DNA of 39,927 nt from Acidimicrobiia bacterium. Its GTDB lineage: Bacteria > Actinomycetota > Acidimicrobiia > UBA2766. The stretch lies in assembly GCA_020850945.1 (NCBI GenBank), contig JADZDR010000028.1, positions 1 through 39,927 on the forward strand, read 5' to 3'. A program made the translations under genes and the position numbers. The number at the start of each line of letters is the position of its first letter. Positions within the stretch are counted from its first letter, which is position 1. The notes below the pieces were generated by a model. It saw only the letters and a list, made by a program, of their open reading frames with translations, had not been told where the DNA came from and did not search any database. This document shows, piece after piece, positions 1-39,927 of the stretch.

Positions 1-125
1 GAACCGCGCCCACATCCACTGATACTGACCCCCAGACGCACCCCACACCGGCCCGTGTAGGGACAACGCGCACTCCGTCCACCCCCGTTGACCCGCACCA
101 ACGCGACAACCCTGTCAAAGTCGGG
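1..125. other. Left-edge stretch with no recognised feature
   Basis: These 125 bases lie downstream of the GH20 stop codon. I see no convincing coding sequence, hairpin with a T-tract or RNA gene. Short open frames here are the ends of antisense shadows of the GH20 gene. Confidence 0.5.
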
Positions 126-2144
126 TCAGCCGGCCTCGGTGACCAACTCGCGGATCGGATCCACGACGGCGAGGCGCAGTTCGGCGCACGGCACGGCCGC
201 GGCGTCGAGGAGGCTCTGCGCACCGGCCGGCACACGTCCGCGTGCCAGTTCCTCGAGCAGGCCGGCGAGACGTCCGATGTCCGTGGCGAGTGGGATCACC
301 TCTTCGACCAAGGCCACGCCTGCCCCTCTGCTCGTTATCGTCCGGGCGGCCGCCTTCCAGGCGTGGGCGATACCGACGGCGTCCGCCGGATCCGATCGGA
401 GGCTCCGGGCCGTGCTGCTCTCGACGGGCGTGCAGTCGACCATGCGGTTCAGCGGCGTGTCCGCCGTGTACTGGAACCCCGGCGGGTTGCGGTCGGGCGG
501 TTGCGTGAAGGTCGCGGCGCCGAGCGCCGAAGGCAGAAGCCGGCCGTAGAAGCGGATCGGTTCGCATGCGTCACCCAGGATCCGGAGCGCATCGGCGAGA
601 TCGTCGTCGTCGTCGGCAATGCGGGCGAGCATGACGGATCGATCCGCCACCGGGTCGACCCCGACGATGCGGAGTCTGCTGCCGAAGCGGTCGAGGCGAC
701 GCGACAGGTCGAGGGCTCCGGCACGGGATTCCGGCTCTGACCAGAGGACCTCGGCGAACGCGGCAAGCCGCGGCCACAGGCGCTGACTCAGGTTCTCCTC
801 CGTCACGTGCTCCGCCCACATGCAGGCCTCGCCGCCGAGGATGTGCGTCGTCCCGGCCTCCCCCGCCGGTTCGGCCGCAGTCAGGTTCCCGAAGAGTCCT
901 TGCCAGCCGCGCACGAGGTGCGCGACCGGCGCCGTGCCCGGATCGTCGAGCACGAGGGAGTTCGCCGTCTCGAACTCGACAGGCGAGGCGAGCGGATCGT
1001 AGGCGTGGAGGAGGCGGGCGGGGTACAGGTGGTCGAGGTACCACGGATGCGAGAGGACGACGTCGTGGCCCGCCCGTGCGGCCTCCCACATCGAGAGTGG
1101 GCTGCGCCAGGACTGCACGATCGTGTCGGCGGGCAGATCGGGATGGAGGATCTCGTCCCAGCCCACCATGCGCCGCCCGTGTGCCGCGAGGATCTCGCCG
1201 AGTTTCAGGTTGAAGTCGGCTTGGAGACTCGTCCTGTCGCCGTCCCAGGCGGATTCGGCGACCTCGTCCCCGCCGATGTGCAGGCACGGATCGGGGAACA
1301 CGTGCGTGAGCTCTCCGACGAGGTCGTCGATCACCTCGAGGACGCGATCGGATGCCGGATCGAGCGCGCAGTCGGCGATCCCGAAGCGGCGGCGGGGTTC
1401 GGGTGCCACCCCCGCCACGCCGAGCTCCGGCATGGCGACGAGCCAACTCGTCGTGTGGCCGGGCACGTCGAGCTCAGGCACGACCCGGATCCCGAGGGCA
1501 GCAGCATGCTCCACGATCGCGCGCAGCTCGTCCTGGGTGAACCAGAACCCGTCGGCGTTGTTCTCGTGCAGGCCGGGATGGCGGTGGCTCTCGAAGCGGA
1601 ACGCCTGGTCGTCCGTGAGGTGCAGGTGGAGGACGTTCAGCTTCGCGAGCGCGAGTGCTTCGAGCGTGAGATGGATCAGGTTCGCCGGGATCCAATGGCG
1701 GGCGACGTCGAGGAGGAGTCCGCGCCAGGCAAGACGCGGGGCGTCCTCGACCCGGCACGCGGGCAGGTACCAGCCCTCCGCATCCTGGGTGACGAGTTGT
1801 ACGAACGTGGCGAGGCCGCGGGCGACCCCGAACAGCGTGTCCGCCGTGATCGTCGCACCCGCCGGGGTGACCGACAGCTCATAGCCCTCCTCCATGTCGA
1901 GTGGAGGGAGCTCCGGTGTGGGCGCTCCGCACGAGAGCACGATGTCGGCCGCGGAGACGTCGGCCGCTGGCTGCAGCGCCAGGGGGATGCCGGTGAGCCG
2001 CACGATCACGCGGCGCATGATCGCTGCAGCATCCCGGAGCCGGTGTGGTTCTGCGCCCTCCACGGCGATCGTCGTGTGAGCCGATATCGCAAGCCGACCC
2101 GTGCCGGACTCGCAGATTCGGGGCACGGGGATGAGTTCTCGCAT
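126..2144 (-). CDS. Beta-N-acetylhexosaminidase, glycoside hydrolase family 20
   Basis: A 672-residue enzyme expected to remove terminal beta-linked N-acetylhexosamine from glycans such as chitin or peptidoglycan fragments. Residues about 1-135 look like the GH20 N-terminal alpha/beta domain. The TIM barrel starts near residue 138 (RLAWRGLLLDVARHW). The family signature HIGGDE lies at 289-294; D293 and E294 are the expected substrate-assisting Asp and catalytic acid Glu. There is no signal peptide at the chosen ATG, so the enzyme is probably cytoplasmic and may recycle imported or cell-wall sugars. The same frame stays open upstream to about 3002, but that part is the antisense shadow of the phosphotransferase gene. 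The ATG at 2144 is where GH20-like sequence begins, and it leaves a 57-base divergent promoter region. Confidence 0.9.
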   Translation of the reverse strand: MRELIPVPRICESGTGRLAISAHTTIAVEGAEPHRLRDAAAIMRRVIVRLTGIPLALQPAADVSAADIVLSCGAPTPELPPLDMEEGYELSVTPAGATITADTLFGVARGLATFVQLVTQDAEGWYLPACRVEDAPRLAWRGLLLDVARHWIPANLIHLTLEALALAKLNVLHLHLTDDQAFRFESHRHPGLHENNADGFWFTQDELRAIVEHAAALGIRVVPELDVPGHTTSWLVAMPELGVAGVAPEPRRRFGIADCALDPASDRVLEVIDDLVGELTHVFPDPCLHIGGDEVAESAWDGDRTSLQADFNLKLGEILAAHGRRMVGWDEILHPDLPADTIVQSWRSPLSMWEAARAGHDVVLSHPWYLDHLYPARLLHAYDPLASPVEFETANSLVLDDPGTAPVAHLVRGWQGLFGNLTAAEPAGEAGTTHILGGEACMWAEHVTEENLSQRLWPRLAAFAEVLWSEPESRAGALDLSRRLDRFGSRLRIVGVDPVADRSVMLARIADDDDDLADALRILGDACEPIRFYGRLLPSALGAATFTQPPDRNPPGFQYTADTPLNRMVDCTPVESSTARSLRSDPADAVGIAHAWKAAARTITSRGAGVALVEEVIPLATDIGRLAGLLEELARGRVPAGAQSLLDAAAVPCAELRLAVVDPIRELVTEAG

Positions 2145-2201
2145 TCTCGGATCCGTGTGGGAGACTGCCGGACGAGGCACTCTAGGACAGGGGAGAGGGT
2201 C

Positions 2202-3311
2202 TTGGGGGTCCCTGCGGATCGGCACGATCTGACAACCGTTGACAAGGGCGCGCTCGGCGATGTCGACCCGGAGAAGCACAGGGCCCGCCTGCAGGGCTGG
2301 CTGGTGGAGAGGCTCGCGCCGGCGACCGACGTCGCGCTCGGCCCGCTCGCGGCGCCGGGCGAGAGCGGCTTTTCGAGCGAGACGATGCTCCTCGACGTCG
2401 CGTGCACAGAGCCGAGCGGGGAACGGCGTCATGAGCGTTTCGTCGCGAGGGGCAGACCGAGTGGCCATCCCGTGTTCCCCGACTACGACCTCGAGATGCA
2501 GGCACGCTGCATGCAGGCCGCCGGTGAGGCAGGTGTGCCGGTACCGGAGGTTCTCTGGTGGGAGCCGGACGAGTCGGTGATCGGCACCCCCTTCTACGTC
2601 ATGCGCCACGTGGCGGGTGACGTACCCGCCGACAATCCGCCCTACACGACGTGCGGCTTCCTCTTCGACGCGTCGGCTCGGGAGCAACGCCGGGCATACG
2701 AGTCGGCCCTTCGGGCCGTGGCGGCCGTCCATACAGTGGATCGCGACGCGGTCCGCCCCCACGTCGATCGACCCGAGTTCGGCACGGGCGGCCTCGAGCA
2801 GGAGTTGGGGCGGTGGCGCCACTTCTTCGACTGGGCCGGTGCCGGCCGTGCGAATCCCACGTGTGAAGCCGCCTTCGCCGCTCTCGCCGCGAACCACCCC
2901 GCCGATGCACCGCAAGTGCTCTGCTGGGGTGATGCCCGCCTCGGAAACGTGATCCTGCGCGATTTCGAGGCCGTGGCCGTCCTCGACTGGGAGATGGCCC
3001 ACCTCGGTTCACGGGAGAGCGACGTGGCCTGGTTCCTCTACTTCAACAGGTTCTTCTCGGATGCTCTCGGCGTACCGGATCTGCCGGGATTCCCGGATAC
3101 GGCAGAGGGCATCGCGATCTACGAGGAGTACGCGGGGGTCGAGTTGCGTGACATGGACTGGTGGATCGCCTGGGCCTGTCTCCGCTACTGCGGCACACTC
3201 ATCCGTGTCACGCAGCGCATGGCGCAGGCCGGTGTCGAGATCCCCGGGTTCACCGAGACCGACAACTTCGGCACCCGCCACCTCGCCGCCCTCCTCGATC
3301 TCCCTCGGTGA
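2202..3311 (+). CDS. Phosphotransferase family protein (APH / choline-kinase fold)
   Basis: A 369-residue protein-kinase-like small-molecule phosphotransferase of the APH family. The catalytic-loop motif appears as WGDARLGN (D244, N249), and the metal-binding LDWEM motif follows (D262, E264). Spacing and order match APH-type enzymes that in actinobacteria often sit near acyl-CoA and lipid genes. The substrate cannot be read from sequence. I chose a TTG start at 2202 because GGGGAGAGGG lies directly upstream at Shine-Dalgarno distance. A GTG at 2157 in the same frame is the alternative and would add 15 residues with no APH similarity. The much longer open frame upstream is antisense to GH20. 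The gene ends 24 bases before the convergent CrtC-like gene. Confidence 0.85.
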   Translation: MGVPADRHDLTTVDKGALGDVDPEKHRARLQGWLVERLAPATDVALGPLAAPGESGFSSETMLLDVACTEPSGERRHERFVARGRPSGHPVFPDYDLEMQARCMQAAGEAGVPVPEVLWWEPDESVIGTPFYVMRHVAGDVPADNPPYTTCGFLFDASAREQRRAYESALRAVAAVHTVDRDAVRPHVDRPEFGTGGLEQELGRWRHFFDWAGAGRANPTCEAAFAALAANHPADAPQVLCWGDARLGNVILRDFEAVAVLDWEMAHLGSRESDVAWFLYFNRFFSDALGVPDLPGFPDTAEGIAIYEEYAGVELRDMDWWIAWACLRYCGTLIRVTQRMAQAGVEIPGFTETDNFGTRHLAALLDLPR

Positions 3312-3335
3312 GGGCTTTGCCCACGCACGGCTGAC

Positions 3336-4325
3336 TCATACAGGCAGACGGTGCGTCTCGAGCCAGCCACAGAACGGGGGGCCCGCGTCGTCAGGTGTGA
3401 GGCGCACGAGATGCCGGCGGTACTCGGTCTGCCGTGGCGGCTGCTGCGTGTGATGGAGATCGATCGCATGCGCCGACACCGTGCCGATCGAAGCCGCGAA
3501 GACGGCAGCCTCCCCCGCGCGGACCTCCACGCGGCCGCGGGCCGCGCCCGGTCCGAACGTGCCGGGGTCGAGTTCGACGTCGAGGCTGACGTCGGTGAGG
3601 TCGTGTGAACGACCGTGCACGTGGAGGTAGCCGATGCGGAACGGCTCGAGGTCGCCGATTCGGACTTCGACGCACTGCAGGCTGCGTTCGCCCGCATTGG
3701 CGGCGAGGAAGGTCCAGTCCATGTCCCAGATGCGGGGGCCCCACGAGTGGTCACGTTCGCCGTGACCGGCGAAGCTGATCTCCTGTGCCCCCACGCGCTG
3801 GTGGCCCCGGACGGAGACGGGCTGCTCGAAGCGCCTCGCGTCGTAGTGGTCGGAGCTGTGCCCCTCACCCGTGTGCTGCCCCGTCGAGTGGGGGACACCG
3901 GAGGCGTGCACGTCGAGGTCGACTTCCATGCCCACGACACGTCCCGCCGTGTCCCCGGAGAGGATCCGCCCGAAGCCCGACACCCGCAGCCGGCCCTGCT
4001 GGAGGGGAGTCGTGGGGAACCATTCGAGAGAGAGGCCTGGTGTGTCGAGGGCCACGTCCGGCCGGCGCACGAGGGAGAACGGGAGATGAGGCCGCTCCAT
4101 CCCCGCCCACGCCCCGTCCTGCCAGAGAAAGAGCCAGAGCCACGCCCGGTCCTGTCCGGGGAACACGCCGAGACGGCAGTGGCCGGCCACGTTCCCGTCG
4201 GTGTCGTACCAGTCCCAGAACCAGGACTCGTTCCACCACGTCGTCTGTGGGTCGTAGCGGTGGAATCCCTCGTCCACCGCCTGGATGCCGAACTGGGTGT
4301 CGTCTTCCGGCGTGGGCTCGTCCAT
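3336..4325 (-). CDS. CrtC/AttH lipocalin-like protein (hydroxyneurosporene-synthase-like)
   Basis: A 329-residue protein rich in Trp and beta-strand sequence, with early motifs WWNESWFWDWYD, a central region GERDHSWGPRIWDMDW (about 190-205) and a C-terminal beta segment. The WGPR/W pattern and overall length resemble the two-lipocalin CrtC/AttH fold (carotenoid hydratase-like and related DUF7064/7065-type proteins). Hydratase activity is not established, and neighbours give no carotenoid context. It converges with the APH-like gene, and such genes are often found together in actinobacterial lipid or steroid loci (from memory). The ATG at 4325 follows a G-rich ribosome site. A 44-bp palindrome ends 28 bases upstream of it. 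Confidence 0.6.
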   Translation of the reverse strand: MDEPTPEDDTQFGIQAVDEGFHRYDPQTTWWNESWFWDWYDTDGNVAGHCRLGVFPGQDRAWLWLFLWQDGAWAGMERPHLPFSLVRRPDVALDTPGLSLEWFPTTPLQQGRLRVSGFGRILSGDTAGRVVGMEVDLDVHASGVPHSTGQHTGEGHSSDHYDARRFEQPVSVRGHQRVGAQEISFAGHGERDHSWGPRIWDMDWTFLAANAGERSLQCVEVRIGDLEPFRIGYLHVHGRSHDLTDVSLDVELDPGTFGPGAARGRVEVRAGEAAVFAASIGTVSAHAIDLHHTQQPPRQTEYRRHLVRLTPDDAGPPFCGWLETHRLPV

Positions 4326-4353
4326 CCCCCATTCCTACCCGACTCTCTCCGCA

Positions 4354-4397
4354 TCTGGGTACCTGAGCGGCGATATATCGCCGCTCAGGTACCCAGA
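4354..4397. repeat. Perfect 44-bp palindrome, copy 1 of 2
   Basis: Arms beginning CTGGGTACCTGAGCGGCGAT meet at a central TA without a loop; every base from 4354 to 4397 pairs. The inner 42 bases (4355-4396) are identical to 11111-11152. Each arm carries GGTACC, and the centre is GATATATC. It lies between the etfB stop and the CrtC-like start, 28 bases from that ATG. It could form a cruciform or mRNA hairpin, serve as an operator, or be a dispersed REP-like element. Confidence 0.95.
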
Positions 4398-4438
4398 CCG
4401 TGTGTGGCCCCTCGGGCGAGAGGGTTCGGTACGGCGTT

Positions 4439-5242
4439 TCAGCCGGAGAGCTCGGCGATACGCGCGACGAGAGCCCGACCGGCGGCGCGGGCGTCCTCGC
4501 CACCGACGATCTCACACGTGCGCTCGAGCTTCGGTTTCACGAGATCCACGAGCACGGGGCCGAGGTCTGCCTCCGAATCCCGGAGATCCAGCTCGGCCGC
4601 TTCCAGGATCCGGATCGGCTTGCGCTTGGCAGCGGCCAGAGCGGGGAAGTCCACGGGGCCCGGATCCCCGATCTCGCTCGACACCGTCACGACCGCCGGC
4701 AGCCCGCACTCGATCGTCTCGATCCCTCCTTCGGTGAGACGGTCGACCTCGACCGTGCCGAGGCCGGCCGCACGGATGCCGACGGCGACCGTGACGAGGT
4801 CGATGCCGAGAATCCCCGCGAGGAGAGGTCCGACTACCCCGGCGTTCGTGTCGGCAGCCTGCCGGCCCGTGAGAACGAGGTCGCAGTCCCCCATCTCTCC
4901 GACGAGGGCTGCGAGTCGCCGGGCGGTGGTCAGGCCGTCGACGAGGCGCCCGACCTCGTCTGCCGTGCGCAGGGCCAGGACCCGGTCCGCTCCGGACGCG
5001 AGGGCTTTGAGGAGGAGTGGTTTGGCAGGACGCGGTCCCACTGTCAGCAAGGTCACGTCGGCGTTGGGCGTCTCGCCCTCTCCGCGCAGGTCGGCTGCCG
5101 CCTTCAGGGCGTTGGCGTCGTACGGGCTCAACACCTCCGGCGTACCGGAGGCGGTCACGGTGAGACCCTCACCCACGCGGAGCAGCTCCGCCGGCGCCTC
5201 GGGATCGAGGACCTGCTTCGCACAGACGGCGATTCTCAGCAT
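4439..5242 (-). CDS. etfB: Electron transfer flavoprotein, beta subunit
   Basis: A 267-residue ETF beta (FixA-type) subunit. The N-terminus MLRIAVCAKQVLD, the SPYDANALKAAADL helix, the GRQAADTNAGVVGP nucleotide-binding loop (about 127-140) and the LPAVVTV...AAAKRKPI signature region all fit the family. It binds a second nucleotide (AMP in classical ETFs, FAD in bifurcating ones) and passes electrons together with EtfA. It is the last gene of the operon and overlaps etfA by 7 bases, so it is probably translationally coupled. Whether this ETF is classical or bifurcating cannot be settled by eye. Confidence 0.93.
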   Translation of the reverse strand: MLRIAVCAKQVLDPEAPAELLRVGEGLTVTASGTPEVLSPYDANALKAAADLRGEGETPNADVTLLTVGPRPAKPLLLKALASGADRVLALRTADEVGRLVDGLTTARRLAALVGEMGDCDLVLTGRQAADTNAGVVGPLLAGILGIDLVTVAVGIRAAGLGTVEVDRLTEGGIETIECGLPAVVTVSSEIGDPGPVDFPALAAAKRKPIRILEAAELDLRDSEADLGPVLVDLVKPKLERTCEIVGGEDARAAGRALVARIAELSG

Positions 5243-6063
5243 TGTGCCTCCGCGGACTCGTCCGGCAACCGGTCGAGCATGCCGGCGACGACCTCAGTCC
5301 ATTCACCCACCACACCGAGGTGGGCATACCGGAAGATCGCGGCGTCGGGGTCCGTGTTCACGGCGACGATGCACTTCGCCCTGTGCATACCGGCGAGATG
5401 CTGGACGGACCCGGAGATGCCGACGGCGACGTAGAGCTCGGGCTTGACCTGCGCGCCGGTGATTCCCACCTGCAGGGCCGACGGAACCCAACCCGCGTCG
5501 CAGGGGGGACGGGACGAGGCCAGTGCGGCCCCGAGGGCCTCGGCCAGCACGGCGAGTTTCCCGAATCCGCCGGGACCGCCGACGCCCCGTCCCCCGGCGA
5601 CGACCCGGGCGGCAGTCAGGAGGGAGTCACCGCTGTCCGTGCGGGTCGGTTGTGAGGTCTCCAGAGAGATCACGCAGGGTGCCGGTCCCGTCCGCACGGT
5701 GCCGACGAGGGCGCCGCCGTGCAGCCTCCGCTTGAACGTCCATCCCTCTTCCTCGGCGTCGAGGTCAGAGCACGCCGTCGCACACGGCCAGCCGAGGATG
5801 CCGGCTGTGCGTGGGGCCACATCGGCCCCCCACAGCGTGTGCGGCACGAGGACGAGATCGTAGGAACCGGCCCGGCACAGATCGGCGAGTCGGGCCGCGC
5901 ACTCGGCCTGCGTGGCTCCGTCCGGGGTGGCGATCCCGACCTTGCCACCAACCCGGCTGACGAGCGCCTCGGCTGCGGCGAGGACTTCCGCTGTGTCGTC
6001 TGGCACCTCACCGTCGCCGGAGCCGGACCGGCTGGCGACGAGGATGTTCGCACACTCGCGCAC
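5236..6063 (-). CDS. etfA: Electron transfer flavoprotein, alpha subunit
   Basis: A 275-residue ETF alpha (FixB-type) subunit, a little shorter than the usual 310-330. Residues about 1-145 form the N-terminal Rossmann-like domain. The FAD domain runs from about 152 to 265, with SSRPPCDAGWVP (183-194), QVGITGAQVKPELY (198-211) and VGISGSVQHLAGM (214-226). Partner of EtfB in moving electrons between the upstream dehydrogenase subunits and a quinone or other acceptor. The GTG start at 6063 directly abuts the TGA stop of the upstream FAD oxidase, with no spacer. Confidence 0.93.
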   Translation of the reverse strand: MRECANILVASRSGSGDGEVPDDTAEVLAAAEALVSRVGGKVGIATPDGATQAECAARLADLCRAGSYDLVLVPHTLWGADVAPRTAGILGWPCATACSDLDAEEEGWTFKRRLHGGALVGTVRTGPAPCVISLETSQPTRTDSGDSLLTAARVVAGGRGVGGPGGFGKLAVLAEALGAALASSRPPCDAGWVPSALQVGITGAQVKPELYVAVGISGSVQHLAGMHRAKCIVAVNTDPDAAIFRYAHLGVVGEWTEVVAGMLDRLPDESAEAQC

Positions 6064-7668
6064 TCAGTCCCCCTCGTTCTTCTCGCTGTCGATGTAGTAC
6101 TTCGAATCCGAGAGGTCCTGCAGGTCGAGGGCGGTCTTCACACGCCGCTGCCACACGTGGTAGTTGTCGATGTTGGGCCCGAGGTAGTCGTGGGCATAGG
6201 CGCCGGCGAAGAACGAGAATCCGCCGCCGCCGAGCCTCTCGGACACGATCGCCCGCATCGCCGTGTCCGAGAGTGCCTTGAGCTTGGCGGCCTGCTCCGG
6301 GTCTCGGTGGTCGAAGAGGACGAGCTCCTCGGTGTGGGCGAACTGGCCGTTCTCGTAGAGAAGCGTGTGCGCGTTGTCGGTGAGGTCGTCGGCACAGGCA
6401 CCGTCGGCGATGAAACCCTCCTTGAGGCGCATCCCCGCGAGATCCTGGCGTAGGGCGGAGGCGACTGCCTCGTCGCCGCCGAGGGTCGAGTAGAAGTTCC
6501 CGGTGGGCCGGAACATCCCGGGTGCGATCGAGTTGCGGACGAGCGCCCACCAGAGGCTGCCAGCCGAGCCGAACAGGCTCGGGTCCTGCATGCTCCCCGC
6601 ATTGTCGGCGACGACCTGCTCGAGGACCTTCTTCTCGTACTCGAAGCGGCCCCGTGAGTGCCCCTGCAGGACGACGAGGAACTCGAAGCGCATCGAGTCG
6701 ACCGTCGCCCGCATCCTCTCGTCGTTCACGACCCTCTTGAACAGGTCCGGCTGGCCGATGGCCATCGCGAGTCCCGGTGCCAGCTTCGCCTGCAGATAGC
6801 CGATCTCGGCGTCACCCAAGGCGTAGAGGGCGTCCTCGTAGCGCTCCGCGTCGGGGAACACGCAGAGCCAGATCCCGTTGTGGGGCGGGATCTCGAGGTC
6901 GAGCTCGAGTGGGTTGGTGCCTCGCATGTCGATCTCGGCCGGTCCCGACCACGGGTAGAGCTTGAGGGCGCACTTCGTGAAGATGCCGTTGCCTCCGTCC
7001 GAGCCCGCCCAGCCTCGCAGGATCCCCCGCAGGCTCGGCCCCGGACCGTCGGGTGACACCCATCCGGCGTCACTCCCGCACGAGCCCACGCCGAGGAGCT
7101 CACCCGTCGGCAGCACCCACTCGACACCGAGCATGTTCCGTGGCATGTAGCCCATCGAGATGCTCGAGAAGCCCATGCCCATGTGCGACGTCGCCGAGGC
7201 GAGAGGTGAGCAGTTGCTGCCGGCACCGTGGATGTGCAGGTTCAGGCCGAGCGGCATGAGCTCCGCCTGGATCTGGGCGCATGTCACGTACGGTTCGACG
7301 AGGATCGTGCGGTTTCGCACGTCGATGTCGAGGATGCGGTTCATACGCCGCATGTCGACCTGGAGGACGTTGTCGAAGCCCGGCCCGGCGTGTGCGCCCC
7401 ACCCCGTCGTGAGTGCCTTGAAGCGGACTTGATGCCGGTTGCAGATCGCCACGATTGCCTGTACCTCTCGTGTGGTCTCGGGCATGGCGACTGCGATCGG
7501 ACGGTGGATCCAGACCCCGGGCTCTGCCTTGTGGAACGGCTGGGCGGCATACGAGTCGAGGATGTGCGGCTCGTTCGTGACGCGGCGTGCGTCGAGGGCG
7601 TCGCGTAGCTCCGCGAGGGCGTCGTCACTGATCGGGGCGCCAATGGGTGGTGCGTCCTGTGCGCTCAC
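6064..7668 (-). CDS. FAD-linked oxidase, VAO/PCMH family (4-cresol-dehydrogenase-like)
   Basis: A 534-residue flavoprotein. The PCMH FAD-binding domain lies at about 57-240, including KALTTGWGAHAGPGFDNVLQ, NRTILVEPYVTCAQIQ and SPLASATSHMGMGFSS. The substrate domain follows. The C-terminus is KTALDLQDLSDSKYY instead of the usual DPxGILNPGK of GlcD-type enzymes, which is more like 4-cresol dehydrogenase or vanillyl-alcohol oxidase. It probably oxidises an alcohol, hydroxy acid or phenolic compound and hands electrons to the operon's Fe-S protein or ETF. It overlaps the Fe-S gene by ATGA (7665-7668). The substrate is unknown. It is clearly diverged from the other FAD oxidase in the operon. Confidence 0.85.
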   Translation of the reverse strand: MSAQDAPPIGAPISDDALAELRDALDARRVTNEPHILDSYAAQPFHKAEPGVWIHRPIAVAMPETTREVQAIVAICNRHQVRFKALTTGWGAHAGPGFDNVLQVDMRRMNRILDIDVRNRTILVEPYVTCAQIQAELMPLGLNLHIHGAGSNCSPLASATSHMGMGFSSISMGYMPRNMLGVEWVLPTGELLGVGSCGSDAGWVSPDGPGPSLRGILRGWAGSDGGNGIFTKCALKLYPWSGPAEIDMRGTNPLELDLEIPPHNGIWLCVFPDAERYEDALYALGDAEIGYLQAKLAPGLAMAIGQPDLFKRVVNDERMRATVDSMRFEFLVVLQGHSRGRFEYEKKVLEQVVADNAGSMQDPSLFGSAGSLWWALVRNSIAPGMFRPTGNFYSTLGGDEAVASALRQDLAGMRLKEGFIADGACADDLTDNAHTLLYENGQFAHTEELVLFDHRDPEQAAKLKALSDTAMRAIVSERLGGGGFSFFAGAYAHDYLGPNIDNYHVWQRRVKTALDLQDLSDSKYYIDSEKNEGD

Positions 7669-8951
7669 GATGCTGCCTCCAGCGACTCGGTGACGAGGAG
7701 ATTGACGTCGAGGATCTCGATCTGGCGGTCGTCGCCCTCATCGTGCAGCCTTGCGAGTCCCTCGCGAAACGTGTGTATGCACCACGGGCAGCTCGTCACC
7801 ATCGCGTCGGCCCCAGTCGAGAGCGCCTCCTCGATCCGCTCCTGCGCTGTTGCGATGGCGAACTCGGGGCGGGCTTCGAGGCAACCTCCACCGGCACCGC
7901 AGCACCAGGAGAACTCCCGCGTCCGCTCCATCTCGATGAGCTCCACGCCGGGAATCGCCTCGACGAGCCTGCGTGGCGCGCTGTAGCGTCCGCCGCGGCC
8001 GTCTCGCCGCATGTGGTCGGGCCGGTCGATCTTGCGGCCTTCGAACGTCCCCTGCCAGTCGTGACCCTTGCGGCCGAGGTTGCAGGGATCGTGGTACGTA
8101 ACGCGTCGCGGCCGTACAGGGCGGAGATCGAGACGACCCGAGTCGAGCAGGTCGGCCGCGATCTCGGTGACGTGGCGCACGGGCACAGGCAGGGCCTTGT
8201 CGGCTGCGGGGTAGGTGACGTTGAAGGCGCCGAAACAGTCGGAGCACGCGACAGCGACATACTCGGCGCCGGAGCTCCGGGCGCGTGAGATCATGTCGTC
8301 CGCGAAGTTGGCGAGCTCGGCCTGGAACCCGGTCTCGTAGGCGCGGACGCCGCAGCACGACTCGGCCGTACCCGAGATGCCGACGCGCAGTCCCGTTGCC
8401 AGGAGAAGTCGAGCTGCGGCACGGGCGCCTTCACGTTGTGTCTCGTCGTACGAGTAGCGGCAGCCGACGTGGAACAGGACGTCGACCTCCTCCCGGTTCG
8501 CGTCGATGAGTGCCAGCCCCTCCGCCCAATCCGCACGTTCCTCGCGGGCCCGTCCGAACACGTTGTTCTGCTTCTGCATGTTCTCGACGAGGAGGAGGTG
8601 TTCGACCTCGTAGTGGCCGAGCTCGACGGCACGGGCGCGGGCGGCCGCGAACGTGTCGACGAGGTCGATGTCGTTGCGGTAGGACTTGCAGCCGACATCG
8701 CACCCGCCACACATCGTGCACGAGTACATGATCGCGGCGGCTGTCTCGTCGAACTCCGTGCGCCCGTCGAGAGTCGACAGTGCCACGTTCAGCTTGCCGG
8801 AACCCGAATAGGCGTGGAACTCGTAGTACTGACTCGACGGGCAGACCTGCGAGTAACGGCGACTCTTGATCTGGCTGAGAGGGATCCACTTGCAGTTGCA
8901 GCAGCGCGAGCATCCCTCCATGTCGGAGCGGTAGGCCTCGAGGTCGGTCAC
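7665..8951 (-). CDS. Fe-S / heterodisulfide-reductase-type (CCG domain) electron-transfer protein
   Basis: A 428-residue GlcF/HdrB/DgcB-like protein. An unusual Cys-rich N-terminus holds C14, C17, C18 and C20, with C37 further on. A canonical CxxCxxCxxxC 4Fe-4S motif follows at C78, C81, C84 and C88. Two CCG domains come next: ESCCGVRAYETGF with a DCFGAFN partner, and HDPCNLGRKG with WCCGAGGGC. Such proteins ferry electrons between flavin dehydrogenases and ETF or quinone. The start is a GTG at 8951 preceded by AAGGAG about 7 bases away; it overlaps the upstream oxidase stop by GTGA. The much longer open frame upstream is an antisense shadow. Its position between two FAD oxidases suggests it is the shared electron conduit. 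Confidence 0.88.
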   Translation of the reverse strand: MTDLEAYRSDMEGCSRCCNCKWIPLSQIKSRRYSQVCPSSQYYEFHAYSGSGKLNVALSTLDGRTEFDETAAAIMYSCTMCGGCDVGCKSYRNDIDLVDTFAAARARAVELGHYEVEHLLLVENMQKQNNVFGRAREERADWAEGLALIDANREEVDVLFHVGCRYSYDETQREGARAAARLLLATGLRVGISGTAESCCGVRAYETGFQAELANFADDMISRARSSGAEYVAVACSDCFGAFNVTYPAADKALPVPVRHVTEIAADLLDSGRLDLRPVRPRRVTYHDPCNLGRKGHDWQGTFEGRKIDRPDHMRRDGRGGRYSAPRRLVEAIPGVELIEMERTREFSWCCGAGGGCLEARPEFAIATAQERIEEALSTGADAMVTSCPWCIHTFREGLARLHDEGDDRQIEILDVNLLVTESLEAAS

Positions 8952-10297
8952 TTCCCACTCCTTGTCCAGAGCCGGCCCGGCGCGAGGATCCCGGCCGGGT
9001 CGAGGATCGTCTTCACGAGGTCCAGGGTTCGGACCGAGTCGGGACAACGTGCATAGACGCTCGAGGCGGCAGCCGGTGCGGGCCGCGAGAAGAAGGCGCC
9101 GGCGGCGGCCAGCTCTCGCGTCAGGTCCGGCATGTCGGCGTCCAGGCCGGCGTGCAGATCGGTGGTCGAGTCGTCGAGGAACGCCGTGATCTCGACGTGG
9201 CAGGAGCGACCCTGGTCGAGTGGTTGGATGTAGGTCCCGACGGTCGCCGGATCCACACCCAGGCCCACCCAGCGCTCCCGCGCGATCGCGGCGAGGCGGG
9301 GGGCGGTGTCGAGCGAGGAGAGGAAGAACACGTCCCGGAACGCGCCCGGGACCTTCCACCGATGGTCGGAGGTCACGCCGAGAGCAGCGTCGAGGAAGCC
9401 GGCGGGAAGGGCGTCGGACCCGGCCGCGAGGCCGACGCCGGCCGCGGCGGCGATGGCCGCGGCGTCGTGGGTCTGGACCTCGAGGCTCTCCTCGGGCAGG
9501 AACGGCAGGCTGCCGATGCGGACGAGCGCCGTCCACTCCGCGACGGGTTCGATGGGCGATCCGACCGCCTGTCCGAGGGCCCGCAGCGCGGCGGTGTCGA
9601 AGATCGAGATCTCGTCACAGATCCGCACGCGGGTCACGCCGTGCACGAAGTCCGCGACAGGTCCGAGCTCGTCCGCGCAGACGGCATGATCCGTCGTGAG
9701 CTGCGGCCGCACCTCGAGGCGGATCGACCCCCACGTGGCCACACCCATCGTGCCCTGCGACCCCTGCACGACTTTGAGGAGGTCGGTCTGGGCAGGTCCG
9801 AGCGGATTCTTCTGATGCATGCCGGCGGCCCACTGCTCTTCCAGCGTGTCGCCGGGACCCGCGGCACCGCCCGTGCGGAAGCGGTCACCCGTTCCGAACC
9901 AGAGCTCGGCACAGAGCAGGGGGTCGGTCATGTCCCAGTGGTACTTGGGCACGAGAGGTGGCTCGCGATCGAGGAAGGCGGCGAGAACGGACTTGCCGGG
10001 TGTCGGAAGGAGAGGATGCGTGACCCGGAGTCCCTCGGGTTCGAGGCGCTGCTCGAGACCGGCGAACGTCACGCCCGGCTCGACGATCGCCACCCTGTTG
10101 CGACGATCGACGACGACGGTCTCGTCGAGGGTCGAGAGGTCGAGGAGTATCTCGTCTCCACCGGCGGCACCCCGGCCGATGCGGGCCGGCCCGGTCGACG
10201 AACGCGGCACGACCGGTGTGCCGTCTCGCCCGGCCGCGCTGAGGATCGTTCCGACGTCGGTGGGCGACTTGGCACGGATGTGGGTTGCGTCAGCCAC
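8948..10297 (-). CDS. FAD-binding oxidoreductase (GlcD/GlcE-like)
   Basis: A 449-residue PCMH-type FAD protein. The FAD-binding half covers about 1-190 (PRSSTGPARIGRG, RVAIVEPGVTFAGLEQ, KVVQGSQGTMGVATWG). The C-terminus DLVKTILDPAGILAPGRLW is the classic end of glycolate/D-lactate dehydrogenase-type oxidases. It is shorter than GlcD (about 500) and closer to GlcE in size. It probably oxidises a 2-hydroxy acid or similar substrate together with the CCG Fe-S protein, or is a structural FAD subunit. The GTG start at 10297 overlaps the end of tetR by 8 bases, so the whole set is probably read from one promoter upstream of tetR. Confidence 0.85.
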   Translation of the reverse strand: MADATHIRAKSPTDVGTILSAAGRDGTPVVPRSSTGPARIGRGAAGGDEILLDLSTLDETVVVDRRNRVAIVEPGVTFAGLEQRLEPEGLRVTHPLLPTPGKSVLAAFLDREPPLVPKYHWDMTDPLLCAELWFGTGDRFRTGGAAGPGDTLEEQWAAGMHQKNPLGPAQTDLLKVVQGSQGTMGVATWGSIRLEVRPQLTTDHAVCADELGPVADFVHGVTRVRICDEISIFDTAALRALGQAVGSPIEPVAEWTALVRIGSLPFLPEESLEVQTHDAAAIAAAAGVGLAAGSDALPAGFLDAALGVTSDHRWKVPGAFRDVFFLSSLDTAPRLAAIARERWVGLGVDPATVGTYIQPLDQGRSCHVEITAFLDDSTTDLHAGLDADMPDLTRELAAAGAFFSRPAPAAASSVYARCPDSVRTLDLVKTILDPAGILAPGRLWTRSGK

Positions 10298-10952
10298 GTC
10301 CGTCCTCCTTCCTCGGTGTGGCCGCCTCGCGGAGCTCGGTCAGGCCGACCGCGACGAGGCTCGTGCGCACCATCGTCACGAGCATGTCGACCTCCGCCTC
10401 CTCCCCGTCGATCTCCTGCGCGAGGAGGAGGCCGTCGGTGAGGACGAGTACGAATCGGGCGAGGCGTCGGTACGCGGCCTCGACCGCGTCGCTGCGGTCG
10501 AGGCCGAGCAACTCGGCGAGACGGCGGGCGAGCAGCTCCCGGGCGCGGGTGCGCACGCGGCGCACGCTCTCGCGCACGGAGGGGTCGGGGTTGCTCCGGT
10601 CCAACCCCGTGAGGAGCATGAGGCGCAGGATCTCGGGCCGGCGCCGAATCGAACCGACGAGGGCGAGGAGGGCGTCATCGAGGGTGGTGCCCTCGCCGCG
10701 GGGGACTGCCATCTCGAGCTCGTCGATCCACTCCGAGGCGGTCTCCTCGACCACTTGCGCGAGGAGCCCCTCCTTGCTGCCGAAGTGCCAGTAGATGGAG
10801 GTCGGGGGCAGGCCCGTCTCGGCGCAGATCGCCCCGATCGGCGTGGCGGCATATCCTCGCTCGGCCATGAGGGCCCTGGCCGTATCGAGGATGCGTGCCC
10901 TCGAAGCTGCACCCCGCCCCGAAGGCGTGCGTGTTGCTGTCGCTCGTGCCAC
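10290..10952 (-). CDS. TetR-family transcriptional regulator
   Basis: A 220-residue repressor. The N-terminal helix-turn-helix spans about 17-63 (SRARILDTARALMAERGY, then PPTSIYWHFGSKEGLLAQVV, a typical TetR recognition helix). The rest is the helical ligand-binding domain. It is the first gene of the minus-strand oxidase/ETF operon and overlaps the next gene by 8 bases. It therefore probably represses itself and the operon until a substrate-derived ligand binds. A 15-bp tandem repeat 25-54 bases upstream of its GTG start is the likely operator. Confidence 0.92.
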   Translation of the reverse strand: MARATATRTPSGRGAASRARILDTARALMAERGYAATPIGAICAETGLPPTSIYWHFGSKEGLLAQVVEETASEWIDELEMAVPRGEGTTLDDALLALVGSIRRRPEILRLMLLTGLDRSNPDPSVRESVRRVRTRARELLARRLAELLGLDRSDAVEAAYRRLARFVLVLTDGLLLAQEIDGEEAEVDMLVTMVRTSLVAVGLTELREAATPRKEDGRG

Positions 10953-10976
10953 CGCTCCCCTCTCAGCTCCACAACC

Positions 10977-11006
10977 TGTAGCGAACGTTACTGTAGGGAA
11001 CGTTAC
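10977..11006. promoter_or_regulatory. Tandem 15-bp repeat, candidate TetR operator
   Basis: TGTAGCGAACGTTAC at 10977-10991 is followed at once by TGTAGGGAACGTTAC at 10992-11006, with one mismatch. Each contains the self-complementary core AACGTT; the cores are 15 bp apart. Read on the minus strand, a TACAGT (10995-10990) fits a -10 box inside the repeat, so bound regulator would block tetR transcription. It is an AT-richer spot in the tetR/ABC1-kinase divergent region. Confidence 0.65.
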
Positions 11007-11109
11007 ATGCTTTTGCGCGAGGAGTCAACCCCGAGAGGGGCCGGCCGGCTCCGTCCGCGGGTTCGCGTTCGGCACCCGGGAATCGGCATCATTGGAGGGG
11101 ACGGAGAGG

Positions 11110-11153
11110 ACTGGGTACCTGAGCGGCGATATATCGCCGCTCAGGTACCCAGT
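11110..11153. repeat. Perfect 44-bp palindrome, copy 2 of 2
   Basis: The inner 42 bases (11111-11152) are identical to 4355-4396, with perfect pairing and no loop. The outermost pair is A/T here and T/A in copy 1, so the flanking base differs but is still complementary. It sits in the divergent region between tetR and the ABC1-kinase gene and ends 23 bases before the kinase ATG, almost the same offset as copy 1. Confidence 0.95.
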
Positions 11154-11176
11154 TGGAGTGTGAGAGGGACCGGACC

Positions 11177-12559
11177 ATGGCGAAGAAGAAGTCCGTGAGC
11201 ACAGGGCGCGTCGGGCGGGCGCGACGCGTGGGTACGTTCGGAGCCGGCATGGGGTCACGGCTCGCGTGGGCGGGGATGCGCAGTGCGGGACGTTCGGACG
11301 AGCACAAGGCGGAGGTCCTCGCGGACTTCCACCTGCGCACGGCCGAGCAGATGCGCGCGGTGCTCGGGACCATGAAGGGTGCCGCCGCCAAGCTCGGCCA
11401 GATGGCGTCCTTCATCGACTCGGCCATGATCCCGCCCGAGTTCGCCGACCTTTACCACGAGGTCCTCGCCGAGCTGCGCGACGACATGCCGCCCATGACC
11501 TACGACGAGCTCGCCGAGATGTTCGAGCGTGACCACGGCGGGCCCCCCGACGCCGTGTTCGAGGAGTTCGACCCCGAGCCGATCGCCGCCGCCTCGATCG
11601 GGCAGGTGCACAGTGCCCGCCTCTTCGGCGGGGATCCCGTGGTCGTGAAGGTCCAGTACCCGGGGATCGACAAGGCAATCATGAGCGACCTCAAGAACGC
11701 GAAGGCGTTCATGTGGCTCCTCCCCGTCTTCGCACCCGGCCTCGAGGCCGGACCCCTCGTGAAGGAAACCGAGCGCGCGCTCCTCGAGGAGCTCGACTAC
11801 CGGCGTGAGGCCGCGCATCAGGAGCGCTTCGCCGCCGTTTACCGGGGTCATCCCTTCGTCGTCGTGCCCGAACCCGTGCTCGAGCTCTGCGGTGCCCACA
11901 CGCTGGTCTGCGAGGACGTGCGAGGCACACGCTTCGACGACTTCGTCGCGACAGCGGACGCCGCGGATCGCAACCGGGCGGCGGAGATCATCTTCCGGTA
12001 CTCCTTCGGGACCCTCTACCGCTTCGGCTTCTTCAACGCCGACACGCATCCCGGCAACTACGCCTTCCGTGAAGACGGCAAGGTCGTCTTCTACGATTAC
12101 GGCGCGGTCAAGCAGGTCTCGGCCGACGACTGGCGACGTTTCGTCGGCATGACACGGCCCCTCATGGAGGGCGACACACAGCTCCTGTTCGAGGAGTGCG
12201 TCGCCAACGGCTTCGTGCGCCGCCCCGACAAGGTCGAACCGGAGCGCCTGCACGCGTGGCTCGACCTCGTCGCGGGCCGCATGCTCCGCACGGACGGCGA
12301 TGTCACGATCACACGCGAGATGGTCGGTGAGACCGTCGCGTCGACGACCGACCCCCTCAACGACTGGTACTCGGTGACGAAGTGGCTGAACGTGGACCCC
12401 GAAGCCCTCCTGATCGGACGCATGCAGATCGGGATCATGGCGGTCCTCGCGAAGATGGACGCCACGGCGAACTGGCACAGCATCGTGCGCGAATGGGTGT
12501 ACGACGAGGTGCCGACGACGTCGCTCGGCCGTACGGATGCGGACTTCTTCTCGGGGTGA
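11177..12559 (+). CDS. ABC1/AarF/UbiB-family atypical kinase
   Basis: A 460-residue UbiB-fold protein. Visible family motifs are KLGQ (K72-Q75), the Ala-rich loop AAASIGQVHSA (137-147), the VAIK-like lysine K158 in VVVKVQYPG, the catalytic loop ADTHPGN (288-294) and DYG (307-309) for DFG. In other bacteria these proteins support isoprenoid-quinone synthesis or lipid homeostasis through ATPase activity. Substrates here are unknown. I prefer the ATG at 11177 (GAGAGGGA upstream) to the in-frame TTG at 11153, which falls inside the palindrome. The last four bases overlap the start of the next gene. A second ABC1 kinase begins to appear at the right edge of the window. Confidence 0.9.
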   Translation: MAKKKSVSTGRVGRARRVGTFGAGMGSRLAWAGMRSAGRSDEHKAEVLADFHLRTAEQMRAVLGTMKGAAAKLGQMASFIDSAMIPPEFADLYHEVLAELRDDMPPMTYDELAEMFERDHGGPPDAVFEEFDPEPIAAASIGQVHSARLFGGDPVVVKVQYPGIDKAIMSDLKNAKAFMWLLPVFAPGLEAGPLVKETERALLEELDYRREAAHQERFAAVYRGHPFVVVPEPVLELCGAHTLVCEDVRGTRFDDFVATADAADRNRAAEIIFRYSFGTLYRFGFFNADTHPGNYAFREDGKVVFYDYGAVKQVSADDWRRFVGMTRPLMEGDTQLLFEECVANGFVRRPDKVEPERLHAWLDLVAGRMLRTDGDVTITREMVGETVASTTDPLNDWYSVTKWLNVDPEALLIGRMQIGIMAVLAKMDATANWHSIVREWVYDEVPTTSLGRTDADFFSG

Positions 12560-13476
12560 CGCGGTACGCGGTCCTCGGCACGGGTGCGGTCGGCGCATGG
12601 TACGGCGCCCGCCTCTCCCGAGCCGGCCACGACGTCCACTTCCTCTGCCGGTCGGACTTCGACCACGTGCGCACACAGGGCCTCCTCGTCGAATCCCCCG
12701 ACGGGGACATACATCTGCCCCACGCGCAGGCGTACTGCGATGTCGCCGACATGCCGCGCTGCGACGTCGCACTCGTGGCGTGGAAGACGACATCGAACGG
12801 TGCGCTCGGCCCCGCCCTGCACGCAGTCGCTGACGACACGACGACAGTGGTGATGCTCCAGAACGGCCTCGGCAACGAGGCCGCGGCACTCGCTGCTTCG
12901 GACCGGGAGCCGGGCCAGGTCGTCGCCGGTCTCAGCTTCATCTGCTCGCACAAGATCGGACCGGGCCACGTGCGGCACCTCGACTACGGTGCCGTGACCA
13001 TCGCCGGTGGCGGAACGGACCGGGGGGAACGGCTCGCTGCGGACCTACGTGAGGCCGGCATACCCGTCACGGCCGTGGAGGCCGAGGCCGAACCGGCCCG
13101 CTGGCGCAAGCTGGTCTGGAACGTCCCCTACAACGGACTGTGCGTCCTCCTCGACACGACGACGGATGCCCTCATGGCCGACGACGGGACGCGAGCCGAG
13201 GTCGAGGCCCTCATGCACGAGGTGCGGGCGGCGGCGGCGAGCCGCGGGATCACGATCCCGGCCGAGTTCGCCCACGCCATGCTCACGGACACCGACCGCA
13301 TGCAGTCCTATACGCCATCCACGAAGCTCGACTACGACCGCGGCGCCCGCATGGAAGTGGATGCGATCTTCGGTGCGCCCGTGCGGGCGGCCCGGATCGG
13401 GGGTGTCGACGTGCCCCGCATGGCTCTCCTCTACCGGTCGCTCCTCTTCCTCGACAGCCGTTCCCGCGACGGGTGA
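12556..13476 (+). CDS. Ketopantoate reductase (ApbA/PanE)-family oxidoreductase
   Basis: A 306-residue NADP-binding dehydrogenase. The N-terminus TRYAVLGTGAVGAWYG has the GxGxxG dinucleotide motif (G8, G10, G13). The C-terminal helical domain includes RWRKLVWNVPYNG, with K185 and N189 as the probable catalytic lysine and the following conserved Asn. True PanE reduces 2-dehydropantoate to pantoate for CoA synthesis, but the family also includes paralogues of other specificity, so I give no symbol. The GTG start overlaps the ABC1-kinase stop as GTGA (12556-12559), indicating translational coupling. Confidence 0.85.
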   Translation: MTRYAVLGTGAVGAWYGARLSRAGHDVHFLCRSDFDHVRTQGLLVESPDGDIHLPHAQAYCDVADMPRCDVALVAWKTTSNGALGPALHAVADDTTTVVMLQNGLGNEAAALAASDREPGQVVAGLSFICSHKIGPGHVRHLDYGAVTIAGGGTDRGERLAADLREAGIPVTAVEAEAEPARWRKLVWNVPYNGLCVLLDTTTDALMADDGTRAEVEALMHEVRAAAASRGITIPAEFAHAMLTDTDRMQSYTPSTKLDYDRGARMEVDAIFGAPVRAARIGGVDVPRMALLYRSLLFLDSRSRDG

Positions 13477-13479
13477 CCG

Positions 13480-13509
13480 GGTTCGACCCGCGAGCCCCCG
13501 AACCGCGGG
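13480..13509. terminator. Possible bidirectional terminator hairpin
   Basis: Between the convergent PanE-like and NfuA genes, GGTTCG (13480-13485) pairs with CGAACC (13499-13504), and a competing stem pairs CCCGCG (13487-13492) with CGCGGG (13504-13509). There is no T-tract. Position between two converging stops is the main support. Confidence 0.35.
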
Positions 13510-13510
13510 G

Positions 13511-14128
13511 TTACTTCTTCGACTGTGCGTAGTAGGGGTCGGCGCCGGCGGCGTGGTCGGTCACGTCGACGATCCGTGTGATCTCGGGGATGTGCTCGAG
13601 GATCGCGGCCTCGACACCCTGGCTCAGGGTCGCCGCCGCCATGCCACAGCCCTGGCAGCCGCCGCCCATGCGTACGTATGCCGTCACGTCCTCGACGGAC
13701 ACGAGCGACACGAAACCGCCATGGGACGCGATCGCCGGATTGATACGGGTCTCGAGCAACTCGACGACTGCCTGGGCGACGGGACTGCTCAGGTCGCCCA
13801 CCGATTCCGGATCTCTCGCGTCGAACGCCGGCCGGTTCGGATTCACGAGCACGAGGGCTCCGTCCTCGACCTCGAGCCGCGCGCCCGCAAGCTTCGCGAC
13901 CGATGCCTTCGGGATAACCACGGGCAGGTCGCCGTAGCGTTGCACATGGTCGTCGGGGTACACCTCGTCGAGGCCCGAGAAGTACATGTCGTACGCGAAG
14001 TCGGAGCCGTCCACGCCGGTCACCTCGAGCCAGAGGCCGAGACTCTCGGGATCGTCCTCGTCGGTGCGTACACCCTGCACGATCTCGAGCGCGTCGTCGG
14101 ACAGGGTCACGACAGGTTCATCGGACAT
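13511..14128 (-). CDS. NfuA-type Fe-S cluster carrier (NifU domain)
   Basis: A 205-residue protein. Residues about 1-105 resemble a degenerate A-type (HesB/IscA) domain, including VTGVDGSDFAYDM and LPVVIPKAS but lacking its Cys ligands. Residues about 115-195 form the NifU C-terminal domain with GGGCQGCGMA, whose C158 and C161 ligate a cluster shared between two monomers. It probably delivers 4Fe-4S clusters to client enzymes. It is divergent from the ATP-grasp/radical SAM pair, a natural client by context. AGGAAGAAGAG upstream of the ATG is a good ribosome site. Confidence 0.9.
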   Translation of the reverse strand: MSDEPVVTLSDDALEIVQGVRTDEDDPESLGLWLEVTGVDGSDFAYDMYFSGLDEVYPDDHVQRYGDLPVVIPKASVAKLAGARLEVEDGALVLVNPNRPAFDARDPESVGDLSSPVAQAVVELLETRINPAIASHGGFVSLVSVEDVTAYVRMGGGCQGCGMAAATLSQGVEAAILEHIPEITRIVDVTDHAAGADPYYAQSKK

Positions 14129-14165
14129 GGTCGCGGCTCTTCTTCCTGGAGGTGGGCAAAGGCGA

Positions 14166-14179
14166 TGGTGTTTTCACCA
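14166..14179. promoter_or_regulatory. Inverted repeat in divergent promoter, candidate operator
   Basis: TGGTG-TTTT-CACCA is a perfect 5-bp inverted repeat around TTTT, in an AT-rich pocket between nfuA and the ATP-grasp gene. A weak -10-like CATACT (14192-14197) lies six bases before the ATP-grasp ATG, and no Shine-Dalgarno sequence is visible. The ATP-grasp mRNA may therefore be leaderless, with this repeat near its -35 region. Confidence 0.4.
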
Positions 14180-14203
14180 ACGAAGTTGTTACATACTACC
14201 GCT

Positions 14204-15412
14204 ATGCATCGCGTGCTCCTCATCGCACCCGCCGCGGGATATCGGACGCGGGATTTCCTCGGCGCCGCGGCCCGGCTCGGTGTCGAGGTCACCGTAGCCG
14301 GGGATGCCGACTTCCCGGCGCTCGGCGCGGACGGCTCGACCGTCCACATCAGCCTCGCGGACACGCAACATGCGACTGACGAGATCATCGCGTCCGACTT
14401 CTCCCGGTCCGTGGATGCGATCGTCGCCCTCGACGATCGCGGCGTCGAGATCGCTGCCGCTGCATCGGCCCGTCTCGGCCTCGCCCATCCCGCCCTCGAC
14501 GCCGTCACGGCCACCGTCGACAAGGCCGAGTTGCGCAAGCGTCTCGACGTCCCCCAGCCGGCGTGGCGACTCGTCGGGCCCGGCGCAGATCCGAGTCACG
14601 CCGCGGCCGAGATCGGCTTCCCCGTCGTCCTCAAACCGCGCCGTCTCACGGCGAGCCGCGGCGTCATCAGGGCCGACACTGCCGCCGACGCACGGGCGGC
14701 GCGCGACCGCATCCGTCGCATAGTGGCGGACGCGTGCGGAGATCCCGACGAGCCGATCCTCGTCGAGGGCTTCGTCCCCGGACGTGAGGTCGCGGTCGAG
14801 GCGATCGCCCACGCCGGCCGGATCGAGGTCCTCGCCGTGTTCGACAAACCCGACCAGTCCGACGGCCCCTACTTCGAGGAGACGATCTACGTCACACCGA
14901 GCCGATTGCCCGAGGAGGCACTGCGCCGTGTCGAGGCACTCGCCGGCCGGGCGGCACTCGGCCTCGGGCTCGACTCGGGCGCCTTGCACGTCGAGATCCG
15001 CGTGCAGCCCGACGGCACCCCGATCCTCGTCGAGATCGCTGCCCGCACCATAGGTGGGGCGTGCGCCCGTGCCCTGCGCTTCGGCCTCGGCACGCCCCTG
15101 GAGGAGCTCGTCCTCCGCGAGGCGCTCGATCTGCCACCGACGTCCACGCGGCCGGCCCACAGGGCCTCGGGTGTCCTCATGCTCCCCACGCCCCGAGGCG
15201 GCAGCCTTCGCGAGGTGCGAGGGCAGGACGACGTGCTCGCCCTGCCCGGTGTCGACGGCATCGAGATCACGATTCCGGTCGGAGCCGAGGTCCGCCCCCC
15301 TCCCGAGTCGGACCGTTACCTCGGTTTCGTCTTCGCCCACGGCGGCACACCCGACGCAGTGGAAGCGACGCTTCGCGCCGCGGGCCGCCTCGTCGAAGTG
15401 GTCGTGGCGTGA
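14204..15412 (+). CDS. ATP-grasp domain protein (carboxylate-amine ligase-like)
   Basis: A 402-residue ATP-grasp enzyme. Residues 1-105 form a preATP-grasp Rossmann region (HRVLLIAPAAGYRTRDFLGAA). ATP-binding elements include FPVVLKPRR (K144), the ILVEGFVPGREV loop (E188) and the metal-binding stretch HVEIRVQPDG...ILVEIAARTIGG (E264, E277). Such enzymes join a carboxylate to an amine through an acyl phosphate; the pattern resembles biotin-carboxylase or L-amino-acid-ligase types. It overlaps the radical SAM gene as GTGA, so the two are probably made together and act in one pathway. The product is unknown. Sequence upstream in this frame is antisense or out of frame with neighbours and is not part of the gene. 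Confidence 0.88.
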   Translation: MHRVLLIAPAAGYRTRDFLGAAARLGVEVTVAGDADFPALGADGSTVHISLADTQHATDEIIASDFSRSVDAIVALDDRGVEIAAAASARLGLAHPALDAVTATVDKAELRKRLDVPQPAWRLVGPGADPSHAAAEIGFPVVLKPRRLTASRGVIRADTAADARAARDRIRRIVADACGDPDEPILVEGFVPGREVAVEAIAHAGRIEVLAVFDKPDQSDGPYFEETIYVTPSRLPEEALRRVEALAGRAALGLGLDSGALHVEIRVQPDGTPILVEIAARTIGGACARALRFGLGTPLEELVLREALDLPPTSTRPAHRASGVLMLPTPRGGSLREVRGQDDVLALPGVDGIEITIPVGAEVRPPPESDRYLGFVFAHGGTPDAVEATLRAAGRLVEVVVA

Positions 15413-16878
15413 ACCGCAGCGTCCTCCTCGTATCCACCTACGACCTCGGCCGCCAACCCCTCGACCTCGCCGTGGCCGCGGCAGCCCTCCGTGCCGCCGG
15501 CCACGACGTTCGCTGCCTCGACCTCGCCGTCGAGGAGTGGGACAGCTCCGACGTCATGTGGGCAGACTGCCTCGCGTTCTCGGTCCCCATGCACACGGCC
15601 ACCCGCCTCGCCTTCGAGTGGGCCCGGCGCGCCCGGACGGAGGCTCCTGCCACGCCCATGTGTGCGTTCGGCCTCTATGCCTCCGCCGCGGCTGAGACCG
15701 GCGGCCTCGATGCCGCGTTCGGCGGGGAGTACCTGGCCGGCCTCCTCGCCTGGGTCGAGGCGCCCGGCCCGACGCGCACAGCCCGGGTCGACACGCGCCC
15801 CGCGCCACCCATCGTGCCGGACCGCTCCTCCCTGCCCGACCTGGGCCGTTACGGCCGGCTCGTCATCGGAGACGACGTGAAGATCGTCGGCGCCGTGGCC
15901 ACGTCACGTGGCTGTCCGAGCCGGTGCCGGCACTGCCCCGTGCCCGTCGTCTACGACGGCCGCGTCCGGGTCACGCCGGAGGACGCGGTCGCGGCAGACG
16001 CCGATGTCCTCGTCGAGGCGGGAGCGACGCACATCACCTTCGCCGACGCCGACTTCCTCGGCGCCCCGCACCACGCCATGCGCTGTGTGGAGGCGATCCA
16101 CGCACGGCATCCGGGCGTGACGTTCGACCTCACGGCCCGTGTCGACCGCCTCCTGCGCCACGCCGACGTATGGCCGCGGCTGGCCGCATGGGGTTGCACC
16201 CACGTCGTGTCGGCCTTCGAGTCGACCGATCCGGCAGTGCTCCGCGCCCTCGACAAGGGGCACACCCCCGGCGACATGCACCACGCCGTGATCCTCCTGC
16301 GGGAGTACGGCCTCGAGATCCGGCCATCGTGGCTGCCCTTCACGCCGCTGACGACACGGCACAGCCTCGTCGACCTCCTCGACTTCGTCGAGGCCCATGA
16401 TCTCGTCCACAACGTCGACCCTGTCCAGTACTCGGTGCGCCTCCTCGTGCCACCAGGCTCACTCGTGCTCGAGACCGAAGCCTTCGCGTCGAGGCTGGAC
16501 GCATACGACCCCGCCGCCCTCACGTGGCCGTGGTCTGCAGCCGACCCTGCCCTCGACATTCTCCAGAGAGATATCGCCGCCGTCGCCGAAGCCGGCGCCG
16601 CACGGGCCGAACCGATCCCTGAGACGTTCGGAGCCGTGCGGTCCCTCGTCGACGCCGCGGCCGGCATCCCGTCACCGCATCGCGTCGAGGTGCTGTCCCG
16701 CGGGCGGGGCGTTCGTCCCCAGCCGACCGAGGCCTGGTTCTGTTGCGCCGAGCCGACCACCGCCCAGCTGGGTGGTCTAGGCCCGGCGGAGCACGACGCA
16801 GCCGTGCCGCGGGAGGTCGACCACGACAACCCCCCGGGCGACGGAGTGGTGTTGTCCCGACCACACGTCGACGAGTGA
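15409..16878 (+). CDS. CCAEP-tail radical SAM protein with B12-binding-like N-terminus
   Basis: A 489-residue radical SAM enzyme. Residues about 1-125 look like a cobalamin-binding-type Rossmann domain (SVLLVSTYDLG, AAALRAAGHDVRCLDL). The cluster motif CxxxCxxC is C169-PSR-C173-RH-C176. TIM-barrel strands follow (THITFADADFLGAPH, TFDLTARVDRL, THVVSAFESTDPAVLRALDKGH). Near the end is FCCAEP (C445, C446), matching the family I recall as CUAEP/CCAEP-tail radical SAM (seleno)protein, in which the second Cys is selenocysteine in some members; here it is TGC. The GTG start overlaps the ATP-grasp stop. The frame runs 40 residues beyond CCAEP into the antisense of the GH36 gene, which is suspicious. 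The reaction is unknown. Confidence 0.85.
   Translation: MNRSVLLVSTYDLGRQPLDLAVAAAALRAAGHDVRCLDLAVEEWDSSDVMWADCLAFSVPMHTATRLAFEWARRARTEAPATPMCAFGLYASAAAETGGLDAAFGGEYLAGLLAWVEAPGPTRTARVDTRPAPPIVPDRSSLPDLGRYGRLVIGDDVKIVGAVATSRGCPSRCRHCPVPVVYDGRVRVTPEDAVAADADVLVEAGATHITFADADFLGAPHHAMRCVEAIHARHPGVTFDLTARVDRLLRHADVWPRLAAWGCTHVVSAFESTDPAVLRALDKGHTPGDMHHAVILLREYGLEIRPSWLPFTPLTTRHSLVDLLDFVEAHDLVHNVDPVQYSVRLLVPPGSLVLETEAFASRLDAYDPAALTWPWSAADPALDILQRDIAAVAEAGAARAEPIPETFGAVRSLVDAAAGIPSPHRVEVLSRGRGVRPQPTEAWFCCAEPTTAQLGGLGPAEHDAAVPREVDHDNPPGDGVVLSRPHVDE
16755..16777. terminator. Hairpin at the convergent gene ends
   Basis: GACCACC (16755-16761) pairs with GGTGGTC (16771-16777) around GCCCAGCTG, directly past the GH36 stop (16777-16779) and inside the radical SAM tail. 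No T-tract follows on either strand, so a terminator role is only possible. Confidence 0.3.
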
Positions 16879-18759
16879 CGCTGCGTCCCCCAGGGCGGGA
16901 CACACCGTGGAGAGGTCGACCTCCCGTGTCCGCGGTGAGTCCTCGAAGTTCGCGACCATCACCGTGTCGGCCCCGCCGGGAGAACCGACGAGGGTCTCGG
17001 GCATGTCCCGGCGGAAGAGGTCGGGCACGGACCCGAGGCCGCCACCGAGGCGAGCAGCCGTGAGCACGATCTCCTCGCGTTCGGCGCCCAGATCCCGCAG
17101 GCGGTCGGACAGCACGAACATGCCGTCGCTCAGGCCGATCACGGACGCAAGGGCGCGGACCTCGTCGAGTGTGAGCCGGTTCCGCCGCTCCTTCACGAAG
17201 AGGCAATCAGGATCGTTGGACCAGAGGCGCCCGTGCATGAACGCGCGGGCGAGCGTGTTGCGGATCGCGTGCTTGGTCGCGAGACCGTGCCGGTCCTGCA
17301 TCACCGTCCGCGTGACGGGAAGCGACCACCACGGCGTCACGTCCTGGCCGATGCGCATCCCGTCCACCACCCCGACTGCCGGGCCGAGAGGACAGCCGCA
17401 ACCGAGGAGGAAGGCGTCCTCGCCTGCTCCTGCCCGGATCGCGTCGAGGCCCCGCCGCAACGCGTCCGCCCGTGTCGCCGTGGCGTCGTGCCGGTCGGCA
17501 GGCAGCGTGACCGCGTAGAGGAAGTCGAGCTTGAGGACGCGGTACCCCCAGTCGTACCTGATCGTGCGGGCGACCTCCTCGAGCCACTCGGCCACGTCGG
17601 GATGCGTCGTGTCGAGCGCCCACATGGGCCGTGTCTTCGACCACGCCGGGTTCCACAGCGGCACGACAGGCCTGCCGTCGTGGCGGAGCAGCCACTCGGG
17701 ATGCTCGCGTGCCGTCGCCGAGACGGGATCGGCGAGGAACGGCGCGAGCCAGATCCCGGCGTCGAATCCGGCCGCGGAGATCTTCCCGGCGAGGGCAGCC
17801 ATGCCGTCGGGGAACTTGGCGTTCGTGTCCAACCAGTCGCCGATGTGTGCCTGGTGGCCGTCGTCGATCATCACATAGTCGAGAGGCACACGGTCACGGA
17901 GGGACGCACAGCTCTCGAGGTTCTCCTCGACGGCCGCCTGTGTGACCTTCGTGTAGTAGTGGTACCAGGAGCACCACCCCGCCGGCGGTCTGCTCGGGAC
18001 ACGGGCATGCATGCGGGTGCCGAGCTCGTCGGCGAGCGTCGCCAGCACTGCCTCACCACTCGCGCCGGCCACGACACGCAGGACCTCGGTCTGGATCGTC
18101 TCGCCGGGCGGCAGCTCGATCCCGTCCATGTCGCACGTCGCCACGAGCGAACGCTGCACACCGCCGCGCACGTCGACTTCGATGCCGTTCAACTGGCGAG
18201 CGGAGGTGACGAAGCCGAAACCGAGCGCGACGCCGGGCCGTATCTCGATCGCCGTGAGGAGCTCCGAGCGAACGATCCCCGGTGTGCCCCGGGCAGTGTG
18301 CACGGGACTGCACGACGACACGCGGAGGATGTGCAAGGGCGGATCGCGGTCGACGTCACCCACGCGCAGCGTTCCCGTACCGCTCCATGATTGGTACCCG
18401 TTGCGGAACATCGCCCACTCCGCCGGGTCCGCCTCCTCGCCGTCGAGCGTGACGAACGGACCTCTGGCCTCGAGTGGATGCAGGGCCCACAGGCGCAGGG
18501 GTTCGGTCCGCGTGTTCGTGACGGCGAGTCGGACGGTCGCGCCCTGGCCGTCGGAGTCGACCTCGACAGTCGCGGGCAGGGGGTGGCGTTCGTCCCCGAG
18601 AGTCCGTGTCGACGCGGGGGAGAGGTCGTAAGCCCTGTGCACGAGCGGTGTGGGGCCGTACACGGCACCGGCCCCGAACGGTCCGACGGTGACGCGGCGA
18701 CCCGCGATCTCGAGCTCCAGGACGGGGCCAGTGTCGTTCGTCTCACGCAGCTCCGGCAT
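16777..18759 (-). CDS. Alpha-galactosidase-like glycoside hydrolase, family 36
   Basis: A 660-residue GH36/melibiase-type enzyme. A beta-sandwich N-terminal domain covers about 1-255. The TIM barrel starts at GWCSWYHYY (261-269), followed by LDYVMIDDGHQ and AGIWLAPF. The expected nucleophile is D412 in KLDFLY, and the acid/base is D473 in GMRIGQD, about 61 residues apart as in characterised GH36 enzymes. There is no signal peptide, so it should act on imported alpha-galactosides or related sugars. It starts at the ATG at 18759, 26 bases from the divergent aminopeptidase start, and its last 102 bases overlap the converging radical SAM frame. Confidence 0.88.
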   Translation of the reverse strand: MPELRETNDTGPVLELEIAGRRVTVGPFGAGAVYGPTPLVHRAYDLSPASTRTLGDERHPLPATVEVDSDGQGATVRLAVTNTRTEPLRLWALHPLEARGPFVTLDGEEADPAEWAMFRNGYQSWSGTGTLRVGDVDRDPPLHILRVSSCSPVHTARGTPGIVRSELLTAIEIRPGVALGFGFVTSARQLNGIEVDVRGGVQRSLVATCDMDGIELPPGETIQTEVLRVVAGASGEAVLATLADELGTRMHARVPSRPPAGWCSWYHYYTKVTQAAVEENLESCASLRDRVPLDYVMIDDGHQAHIGDWLDTNAKFPDGMAALAGKISAAGFDAGIWLAPFLADPVSATAREHPEWLLRHDGRPVVPLWNPAWSKTRPMWALDTTHPDVAEWLEEVARTIRYDWGYRVLKLDFLYAVTLPADRHDATATRADALRRGLDAIRAGAGEDAFLLGCGCPLGPAVGVVDGMRIGQDVTPWWSLPVTRTVMQDRHGLATKHAIRNTLARAFMHGRLWSNDPDCLFVKERRNRLTLDEVRALASVIGLSDGMFVLSDRLRDLGAEREEIVLTAARLGGGLGSVPDLFRRDMPETLVGSPGGADTVMVANFEDSPRTREVDLSTVCPALGDAASLVDVWSGQHHSVARGVVVVDLPRHGCVVLRRA

Positions 18760-18768
18760 CGTGGCGGA

Positions 18769-18778
18769 AGGGTACTTT
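18769..18778. promoter_or_regulatory. Overlapping bidirectional -10 boxes (leaderless promoters)
   Basis: On the plus strand TACTTT (18773-18778) lies seven bases before the aminopeptidase ATG. On the minus strand TACCCT (18774-18769) lies nine bases before the GH36 ATG. Both fit TAnnnT and share the same TA step. At such spacing transcription would begin at or within a few bases of each start codon, giving leaderless or nearly leaderless mRNAs. Confidence 0.5.
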
Positions 18779-18785
18779 CCGGAGG

Positions 18786-21371
18786 ATGAACCCGCACCGC
18801 CTCCCCCGCACCGCTGTCCCGTCGGCCTACGACCTCGACCTCGTCCCGGACCTCGAGGCGGGCGTGTTCGAGGGTGAAGTCACGATCCACTTCAGCCTGT
18901 CCGAGGCGACCCGTTCCATAGTCCTGAACGCAGCGGAGCTAGACATCTCCTCCGCACGCGTGGGCTCTCCGGGCGGGGACAGGTATGCGATCGGCAACGT
19001 GACCACCGATCCGGAGCGGGAGCGGGTCACGGTCGAGCTCGACTCGGAGCTCGAGGCGGGAGACCATCGGCTCGAGCTGGCGTTCACGGGCGTCCTCAAC
19101 GACAGGCTCTGCGGCTTCTACAGATCCGTGTACGAGGACGGCGAGGGTGTGCGCCACACCCTCGCCACGACGCAGTTCGAGGCGACCGATGCCCGTCGCG
19201 CCTTCCCCTGCTTCGACGAGCCCGACTTCAAGGCACGCTTTCGGATCACGCTCGACATACCCGAGGCGCTCGCCGCCTACTCCAACAGTGCCGCTGTCTC
19301 GGAGGCACCGTCCGAGCGCCGAGGTCGCAAGGTCGTTCGCTTCGCCGAGACCATGCCCATGTCGACGTACCTCGTCGCGTTCGTCGTCGGCAACCTCGAC
19401 GCGACCGCTCCCGTCGACGTGGACGGGACAGCGCTGCGCGTCGTGCACGCGCCCGGGAAGGCGCATCTCGCTGCGTTCGGGCTGGAGATCGGGGCGTTCT
19501 CGCTCCGGTACTTCTCCGACTACTACGGCATCCCGTATCCGGCCGACAAGCTCGATCTCCTCGCCATCCCCGACTTCGCGGCCGGGGCGATGGAGAACCT
19601 CGGCTGTGTCACGTTCCGCGAGGCCCTCCTCCTCGTCGATCCGGCGACGTCCACACAGGGGGAGCTCACGCGGATCGCGGACGTCGTCGCGCACGAGATC
19701 GCGCACATGTGGTTCGGGGACCTCGTGACGATGGGGTGGTGGAACGGTCTCTGGCTGAACGAGGCGTTCGCCACTTTCATGGAGGTCTCGGCGGTCGCGG
19801 TGTTCCGGCCCGAGTGGGAACGGTGGAACCAGTTCGCCCTCGAACGCAGCGCCGCCTTCGACGTGGACGCCCTCCGCAGCACGCGGCCCATCGAGTACCC
19901 GGTCGAATCACCCGAGGATGCCGAGGGCATGTTCGACATCCTCACGTACGAGAAGGGCGCCTCGGTACTGCGCATGCTCGAGCAGTACCTCGGCGCGGAC
20001 CGGTTCCGGGACGGCATCCGCCGCTACCTGCGCGAGCACGAGTACGGGAACACCGAGACGACCGATCTCTTCGACGCGATCGAGGCCGAGTCGGGTGAGC
20101 CGATCCGGCGCATGATGGACGGCTGGATCTTCCAGGGCGGCTTTCCCCTCGTGCGGGCCGATCTGCACGACACGTCGCTCGAGCTCACGCAGTCCCGCAT
20201 GCTGTACGGCGAGGCCGAGACCCCCGAGCGCTGGGAGGTGCCCGTGCTCGTGGATCTGCACCCCGGCACTCCCGATGTCCCCGGTGCTCGGGCGGGGGTG
20301 CGGACGGAGCGGGCGCTCCTTGGCGACGTCTCCGTCCGGATCGACCTCGAAGACGGCGATCTGCCCGTCGTGAACGCGGGCGGGCACGGCTTCTACCGCG
20401 TGCACAGGGACGGCCGTCTTCTCGCCTTGACCACAGCCCGCCTCGCTGACCTCGACCCGATCGAGCGTTACGCCGTCGTCGACGATGCGTGGGCATCCGT
20501 CCTCGCGGGGGAGGAGGAGGTGGCCGAGTTCCTCCGCCTCCTCGGTGCGTATGCGGAGTGCGCCGATCTCGACGTATGGCGTCTCATCGCCGCCTGCGTG
20601 GCGGGGGTGGATCGCCTCGTCGACGGGAGCGCACGGGATGCGTTCCGGCACCTTGTGCGGTCCCTGTTCGCCGTGAACATGGGGCGCCTCGGCTGGCAGG
20701 TCGGGGGCGACGAACCTGCAGTCACGCGCCAGTTGCGTGGCGTCGTCATCCGTGCGCTGGGGACGACGGGCGGGGACGACGCCGTGCATGCGCGTGCCGT
20801 CGAGGTCCACGCCGCATACCTCGCGGACGCACATGCCGTCTCCGGGGACGTCGCCGCGGCCGCGGCTGCCGTCGTTGCCCACCGCGGCGATGCCACGGAC
20901 TGGGACACGTTCGTGCAGCGGTCCAAGGAGGCGCCGACGCCGCAGGAGCAGATCCGCTACCTCCAGGCGCTCGTCGACTTCCCGCACGAGGCGGAGTATC
21001 GCCGTACCCTCGCCTACGTGATGTCGGACGAGGTGAGGACACAGGATGCGCCGTTCGTGCTCGCCGGCCTCGTCGGTCATCGTGAGCACGGTCCGATCGG
21101 CTGGGAGCTCCTCACCCGCGAGTGGGACGCGATCAATGCCCGTTTCCCCTCGAACACGATCGTGCGCCTCGTCTCGGGTGTTCGTGCCCTCGGCCTCTCG
21201 CACCCCGAGCTCGCGCCGGAGGTGCACGCCTTCTTCGCCGACCATGACATCCCCCAGGCCCGCCGCACGCTCGCCCAGCACCTCGAGAAGCTCGACGTGA
21301 ACGTCGCGTTGCGTGAGAGGGAAGCTGCCCGGTTGGGAGAAATGCTGGTTGCAGTTGCGGAGGATCGCTAG
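18786..21371 (+). CDS. pepN: Aminopeptidase N, M1 family zinc metallopeptidase
   Basis: An 861-residue aminopeptidase that removes N-terminal residues from peptides in the cytoplasm. The N-terminal beta-saddle domain occupies about 1-200. The exopeptidase motif GAMEN lies at 267-271. The zinc site is HEIAHMWFGD (H303, E304, H307) with the third ligand E326 in WLNEAF. The ERAP1-like helical C-terminal domain runs from about 520 to the end. Length and order are standard for actinobacterial PepN. The ATG at 18786 follows GGAGG directly, too close for normal Shine-Dalgarno spacing; with a -10 box seven bases upstream, a leaderless start is more likely. It converges with the lipoprotein gene across a structured intergenic element. 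Confidence 0.95.
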   Translation: MNPHRLPRTAVPSAYDLDLVPDLEAGVFEGEVTIHFSLSEATRSIVLNAAELDISSARVGSPGGDRYAIGNVTTDPERERVTVELDSELEAGDHRLELAFTGVLNDRLCGFYRSVYEDGEGVRHTLATTQFEATDARRAFPCFDEPDFKARFRITLDIPEALAAYSNSAAVSEAPSERRGRKVVRFAETMPMSTYLVAFVVGNLDATAPVDVDGTALRVVHAPGKAHLAAFGLEIGAFSLRYFSDYYGIPYPADKLDLLAIPDFAAGAMENLGCVTFREALLLVDPATSTQGELTRIADVVAHEIAHMWFGDLVTMGWWNGLWLNEAFATFMEVSAVAVFRPEWERWNQFALERSAAFDVDALRSTRPIEYPVESPEDAEGMFDILTYEKGASVLRMLEQYLGADRFRDGIRRYLREHEYGNTETTDLFDAIEAESGEPIRRMMDGWIFQGGFPLVRADLHDTSLELTQSRMLYGEAETPERWEVPVLVDLHPGTPDVPGARAGVRTERALLGDVSVRIDLEDGDLPVVNAGGHGFYRVHRDGRLLALTTARLADLDPIERYAVVDDAWASVLAGEEEVAEFLRLLGAYAECADLDVWRLIAACVAGVDRLVDGSARDAFRHLVRSLFAVNMGRLGWQVGGDEPAVTRQLRGVVIRALGTTGGDDAVHARAVEVHAAYLADAHAVSGDVAAAAAAVVAHRGDATDWDTFVQRSKEAPTPQEQIRYLQALVDFPHEAEYRRTLAYVMSDEVRTQDAPFVLAGLVGHREHGPIGWELLTREWDAINARFPSNTIVRLVSGVRALGLSHPELAPEVHAFFADHDIPQARRTLAQHLEKLDVNVALREREAARLGEMLVAVAEDR

Positions 21372-21378
21372 GTCCCCG

Positions 21379-21500
21379 CCAACCATGTGGGCAGCATCAA
21401 CCCTCTTTGGTGAGGGCGATCCAAGCCCACATCGCTGTTTCGGCCAAGCTGGGCAGGGTGAGCCCTCATGCGTGAGGGCGGAAACTGCCCACATGTTTGG
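21379..21500. repeat. Inverted pair of hairpin units with 16-bp terminal repeats
   Basis: The ends match as inverted repeats in 15 of 16 bases (21379-21394 CCAACCATGTGGGCAG against 21485-21500). Hairpin 1 pairs ATGTGGGC (21385-21392) with GCCCACAT (21425-21432) and CCCTC (21401-21405) with GAGGG (21412-21416). Hairpin 2 pairs TGGGCAG (21450-21456) with CTGCCCA (21485-21491) and GCCCTCA (21462-21468) with TGAGGGC (21473-21479) around TGCG. The two halves are inverted copies: stems agree, loops differ. It fills the whole space between two converging genes, so it may also act as a bidirectional terminator. Confidence 0.8.
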
Positions 21501-21502
21501 GG

Positions 21503-22720
21503 TTACTGCGGGGGGATGTCAGCGGCGGCGGCACCGATCGAGGGCGGAGGCCACGCGAAGGACGTGACGCCCTCGTCGACCGTGCGGGGGGCACGCAGCG
21601 CCTCGTCCGCGGCCGCCGTCGCCTGGACCGTGAGGGCACGCCGCGCCTCGTCCACGACGTAGGCCACCTCGTCGGCGCCGTTCCACGCCGTGGCGGGACG
21701 CAGCGCGACGAGGCCGTCGGCGAGGAGCTGCGGAGCAGGGCTGAGAAGGAGGTCGAGGCGCCACAGGCTGAGCGTGCGCACCGCCGGGTCGGGTGAGGGC
21801 GAGGTGAATGCGGCCGACTCCGCGGTCTCGACTCCGGCGAGGACCGCCGGATCCCGGTACTGGGTCTCGGGCTGGGCGGCCACGATCTTGATGGCACCGG
21901 CCTCGTCCACCTCGAACAGGCCGTTCACGGCAGGGTCGTACGTGGAGGCCGCTTCCGCTGCCACGACGGCGTTCGAGAAGAAGACGTCGTAGGGGGTTGC
22001 CCACGTCACCCCGGTCGCATTGCTGTTGCCCACGAGCTCGGTCGTCTCGCCCGTCTCGGCGTCCATGATCCCGATCTCGATCGGAGACGGTTGGGCCGGG
22101 GCGGACAGGAAGGCGATGCGGCGCCCGTCGGGTGACCAGGCGAAGAGGTCGTTCACGGTAGGCGGCGGAGCCATCTCGCGCTGGCCGCCGGAGGACGATT
22201 CGGCCACCACGAGGAGGCCTCCCGTGAGCTCACCCGGCACCACGAACGCGATGTTCGCACCATCGGGAGACCAGCGGGGGCTCCGCACGTACGGTTGCAC
22301 GGCATCCACGGGGACGGGGAGCAGCTCGGAGTGGACCAGCAACCGCGCGTTCGTGCCGTCGGTGTTCACGATCCAGAGCTCACCGCCGGGGTCCGTCGGC
22401 GTGGCGGAGCGCACGAAGGCCACCTGTGAGCCGTCCGGAGACGGAGCGGGCTGGCTGTCGTGGGGGCCGTCCGTGATCGGTTCGCCCGGGCTGCGTGCAT
22501 CCGGGGAGACGTGGATCCGCCCGTTCTTGGCGTAGAAGAGGGGGACCCCACCCGGTTCGGGCGGAAGCGTCGTCGTGGACGACGGCCCCGGTCCCGACCT
22601 CTCCGGGACCGACGACGTCGTGGGGTCGGGATCGTCGAGGTTCGTGCAGGCGGAGAGGACGAGGATCGCGGCAAGGAGGACAACGGTCGCGGCAGAGCGG
22701 GGAGGGGACCATCGCGTCAT
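21503..22720 (-). CDS. Lipoprotein with TolB/WD40-like beta-propeller
   Basis: A 405-residue predicted lipoprotein. The signal peptide (TRWSPPRSAATVVLLAAILV) ends in the lipobox LSAC with the lipidated Cys near residue 25. A Ser/Thr/Pro-rich linker follows. The body contains PD40-type propeller repeats: SPDGSQVAFVRS, SPDGANIAFVVP, SPDGRRIAFLSA, then diverged blades ending ADEVAYVVDEARRALTV. It is probably anchored on the outer face of the membrane; the ligand is unknown. LpqB-like C-terminal propellers are a possible relative. I start at the ATG at 22720 because a typical signal sequence begins there. A GTG at 22741 would add seven residues. No clear ribosome site is visible for either. Confidence 0.75.
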   Translation of the reverse strand: MTRWSPPRSAATVVLLAAILVLSACTNLDDPDPTTSSVPERSGPGPSSTTTLPPEPGGVPLFYAKNGRIHVSPDARSPGEPITDGPHDSQPAPSPDGSQVAFVRSATPTDPGGELWIVNTDGTNARLLVHSELLPVPVDAVQPYVRSPRWSPDGANIAFVVPGELTGGLLVVAESSSGGQREMAPPPTVNDLFAWSPDGRRIAFLSAPAQPSPIEIGIMDAETGETTELVGNSNATGVTWATPYDVFFSNAVVAAEAASTYDPAVNGLFEVDEAGAIKIVAAQPETQYRDPAVLAGVETAESAAFTSPSPDPAVRTLSLWRLDLLLSPAPQLLADGLVALRPATAWNGADEVAYVVDEARRALTVQATAAADEALRAPRTVDEGVTSFAWPPPSIGAAAADIPPQ

Positions 22721-22798
22721 GTACCGGAGCCTATGTGCCACCGGTGGGAATCGTTGTGCCAGCCTATCCTCGTGCAGCCAGAAGCCGGCCGGCAGCGG

Positions 22799-23923
22799 GT
22801 GGCGACGATCCAGCTCGCGGAGTCCTTCCTGGACGAGCTCCTACGACGGACGCGTCGGTCACCGCGCTTCCCCGCCTCGTTCTCCCAGCGCGTAGCCCTG
22901 CCGGCTCCGGCGGCCGGTGGCGCCGAGTTGAACCTCGACGTTCGAGAGACAAACGTGCAGTTGCGGCGCGGCACGCGGCACCGGGCCCGCATACGGGTGC
23001 GCATGCGCGGCCACATCCTGTGGGACATGGCGTTGCGTCAGGCAGCGCAGAACCTCGAGGTCGAGTTCACGTTGTCGGTCCGACCCGAGGTTGGACTCGA
23101 CTCGTCGGGCTCCGTCCGTCTCGGAGCCGACTTCTCACGCGCGCGGGTGAGCGAGGTCAGCCTCCAGATTCTCGACACGCCGTACGTGCCCGTGGCGGCA
23201 CCGATGGATCTGCTCGGGCCGTTCGGCCGCCGCGTCCTCGACACCGTGAGCCGGGAGGCGATCGGACTCTTCGTGCGCAGCCTCGGCGTCCGCGAAACGG
23301 ACCTCCTGGGTCCGATAGGCGTCTGGCTGGGTGTGCTCGGCGCCGATCCCGCCGGTAGCCGTGTCAGCGTGGACGACGGCCGGCTCGTGATCGACGTCTA
23401 CGACGCTGCTGCCCCGCAGGGGACGAGGCGTGAGGAGGTCGCGCCCAGCCTCGACCCGGTCCATGTGTCCATCGACACCCGGGCGGCACCGCGGCTCCTC
23501 GCCCACTGGGCCGGTGAGCTCACCCGGGAGGACCCCGCCGTCGAGCTCGACTCCACCCGCTTCGATTTCGTCGGGGACGAGGTGGTGATGAGCGGGCGCC
23601 TGCGACGTGTCGTACCGGGGCTGGGCCGGAACCGGCCTGTCGAAGCGGACGTGAACCTCCGCTTGAAACCGGAATGCGGCCCGGAGCATCTCACGTTCGC
23701 CGTGGGTGAGGTCGGGGTCGAGTGGACGTCGGTGCGGGCCGCGCGCCCGGTCGTGCAGCGGCTCGTGCAACGCTGGGTGTCCACCCGCCTGCGCATACCG
23801 GCGCTCTGGCAGCTTCCCGTGCCGTTCGTCACCGACCGCTCCTGGATCCTCGGGATCAGCGACATCGCGGTCGCTGATTCGGCCGTCGAGGTCGCGCTGT
23901 CCGCCTGGTTCGCCCCCGACTGA
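22799..23923 (+). CDS. Conserved-looking protein of unknown function, possibly two-lobed lipid-binding
   Basis: A protein of about 374 residues with no motif I recognise. It is rich in alternating beta-strand sequence with many Arg and Val residues (LNLDVRETNVQLRRGTRHRA, SLQILDTPYVPV). It seems to have two similar halves: about 40-215 and 215-374, each with long beta stretches followed by a helical or amphipathic segment. No signal peptide or membrane segment is visible. A two-lobed TULIP/BPI-like lipid-binding fold is a guess only. The start is uncertain: GTG at 22799 or GTG at 22772 (nine residues longer); the longer open frame further upstream is antisense to the lipoprotein gene. Confidence 0.6.
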   Translation: MATIQLAESFLDELLRRTRRSPRFPASFSQRVALPAPAAGGAELNLDVRETNVQLRRGTRHRARIRVRMRGHILWDMALRQAAQNLEVEFTLSVRPEVGLDSSGSVRLGADFSRARVSEVSLQILDTPYVPVAAPMDLLGPFGRRVLDTVSREAIGLFVRSLGVRETDLLGPIGVWLGVLGADPAGSRVSVDDGRLVIDVYDAAAPQGTRREEVAPSLDPVHVSIDTRAAPRLLAHWAGELTREDPAVELDSTRFDFVGDEVVMSGRLRRVVPGLGRNRPVEADVNLRLKPECGPEHLTFAVGEVGVEWTSVRAARPVVQRLVQRWVSTRLRIPALWQLPVPFVTDRSWILGISDIAVADSAVEVALSAWFAPD

Positions 23924-23943
23924 CGACAGAACCCCGCACTGCC

Positions 23944-24936
23944 TCAGGCGAGGCGGAGGAGCCAGTCGTCGGATTCCGGGTCACGCTCCATCTCGACGAG
24001 CCCGCGGGCCCGGGCGGCCTTGCAGAACTGGATGAAGCTCCCGTAACCGAAGCGCTTCTCCGAGAAGTCGGCGCTGTGACGGCGGATCAGGTCCTTCAGC
24101 CCCGTGAGCCGGACCGGTTCCTCCTTCTCGACGACGGAGCGGAGGAGGGCAAAGGCGGCCTCCTCGTCCTTCGTGCTCTCCGGGAACGTCACCTCGGGAT
24201 CGCCGTGGGACGGACCCTCGGAGAGGGCGATGGTGTCGGTGTCGGCGAGATGCGCGAGGAGCTCCCCGAATCCGCGGAATCCGTGATCCGCCTCGTTGAA
24301 CGTCGGGTCCTTGCGCAGGATCGCGCGCTTGAGCGTCGACGCGAGCACAGGTCCGGGCGCGCTCTGCACGAGGCCGGCCAGCGTGCGGGCGACGAGCCGC
24401 TCGAGATCACCGCTGTCCGCAGCGGGTGCGGCTGAGCCGTTGTCGGGCGGTGTCGCGTGCGGCTCTGCGTCCACGAGCCGTTCGTAGAAGAAGAACTCGT
24501 CGCAGGCCGGTGGGAGCAGACGGGAGGTCGCGGCGGCGATCCCGAAGCCGATCACGCTCCGGTTGAGCTCGCGCAGCTTGTGCACGAGCGGAGTGAAGTC
24601 GCTGTCGCCGCTACCGATGACGAACGTCGTGATGTAGGGGCGCTCGTAGCAGAGCTCGATCGCGTCGACGGCGAGTTTGATGTCGGCGGCGTTCTTGCGG
24701 ACGGCACCCGTGCGTTGAGGGATGTCGATCAGCTCGACGCTGTGGTCGGTGAGCGCCTGTCGATCCGCGGCGAAGAGGGTCCAGTCGGCGTATGCCCTCC
24801 GGTAGACGACGCGCCCCCTCTCGGCGAGGACGTCGACGACCGGCTCGAGGTGGAAGGTGCGGCCCCCGAGTTGCTCGCGGGCGCCGATGGCGAGGTTCTC
24901 GTGGTCGATGAACAGGGCGATCGGTTCTTCCTGCAT
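23944..24936 (-). CDS. NYN-domain ribonuclease-like protein with two OST-HTH/LOTUS domains
   Basis: A 330-residue protein. The NYN (PIN-like, LabA/DUF88) nuclease domain covers about 5-155, with acidic residues D11 (ALFIDHEN), D85 and D91 (ADIKLAVDAIEL), and D111 and D113 (IGSGDSDF), the expected metal site. A linker of about 25 residues follows. Two OST-HTH/LOTUS modules then appear: about 180-240 (LASTLKRAILRKDPTFNEADHGFRGFGELLAHL) and about 262-325 (LTGLKDLIRRHSADFSEKRFGYGSFIQF). The domain order resembles eukaryotic MARF1/Limkain-type RNA regulators. It probably binds and cuts structured RNA; the target is unknown. The ATG at 24936 gives an intact first strand. Confidence 0.85.
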   Translation of the reverse strand: MQEEPIALFIDHENLAIGAREQLGGRTFHLEPVVDVLAERGRVVYRRAYADWTLFAADRQALTDHSVELIDIPQRTGAVRKNAADIKLAVDAIELCYERPYITTFVIGSGDSDFTPLVHKLRELNRSVIGFGIAAATSRLLPPACDEFFFYERLVDAEPHATPPDNGSAAPAADSGDLERLVARTLAGLVQSAPGPVLASTLKRAILRKDPTFNEADHGFRGFGELLAHLADTDTIALSEGPSHGDPEVTFPESTKDEEAAFALLRSVVEKEEPVRLTGLKDLIRRHSADFSEKRFGYGSFIQFCKAARARGLVEMERDPESDDWLLRLA

Positions 24937-25047
24937 GACCCATCATGGCACCGCGACCCCGCGTTCTCGCGTCAGGGCCACGTCATGCGCCGGTCAGAGG
25001 CTTGTGGCAGGCTTGCGGGGCGACAGGACGAAGAGAACAAAGGGGAC

Positions 25048-28000
25048 ATGGTGTACCTGAGGCGGTTTCTTCTCATCGCGTGTGGGGTCCTGACCGGTGC
25101 GGTCCTTCTTCTCGTGTGCGCGGCGCCGGCAGACGCGGACGGTCTCGACCTGACTTGCAGCACGCGGACAGGTCCGGTTGCGGACATCGACACGTCCACC
25201 GAACCCGAAGTGCTCGATGGCGTCGACGTCGTGTTCAGGGGCCGGGCGCCGGCATCCGTCCCGATTACGGGCGCCGTCGACGTCGATCCGGAGACGGGTG
25301 ACAAGCTGTTCACGCGTACGTGGCGTCCCACGTCGGGGGGTACCTTCTACGTCGACTTCCTCGCCGCGTCGGGTGTCGAGATGAGCTTCCTCCTGCGTCC
25401 GCGTGTGCACGCCGGATGGGGCGGGCCGGTCCCGTTCAGCATGGGCCTGGCAGACCTCTTTCGCGAGAACTTCGCGCTGCCCGACGACTTCCGCACGAAC
25501 CCGTTCCTCCCGCCCGACCAGGTCGGTGTGGTCGGACTCGACGTGACCGCCTTCGCCTCGGAAGCCCTGGCCGCTCTACCCGAGGGGATCGAAGGACGCC
25601 TCGAGGCGCACGTCCGCTTCCACCGCAGCGACGGTACGTGGACGACGACACGTATCGGCGTCGGTCTCGACTCGCGGGCGGCCGGGGCCGACCTGCCCCG
25701 CCGCAGTGACCTGGGAGTGGGTTTCAAGCGAGTATGGACGGGCGGGGCCGGCACACCGACCGACTACATCGTCGTCGGCCAGCACTACACGAGCTGGACG
25801 GAGGGGACTCCCAAGCCTGGTGTCGGTGTCCGCGTCGACGTCGACGAGGTGCTGAGCGGCCCGGCTGGCGAGACCGTGCGTCCCACGGTCGACGTCGACC
25901 TCGACTACTCGAACGTGCCCGAGAACATGGCCGTCGGTGTGCGCAGCCGGTGCCGTCCGTGGGACCCGACATTCAGCTCGACCGGACACATCGCCTGGAA
26001 CCATTCGGGTCTCACGCCGGAGGCCGCGGCTGCGACCACGATGGACTTGAGGGTCAAGACGGGGGTCGAGGCGGGACTCCCCATCCGCATCGCGGAATAC
26101 GATCCGATTCTCGGGGGGGGATGGCGTGACACCCTTGCCGACGAGACAGACGTCGACGCCACGATCGTGGGCCTACCCGAGCGCGTCGACTGGATCATGC
26201 ACCCCGACTCGATGGGCATCACGCGGAGCACCGACGTGACTCCGGACGTGATCCTGAACCACGCCCAGCTTGCCCAGGACGATCCCCTCGTTTCCGATGA
26301 CAGGCCCTTGTACGTGGAGGGTGCCGTCACCGGCCTACCGGCGCACTCGCGCGCGCAGGCCGGGTTCGCCGCGGACGGGAGTCTCGAGACCCTGGATCTG
26401 CAGTTCTTCGAGGTGGCGTGCACGGAGGGCGCTCCCGAGGACGATCTCTTCCCGCCCGGTCCGCAGGGTTGCCGTCGTACGGATCGCGTGGGCATACCCG
26501 AGGCGCACGTGCTTGCACAGAACTGGCTACCGGACGACCTCATCGCCCAGGACGCCTGGCACGGGATGGCGTCGCCGCCCGTCAACGAACCCCAGTACGC
26601 GTATTACGCGAGCCGCGATACCGCCGACGGGGTGCCCGTCGAACTGTGGCGGGGCGGTGCACGCCTCGTGGGCCTCCGGCAGGCCGCCTTCGACTCGTCG
26701 GAGGGGGGAGAGGTCCGGTTCTACGTGGACCGCGACGAGAGCCATGTCGACGTTCCACCCTGGTCTCCGCCGGGGGACTGCATCCCACTGCCGCCCTACT
26801 GGGAGTGCCCGCCCTGGTTCCCGCCCGATCCCGACCCCGCCCAAGTCGTCATCGACGTGGACGGACGTACGGCGGACGACGAGGTCGTGAATGCGGGAAC
26901 GCGCGTGGAGGCGAGCGGCAGGGTCCCCGACCTGCCGGCTGCGCTGCGCCTGGACGTGGAGTCATCCGCCTTCGTCACGAAGGCCATGTGGTGGGCGACG
27001 AGCGACGTCGAGATCGACAGTGGGCTCGTCCGGGCCACGCTCCCCGGCCCCGCGGCGACACTTGTCGACGCGGCATTCGAGGTCGGGAACGGCGGCGCCG
27101 GCCTGTCCCCGGCGGGGGAGGTCGTCATCGAACAGGAGACGGTGCGGATACCGAACCAGGTCTGCCTGATCATCTTCGGCAGGCGCATCTGTCGGCCGAC
27201 AGGCGGATCGACGTACCAGCCGACTGGCTGGCGCCACGTCTCCTTCGACGTGCCGGCCACACCGGACGACGGCTTCCCGGCCGTGGAGGTGCCTTCCGAG
27301 GTGATCCACGCGGCGAGGCTGAAGGCTGGAGTCGTCGCCACGACCAGGGCCGGGCGCCTCGGTGGTACCCGCATCCGAGCCTGGGTCGACACCTCACTCG
27401 CGCCGGGCGCGGTCGTGCGCTGGAACGAGGCCGACGGCAGCCTCGCCCATGTCGAAGGATCTTTCTGCGAGGAGGGGGACGAATGCGGGAACTTCTTCCA
27501 CGGCGTGGTCGTGTCCGGGCCCCCCGAGATCCGGGAGTGGGAGCGGCTGATCGACAAGCCCGCGCTTCCCGAGGCACCGGCGGCGGTTGCCGACGTGATG
27601 CCTGCCTTCGACGACACGTGGCTGTACACAGACGGCGAGTCAGGGGTGCGGGCAGTCCTCGCGGGTCGTGACGACGAGTGGGGGCTCAACCGCTGGGGTG
27701 TCGAGGCCTTCGTCGAGTCGGTCGCCGCCTTCGAGTACACGTCCGAGGGCAACGACGTCCGCGTCGAGCTCGCCGACGGAGCGGACGGCACGCAGGCGTT
27801 CAACGTCGACCTGCTCGACGCCACACGGCGCCCACCTGTCTCGTTCGGCCCGCAGTACATCCCCTTGATGGTGGACGCCCGCATCGACCGCCTGCCCGAG
27901 CAGATGCGCCTCCGCATGGACGCCTCGGACACCTCGGCTGCCGCGGACACCCCGTGGATCTGGGTGAACACCGAGGACACCGGTATCACCGATGCGGCGG

Positions 28001-30495
28001 ACGTCGACTGGGACACAACCGACGCACCCGGCACACGCCCGAGGCTCACCGGCCTCGTACGCATGGGCTACACGTCGATGCTGGCGGGGATGGCCGGCAC
28101 GGAGCGTCCCTCACCCGTTCGATCTGCGTTCGGTGCCGACGTGTGGGCGAAGTTCGCCTCCTCGGGCCCGTACGCCGTCGACGTCGTCGCGGACGTCGAG
28201 GTCCCCCGCCATGTGGCGATCTGGAAACCGAGCCTGGCGGAGTGCAACGCCAGCCAGAGCCGTGACCGCATCGCCGCCTGCCAGGACCGCTCCCTCTACG
28301 AGATGGACGAGTGGCAGGAGGTCCGCGCGCTCTTCAAGACGACGAGTGCGACCCTCGGCGACCTGAACGTGAACGCGCGGGTCGCGGGAGAGGACTCCGA
28401 CTACGGGGTCGAGGGAACGGTCGGACGAGTCCCGGGCCACCTCGACGCGACCGTGCGCCTCACCCAGAACAGGCGGCTTCCCTGGCTCGAGGCCACCCTC
28501 GCTCTCGACGCGAGCGCACCCCTCGGGGACGTACAGGCGGCGGTGACCGACAGGACAGACCCCAGCCCGGCCGCCTACCGCATCGCGGACGGGACGAGCC
28601 GACCGACGCCCAATTATGCGGCCGTCCTCCGCGACGTGCCCGCCGACTTGAACGTCTCGGCGCGGGTGTTCGGTCTCGAGGAGCGCCTCACGCCCGACCT
28701 CCCAGCGGACTCACCCTGTCGGGCTTCGAGCGGCGACCTCGGCTATCTGCATGCGGTGCTCGACCTGGGCGGAGGGGTGTCCGACGTCGACATCGACGTG
28801 CAGGAGACCCAGGCCGGCCTGGCAGCCGATCTGCGGGCTGACGCCCCCGTGTCCGGCTGGGTGAACGCCCGGATCGACGACCTCGTCTTCTGCGAGAGCG
28901 ACTACGAGGACAAGTCGTCCTTCCAGATCCACATGGCCGACGGCGGCGTTTTCGGATCGCGCTACGCGCAGCTCGTACCCCCTGTGCTGCTCTTCGACCT
29001 GATCCTGGGTGCCTTGGGGGAGCTCGTCCTCGCATCCGATGCCGACATCGACGTCAACCTGGACGCGGACCTCCCTATCTACTTCCAGTTCGACCGGGTG
29101 ACGGAACTGCGGGTGGCGCAGAACGTCACGACGCTCTCGGTCGACGAACGCCACGGGGGGGAAGGTGAGCCGACGACGATCGCCGTGCGGCAGCGTTCGC
29201 TGCCGCACGAGGAGCCCGTCGAGGTCGACGGAGCCTGGTTCCGGAGCAGGGACGTGCGTTTCCGCTCGACCGAGTGGGGCCTCGAGGACTTCGACATTCG
29301 GAACAACGTCACCGATTCCTTCGCAGTCGTGGGTCTGCATCCATGGCAGCGCTGCGTCGACAACGGGGACGGCGACTCCGACGACGACGAGCACCCCTGT
29401 TTCACGGGCGGGTACTCACGCGACAACGTGGGCACCGTGGCCGACTTCCCCACCCGCGAGGATCGGGGTAGCGAATTCATCTCCGCCGATATCGTCATCG
29501 ACCCTGTCTTCTCTCCCTCGAATCGGACAGAACTGCAGGACGAAGACGACGGCCTCGTGGAGCCAGGCCTCATCTTCTACGGGAAGGTCGCCGAACGGGC
29601 GGTGCCGGCGGAGGCGGACTGGTTCGTCGCGCCCGAGCTCGTCGCGTCGCGGACACGGACGGCCACACCGACGTTCACGTGGCGGCCTGACGCGTGGGCC
29701 GAGTATCCGCCCTTCACCCTCGCTTCCAACTGCTCCCCGATCGCCGAGACGAGCGATGCGGTCGGCGCAGACGGCACGACTTACGGTCTCGTTCCGATGT
29801 GCGCGCCGATTGTCTGGGGCTACGACACCCCGGCAGCCCGAGCCCAACTCTTCGGCGGATTCGGTCTCACGGCCGAGTTCACCAACGGCACCCCGCGTTG
29901 GGTCGTAGCCCTCCCCGACCCCGTCGGCTTCGATCCGGCGGGGAACGACACGTGCGAGCTGAACCTCGACAGGAACTGCCGCGTGCGCACGCGGATCGCA
30001 CCCCAGGGGAACGGGTCGGTGCAGGTGACGTTGTCCACGGAACGCCCCTTCAACGTGTTCGGGTTGAGGGTCTGGAGGTCGATCGGCACGAAGTATGCAT
30101 GGCTGGACGCCTCGGGCCACCCGGCACACCATCTTGCCCAGGCTGCCGAGTTGCCGAACCTGTTCGCAGCCTCGTTCCGAGACGCGAACGACCGGAGCGG
30201 TGTCACGGCGCTCGACCCCTGCACGATCGCGACGTGGGCGTGCGCGCCCCCACCCGCGGATCACAGCGTGCAGTGGGTGTTCGGCGACGGCGAGGTGTCG
30301 GACCCGAGTTCGGCGGCTCCCACGCCCGTCGGGCACGACTACCCCTCGACCCGTACGCAGCAGTCGTATTACGGCGCCCTCGTACTCCTCGACGCCGAGG
30401 GGGAGGTGGCGGGCAGCGCACCGTTCATCGTCAAAGCCGGAGGCTGGTCGATCTTCGACGGGTCGTGGGGCTGGCCCTGGCCCCTTGGCGGTTAG
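25048..30495 (+). CDS. Very large secreted repeat protein of unknown function
   Basis: A 1,815-residue exported protein. The signal peptide (residues 1-31, RRFLLIACGVLTGAVLLLVC core) probably ends at ADA/DG. The mature part is almost all beta-type, acidic sequence. A short motif of Pro followed by alternating hydrophobics (GLPERVDW, DLPAALRL, RLPEQMRL, RVPGHLDA, DVPADLNV) recurs near residues 178, 291, 377, 431, 630, 950, 1129 and 1198, suggesting repeated domains. A Pro-rich linker lies at about 572-598, an Asp-rich likely calcium loop DNGDGDSDDDE at 1438-1448 and a PKD-like end (VFGDGEVSDP) at about 1744. No sorting signal or anchor is visible; the C-terminus is Trp-rich. ATG 25048 follows AAAGGGG. 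The frame upstream is antisense to the NYN gene. Confidence 0.8.
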   Translation: MVYLRRFLLIACGVLTGAVLLLVCAAPADADGLDLTCSTRTGPVADIDTSTEPEVLDGVDVVFRGRAPASVPITGAVDVDPETGDKLFTRTWRPTSGGTFYVDFLAASGVEMSFLLRPRVHAGWGGPVPFSMGLADLFRENFALPDDFRTNPFLPPDQVGVVGLDVTAFASEALAALPEGIEGRLEAHVRFHRSDGTWTTTRIGVGLDSRAAGADLPRRSDLGVGFKRVWTGGAGTPTDYIVVGQHYTSWTEGTPKPGVGVRVDVDEVLSGPAGETVRPTVDVDLDYSNVPENMAVGVRSRCRPWDPTFSSTGHIAWNHSGLTPEAAAATTMDLRVKTGVEAGLPIRIAEYDPILGGGWRDTLADETDVDATIVGLPERVDWIMHPDSMGITRSTDVTPDVILNHAQLAQDDPLVSDDRPLYVEGAVTGLPAHSRAQAGFAADGSLETLDLQFFEVACTEGAPEDDLFPPGPQGCRRTDRVGIPEAHVLAQNWLPDDLIAQDAWHGMASPPVNEPQYAYYASRDTADGVPVELWRGGARLVGLRQAAFDSSEGGEVRFYVDRDESHVDVPPWSPPGDCIPLPPYWECPPWFPPDPDPAQVVIDVDGRTADDEVVNAGTRVEASGRVPDLPAALRLDVESSAFVTKAMWWATSDVEIDSGLVRATLPGPAATLVDAAFEVGNGGAGLSPAGEVVIEQETVRIPNQVCLIIFGRRICRPTGGSTYQPTGWRHVSFDVPATPDDGFPAVEVPSEVIHAARLKAGVVATTRAGRLGGTRIRAWVDTSLAPGAVVRWNEADGSLAHVEGSFCEEGDECGNFFHGVVVSGPPEIREWERLIDKPALPEAPAAVADVMPAFDDTWLYTDGESGVRAVLAGRDDEWGLNRWGVEAFVESVAAFEYTSEGNDVRVELADGADGTQAFNVDLLDATRRPPVSFGPQYIPLMVDARIDRLPEQMRLRMDASDTSAAADTPWIWVNTEDTGITDAADVDWDTTDAPGTRPRLTGLVRMGYTSMLAGMAGTERPSPVRSAFGADVWAKFASSGPYAVDVVADVEVPRHVAIWKPSLAECNASQSRDRIAACQDRSLYEMDEWQEVRALFKTTSATLGDLNVNARVAGEDSDYGVEGTVGRVPGHLDATVRLTQNRRLPWLEATLALDASAPLGDVQAAVTDRTDPSPAAYRIADGTSRPTPNYAAVLRDVPADLNVSARVFGLEERLTPDLPADSPCRASSGDLGYLHAVLDLGGGVSDVDIDVQETQAGLAADLRADAPVSGWVNARIDDLVFCESDYEDKSSFQIHMADGGVFGSRYAQLVPPVLLFDLILGALGELVLASDADIDVNLDADLPIYFQFDRVTELRVAQNVTTLSVDERHGGEGEPTTIAVRQRSLPHEEPVEVDGAWFRSRDVRFRSTEWGLEDFDIRNNVTDSFAVVGLHPWQRCVDNGDGDSDDDEHPCFTGGYSRDNVGTVADFPTREDRGSEFISADIVIDPVFSPSNRTELQDEDDGLVEPGLIFYGKVAERAVPAEADWFVAPELVASRTRTATPTFTWRPDAWAEYPPFTLASNCSPIAETSDAVGADGTTYGLVPMCAPIVWGYDTPAARAQLFGGFGLTAEFTNGTPRWVVALPDPVGFDPAGNDTCELNLDRNCRVRTRIAPQGNGSVQVTLSTERPFNVFGLRVWRSIGTKYAWLDASGHPAHHLAQAAELPNLFAASFRDANDRSGVTALDPCTIATWACAPPPADHSVQWVFGDGEVSDPSSAAPTPVGHDYPSTRTQQSYYGALVLLDAEGEVAGSAPFIVKAGGWSIFDGSWGWPWPLGG

Positions 30496-30545
30496 GGTTG
30501 GCGGCCGTCCGGACGTCACCCCGACGCCGGTGTGAGGCCCCCAGG

Positions 30546-30551
30546 TACACT
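30546..30551 (+). promoter_or_regulatory. -10 box TACACT for a leaderless regulator mRNA
   Basis: TACACT fits TAnnnT and ends eight bases before the ATG at 30560. No Shine-Dalgarno sequence is present between them, so transcription would begin at or very near the start codon. I see no strong -35 element. Confidence 0.45.
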
Positions 30552-30559
30552 CGGCGCGG

Positions 30560-32530
30560 ATGGACCGGGACGCCGAGGACAGGGCCGGTGAACAGGAGCG
30601 GCGCGGCGACGTCGGCGGTGCCGTGGGGACGCTCGTCGCGGCCGAGGCCCTTTCCTCCGCGGTGGAACTGCTCGAACGCCACGCCGTGAGGATGCTCGCC
30701 GACGGAGACGTCGTCGGCCTGCGCCTCGCCATCGCCCGGATCCCGTCCCGGTCCCGGACCCTGACCCTCGACGTCGCGGATGCGGATGCCGCCGTGCGCT
30801 GCCAGGTGGGGGACCTCGGCACCCTCGAGCAACTGGCAGAACGGGCCCGCACACCCGACGACCCGGTCCTGCGTGCCTGGGTTGCGGCGGCCATGGCCGA
30901 GCACTTCTTCTGGCAGGGCGATCTCGTCGGCCTCTCCATTGCCGCCCGCGCGCTCGAGGACCTACCCGGCGGAGACCTCGGGTCCACAACCTTCCTGTCG
31001 GTGCGCGGCCGCCTCAGGCGCATGGTCGCGATCGGCAGGTTGTTCGGCTTCCAGGCGGATTCGTACGAACAGGCGCGCACTGCCCTCGCGCCCGCACTCG
31101 CGGACTTCGGCCGGGCGGGCTGGGAGGCGGAGCGCGTCGTGACGGCGGCCATGTTCGCCGTCACGTGGGCATCGGTCTCCTGGGACCGGGTGCACGAGGC
31201 CCGCCTCATCGCGGCGGAGTCCGCCGACCAGTTGCGGGCGCTCGAGTCGCCCTACCTCCCCCTTGTCCTCACGGGGCTCGCCGTCGTCTGCTTCATAGAA
31301 GGCGATCTCGCAGCCTGCCATGTCGCGGCCGACGAAGCGGACGAGTGGGCGGGGGGTTCTCTCGCCACCGTGACGACGGCTACGACGTGGCTTCGCAATC
31401 TCGCGACCCTGATCGGCGGTGTGCCCGGCAGCGAGTCACTCGCCGCTGTCGGGGCGGCAATCGACGGCCTGCGGGCGCACCTGCCGCAGGGTTCGGGTAC
31501 GGCCATGGTCAGTGCCGCCTCCGTCCTTGCCGATCTCGGGCGGGTGGAAGAGGCCGAGGAGTGGTTCGGCCGCGCCGACCTGTCACGGGACATGACCCCC
31601 TACGCCTTCGTCGACCGGGAGGCGGTCGCTGCCCGCCTCGGGATCCTGCGGGGGGAAGCGGAGGCCGTGGACAGGCTCGAGGGAGTCGTGTCGTCGATGC
31701 GGCACCTCGGGCTGGGTCGCCTTGCCGGCGTCAACCTCCTGCGGGCCGCGCGGGACGCCGAACGGGGCGGCTGGGATCCGTCCACCGTGGAGCACCTGAG
31801 GCGCGAAGGCGTTGCTTCCGTGCCCGAAGTCGGGCGTCGCACGCTGTGGGAGGCGCTTTGGGCCCAACCGCTCGCGGCGGATCCGGCAGAGACACGCGAC
31901 AGCGCGGGTTCGGGTCCTGTGAACGCGATCCGTGTGCTCGTCCCCGACCCGATCGTCGTGCGAGACGGCAAGGCGGTGACGCTTCCTGACGGCACAGCCC
32001 GCCTTCTCGCCGTGCTCATCGTCGCCCATCGGCCTCTGACCGTGGACCAGCTCGCCGAGGCCCTATGGCCCGATGCCGCTCCCGAAGCGGCCCGGGTCCG
32101 CCTCAACTCTGCGATCTACCGGATGCGCCGTCTGCTCGGGCTCGGACAGGACGAGCTCGTGCGGCGCCGCCCGGACGGGATCGAGCTCGACGCAGCAGGT
32201 GCCTGGCGCGTGGATGCGTGGGACTTCTGGGATCTCTCGGAGGGGAGTGTGAGGGATCGCGTTGCAGCGTTCGAGTCGTATGCAGGCGACCTGTGCGCGA
32301 GACAGCTCGCCTACGACGAGGCCGTGCTGGAGGCCCGCACGCGTCTGCGCGCGCGCTTCACCGATCTCGCGATCGAGCTCATGCGCGGTGGCCACGTCGA
32401 ACCGCGCCGTGTCGCCGCGAAGATGGGCCTCCTCGAGGAGGACCCCCTCCTCGCGGGCGAGCTCGCCGCCGCGCTCGAGCAGGCGGGATTCAAGGCCGAG
32501 GCGTCGGCGGTGCGTGGCCTGTACGAATGA
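30560..32530 (+). CDS. SARP/BTAD-type regulator with TPR-like N-terminus and no ATPase
   Basis: A 656-residue regulator. Residues about 1-440 are helical TPR-like repeats of the MalT/LAL type (RRGDVGGAVGTLVAAEALSSAVELLERH). The OmpR-type winged helix covers about 455-555 (LPDGTARLLAVLIVAHRPLTVDQLAEALWP, then VRLNSAIYRMRRLLG). The BTAD transcriptional-activation domain covers about 555-656. Such C-terminal layouts normally follow an N-terminal STAND ATPase. Here the protein begins exactly where the ATPase-winged-helix part would end, and no Walker motif exists upstream. It may be a naturally minimised activator or a truncated one. Target genes are unknown; the adjacent secreted protein is the obvious candidate. 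Confidence 0.8.
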   Translation: MDRDAEDRAGEQERRGDVGGAVGTLVAAEALSSAVELLERHAVRMLADGDVVGLRLAIARIPSRSRTLTLDVADADAAVRCQVGDLGTLEQLAERARTPDDPVLRAWVAAAMAEHFFWQGDLVGLSIAARALEDLPGGDLGSTTFLSVRGRLRRMVAIGRLFGFQADSYEQARTALAPALADFGRAGWEAERVVTAAMFAVTWASVSWDRVHEARLIAAESADQLRALESPYLPLVLTGLAVVCFIEGDLAACHVAADEADEWAGGSLATVTTATTWLRNLATLIGGVPGSESLAAVGAAIDGLRAHLPQGSGTAMVSAASVLADLGRVEEAEEWFGRADLSRDMTPYAFVDREAVAARLGILRGEAEAVDRLEGVVSSMRHLGLGRLAGVNLLRAARDAERGGWDPSTVEHLRREGVASVPEVGRRTLWEALWAQPLAADPAETRDSAGSGPVNAIRVLVPDPIVVRDGKAVTLPDGTARLLAVLIVAHRPLTVDQLAEALWPDAAPEAARVRLNSAIYRMRRLLGLGQDELVRRRPDGIELDAAGAWRVDAWDFWDLSEGSVRDRVAAFESYAGDLCARQLAYDEAVLEARTRLRARFTDLAIELMRGGHVEPRRVAAKMGLLEEDPLLAGELAAALEQAGFKAEASAVRGLYE

Positions 32531-32534
32531 CCGT

Positions 32535-33194
32535 TCAGCCGGTGTACGGGTTGTGCCAGCGGTCGAGGTAGGTGATCTCCTCGACCGGGCGGCGTTGGGC
32601 CGGCTTGAAGTCCGTGCCCTGTGTGTAGGCCACGGGGAGGAGAGCGACCTGGGTCACGGTGTCGGGGATGCCGAGCAGTTCGGCGGCCTCGGCCTCGTAG
32701 GCGAGGTGCAACGTCGTGTAGGTGGAGCCGAGGCCGCGGCTGCGCAGGGCGAGCTGGAACGACCAGATCGCAGGCACGATCGACCCGTACAGACCGGCTG
32801 CCGACATGTCCGAGCTCGCGCCTCCGGGGTCGCGGCCGAGGATGCAGGGCACGACGAGAACGGGCGCGCGGTGCATGTTCTCGGCGAGGTGCACGGCCGA
32901 GCTGCGCACGCGCTCCATCTGGGACGGATTCGACGCCTTGGGTGTGCTCTGCCCGGAGGCCGCTCCCATGTACTGCTCGAAGGCACGACGGTACAGGGCG
33001 GCAAGACCCCCCTTCGCGTCGGCGTCCTGCACCACGATCCAGCGCCAACCCTGCGCGTTCGATCCGGTCGGAGCCTGGATGGCGAGACGCAGGCACTCCA
33101 GCACGACGTCGAGGGGCACACCCCGGTCCATGTCGAGGCGCTTGCGCACAGCCCGCGTCGTCGTGAGCAGCTCGTCCACGACTCGGATGTCCAT
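32535..33194 (-). CDS. Nitroreductase-family FMN oxidoreductase
   Basis: A 219-residue nitroreductase-fold enzyme that should bind FMN as a dimer. The N-terminal TTTRAVRKRLD and APTGSNAQGWRWIVV correspond to the family's FMN-phosphate and flavin contacts (R/S-rich start and PTGSNxQ). The central AIWSFQLALRSRGLGSTYTTLH and C-terminal LLPVAYTQG complete the pattern. It probably reduces a nitro, quinone or enone substrate with NAD(P)H; the substrate is unknown. The ATG at 33194 has a strong GAGGAGG site six bases away, so I reject the 12-residue longer start. The gene converges with the SARP-like gene across four bases. Confidence 0.88.
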   Translation of the reverse strand: MDIRVVDELLTTTRAVRKRLDMDRGVPLDVVLECLRLAIQAPTGSNAQGWRWIVVQDADAKGGLAALYRRAFEQYMGAASGQSTPKASNPSQMERVRSSAVHLAENMHRAPVLVVPCILGRDPGGASSDMSAAGLYGSIVPAIWSFQLALRSRGLGSTYTTLHLAYEAEAAELLGIPDTVTQVALLPVAYTQGTDFKPAQRRPVEEITYLDRWHNPYTG

Positions 33195-33248
33195 GGGGTC
33201 CTCCTCGTCTCGTCGCGGGATGCGGGACAACTACGCTGCCAGGCGAGG

Positions 33249-33929
33249 ATGCGGATTGCCACTTTCAACGTGCGGCACTGCACTCTCGCCGGTCCCGGGA
33301 AGAAACCGGACATCGAGGCGACGGCACACGCTGCCCGCAGCCTGCGGGCCGACGTGCTGGCCGTGCAGGAGCTCGACGTCGGCCTCGAACGGACGGGCGA
33401 GGTGCACCAGCCCGACACCCTCGCCCTCCTCCTCGGCATGCACGTCGCCTTCGCACCCGCGATCGGGAGTGACGCACACGCGTACGGGATCGCCCTCTTC
33501 AGCCGCACGGAGCTCGACGGTGGGGCCATGACGCTGCCCGGCAACGAGGATCGCGAGCCCCGCGTCCTCTGGGCGGGGCGCACGGCTGCGATCTCGGTCG
33601 TGACGACCCACCTTTCGACCGAGTCGTCTCTTGCCGTGCGCCAGCTCGGCATCGTCGTCGACACCGCCCTGAGCCTCCCTCCGCCCCGCCTGGTCCTCGG
33701 CGACCTCAACCTCGGTCCCGAGGACCTCACGCCCGCCTACGCCGCCGGTTTCAGGCAGGCGGTCACGAGCCCGACGTGGCCACGACGGCACCCGCGCCGC
33801 GCGATCGACCACGTCCTCGTCCAGGACGACATCACCGTCACCGACGGCCACACTCCGCTCCTGCCCGTCAGCGACCACAGGCCGCTCGCCGTCGAGATCG
33901 AGGCGAGACCGGCGGACGCACCGTCGTGA
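33249..33929 (+). CDS. Endonuclease/exonuclease/phosphatase (EEP) family protein
   Basis: A 226-residue compact EEP-fold metal hydrolase. Catalytic elements are in order: ATFNVRH (N7), QELD (E41), THLS (H121), GDLNL (D152, N154), RAIDHVL (D187) and SDHRP (D209, H210). This complete set supports phosphodiesterase or phosphatase activity on nucleic acid, sugar phosphate or lipid head group. No signal peptide is visible. A TACGCT (33232-33237) 11 bases before the ATG could be its -10 box, giving a very short leader with GGCGAGG. It precedes the SNF2 gene by 39 bases on the same strand. Confidence 0.85.
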   Translation: MRIATFNVRHCTLAGPGKKPDIEATAHAARSLRADVLAVQELDVGLERTGEVHQPDTLALLLGMHVAFAPAIGSDAHAYGIALFSRTELDGGAMTLPGNEDREPRVLWAGRTAAISVVTTHLSTESSLAVRQLGIVVDTALSLPPPRLVLGDLNLGPEDLTPAYAAGFRQAVTSPTWPRRHPRRAIDHVLVQDDITVTDGHTPLLPVSDHRPLAVEIEARPADAPS

Positions 33930-33968
33930 GACGGGGCGGAGTCGCAGTGCGCGAGTAGAAAACAGGAC

Positions 33969-36900
33969 ATGCACGTCCTGCACTGCCTCTGGGTCCGCGG
34001 TGACCGCCTCGCCGTCTGGGCCGAGGATTCCGAGGCAGCCCACGATGCATTCGGGGGACGGGCACCTCGGCGGGGCCGGGCCCCGAGCAGCCATCCCTTC
34101 GACACGGCGTCCGAGACGATCGCCGCCGCGCTCGGTCTCCAGGCCCCGGCCGGTGAGCCCACGACACATGTGCTGTGGCTCCCCGCGACCGTGGGCAGGC
34201 CGCAGCCGTCGCCTCGACTCGTCTTCGACGCCGCGGCGAAGGTGAAGCGGCCCGACCGCATCCTGCCCTGGACGGTCCGCACGGCGGAGCTCGGGCTCGA
34301 TACGGCGATCCCCGCGCTCGTCGCCCCCCCACCGACGACGCCGGGCACGGTTCTCGGCAGCGGCTGGTACGAGCTCGGCCAGATCAGCCTCCTCGCCCTC
34401 GAGCTCGTCATGACAGGACGGATCCTGCCCGGTCTCACGCGGGCGGGAGACCGCCTCGTCGCGGCGTGGACACCGATCCCGACGACGGCGCAGAAGTCGG
34501 AGCTGCGCTGCCTCGCCCGCGGGCTGCCCGGCCTCCTGCGGGCCGAGGAACCGACGGGCCGGCCTGCACTCGAGATCGTCGAGGGTCTCCTCGCCGCCGT
34601 CGCCGACCATGTCGTGCGTGCCGCGGCACCGGCCGTGGGCGGGTCGGAAGGGCCACTCGGCGCGTGGCTGGAGGCACTCGGGGGGGACGGCGAGATCACG
34701 GCCGCCCATCCCGAACTACCGGCATTGGCGGATGCAGTGGCGGGCTGGCTGCGTGACGCGTCTCCCGGCGACGGAGCGATGCGCACGTGCTTCCGTCTCG
34801 TGGCACCCGAAGGTCCGTATGCGGGGGACGACGACGATTCCGAGGCCGGAGGGGACGACTCGTGGTCGGTCGAGTTCCACTTGCAGTCCACGGACGATCC
34901 GAGCCTCCTCGTACCGGCCGGCCGCCTCTGGGAGGCAGACGACACCTCGGACCTCGGCAGCCTCGGGGAGGATCACCCGCACGACGCCCTCCTGCGCGAC
35001 CTCGGCATTGCCGCCCGTGTCTACCCCCCTCTCGCCCCGGCACTCGACGCGGCCACACCCCGCGCTCTCGTCACCGACGCAGACGGGGCTGCCGACTTCC
35101 TCACCCGCGGGGCCGGTGACCTGGAGCGCAGCGGATTCGGTGTCCTCCTGCCCGACTGGACACGGCGCCCCGCCCGCCTCGGTGTCCGGCTCACGGCTCG
35201 TGACGGGGGGGAGGACGAGACTCCCGACTCCGGCGCGGGACACGGCCGGCTCGGTCGGGACGCGATCGTCGCCTTCGACTGGAAGCTCAGCCTGGGTGAG
35301 GACTCCGTCACGGAAGACGAACTGGACCGTCTCGCCGCGCTCAAGACACCTCTCGTGCGGGTGAGGGGACGCTGGGCCTGGTTCGATCCCGAGGCCGTCG
35401 ACGCCGCCCTCGAGTTCGTCGCCCGGAGCCGCGAGACGACGGCCGAGCCGCCGGGCATCCTCGACGCCCTGCGGCTTGCCGCCGATCTCGACGTCGACAC
35501 ACCGGGTGTGCCCGACACCCTCCCCGTTCTCGGGATCGACGCTGACGGTGTCACCGGTGCTCTGCTCAGAGGAGACGTGGACGTGGCCGTACCACCTGCT
35601 CTCCCGGCGTCGTTCCGGGGCGTGCTGCGGCCCTACCAGGAGGCAGGTCTCGCCTGGCTCACCTGGCTCGACGGCCTCGGTCTCGGCGCCTGTCTCGCCG
35701 ACGACATGGGACTCGGCAAGACCGTGCAGGTCCTCGCCCTCCTTGCCGTCGAGCGTGACGTGCAGGGCGATCCACCCCACCCCACCCTGCTCGTCTGCCC
35801 CACGTCCGTCCTCGGGAACTGGGTGCAGGAGGTCGAGGCGTTCGTGCCGTCCCTCCGATTCCACGTGAACCACGGTTCGGGGCGAGTGCGGGGGGAGGCC
35901 GTGCGTGACGCGGCGGCGGGCTCGGATCTCTTCCTCACCACGTATGCCCTCGCGGCGAGGGACCGGGACGCGCTCGCGGCGGTGCCGTGGGCCCGGATCG
36001 TCCTCGACGAGGCGCAACAGGTGAAGAACCCGCGCACGCGCCAAAGCCGCGCGATCCGCCACCTCGCCGCCGTCACGGGAGCGAGGCGTGTGGCGCTCAC
36101 GGGCACGCCCCTCGAGAACCGCCTCGGCGACCTCTGGTCGTTGATGGCGTTCCTCAACCCCGGCCTCCTCGGCTCGGCCCGGGCGTTCCGCGACACCTTC
36201 GCCACTCCCATCGAGCGGTACGGCGACACCGACGTGCTCGAACGGCTCGGCAGCCTCGTGCGGCCCTTCATGTTGCGTCGCGTCAAGGCCGATCCCGCGA
36301 TCGCGCCCGAGCTGCCCGACAAGATCGAACGTGACGAGCTCTGCTCCCTCACGCGCGAACAGGCGTCGTTGTACAGGTCCGTGGCCGACGAGATGCTCGG
36401 TCGCGTCGACGCGCTCGGAGGTGACGATGCCGCCACCGGGATCGAGCGGCGCGGTGTCGTGCTCGCGGCTCTCCTGCGTCTCAAGCAGATCTGCAACCAT
36501 CCCGCGCTCTACCTCGACGACGGGTCCGAGCTCGCGGGCCGCTCCGGCAAGCTCGAGCGCCTCGAGGAGCTCGTCGACGGGATCCTCGCCGGAGGTGAGC
36601 GGGTTCTCGTGTTCACGCAGTTCGCGACGTGGGGTGAGATGCTGCGTCGCCACCTCCAGGAGGTATCGGGACGAGAGGTCCTCTTCCTCCACGGTGGAAC
36701 GCCGCGACGCCGCCGCGACGACCTCGTCGCCCGCTTCCAGGCGGACCCGGGGCCACCCGTCTTCGTCATCTCCCTGAAGGCGGGCGGGGTCGGCCTCAAC
36801 CTCACGGCCGCGACACACGTGATCCACTACGACCGGTGGTGGAACCCCGCCGTCGAGAACCAGGCGACCGACAGGGCCTACCGCATCGGCCAGACACGAG

Positions 36901-37085
36901 GCGTCGACGTGCACCGGTTCGTCTGCGCGGGAACGATCGAGGAGCGCATCGGGACCCTGATGCGGGACAAGCAGAGGCTCGCCGACACGATCGTCGGGGC
37001 AGGCGAGGGCTGGCTGACGCGACTCGACGCCACCGAGTTGAGGCGCGCGGTCGAGTTGTCGGCAGGTGTGGGGGGTGGCGGCTGA
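33969..37085 (+). CDS. SNF2/SWI2-family DNA-dependent ATPase (helicase-like)
   Basis: A 1,038-residue Rad54/HepA-like enzyme. Residues about 1-540 are the bacterial SNF2-associated N-terminal region, with little motif content. The ATPase core follows: Walker A DMGLGKT (579-585), motif II DEAQ (680-683), LTGTPLENRLGDLWSL, the RecA-like second lobe with VFTQFATWGEML, and motif VI QATDRAYRIGQ near 966. It should translocate on DNA and remodel protein-DNA complexes. The stop overlaps the SWIM gene start by one base (TGATG), so the two proteins probably form a unit. AGGA sits right before the ATG. Confidence 0.93.
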   Translation: MHVLHCLWVRGDRLAVWAEDSEAAHDAFGGRAPRRGRAPSSHPFDTASETIAAALGLQAPAGEPTTHVLWLPATVGRPQPSPRLVFDAAAKVKRPDRILPWTVRTAELGLDTAIPALVAPPPTTPGTVLGSGWYELGQISLLALELVMTGRILPGLTRAGDRLVAAWTPIPTTAQKSELRCLARGLPGLLRAEEPTGRPALEIVEGLLAAVADHVVRAAAPAVGGSEGPLGAWLEALGGDGEITAAHPELPALADAVAGWLRDASPGDGAMRTCFRLVAPEGPYAGDDDDSEAGGDDSWSVEFHLQSTDDPSLLVPAGRLWEADDTSDLGSLGEDHPHDALLRDLGIAARVYPPLAPALDAATPRALVTDADGAADFLTRGAGDLERSGFGVLLPDWTRRPARLGVRLTARDGGEDETPDSGAGHGRLGRDAIVAFDWKLSLGEDSVTEDELDRLAALKTPLVRVRGRWAWFDPEAVDAALEFVARSRETTAEPPGILDALRLAADLDVDTPGVPDTLPVLGIDADGVTGALLRGDVDVAVPPALPASFRGVLRPYQEAGLAWLTWLDGLGLGACLADDMGLGKTVQVLALLAVERDVQGDPPHPTLLVCPTSVLGNWVQEVEAFVPSLRFHVNHGSGRVRGEAVRDAAAGSDLFLTTYALAARDRDALAAVPWARIVLDEAQQVKNPRTRQSRAIRHLAAVTGARRVALTGTPLENRLGDLWSLMAFLNPGLLGSARAFRDTFATPIERYGDTDVLERLGSLVRPFMLRRVKADPAIAPELPDKIERDELCSLTREQASLYRSVADEMLGRVDALGGDDAATGIERRGVVLAALLRLKQICNHPALYLDDGSELAGRSGKLERLEELVDGILAGGERVLVFTQFATWGEMLRRHLQEVSGREVLFLHGGTPRRRRDDLVARFQADPGPPVFVISLKAGGVGLNLTAATHVIHYDRWWNPAVENQATDRAYRIGQTRGVDVHRFVCAGTIEERIGTLMRDKQRLADTIVGAGEGWLTRLDATELRRAVELSAGVGGGG

Positions 37086-38140
37086 TGGTGGCGCGGCGCG
37101 GGCACGGGGATCTGCCCGAGGGCGTGGACCTGCCGGCGGATCACGACGACCCGGAGGCGAGCGCGGCATACGGTGCCCGCGCGCGTCGCCTCGACACCCC
37201 ACGTGCGTCCGACGTGGACGAGGGAGCCGCATCGGACGAGATGCGTGTCACGCCGTGGCGAGGCTGGGAGCGTTTCGTGCACACGGGCGCGATCCCCGTC
37301 GCCGACGGAATCAGGGCGAAGACGCGGCGGGGTCGGATCGGCACGTCGTGGTGGTCGCAGCGCTTCATGTCGGTGATCGAGTCGCTCGAGCTCGGCGGCA
37401 GGCTCGACCGCGCGCGGACGTACGCCCGCAAGGGGCAGGTGATCGACCTCGAGGTCGATCCCGGCACCATATCCGCGCATGTGCAGGGGACGAGCCCCAC
37501 TCCGTACGTAGTCGAGATCCGCCTGCGCCGTCTCGGCCCGGGTGACTGGGAGCGTGTCGTGGAGGCGATGGCGTCGCGAGCGGCGTTCGCCGCCCACCTC
37601 CTCTCGGGCGAGATGCCCGTCGACGTCGAGGCGGCCTTCGCCGGGGCCGACGTGTCCCTCTTCCCCGTGTCGGCCGACGAGCTCGCGATGTCGTGCACGT
37701 GTCCGGACTGGTCGGTGCCGTGCAAGCATGTGGCGGCAGTCCTCTATCTCCTGGCCGAGGCGCTCGACACGGACCCGTTCCTCCTCATGCTGTGGCGGGG
37801 GATGACGAAGGAGGACCTCCTCGCCGCGATCCGGGCGGCCCGCGGTGACACCGGCGGTGCCGGGGGGGGCGGGCAGGCGGTCCGAACCCTGGAGGCAAGC
37901 CCGCTCGGAGACCGCCTCGACGACTTCTGGGAGGGTTCGGACGTGCGTCTCGTCCACCACGCACCCGAGGTAGCACCCGACGTCGTCGTGTTCGCGAGAT
38001 CGACGGTGCCGGGCGCCGCCCCCCTCCGGCAGCTCGTCGAGATGCAGGTGTACGCGCGCATCGTGCGCAATGCTGCGCGTTCCGCGCGTCGGATCGGTTA
38101 CGGCGGGGGTGAGGGGGGCGCGCCGGACGCCGTACATTGA
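37085..38140 (+). CDS. SWIM zinc-finger protein
   Basis: A 351-residue protein with a SWIM zinc-binding motif CxCx6CxH: C204-T-C206 followed by C213-K-H215 (SCTCPDWSVPCKH). N-terminal residues about 60-190 have the conserved TSWWSQRFMSVIESLELGGRLDRARTYARKGQV pattern typical of the partner of bacterial SNF2 ATPases. The C-terminal third is Gly/Ala-rich and variable. It probably binds DNA or protein and directs the SNF2 motor. The ATG overlaps the SNF2 stop. A G-rich ribosome site is present inside the SNF2 end. Confidence 0.9.
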   Translation: MVARRGHGDLPEGVDLPADHDDPEASAAYGARARRLDTPRASDVDEGAASDEMRVTPWRGWERFVHTGAIPVADGIRAKTRRGRIGTSWWSQRFMSVIESLELGGRLDRARTYARKGQVIDLEVDPGTISAHVQGTSPTPYVVEIRLRRLGPGDWERVVEAMASRAAFAAHLLSGEMPVDVEAAFAGADVSLFPVSADELAMSCTCPDWSVPCKHVAAVLYLLAEALDTDPFLLMLWRGMTKEDLLAAIRAARGDTGGAGGGGQAVRTLEASPLGDRLDDFWEGSDVRLVHHAPEVAPDVVVFARSTVPGAAPLRQLVEMQVYARIVRNAARSARRIGYGGGEGGAPDAVH

Positions 38141-38169
38141 CACGGGAACGGCCCACGCGGTCGAATAAT

Positions 38170-38191
38170 ATTGACTGACCGGTCAACCAAT
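38170..38191. promoter_or_regulatory. Palindromic operator upstream of acyl-CoA dehydrogenase
   Basis: A perfect 10-bp palindrome TGACCGGTCA (38176-38185) lies inside a looser 22-bp one that begins ATTG and ends CAAT. It sits next to an AT-rich AATAAT (38164-38169), a possible -10 box, 80 bases before the acyl-CoA dehydrogenase ATG. TGACCG...CGGTCA-type sites are bound by TetR-family FadR-like regulators in other bacteria; the regulator here is not in view. Confidence 0.6.
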
Positions 38192-38271
38192 GGGCGTCGC
38201 AGTGCCCCCTCCGGGCCCGAGCATGGCGGCATGCCCCGTCCGCCGACGCAACCCGACTCCGAGGCAATCAG

Positions 38272-39468
38272 ATGTTCGAGCTGAGCGACGATGTGATCGA
38301 GATCCGCGACTGGGTGCACGAGTTCGCGGAGAAAGAGATGCGACCCCACGCCGAGTACTTCGACGAGCACGAGGAGACGCCTTGGCCTGTCATCAAGAAG
38401 GCATGCGAGGTCGGTCTCTATTCCCTGGACTTCTGGGGTCAGACGTTCTTCGAGCCGTCCGGCCTTCAATTGCCGGTCGTGACGGAGGAGCTCTTCTGGG
38501 GTGATGCCGGGATCGGCCTCTCGATCCAGGGCACCCTCCTCGGTGTGACCGGGATCATGTCGAGCGGCACACCTGCCCAGCTCGCCGAGTGGGTGCCGAA
38601 GTGCTTCGGTACGCCCGACGACCTCAAGGCAGCCTGCTGGTGCATGACCGAGCCGCAGGCGGGCAGCGACGTCGGTTCGCTGCGCACACGGGCGGTGCAG
38701 GACGGCGACGAGTGGATCCTGAACGGCACGAAGGTCTTCATCACCAACGGCGGCATCGCCGACGTGCATGTCGTCGTGGCGACCGTCGATCCCGAGCTGC
38801 GCCACCGCGGGCAGGCCGTGTTCGTCGTGCCGAAGGGAACACCCGGCCTGAGCCAGGGCAAGAAGGAGAAGAAGCTCGGCATCCGCGCCTCGCACACGGC
38901 CGAGGTCATCCTCGAAGACGTGCGCGTGCCGATGGAATACCTGCTCGGCGGGCCCGACAAGCTCAACAGCAAGCTCGAGAAGGCCCGGTCCGGCCAGTCG
39001 ACGGGCAAGTCCGGCGGTCTCTCCACACTCGAGAGCACGCGTCCCGTCGTCGCGGCCGAGGCGCTCGGTGTCGCCCGGGCGGCGTACGAGTACGCCCTCC
39101 AGTACGCGATGGAACGCGAGCAGTTCGGCCATCCGATCATCGAGAACCAGGCCATCGCCTTCAAGCTCGCCGACATGGCCGCCGACATCGACGCGGCCCG
39201 CCTCCTCACGTGGCGGGCCGCCGCCATGGCTCGCAACGGCAAGCCGTTCCACAATGCCGAGGGTTCGATGGCGAAGCTCAAGGCATCCGAGGTCGCGGTG
39301 CGGGTGACCGAGCAGGCGGTTCAGATCCTCGGCGGCTACGGCTACATCCGCGACTTCCCCGTCGAGCGCTACTACCGCGACGCGAAGATCTTCACGATCT
39401 ACGAGGGGACCTCGGAGATCCAGCGCCTCGTCATCAGCCGTGCACTCAAGGCGGGCCTGAACCGCTGA
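38272..39468 (+). CDS. Acyl-CoA dehydrogenase
   Basis: A 398-residue flavoenzyme of the acyl-CoA dehydrogenase family that introduces an alpha-beta double bond in an acyl-CoA and passes electrons to ETF. The N-terminal helical domain covers about 1-115. The FAD/acyl segment has CMTEPQAGSDVGSLRT and VFITNG, and the C-terminal helical domain ends with ILGGYGYIRDFPVERYYRDAK and IYEGTSEIQR, where E378 is the expected catalytic base. About 20 residues (PDKLNSKLEKARSGQSTGKS) form an insertion before the C-terminal domain. The ATG at 38272 has GAGG upstream. An ETF is encoded 28 kb away in this window. The last 23 bases overlap the converging ABC1-kinase frame. Confidence 0.95.
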   Translation: MFELSDDVIEIRDWVHEFAEKEMRPHAEYFDEHEETPWPVIKKACEVGLYSLDFWGQTFFEPSGLQLPVVTEELFWGDAGIGLSIQGTLLGVTGIMSSGTPAQLAEWVPKCFGTPDDLKAACWCMTEPQAGSDVGSLRTRAVQDGDEWILNGTKVFITNGGIADVHVVVATVDPELRHRGQAVFVVPKGTPGLSQGKKEKKLGIRASHTAEVILEDVRVPMEYLLGGPDKLNSKLEKARSGQSTGKSGGLSTLESTRPVVAAEALGVARAAYEYALQYAMEREQFGHPIIENQAIAFKLADMAADIDAARLLTWRAAAMARNGKPFHNAEGSMAKLKASEVAVRVTEQAVQILGGYGYIRDFPVERYYRDAKIFTIYEGTSEIQRLVISRALKAGLNR

Positions 39469-39927
39469 TCCCTGCCGTGCCGTCCGCCCAAGCCGTCACG
39501 CCGGCAACGGCGAGAGGATCGGCTTCGGGAGCGAGGCGTCGCGCCTGGCCGGTCACGTGCAGCAGGTTCTTGAGGAAGAGGGCGAGCTCGCTCGGTAGGC
39601 GGAGCCCGTGCGCGGCGAGGAGGCGGGCGATCAGCTCGAAGTCGTGCGCGATGTCGCCGAGGCGTTCCGGGTCCTCGGTCGCGATCTTTTCGAGTACGAC
39701 CTCGACCTGCTTTGCGAGCTCGTCGAGGTCAGTGCCGGGCGGGAACGCCCCGAGGTCACCGAGCGCCTCGATCTGGAGAGGCAGATCCTCCGTCGCGATC
39801 GAACCGAGCCAGCGCGTGAGGGCCCAGCGCTGGGCTTCGTCGAAGCGGCCCACGATGCCGTAGTCGAGGAGACCGTGCCGGCCGTCCTCGAGGACGAGCA
39901 TGTTCCCCGCATGCAGGTCTCCGTGGA
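39446..39927 (-). CDS. ABC1/AarF/UbiB-family kinase, 3' part (runs off the right edge)
   Basis: The C-terminal 159 or so residues of a second ABC1-type kinase; its start lies beyond the window. At the very edge the frame reads HGDLHAGNMLVLEDG, the catalytic loop (HADPHPGN equivalent), then LLDYGIVG for DFG. A helical C-terminal region follows with LFLKNLLHVTGQARRLAPEADPL. This is the typical UbiB C-lobe. Sequence is well diverged from the kinase at 11177-12559, so it is not a recent duplicate. An internal ATG at 39901 is not the real start. Its end overlaps the acyl-CoA dehydrogenase by 23 bases. Confidence 0.88.
   Translation of the reverse strand, partial: HGDLHAGNMLVLEDGRHGLLDYGIVGRFDEAQRWALTRWLGSIATEDLPLQIEALGDLGAFPPGTDLDELAKQVEVVLEKIATEDPERLGDIAHDFELIARLLAAHGLRLPSELALFLKNLLHVTGQARRLAPEADPLAVAGVTAWADGTAGISGSGPP

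Follow-up and report, generated by a model that had tools for sequence, protein, structure and literature searches.

The window, by which we mean the whole stretch of 39,927 nucleotides analysed, carries a perfect 42-bp palindrome, CTGGGTACCTGAGCGGCGATATATCGCCGCTCAGGTACCCAG, that is base for base the same at two places (Table 1). Each copy is extended to 44 bp by outer bases that differ between the copies and are complementary within each, exactly as a sequence-only reading of the window had described, and a search allowing up to three mismatches per arm agreed with that reading in returning no third copy in the window. Copy 1 lies in the gap of a tandem minus-strand gene pair, behind the 3' end of one gene and next to the start of the other, and copy 2 occupies the divergent gap between a TetR-family gene and an ABC1 atypical-kinase gene. 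Since the latter gap is divergent and copy 2 stands so close before an ATG, a plain terminator does not suit it. The left flank of copy 2 does not match the outward consensus described below. Elsewhere in the window, an open frame of 2012 aa (24457-30495, plus strand) has no Pfam match.

Table 1. Coordinates of the palindrome copies, their flanks and neighbouring genes in the window, and of second-family palindromes at another locus of the source genome (last row)
Feature	Position	Strand	Remarks
Palindrome copy 1	4355-4396	.	44 bp at 4354-4397 including outer T-A pair
Palindrome copy 2	11111-11152	.	44 bp at 11110-11153 including outer A-T pair
Copy 1 right flank, ACCGTGTGTG	4397-4406	+	matches outward consensus W S N G N G Y G N G (51 copies)
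Copy 2 right flank, TTGGAGTGTG	11153-11162	+	matches outward consensus except at +2
ETF-domain gene	4439-5242	-	stop codon 42 bp from copy 1, which lies behind the 3' end
DUF7064/7065 gene	3336-4325	-	start 29 bp past copy 1
ABC1 atypical-kinase gene	11177-12559	+	ATG 24 bp after copy 2
TetR-family gene	10290-10868	-	divergent, upstream of copy 2; possible start of the open frame at 10952
Second-family copies around second AbiEi-nuclease gene	L320:1435-1481, 2460-2508, 2522-2570		family also in L236, L237, L240 and L221

The draft genome from which the window comes (G000; 3.91 Mb in 97 contigs, 98% complete) holds the palindrome at 55 places with up to three mismatches, 43 of the 50 matches listed being exact, and a degenerate pattern finds 57 copies, against none for the reversed-pattern control. 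This copy number is far beyond chance, and it is a minimum because several contigs end at a copy. The sequence-only reading had held that the pair could not be chance and belonged to a dispersed REP-like element, and had named a total of only two copies genome-wide, together with absence from relatives, as grounds for doubting dispersal; the 57 copies uphold it on each point. With genes called by a simple home-made script in these draft genomes, 26 of 51 G000 copies fall in tandem gaps, 13 in convergent and 8 in divergent ones, 3 at contig ends and 1 in-frame, this last one probably in a miscalled frame; all the others are clearly intergenic. Gene 3' ends lie within 80 bp of 41 of the 51 copies, where 36% of intergenic bases would be so placed (p 8e-11), and the same holds for 36 of 46 copies of a related palindrome in another genome of the family, G003, again against 36% (p 6e-9). 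At about nine G000 copies, the adjacent gene ends on the TGA of an arm itself (CTGGGTACCTGA, read L-G-T-stop).

Within G000 the core is nearly invariant. An uncompensated core change is found in 8 of 51 copies, and the centre of one distinct copy is altered symmetrically. Because the interior varies so little, and mostly without compensation where it does, recent copying explains the identity of the palindromes in this genome. Outside the core, the flanks of the 51 copies, read outward on either side, follow W S N G N G Y G N G as a degenerate consensus. Left and right flanks pair more often than their composition predicts at +1 (88% versus 60%, z 5.5), +2 (63 versus 39) and +3 (50 versus 28), with no pairing beyond composition further out. 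Together with some 10 conserved bp to either side, the 42 bp thus make up a dyad-symmetric site of about 62 bp. Direct repeats of 2-9 bp are no more frequent around the copies than in shuffles, so that the target-site duplication expected of a MITE of a DDE insertion sequence is missing. No T-run follows the hairpin in the flank consensus, as it would in an intrinsic terminator, and short tags are rare within 6 nt of the foot (GTAG, CTAC and CGTC in 1 of 50 G000 copies each; GTAG/CTAC in 0 of 46 and CGTC in 3 of 46 G003 copies). Two copies, L025:3041 and L025:5358, have flanks that are clearly related at about 20-30 bp and diverged in the 10 bp beside the core, as if a copy-bearing segment had been duplicated. 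Incomplete third arms (CTGGGTCCTGAGCGG-like) stand 14-15 bp outside a full copy at L020:1-42 (the start of contig C35) and L032:2940-2979; they may be remnants of the element or a longer form of it.

Relatives were sought among the class genomes, including three other members of the family (G001, a species in the genus of G000; G002; and G003, of another genus). The exact 42-mer is found neither in GTDB contigs nor in any other class genome tried, same-genus G001 included; a 17-mer gives 67 single, unpaired matches in GTDB contigs, which is consistent with chance, and a half-arm search of viral contigs (IMG/VR) gave none. A de novo palindrome search, however, uncovered in G003 a perfect 42-bp palindrome (TTGGAGCANNNNGCGGCCACA plus its complement) that has 13 of 21 arm positions in common with the G000 palindrome. 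The degenerate pattern finds 40 copies of it there (45 at three mismatches; 45-46 overall) and none in 393 other genomes, including G001 and G002. Although positions 9-12 are hypervariable in G003, 33 of the 46 copies there are still perfect palindromes. The two arms covary: both sides are changed in 46 cells, where shuffled data give 13.4 (0 of 500 shuffles; 28 distinct rows), and no slid register comes near the true one. Pairing has thus been conserved over longer times, either by selection on the fold or by a copying step that derives one arm from the other. The earlier proposal that pairing itself is under selection is supported in part: the outer bases pair at +1 to +3 and the arms covary in G003, while the rare interior changes in G000 mostly lack compensation.

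Many G003 copies are extended on one side by 26 bp in which part of the arm recurs; this extension points away from the neighbouring stop codon, which typically lies 5-11 bp off the other side. The arm on the extension side often reads TCGG and the opposite one TTGG (L288:2975-3016, L289:3028-3069, L272:2999-3040), a T-G wobble on the sense strand of the gene ending beside the element. Only a handful of host genes are common to the G000 and G003 copies, and there is no sign of inherited copy positions between the two. Neither an insertion event nor a clean empty site came to light; the intergenic DNA of G001 has diverged too far to be aligned, and the gap that holds copy 1 is shorter in G001.

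Some of these observations would suit hairpins that act in transcripts and are retained for that role, terminating in both directions or stabilising mRNA 3' ends, with the palindromes' link to a nuclease being incidental. The 3'-end bias, the ratio of convergent to divergent gaps (31:11), the typical start of G003 hairpins 5-11 nt after the stop codon and the wobble pairs on the mRNA-sense strand all agree with such a role. However, one 42-bp sequence present 57 times is untypical of terminators, the T-run is absent, some copies (window copy 2 among them) lie in divergent gaps, and the nuclease link, described next, is statistically strong across the phylum, which together make this explanation very unlikely.

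A partner was sought among genes enclosed by close pairs of palindrome copies. One such pair in G000 (C35:117300 and 118360, 1,060 bp apart) encloses a single gene of 299 aa (L317/L022; C35:117.33-118.23 kb) with AbiEi_4 and MTES_1575/DUF559 domains, and a pair in G003, 1,089 bp apart, likewise encloses a single gene, of 311 aa, with the same domains (L293/L314). A nuclease-domain search of G000-G003 found two stand-alone genes in G000, the one on C35 and another at C32:84545 (L320), the latter flanked by copies of a second palindrome (CACGTGGGCGTACTCAACCACGCT...) that is itself dispersed in G000; these are the two G000 nucleases whose flanks were viewed, and a further two, at C93:35058 and C64:60042, fall outside that set. 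The second family (CACGTGGGCGTACTC...) occurs at about 20 places in the 1 Mb searched, often as doublets about 60-70 bp apart. Stand-alone nuclease genes in G001 and G003 lie beside or between yet other repeats, each dispersed in its own genome (at 4 to 46 sites of the DNA searched; shuffled palindromes 0), with a single hairpin side visible at L322 and a (tandem) repeat on one side only at L323. The bracketing palindromes enclose no AbiEii toxin gene, and the nuclease was not found in plasmids or phages. The sequence-only reading had advised looking for a RAYT-type transposase encoded elsewhere; Y1/RAYT transposases (PF01797) have no match in G000-G003, so the partner is not a RAYT.

The AlphaFold model of the C35 nuclease is confident (pLDDT 93). 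By structure comparison, the N-terminal two-thirds correspond to the AbiEi antitoxin 6y8q and the C-terminal domain to the catalytic domain of the homing endonuclease I-Bth0305I (3r3p, TM 0.74); a profile search with the nuclease also matched 3hrl and 3r3p. All of 35 sequences compared have D233 and H250, and at least 90% have E244, D246 and D259. The protein is predicted to join a DNA-binding domain like that of AbiEi to a nuclease of the EDxHD/Vsr type that resembles I-Bth0305I. AbiEi proteins bind palindromic or inverted repeats, including in their own promoters (PMC11062541, PMC7319586), and the I-Bth0305I homodimer covers a target of nearly 60 bp (reviewed in PMC3943268), so that the 62-bp dyad fits putative binding by a dimer of the nuclease.

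Bracketing was then examined across the phylum with a profile built from nine nucleases, which matched 81 of 150 genomes; AbiEi/DUF559 matches reach 15 per genome in the phylum. At the 30 best loci, one per genome and, as best matches, no random draw, flanks of up to 300 bp were compared (E 1e-4), and the same repeat was found on both sides of 18 of 30 nuclease genes versus 0 of 223 control genes of similar length (Fisher p 6e-20); the first sighting was post hoc, and this test was made on previously unviewed genomes, one of the 18 bracketed loci (L324) being the G000 L320 locus again. When the upstream flank of one nuclease locus was paired with the downstream flank of another, 16 of 870 pairs matched. 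Many of the bracketing units are hairpins, such as a perfect 48-bp palindrome in L345, and the one in L332 (CTGGGTAATCGAGCGCCACATATCGTGGCGCTCGATTACCCAG) resembles the window palindrome. Similarity between nucleases and similarity between their repeats show no overall correlation (Mantel r 0.08, 431 of 5000 permutations) and go together only among the closest pairs.

The interpretation that we favour, with a probability of roughly 0.6, is that the palindrome is a REP-like, probably non-autonomous mobile repeat whose cognate enzyme is the AbiEi-EDxHD nuclease on C35. It draws on the dispersal of the copies, their 3'-end bias, the arm covariation in G003, the bracketing of the nuclease gene in G000, G003 and across the phylum, and the predicted fold. 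The most likely mechanism would be that the nuclease provokes the copying: a nuclease dimer would bind the dyad-symmetric site via its AbiEi half, the homing-endonuclease half would cut or nick DNA, and repair or hairpin-primed synthesis would then copy the palindrome to new intergenic sites, new copies being tolerated chiefly behind gene 3' ends. The whole palindrome-nuclease-palindrome unit might occasionally be copied too. Whether this extends to a widespread class of selfish elements across Actinomycetota, in which free-standing AbiEi-EDxHD homing-type nucleases rather than transposases spread palindromes, with one nuclease family per palindrome family, we regard as an even bet. Several results count against the favoured interpretation: neither insertion events and clean empty sites nor target-site duplications were found, nuclease and repeat similarity do not correlate overall, and a repeat on both sides is missing at the threshold used in 12 of the 30 phylum loci. 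A nuclease alone, besides, is not known to act as a transposase. Moreover, as AbiEi-type proteins autoregulate through inverted repeats, the copies flanking the nuclease gene could be operators.

Taken further, that last objection becomes an alternative in which the AbiEi half binds palindromes that are autoregulatory operators at the nuclease gene and protected or regulatory sites elsewhere, for instance sites that a host-defence nuclease spares or senses, so that selection would act on binding. The documented binding of AbiEi to inverted repeats in its own promoters (PMC7319586, PMC11062541) and the dyad symmetry of the flank consensus lend themselves to this. However, copies lie behind genes and not in promoters, repeats stand behind the nuclease gene too, the presence of the palindrome is patchy across genomes, and in G003 positions 9-12 are free to vary provided that the arms match, which a site bound as duplex would not need; we consider it decidedly unlikely. 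A different division of labour, which we hold to be unlikely, would make the solo palindromes cleavage sites and the bracketed nuclease gene a homing element that invades them by break repair using palindrome homology, the solo copies having spread by some other route. The relationship of the nuclease half to a mobile-intron homing endonuclease and the presence of one and the same site at either end of the gene argue for it, but 57 sites face a single bracketed nuclease of the family seen, cutting at 57 places would be toxic unless the sites were masked, and the spread of the sites is left unexplained.

Finally, an unrelated transposase or recombinase that escaped detection might move the palindromes, with the nuclease units as passengers or targets. 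This has the least to recommend it, and we think it highly improbable: rve-type transposase domains are present in G000 (3 matches) and the families searched are a sample, but target-site duplications and a Y1 transposase are missing, and the same nuclease type is bracketed in G000, in G003 and in many other genomes. As candidate partners, the three rve-type matches were set aside, none showing a link to the repeat.

On the interpretation favoured here, the arrangement appears to be a new form of the partnership already known between REP repeats and their transposases. To our knowledge, RAYTs are the only mobilising enzymes to which REP-like palindromes have been tied, and we know of no explanation for palindrome families that lack a RAYT, such as the CGTC repeats. 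REP sequences or REPINs with their RAYTs (REPtrons; PMC3733652, PMC3116915) are likewise short extragenic palindromes in tens of copies per genome, positioned behind coding regions as singlets and doublets with compensated stems, and several families may coexist in a genome, each with an enzyme gene flanked by its own repeats. In contrast, the G000 palindrome lacks a loop and pairs perfectly over its 42 bp, it has neither a GTAG/CGTC tag nor a Y1 (HUH) transposase, and the bracketed gene encodes an AbiEi-EDxHD nuclease; since tag and transposase are missing, we do not file it as a member of REP/RAYT, although its organisation is similar. Nor do actinobacteria figure among the phyla in which GTAG or CGTC repeats are recorded (PMC3733652). 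The RPE-like CGTC palindromes (PMC3733652) resemble it in being dispersed without a known transposase, but only that single G000 copy has CGTC near its foot.

The nuclease has the catalytic fold and the D..ExD...H..D residues of EDxHD homing endonucleases and Vsr, but is free-standing, AbiEi-fused, outside introns and flanked by dispersed palindromes; its N-terminal two-thirds have the fold of the AbiEi antitoxins of type IV toxin-antitoxin systems, but with a nuclease domain added. A literature search of partial coverage found no description of a partnership between palindromes and such nucleases. If real, a homing-type nuclease partner would be a second route for the spread of tiny palindromes and would help to explain the abundance of AbiEi/DUF559 genes in the phylum, and a direct test would take one protein and one 42-bp oligonucleotide. 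In the fourth family member, G002 (54% G+C), long palindromes that are perfect or nearly so are also numerous and differ in sequence; examples lie at L130:10481-10526 and L137:763-804, and in L126.
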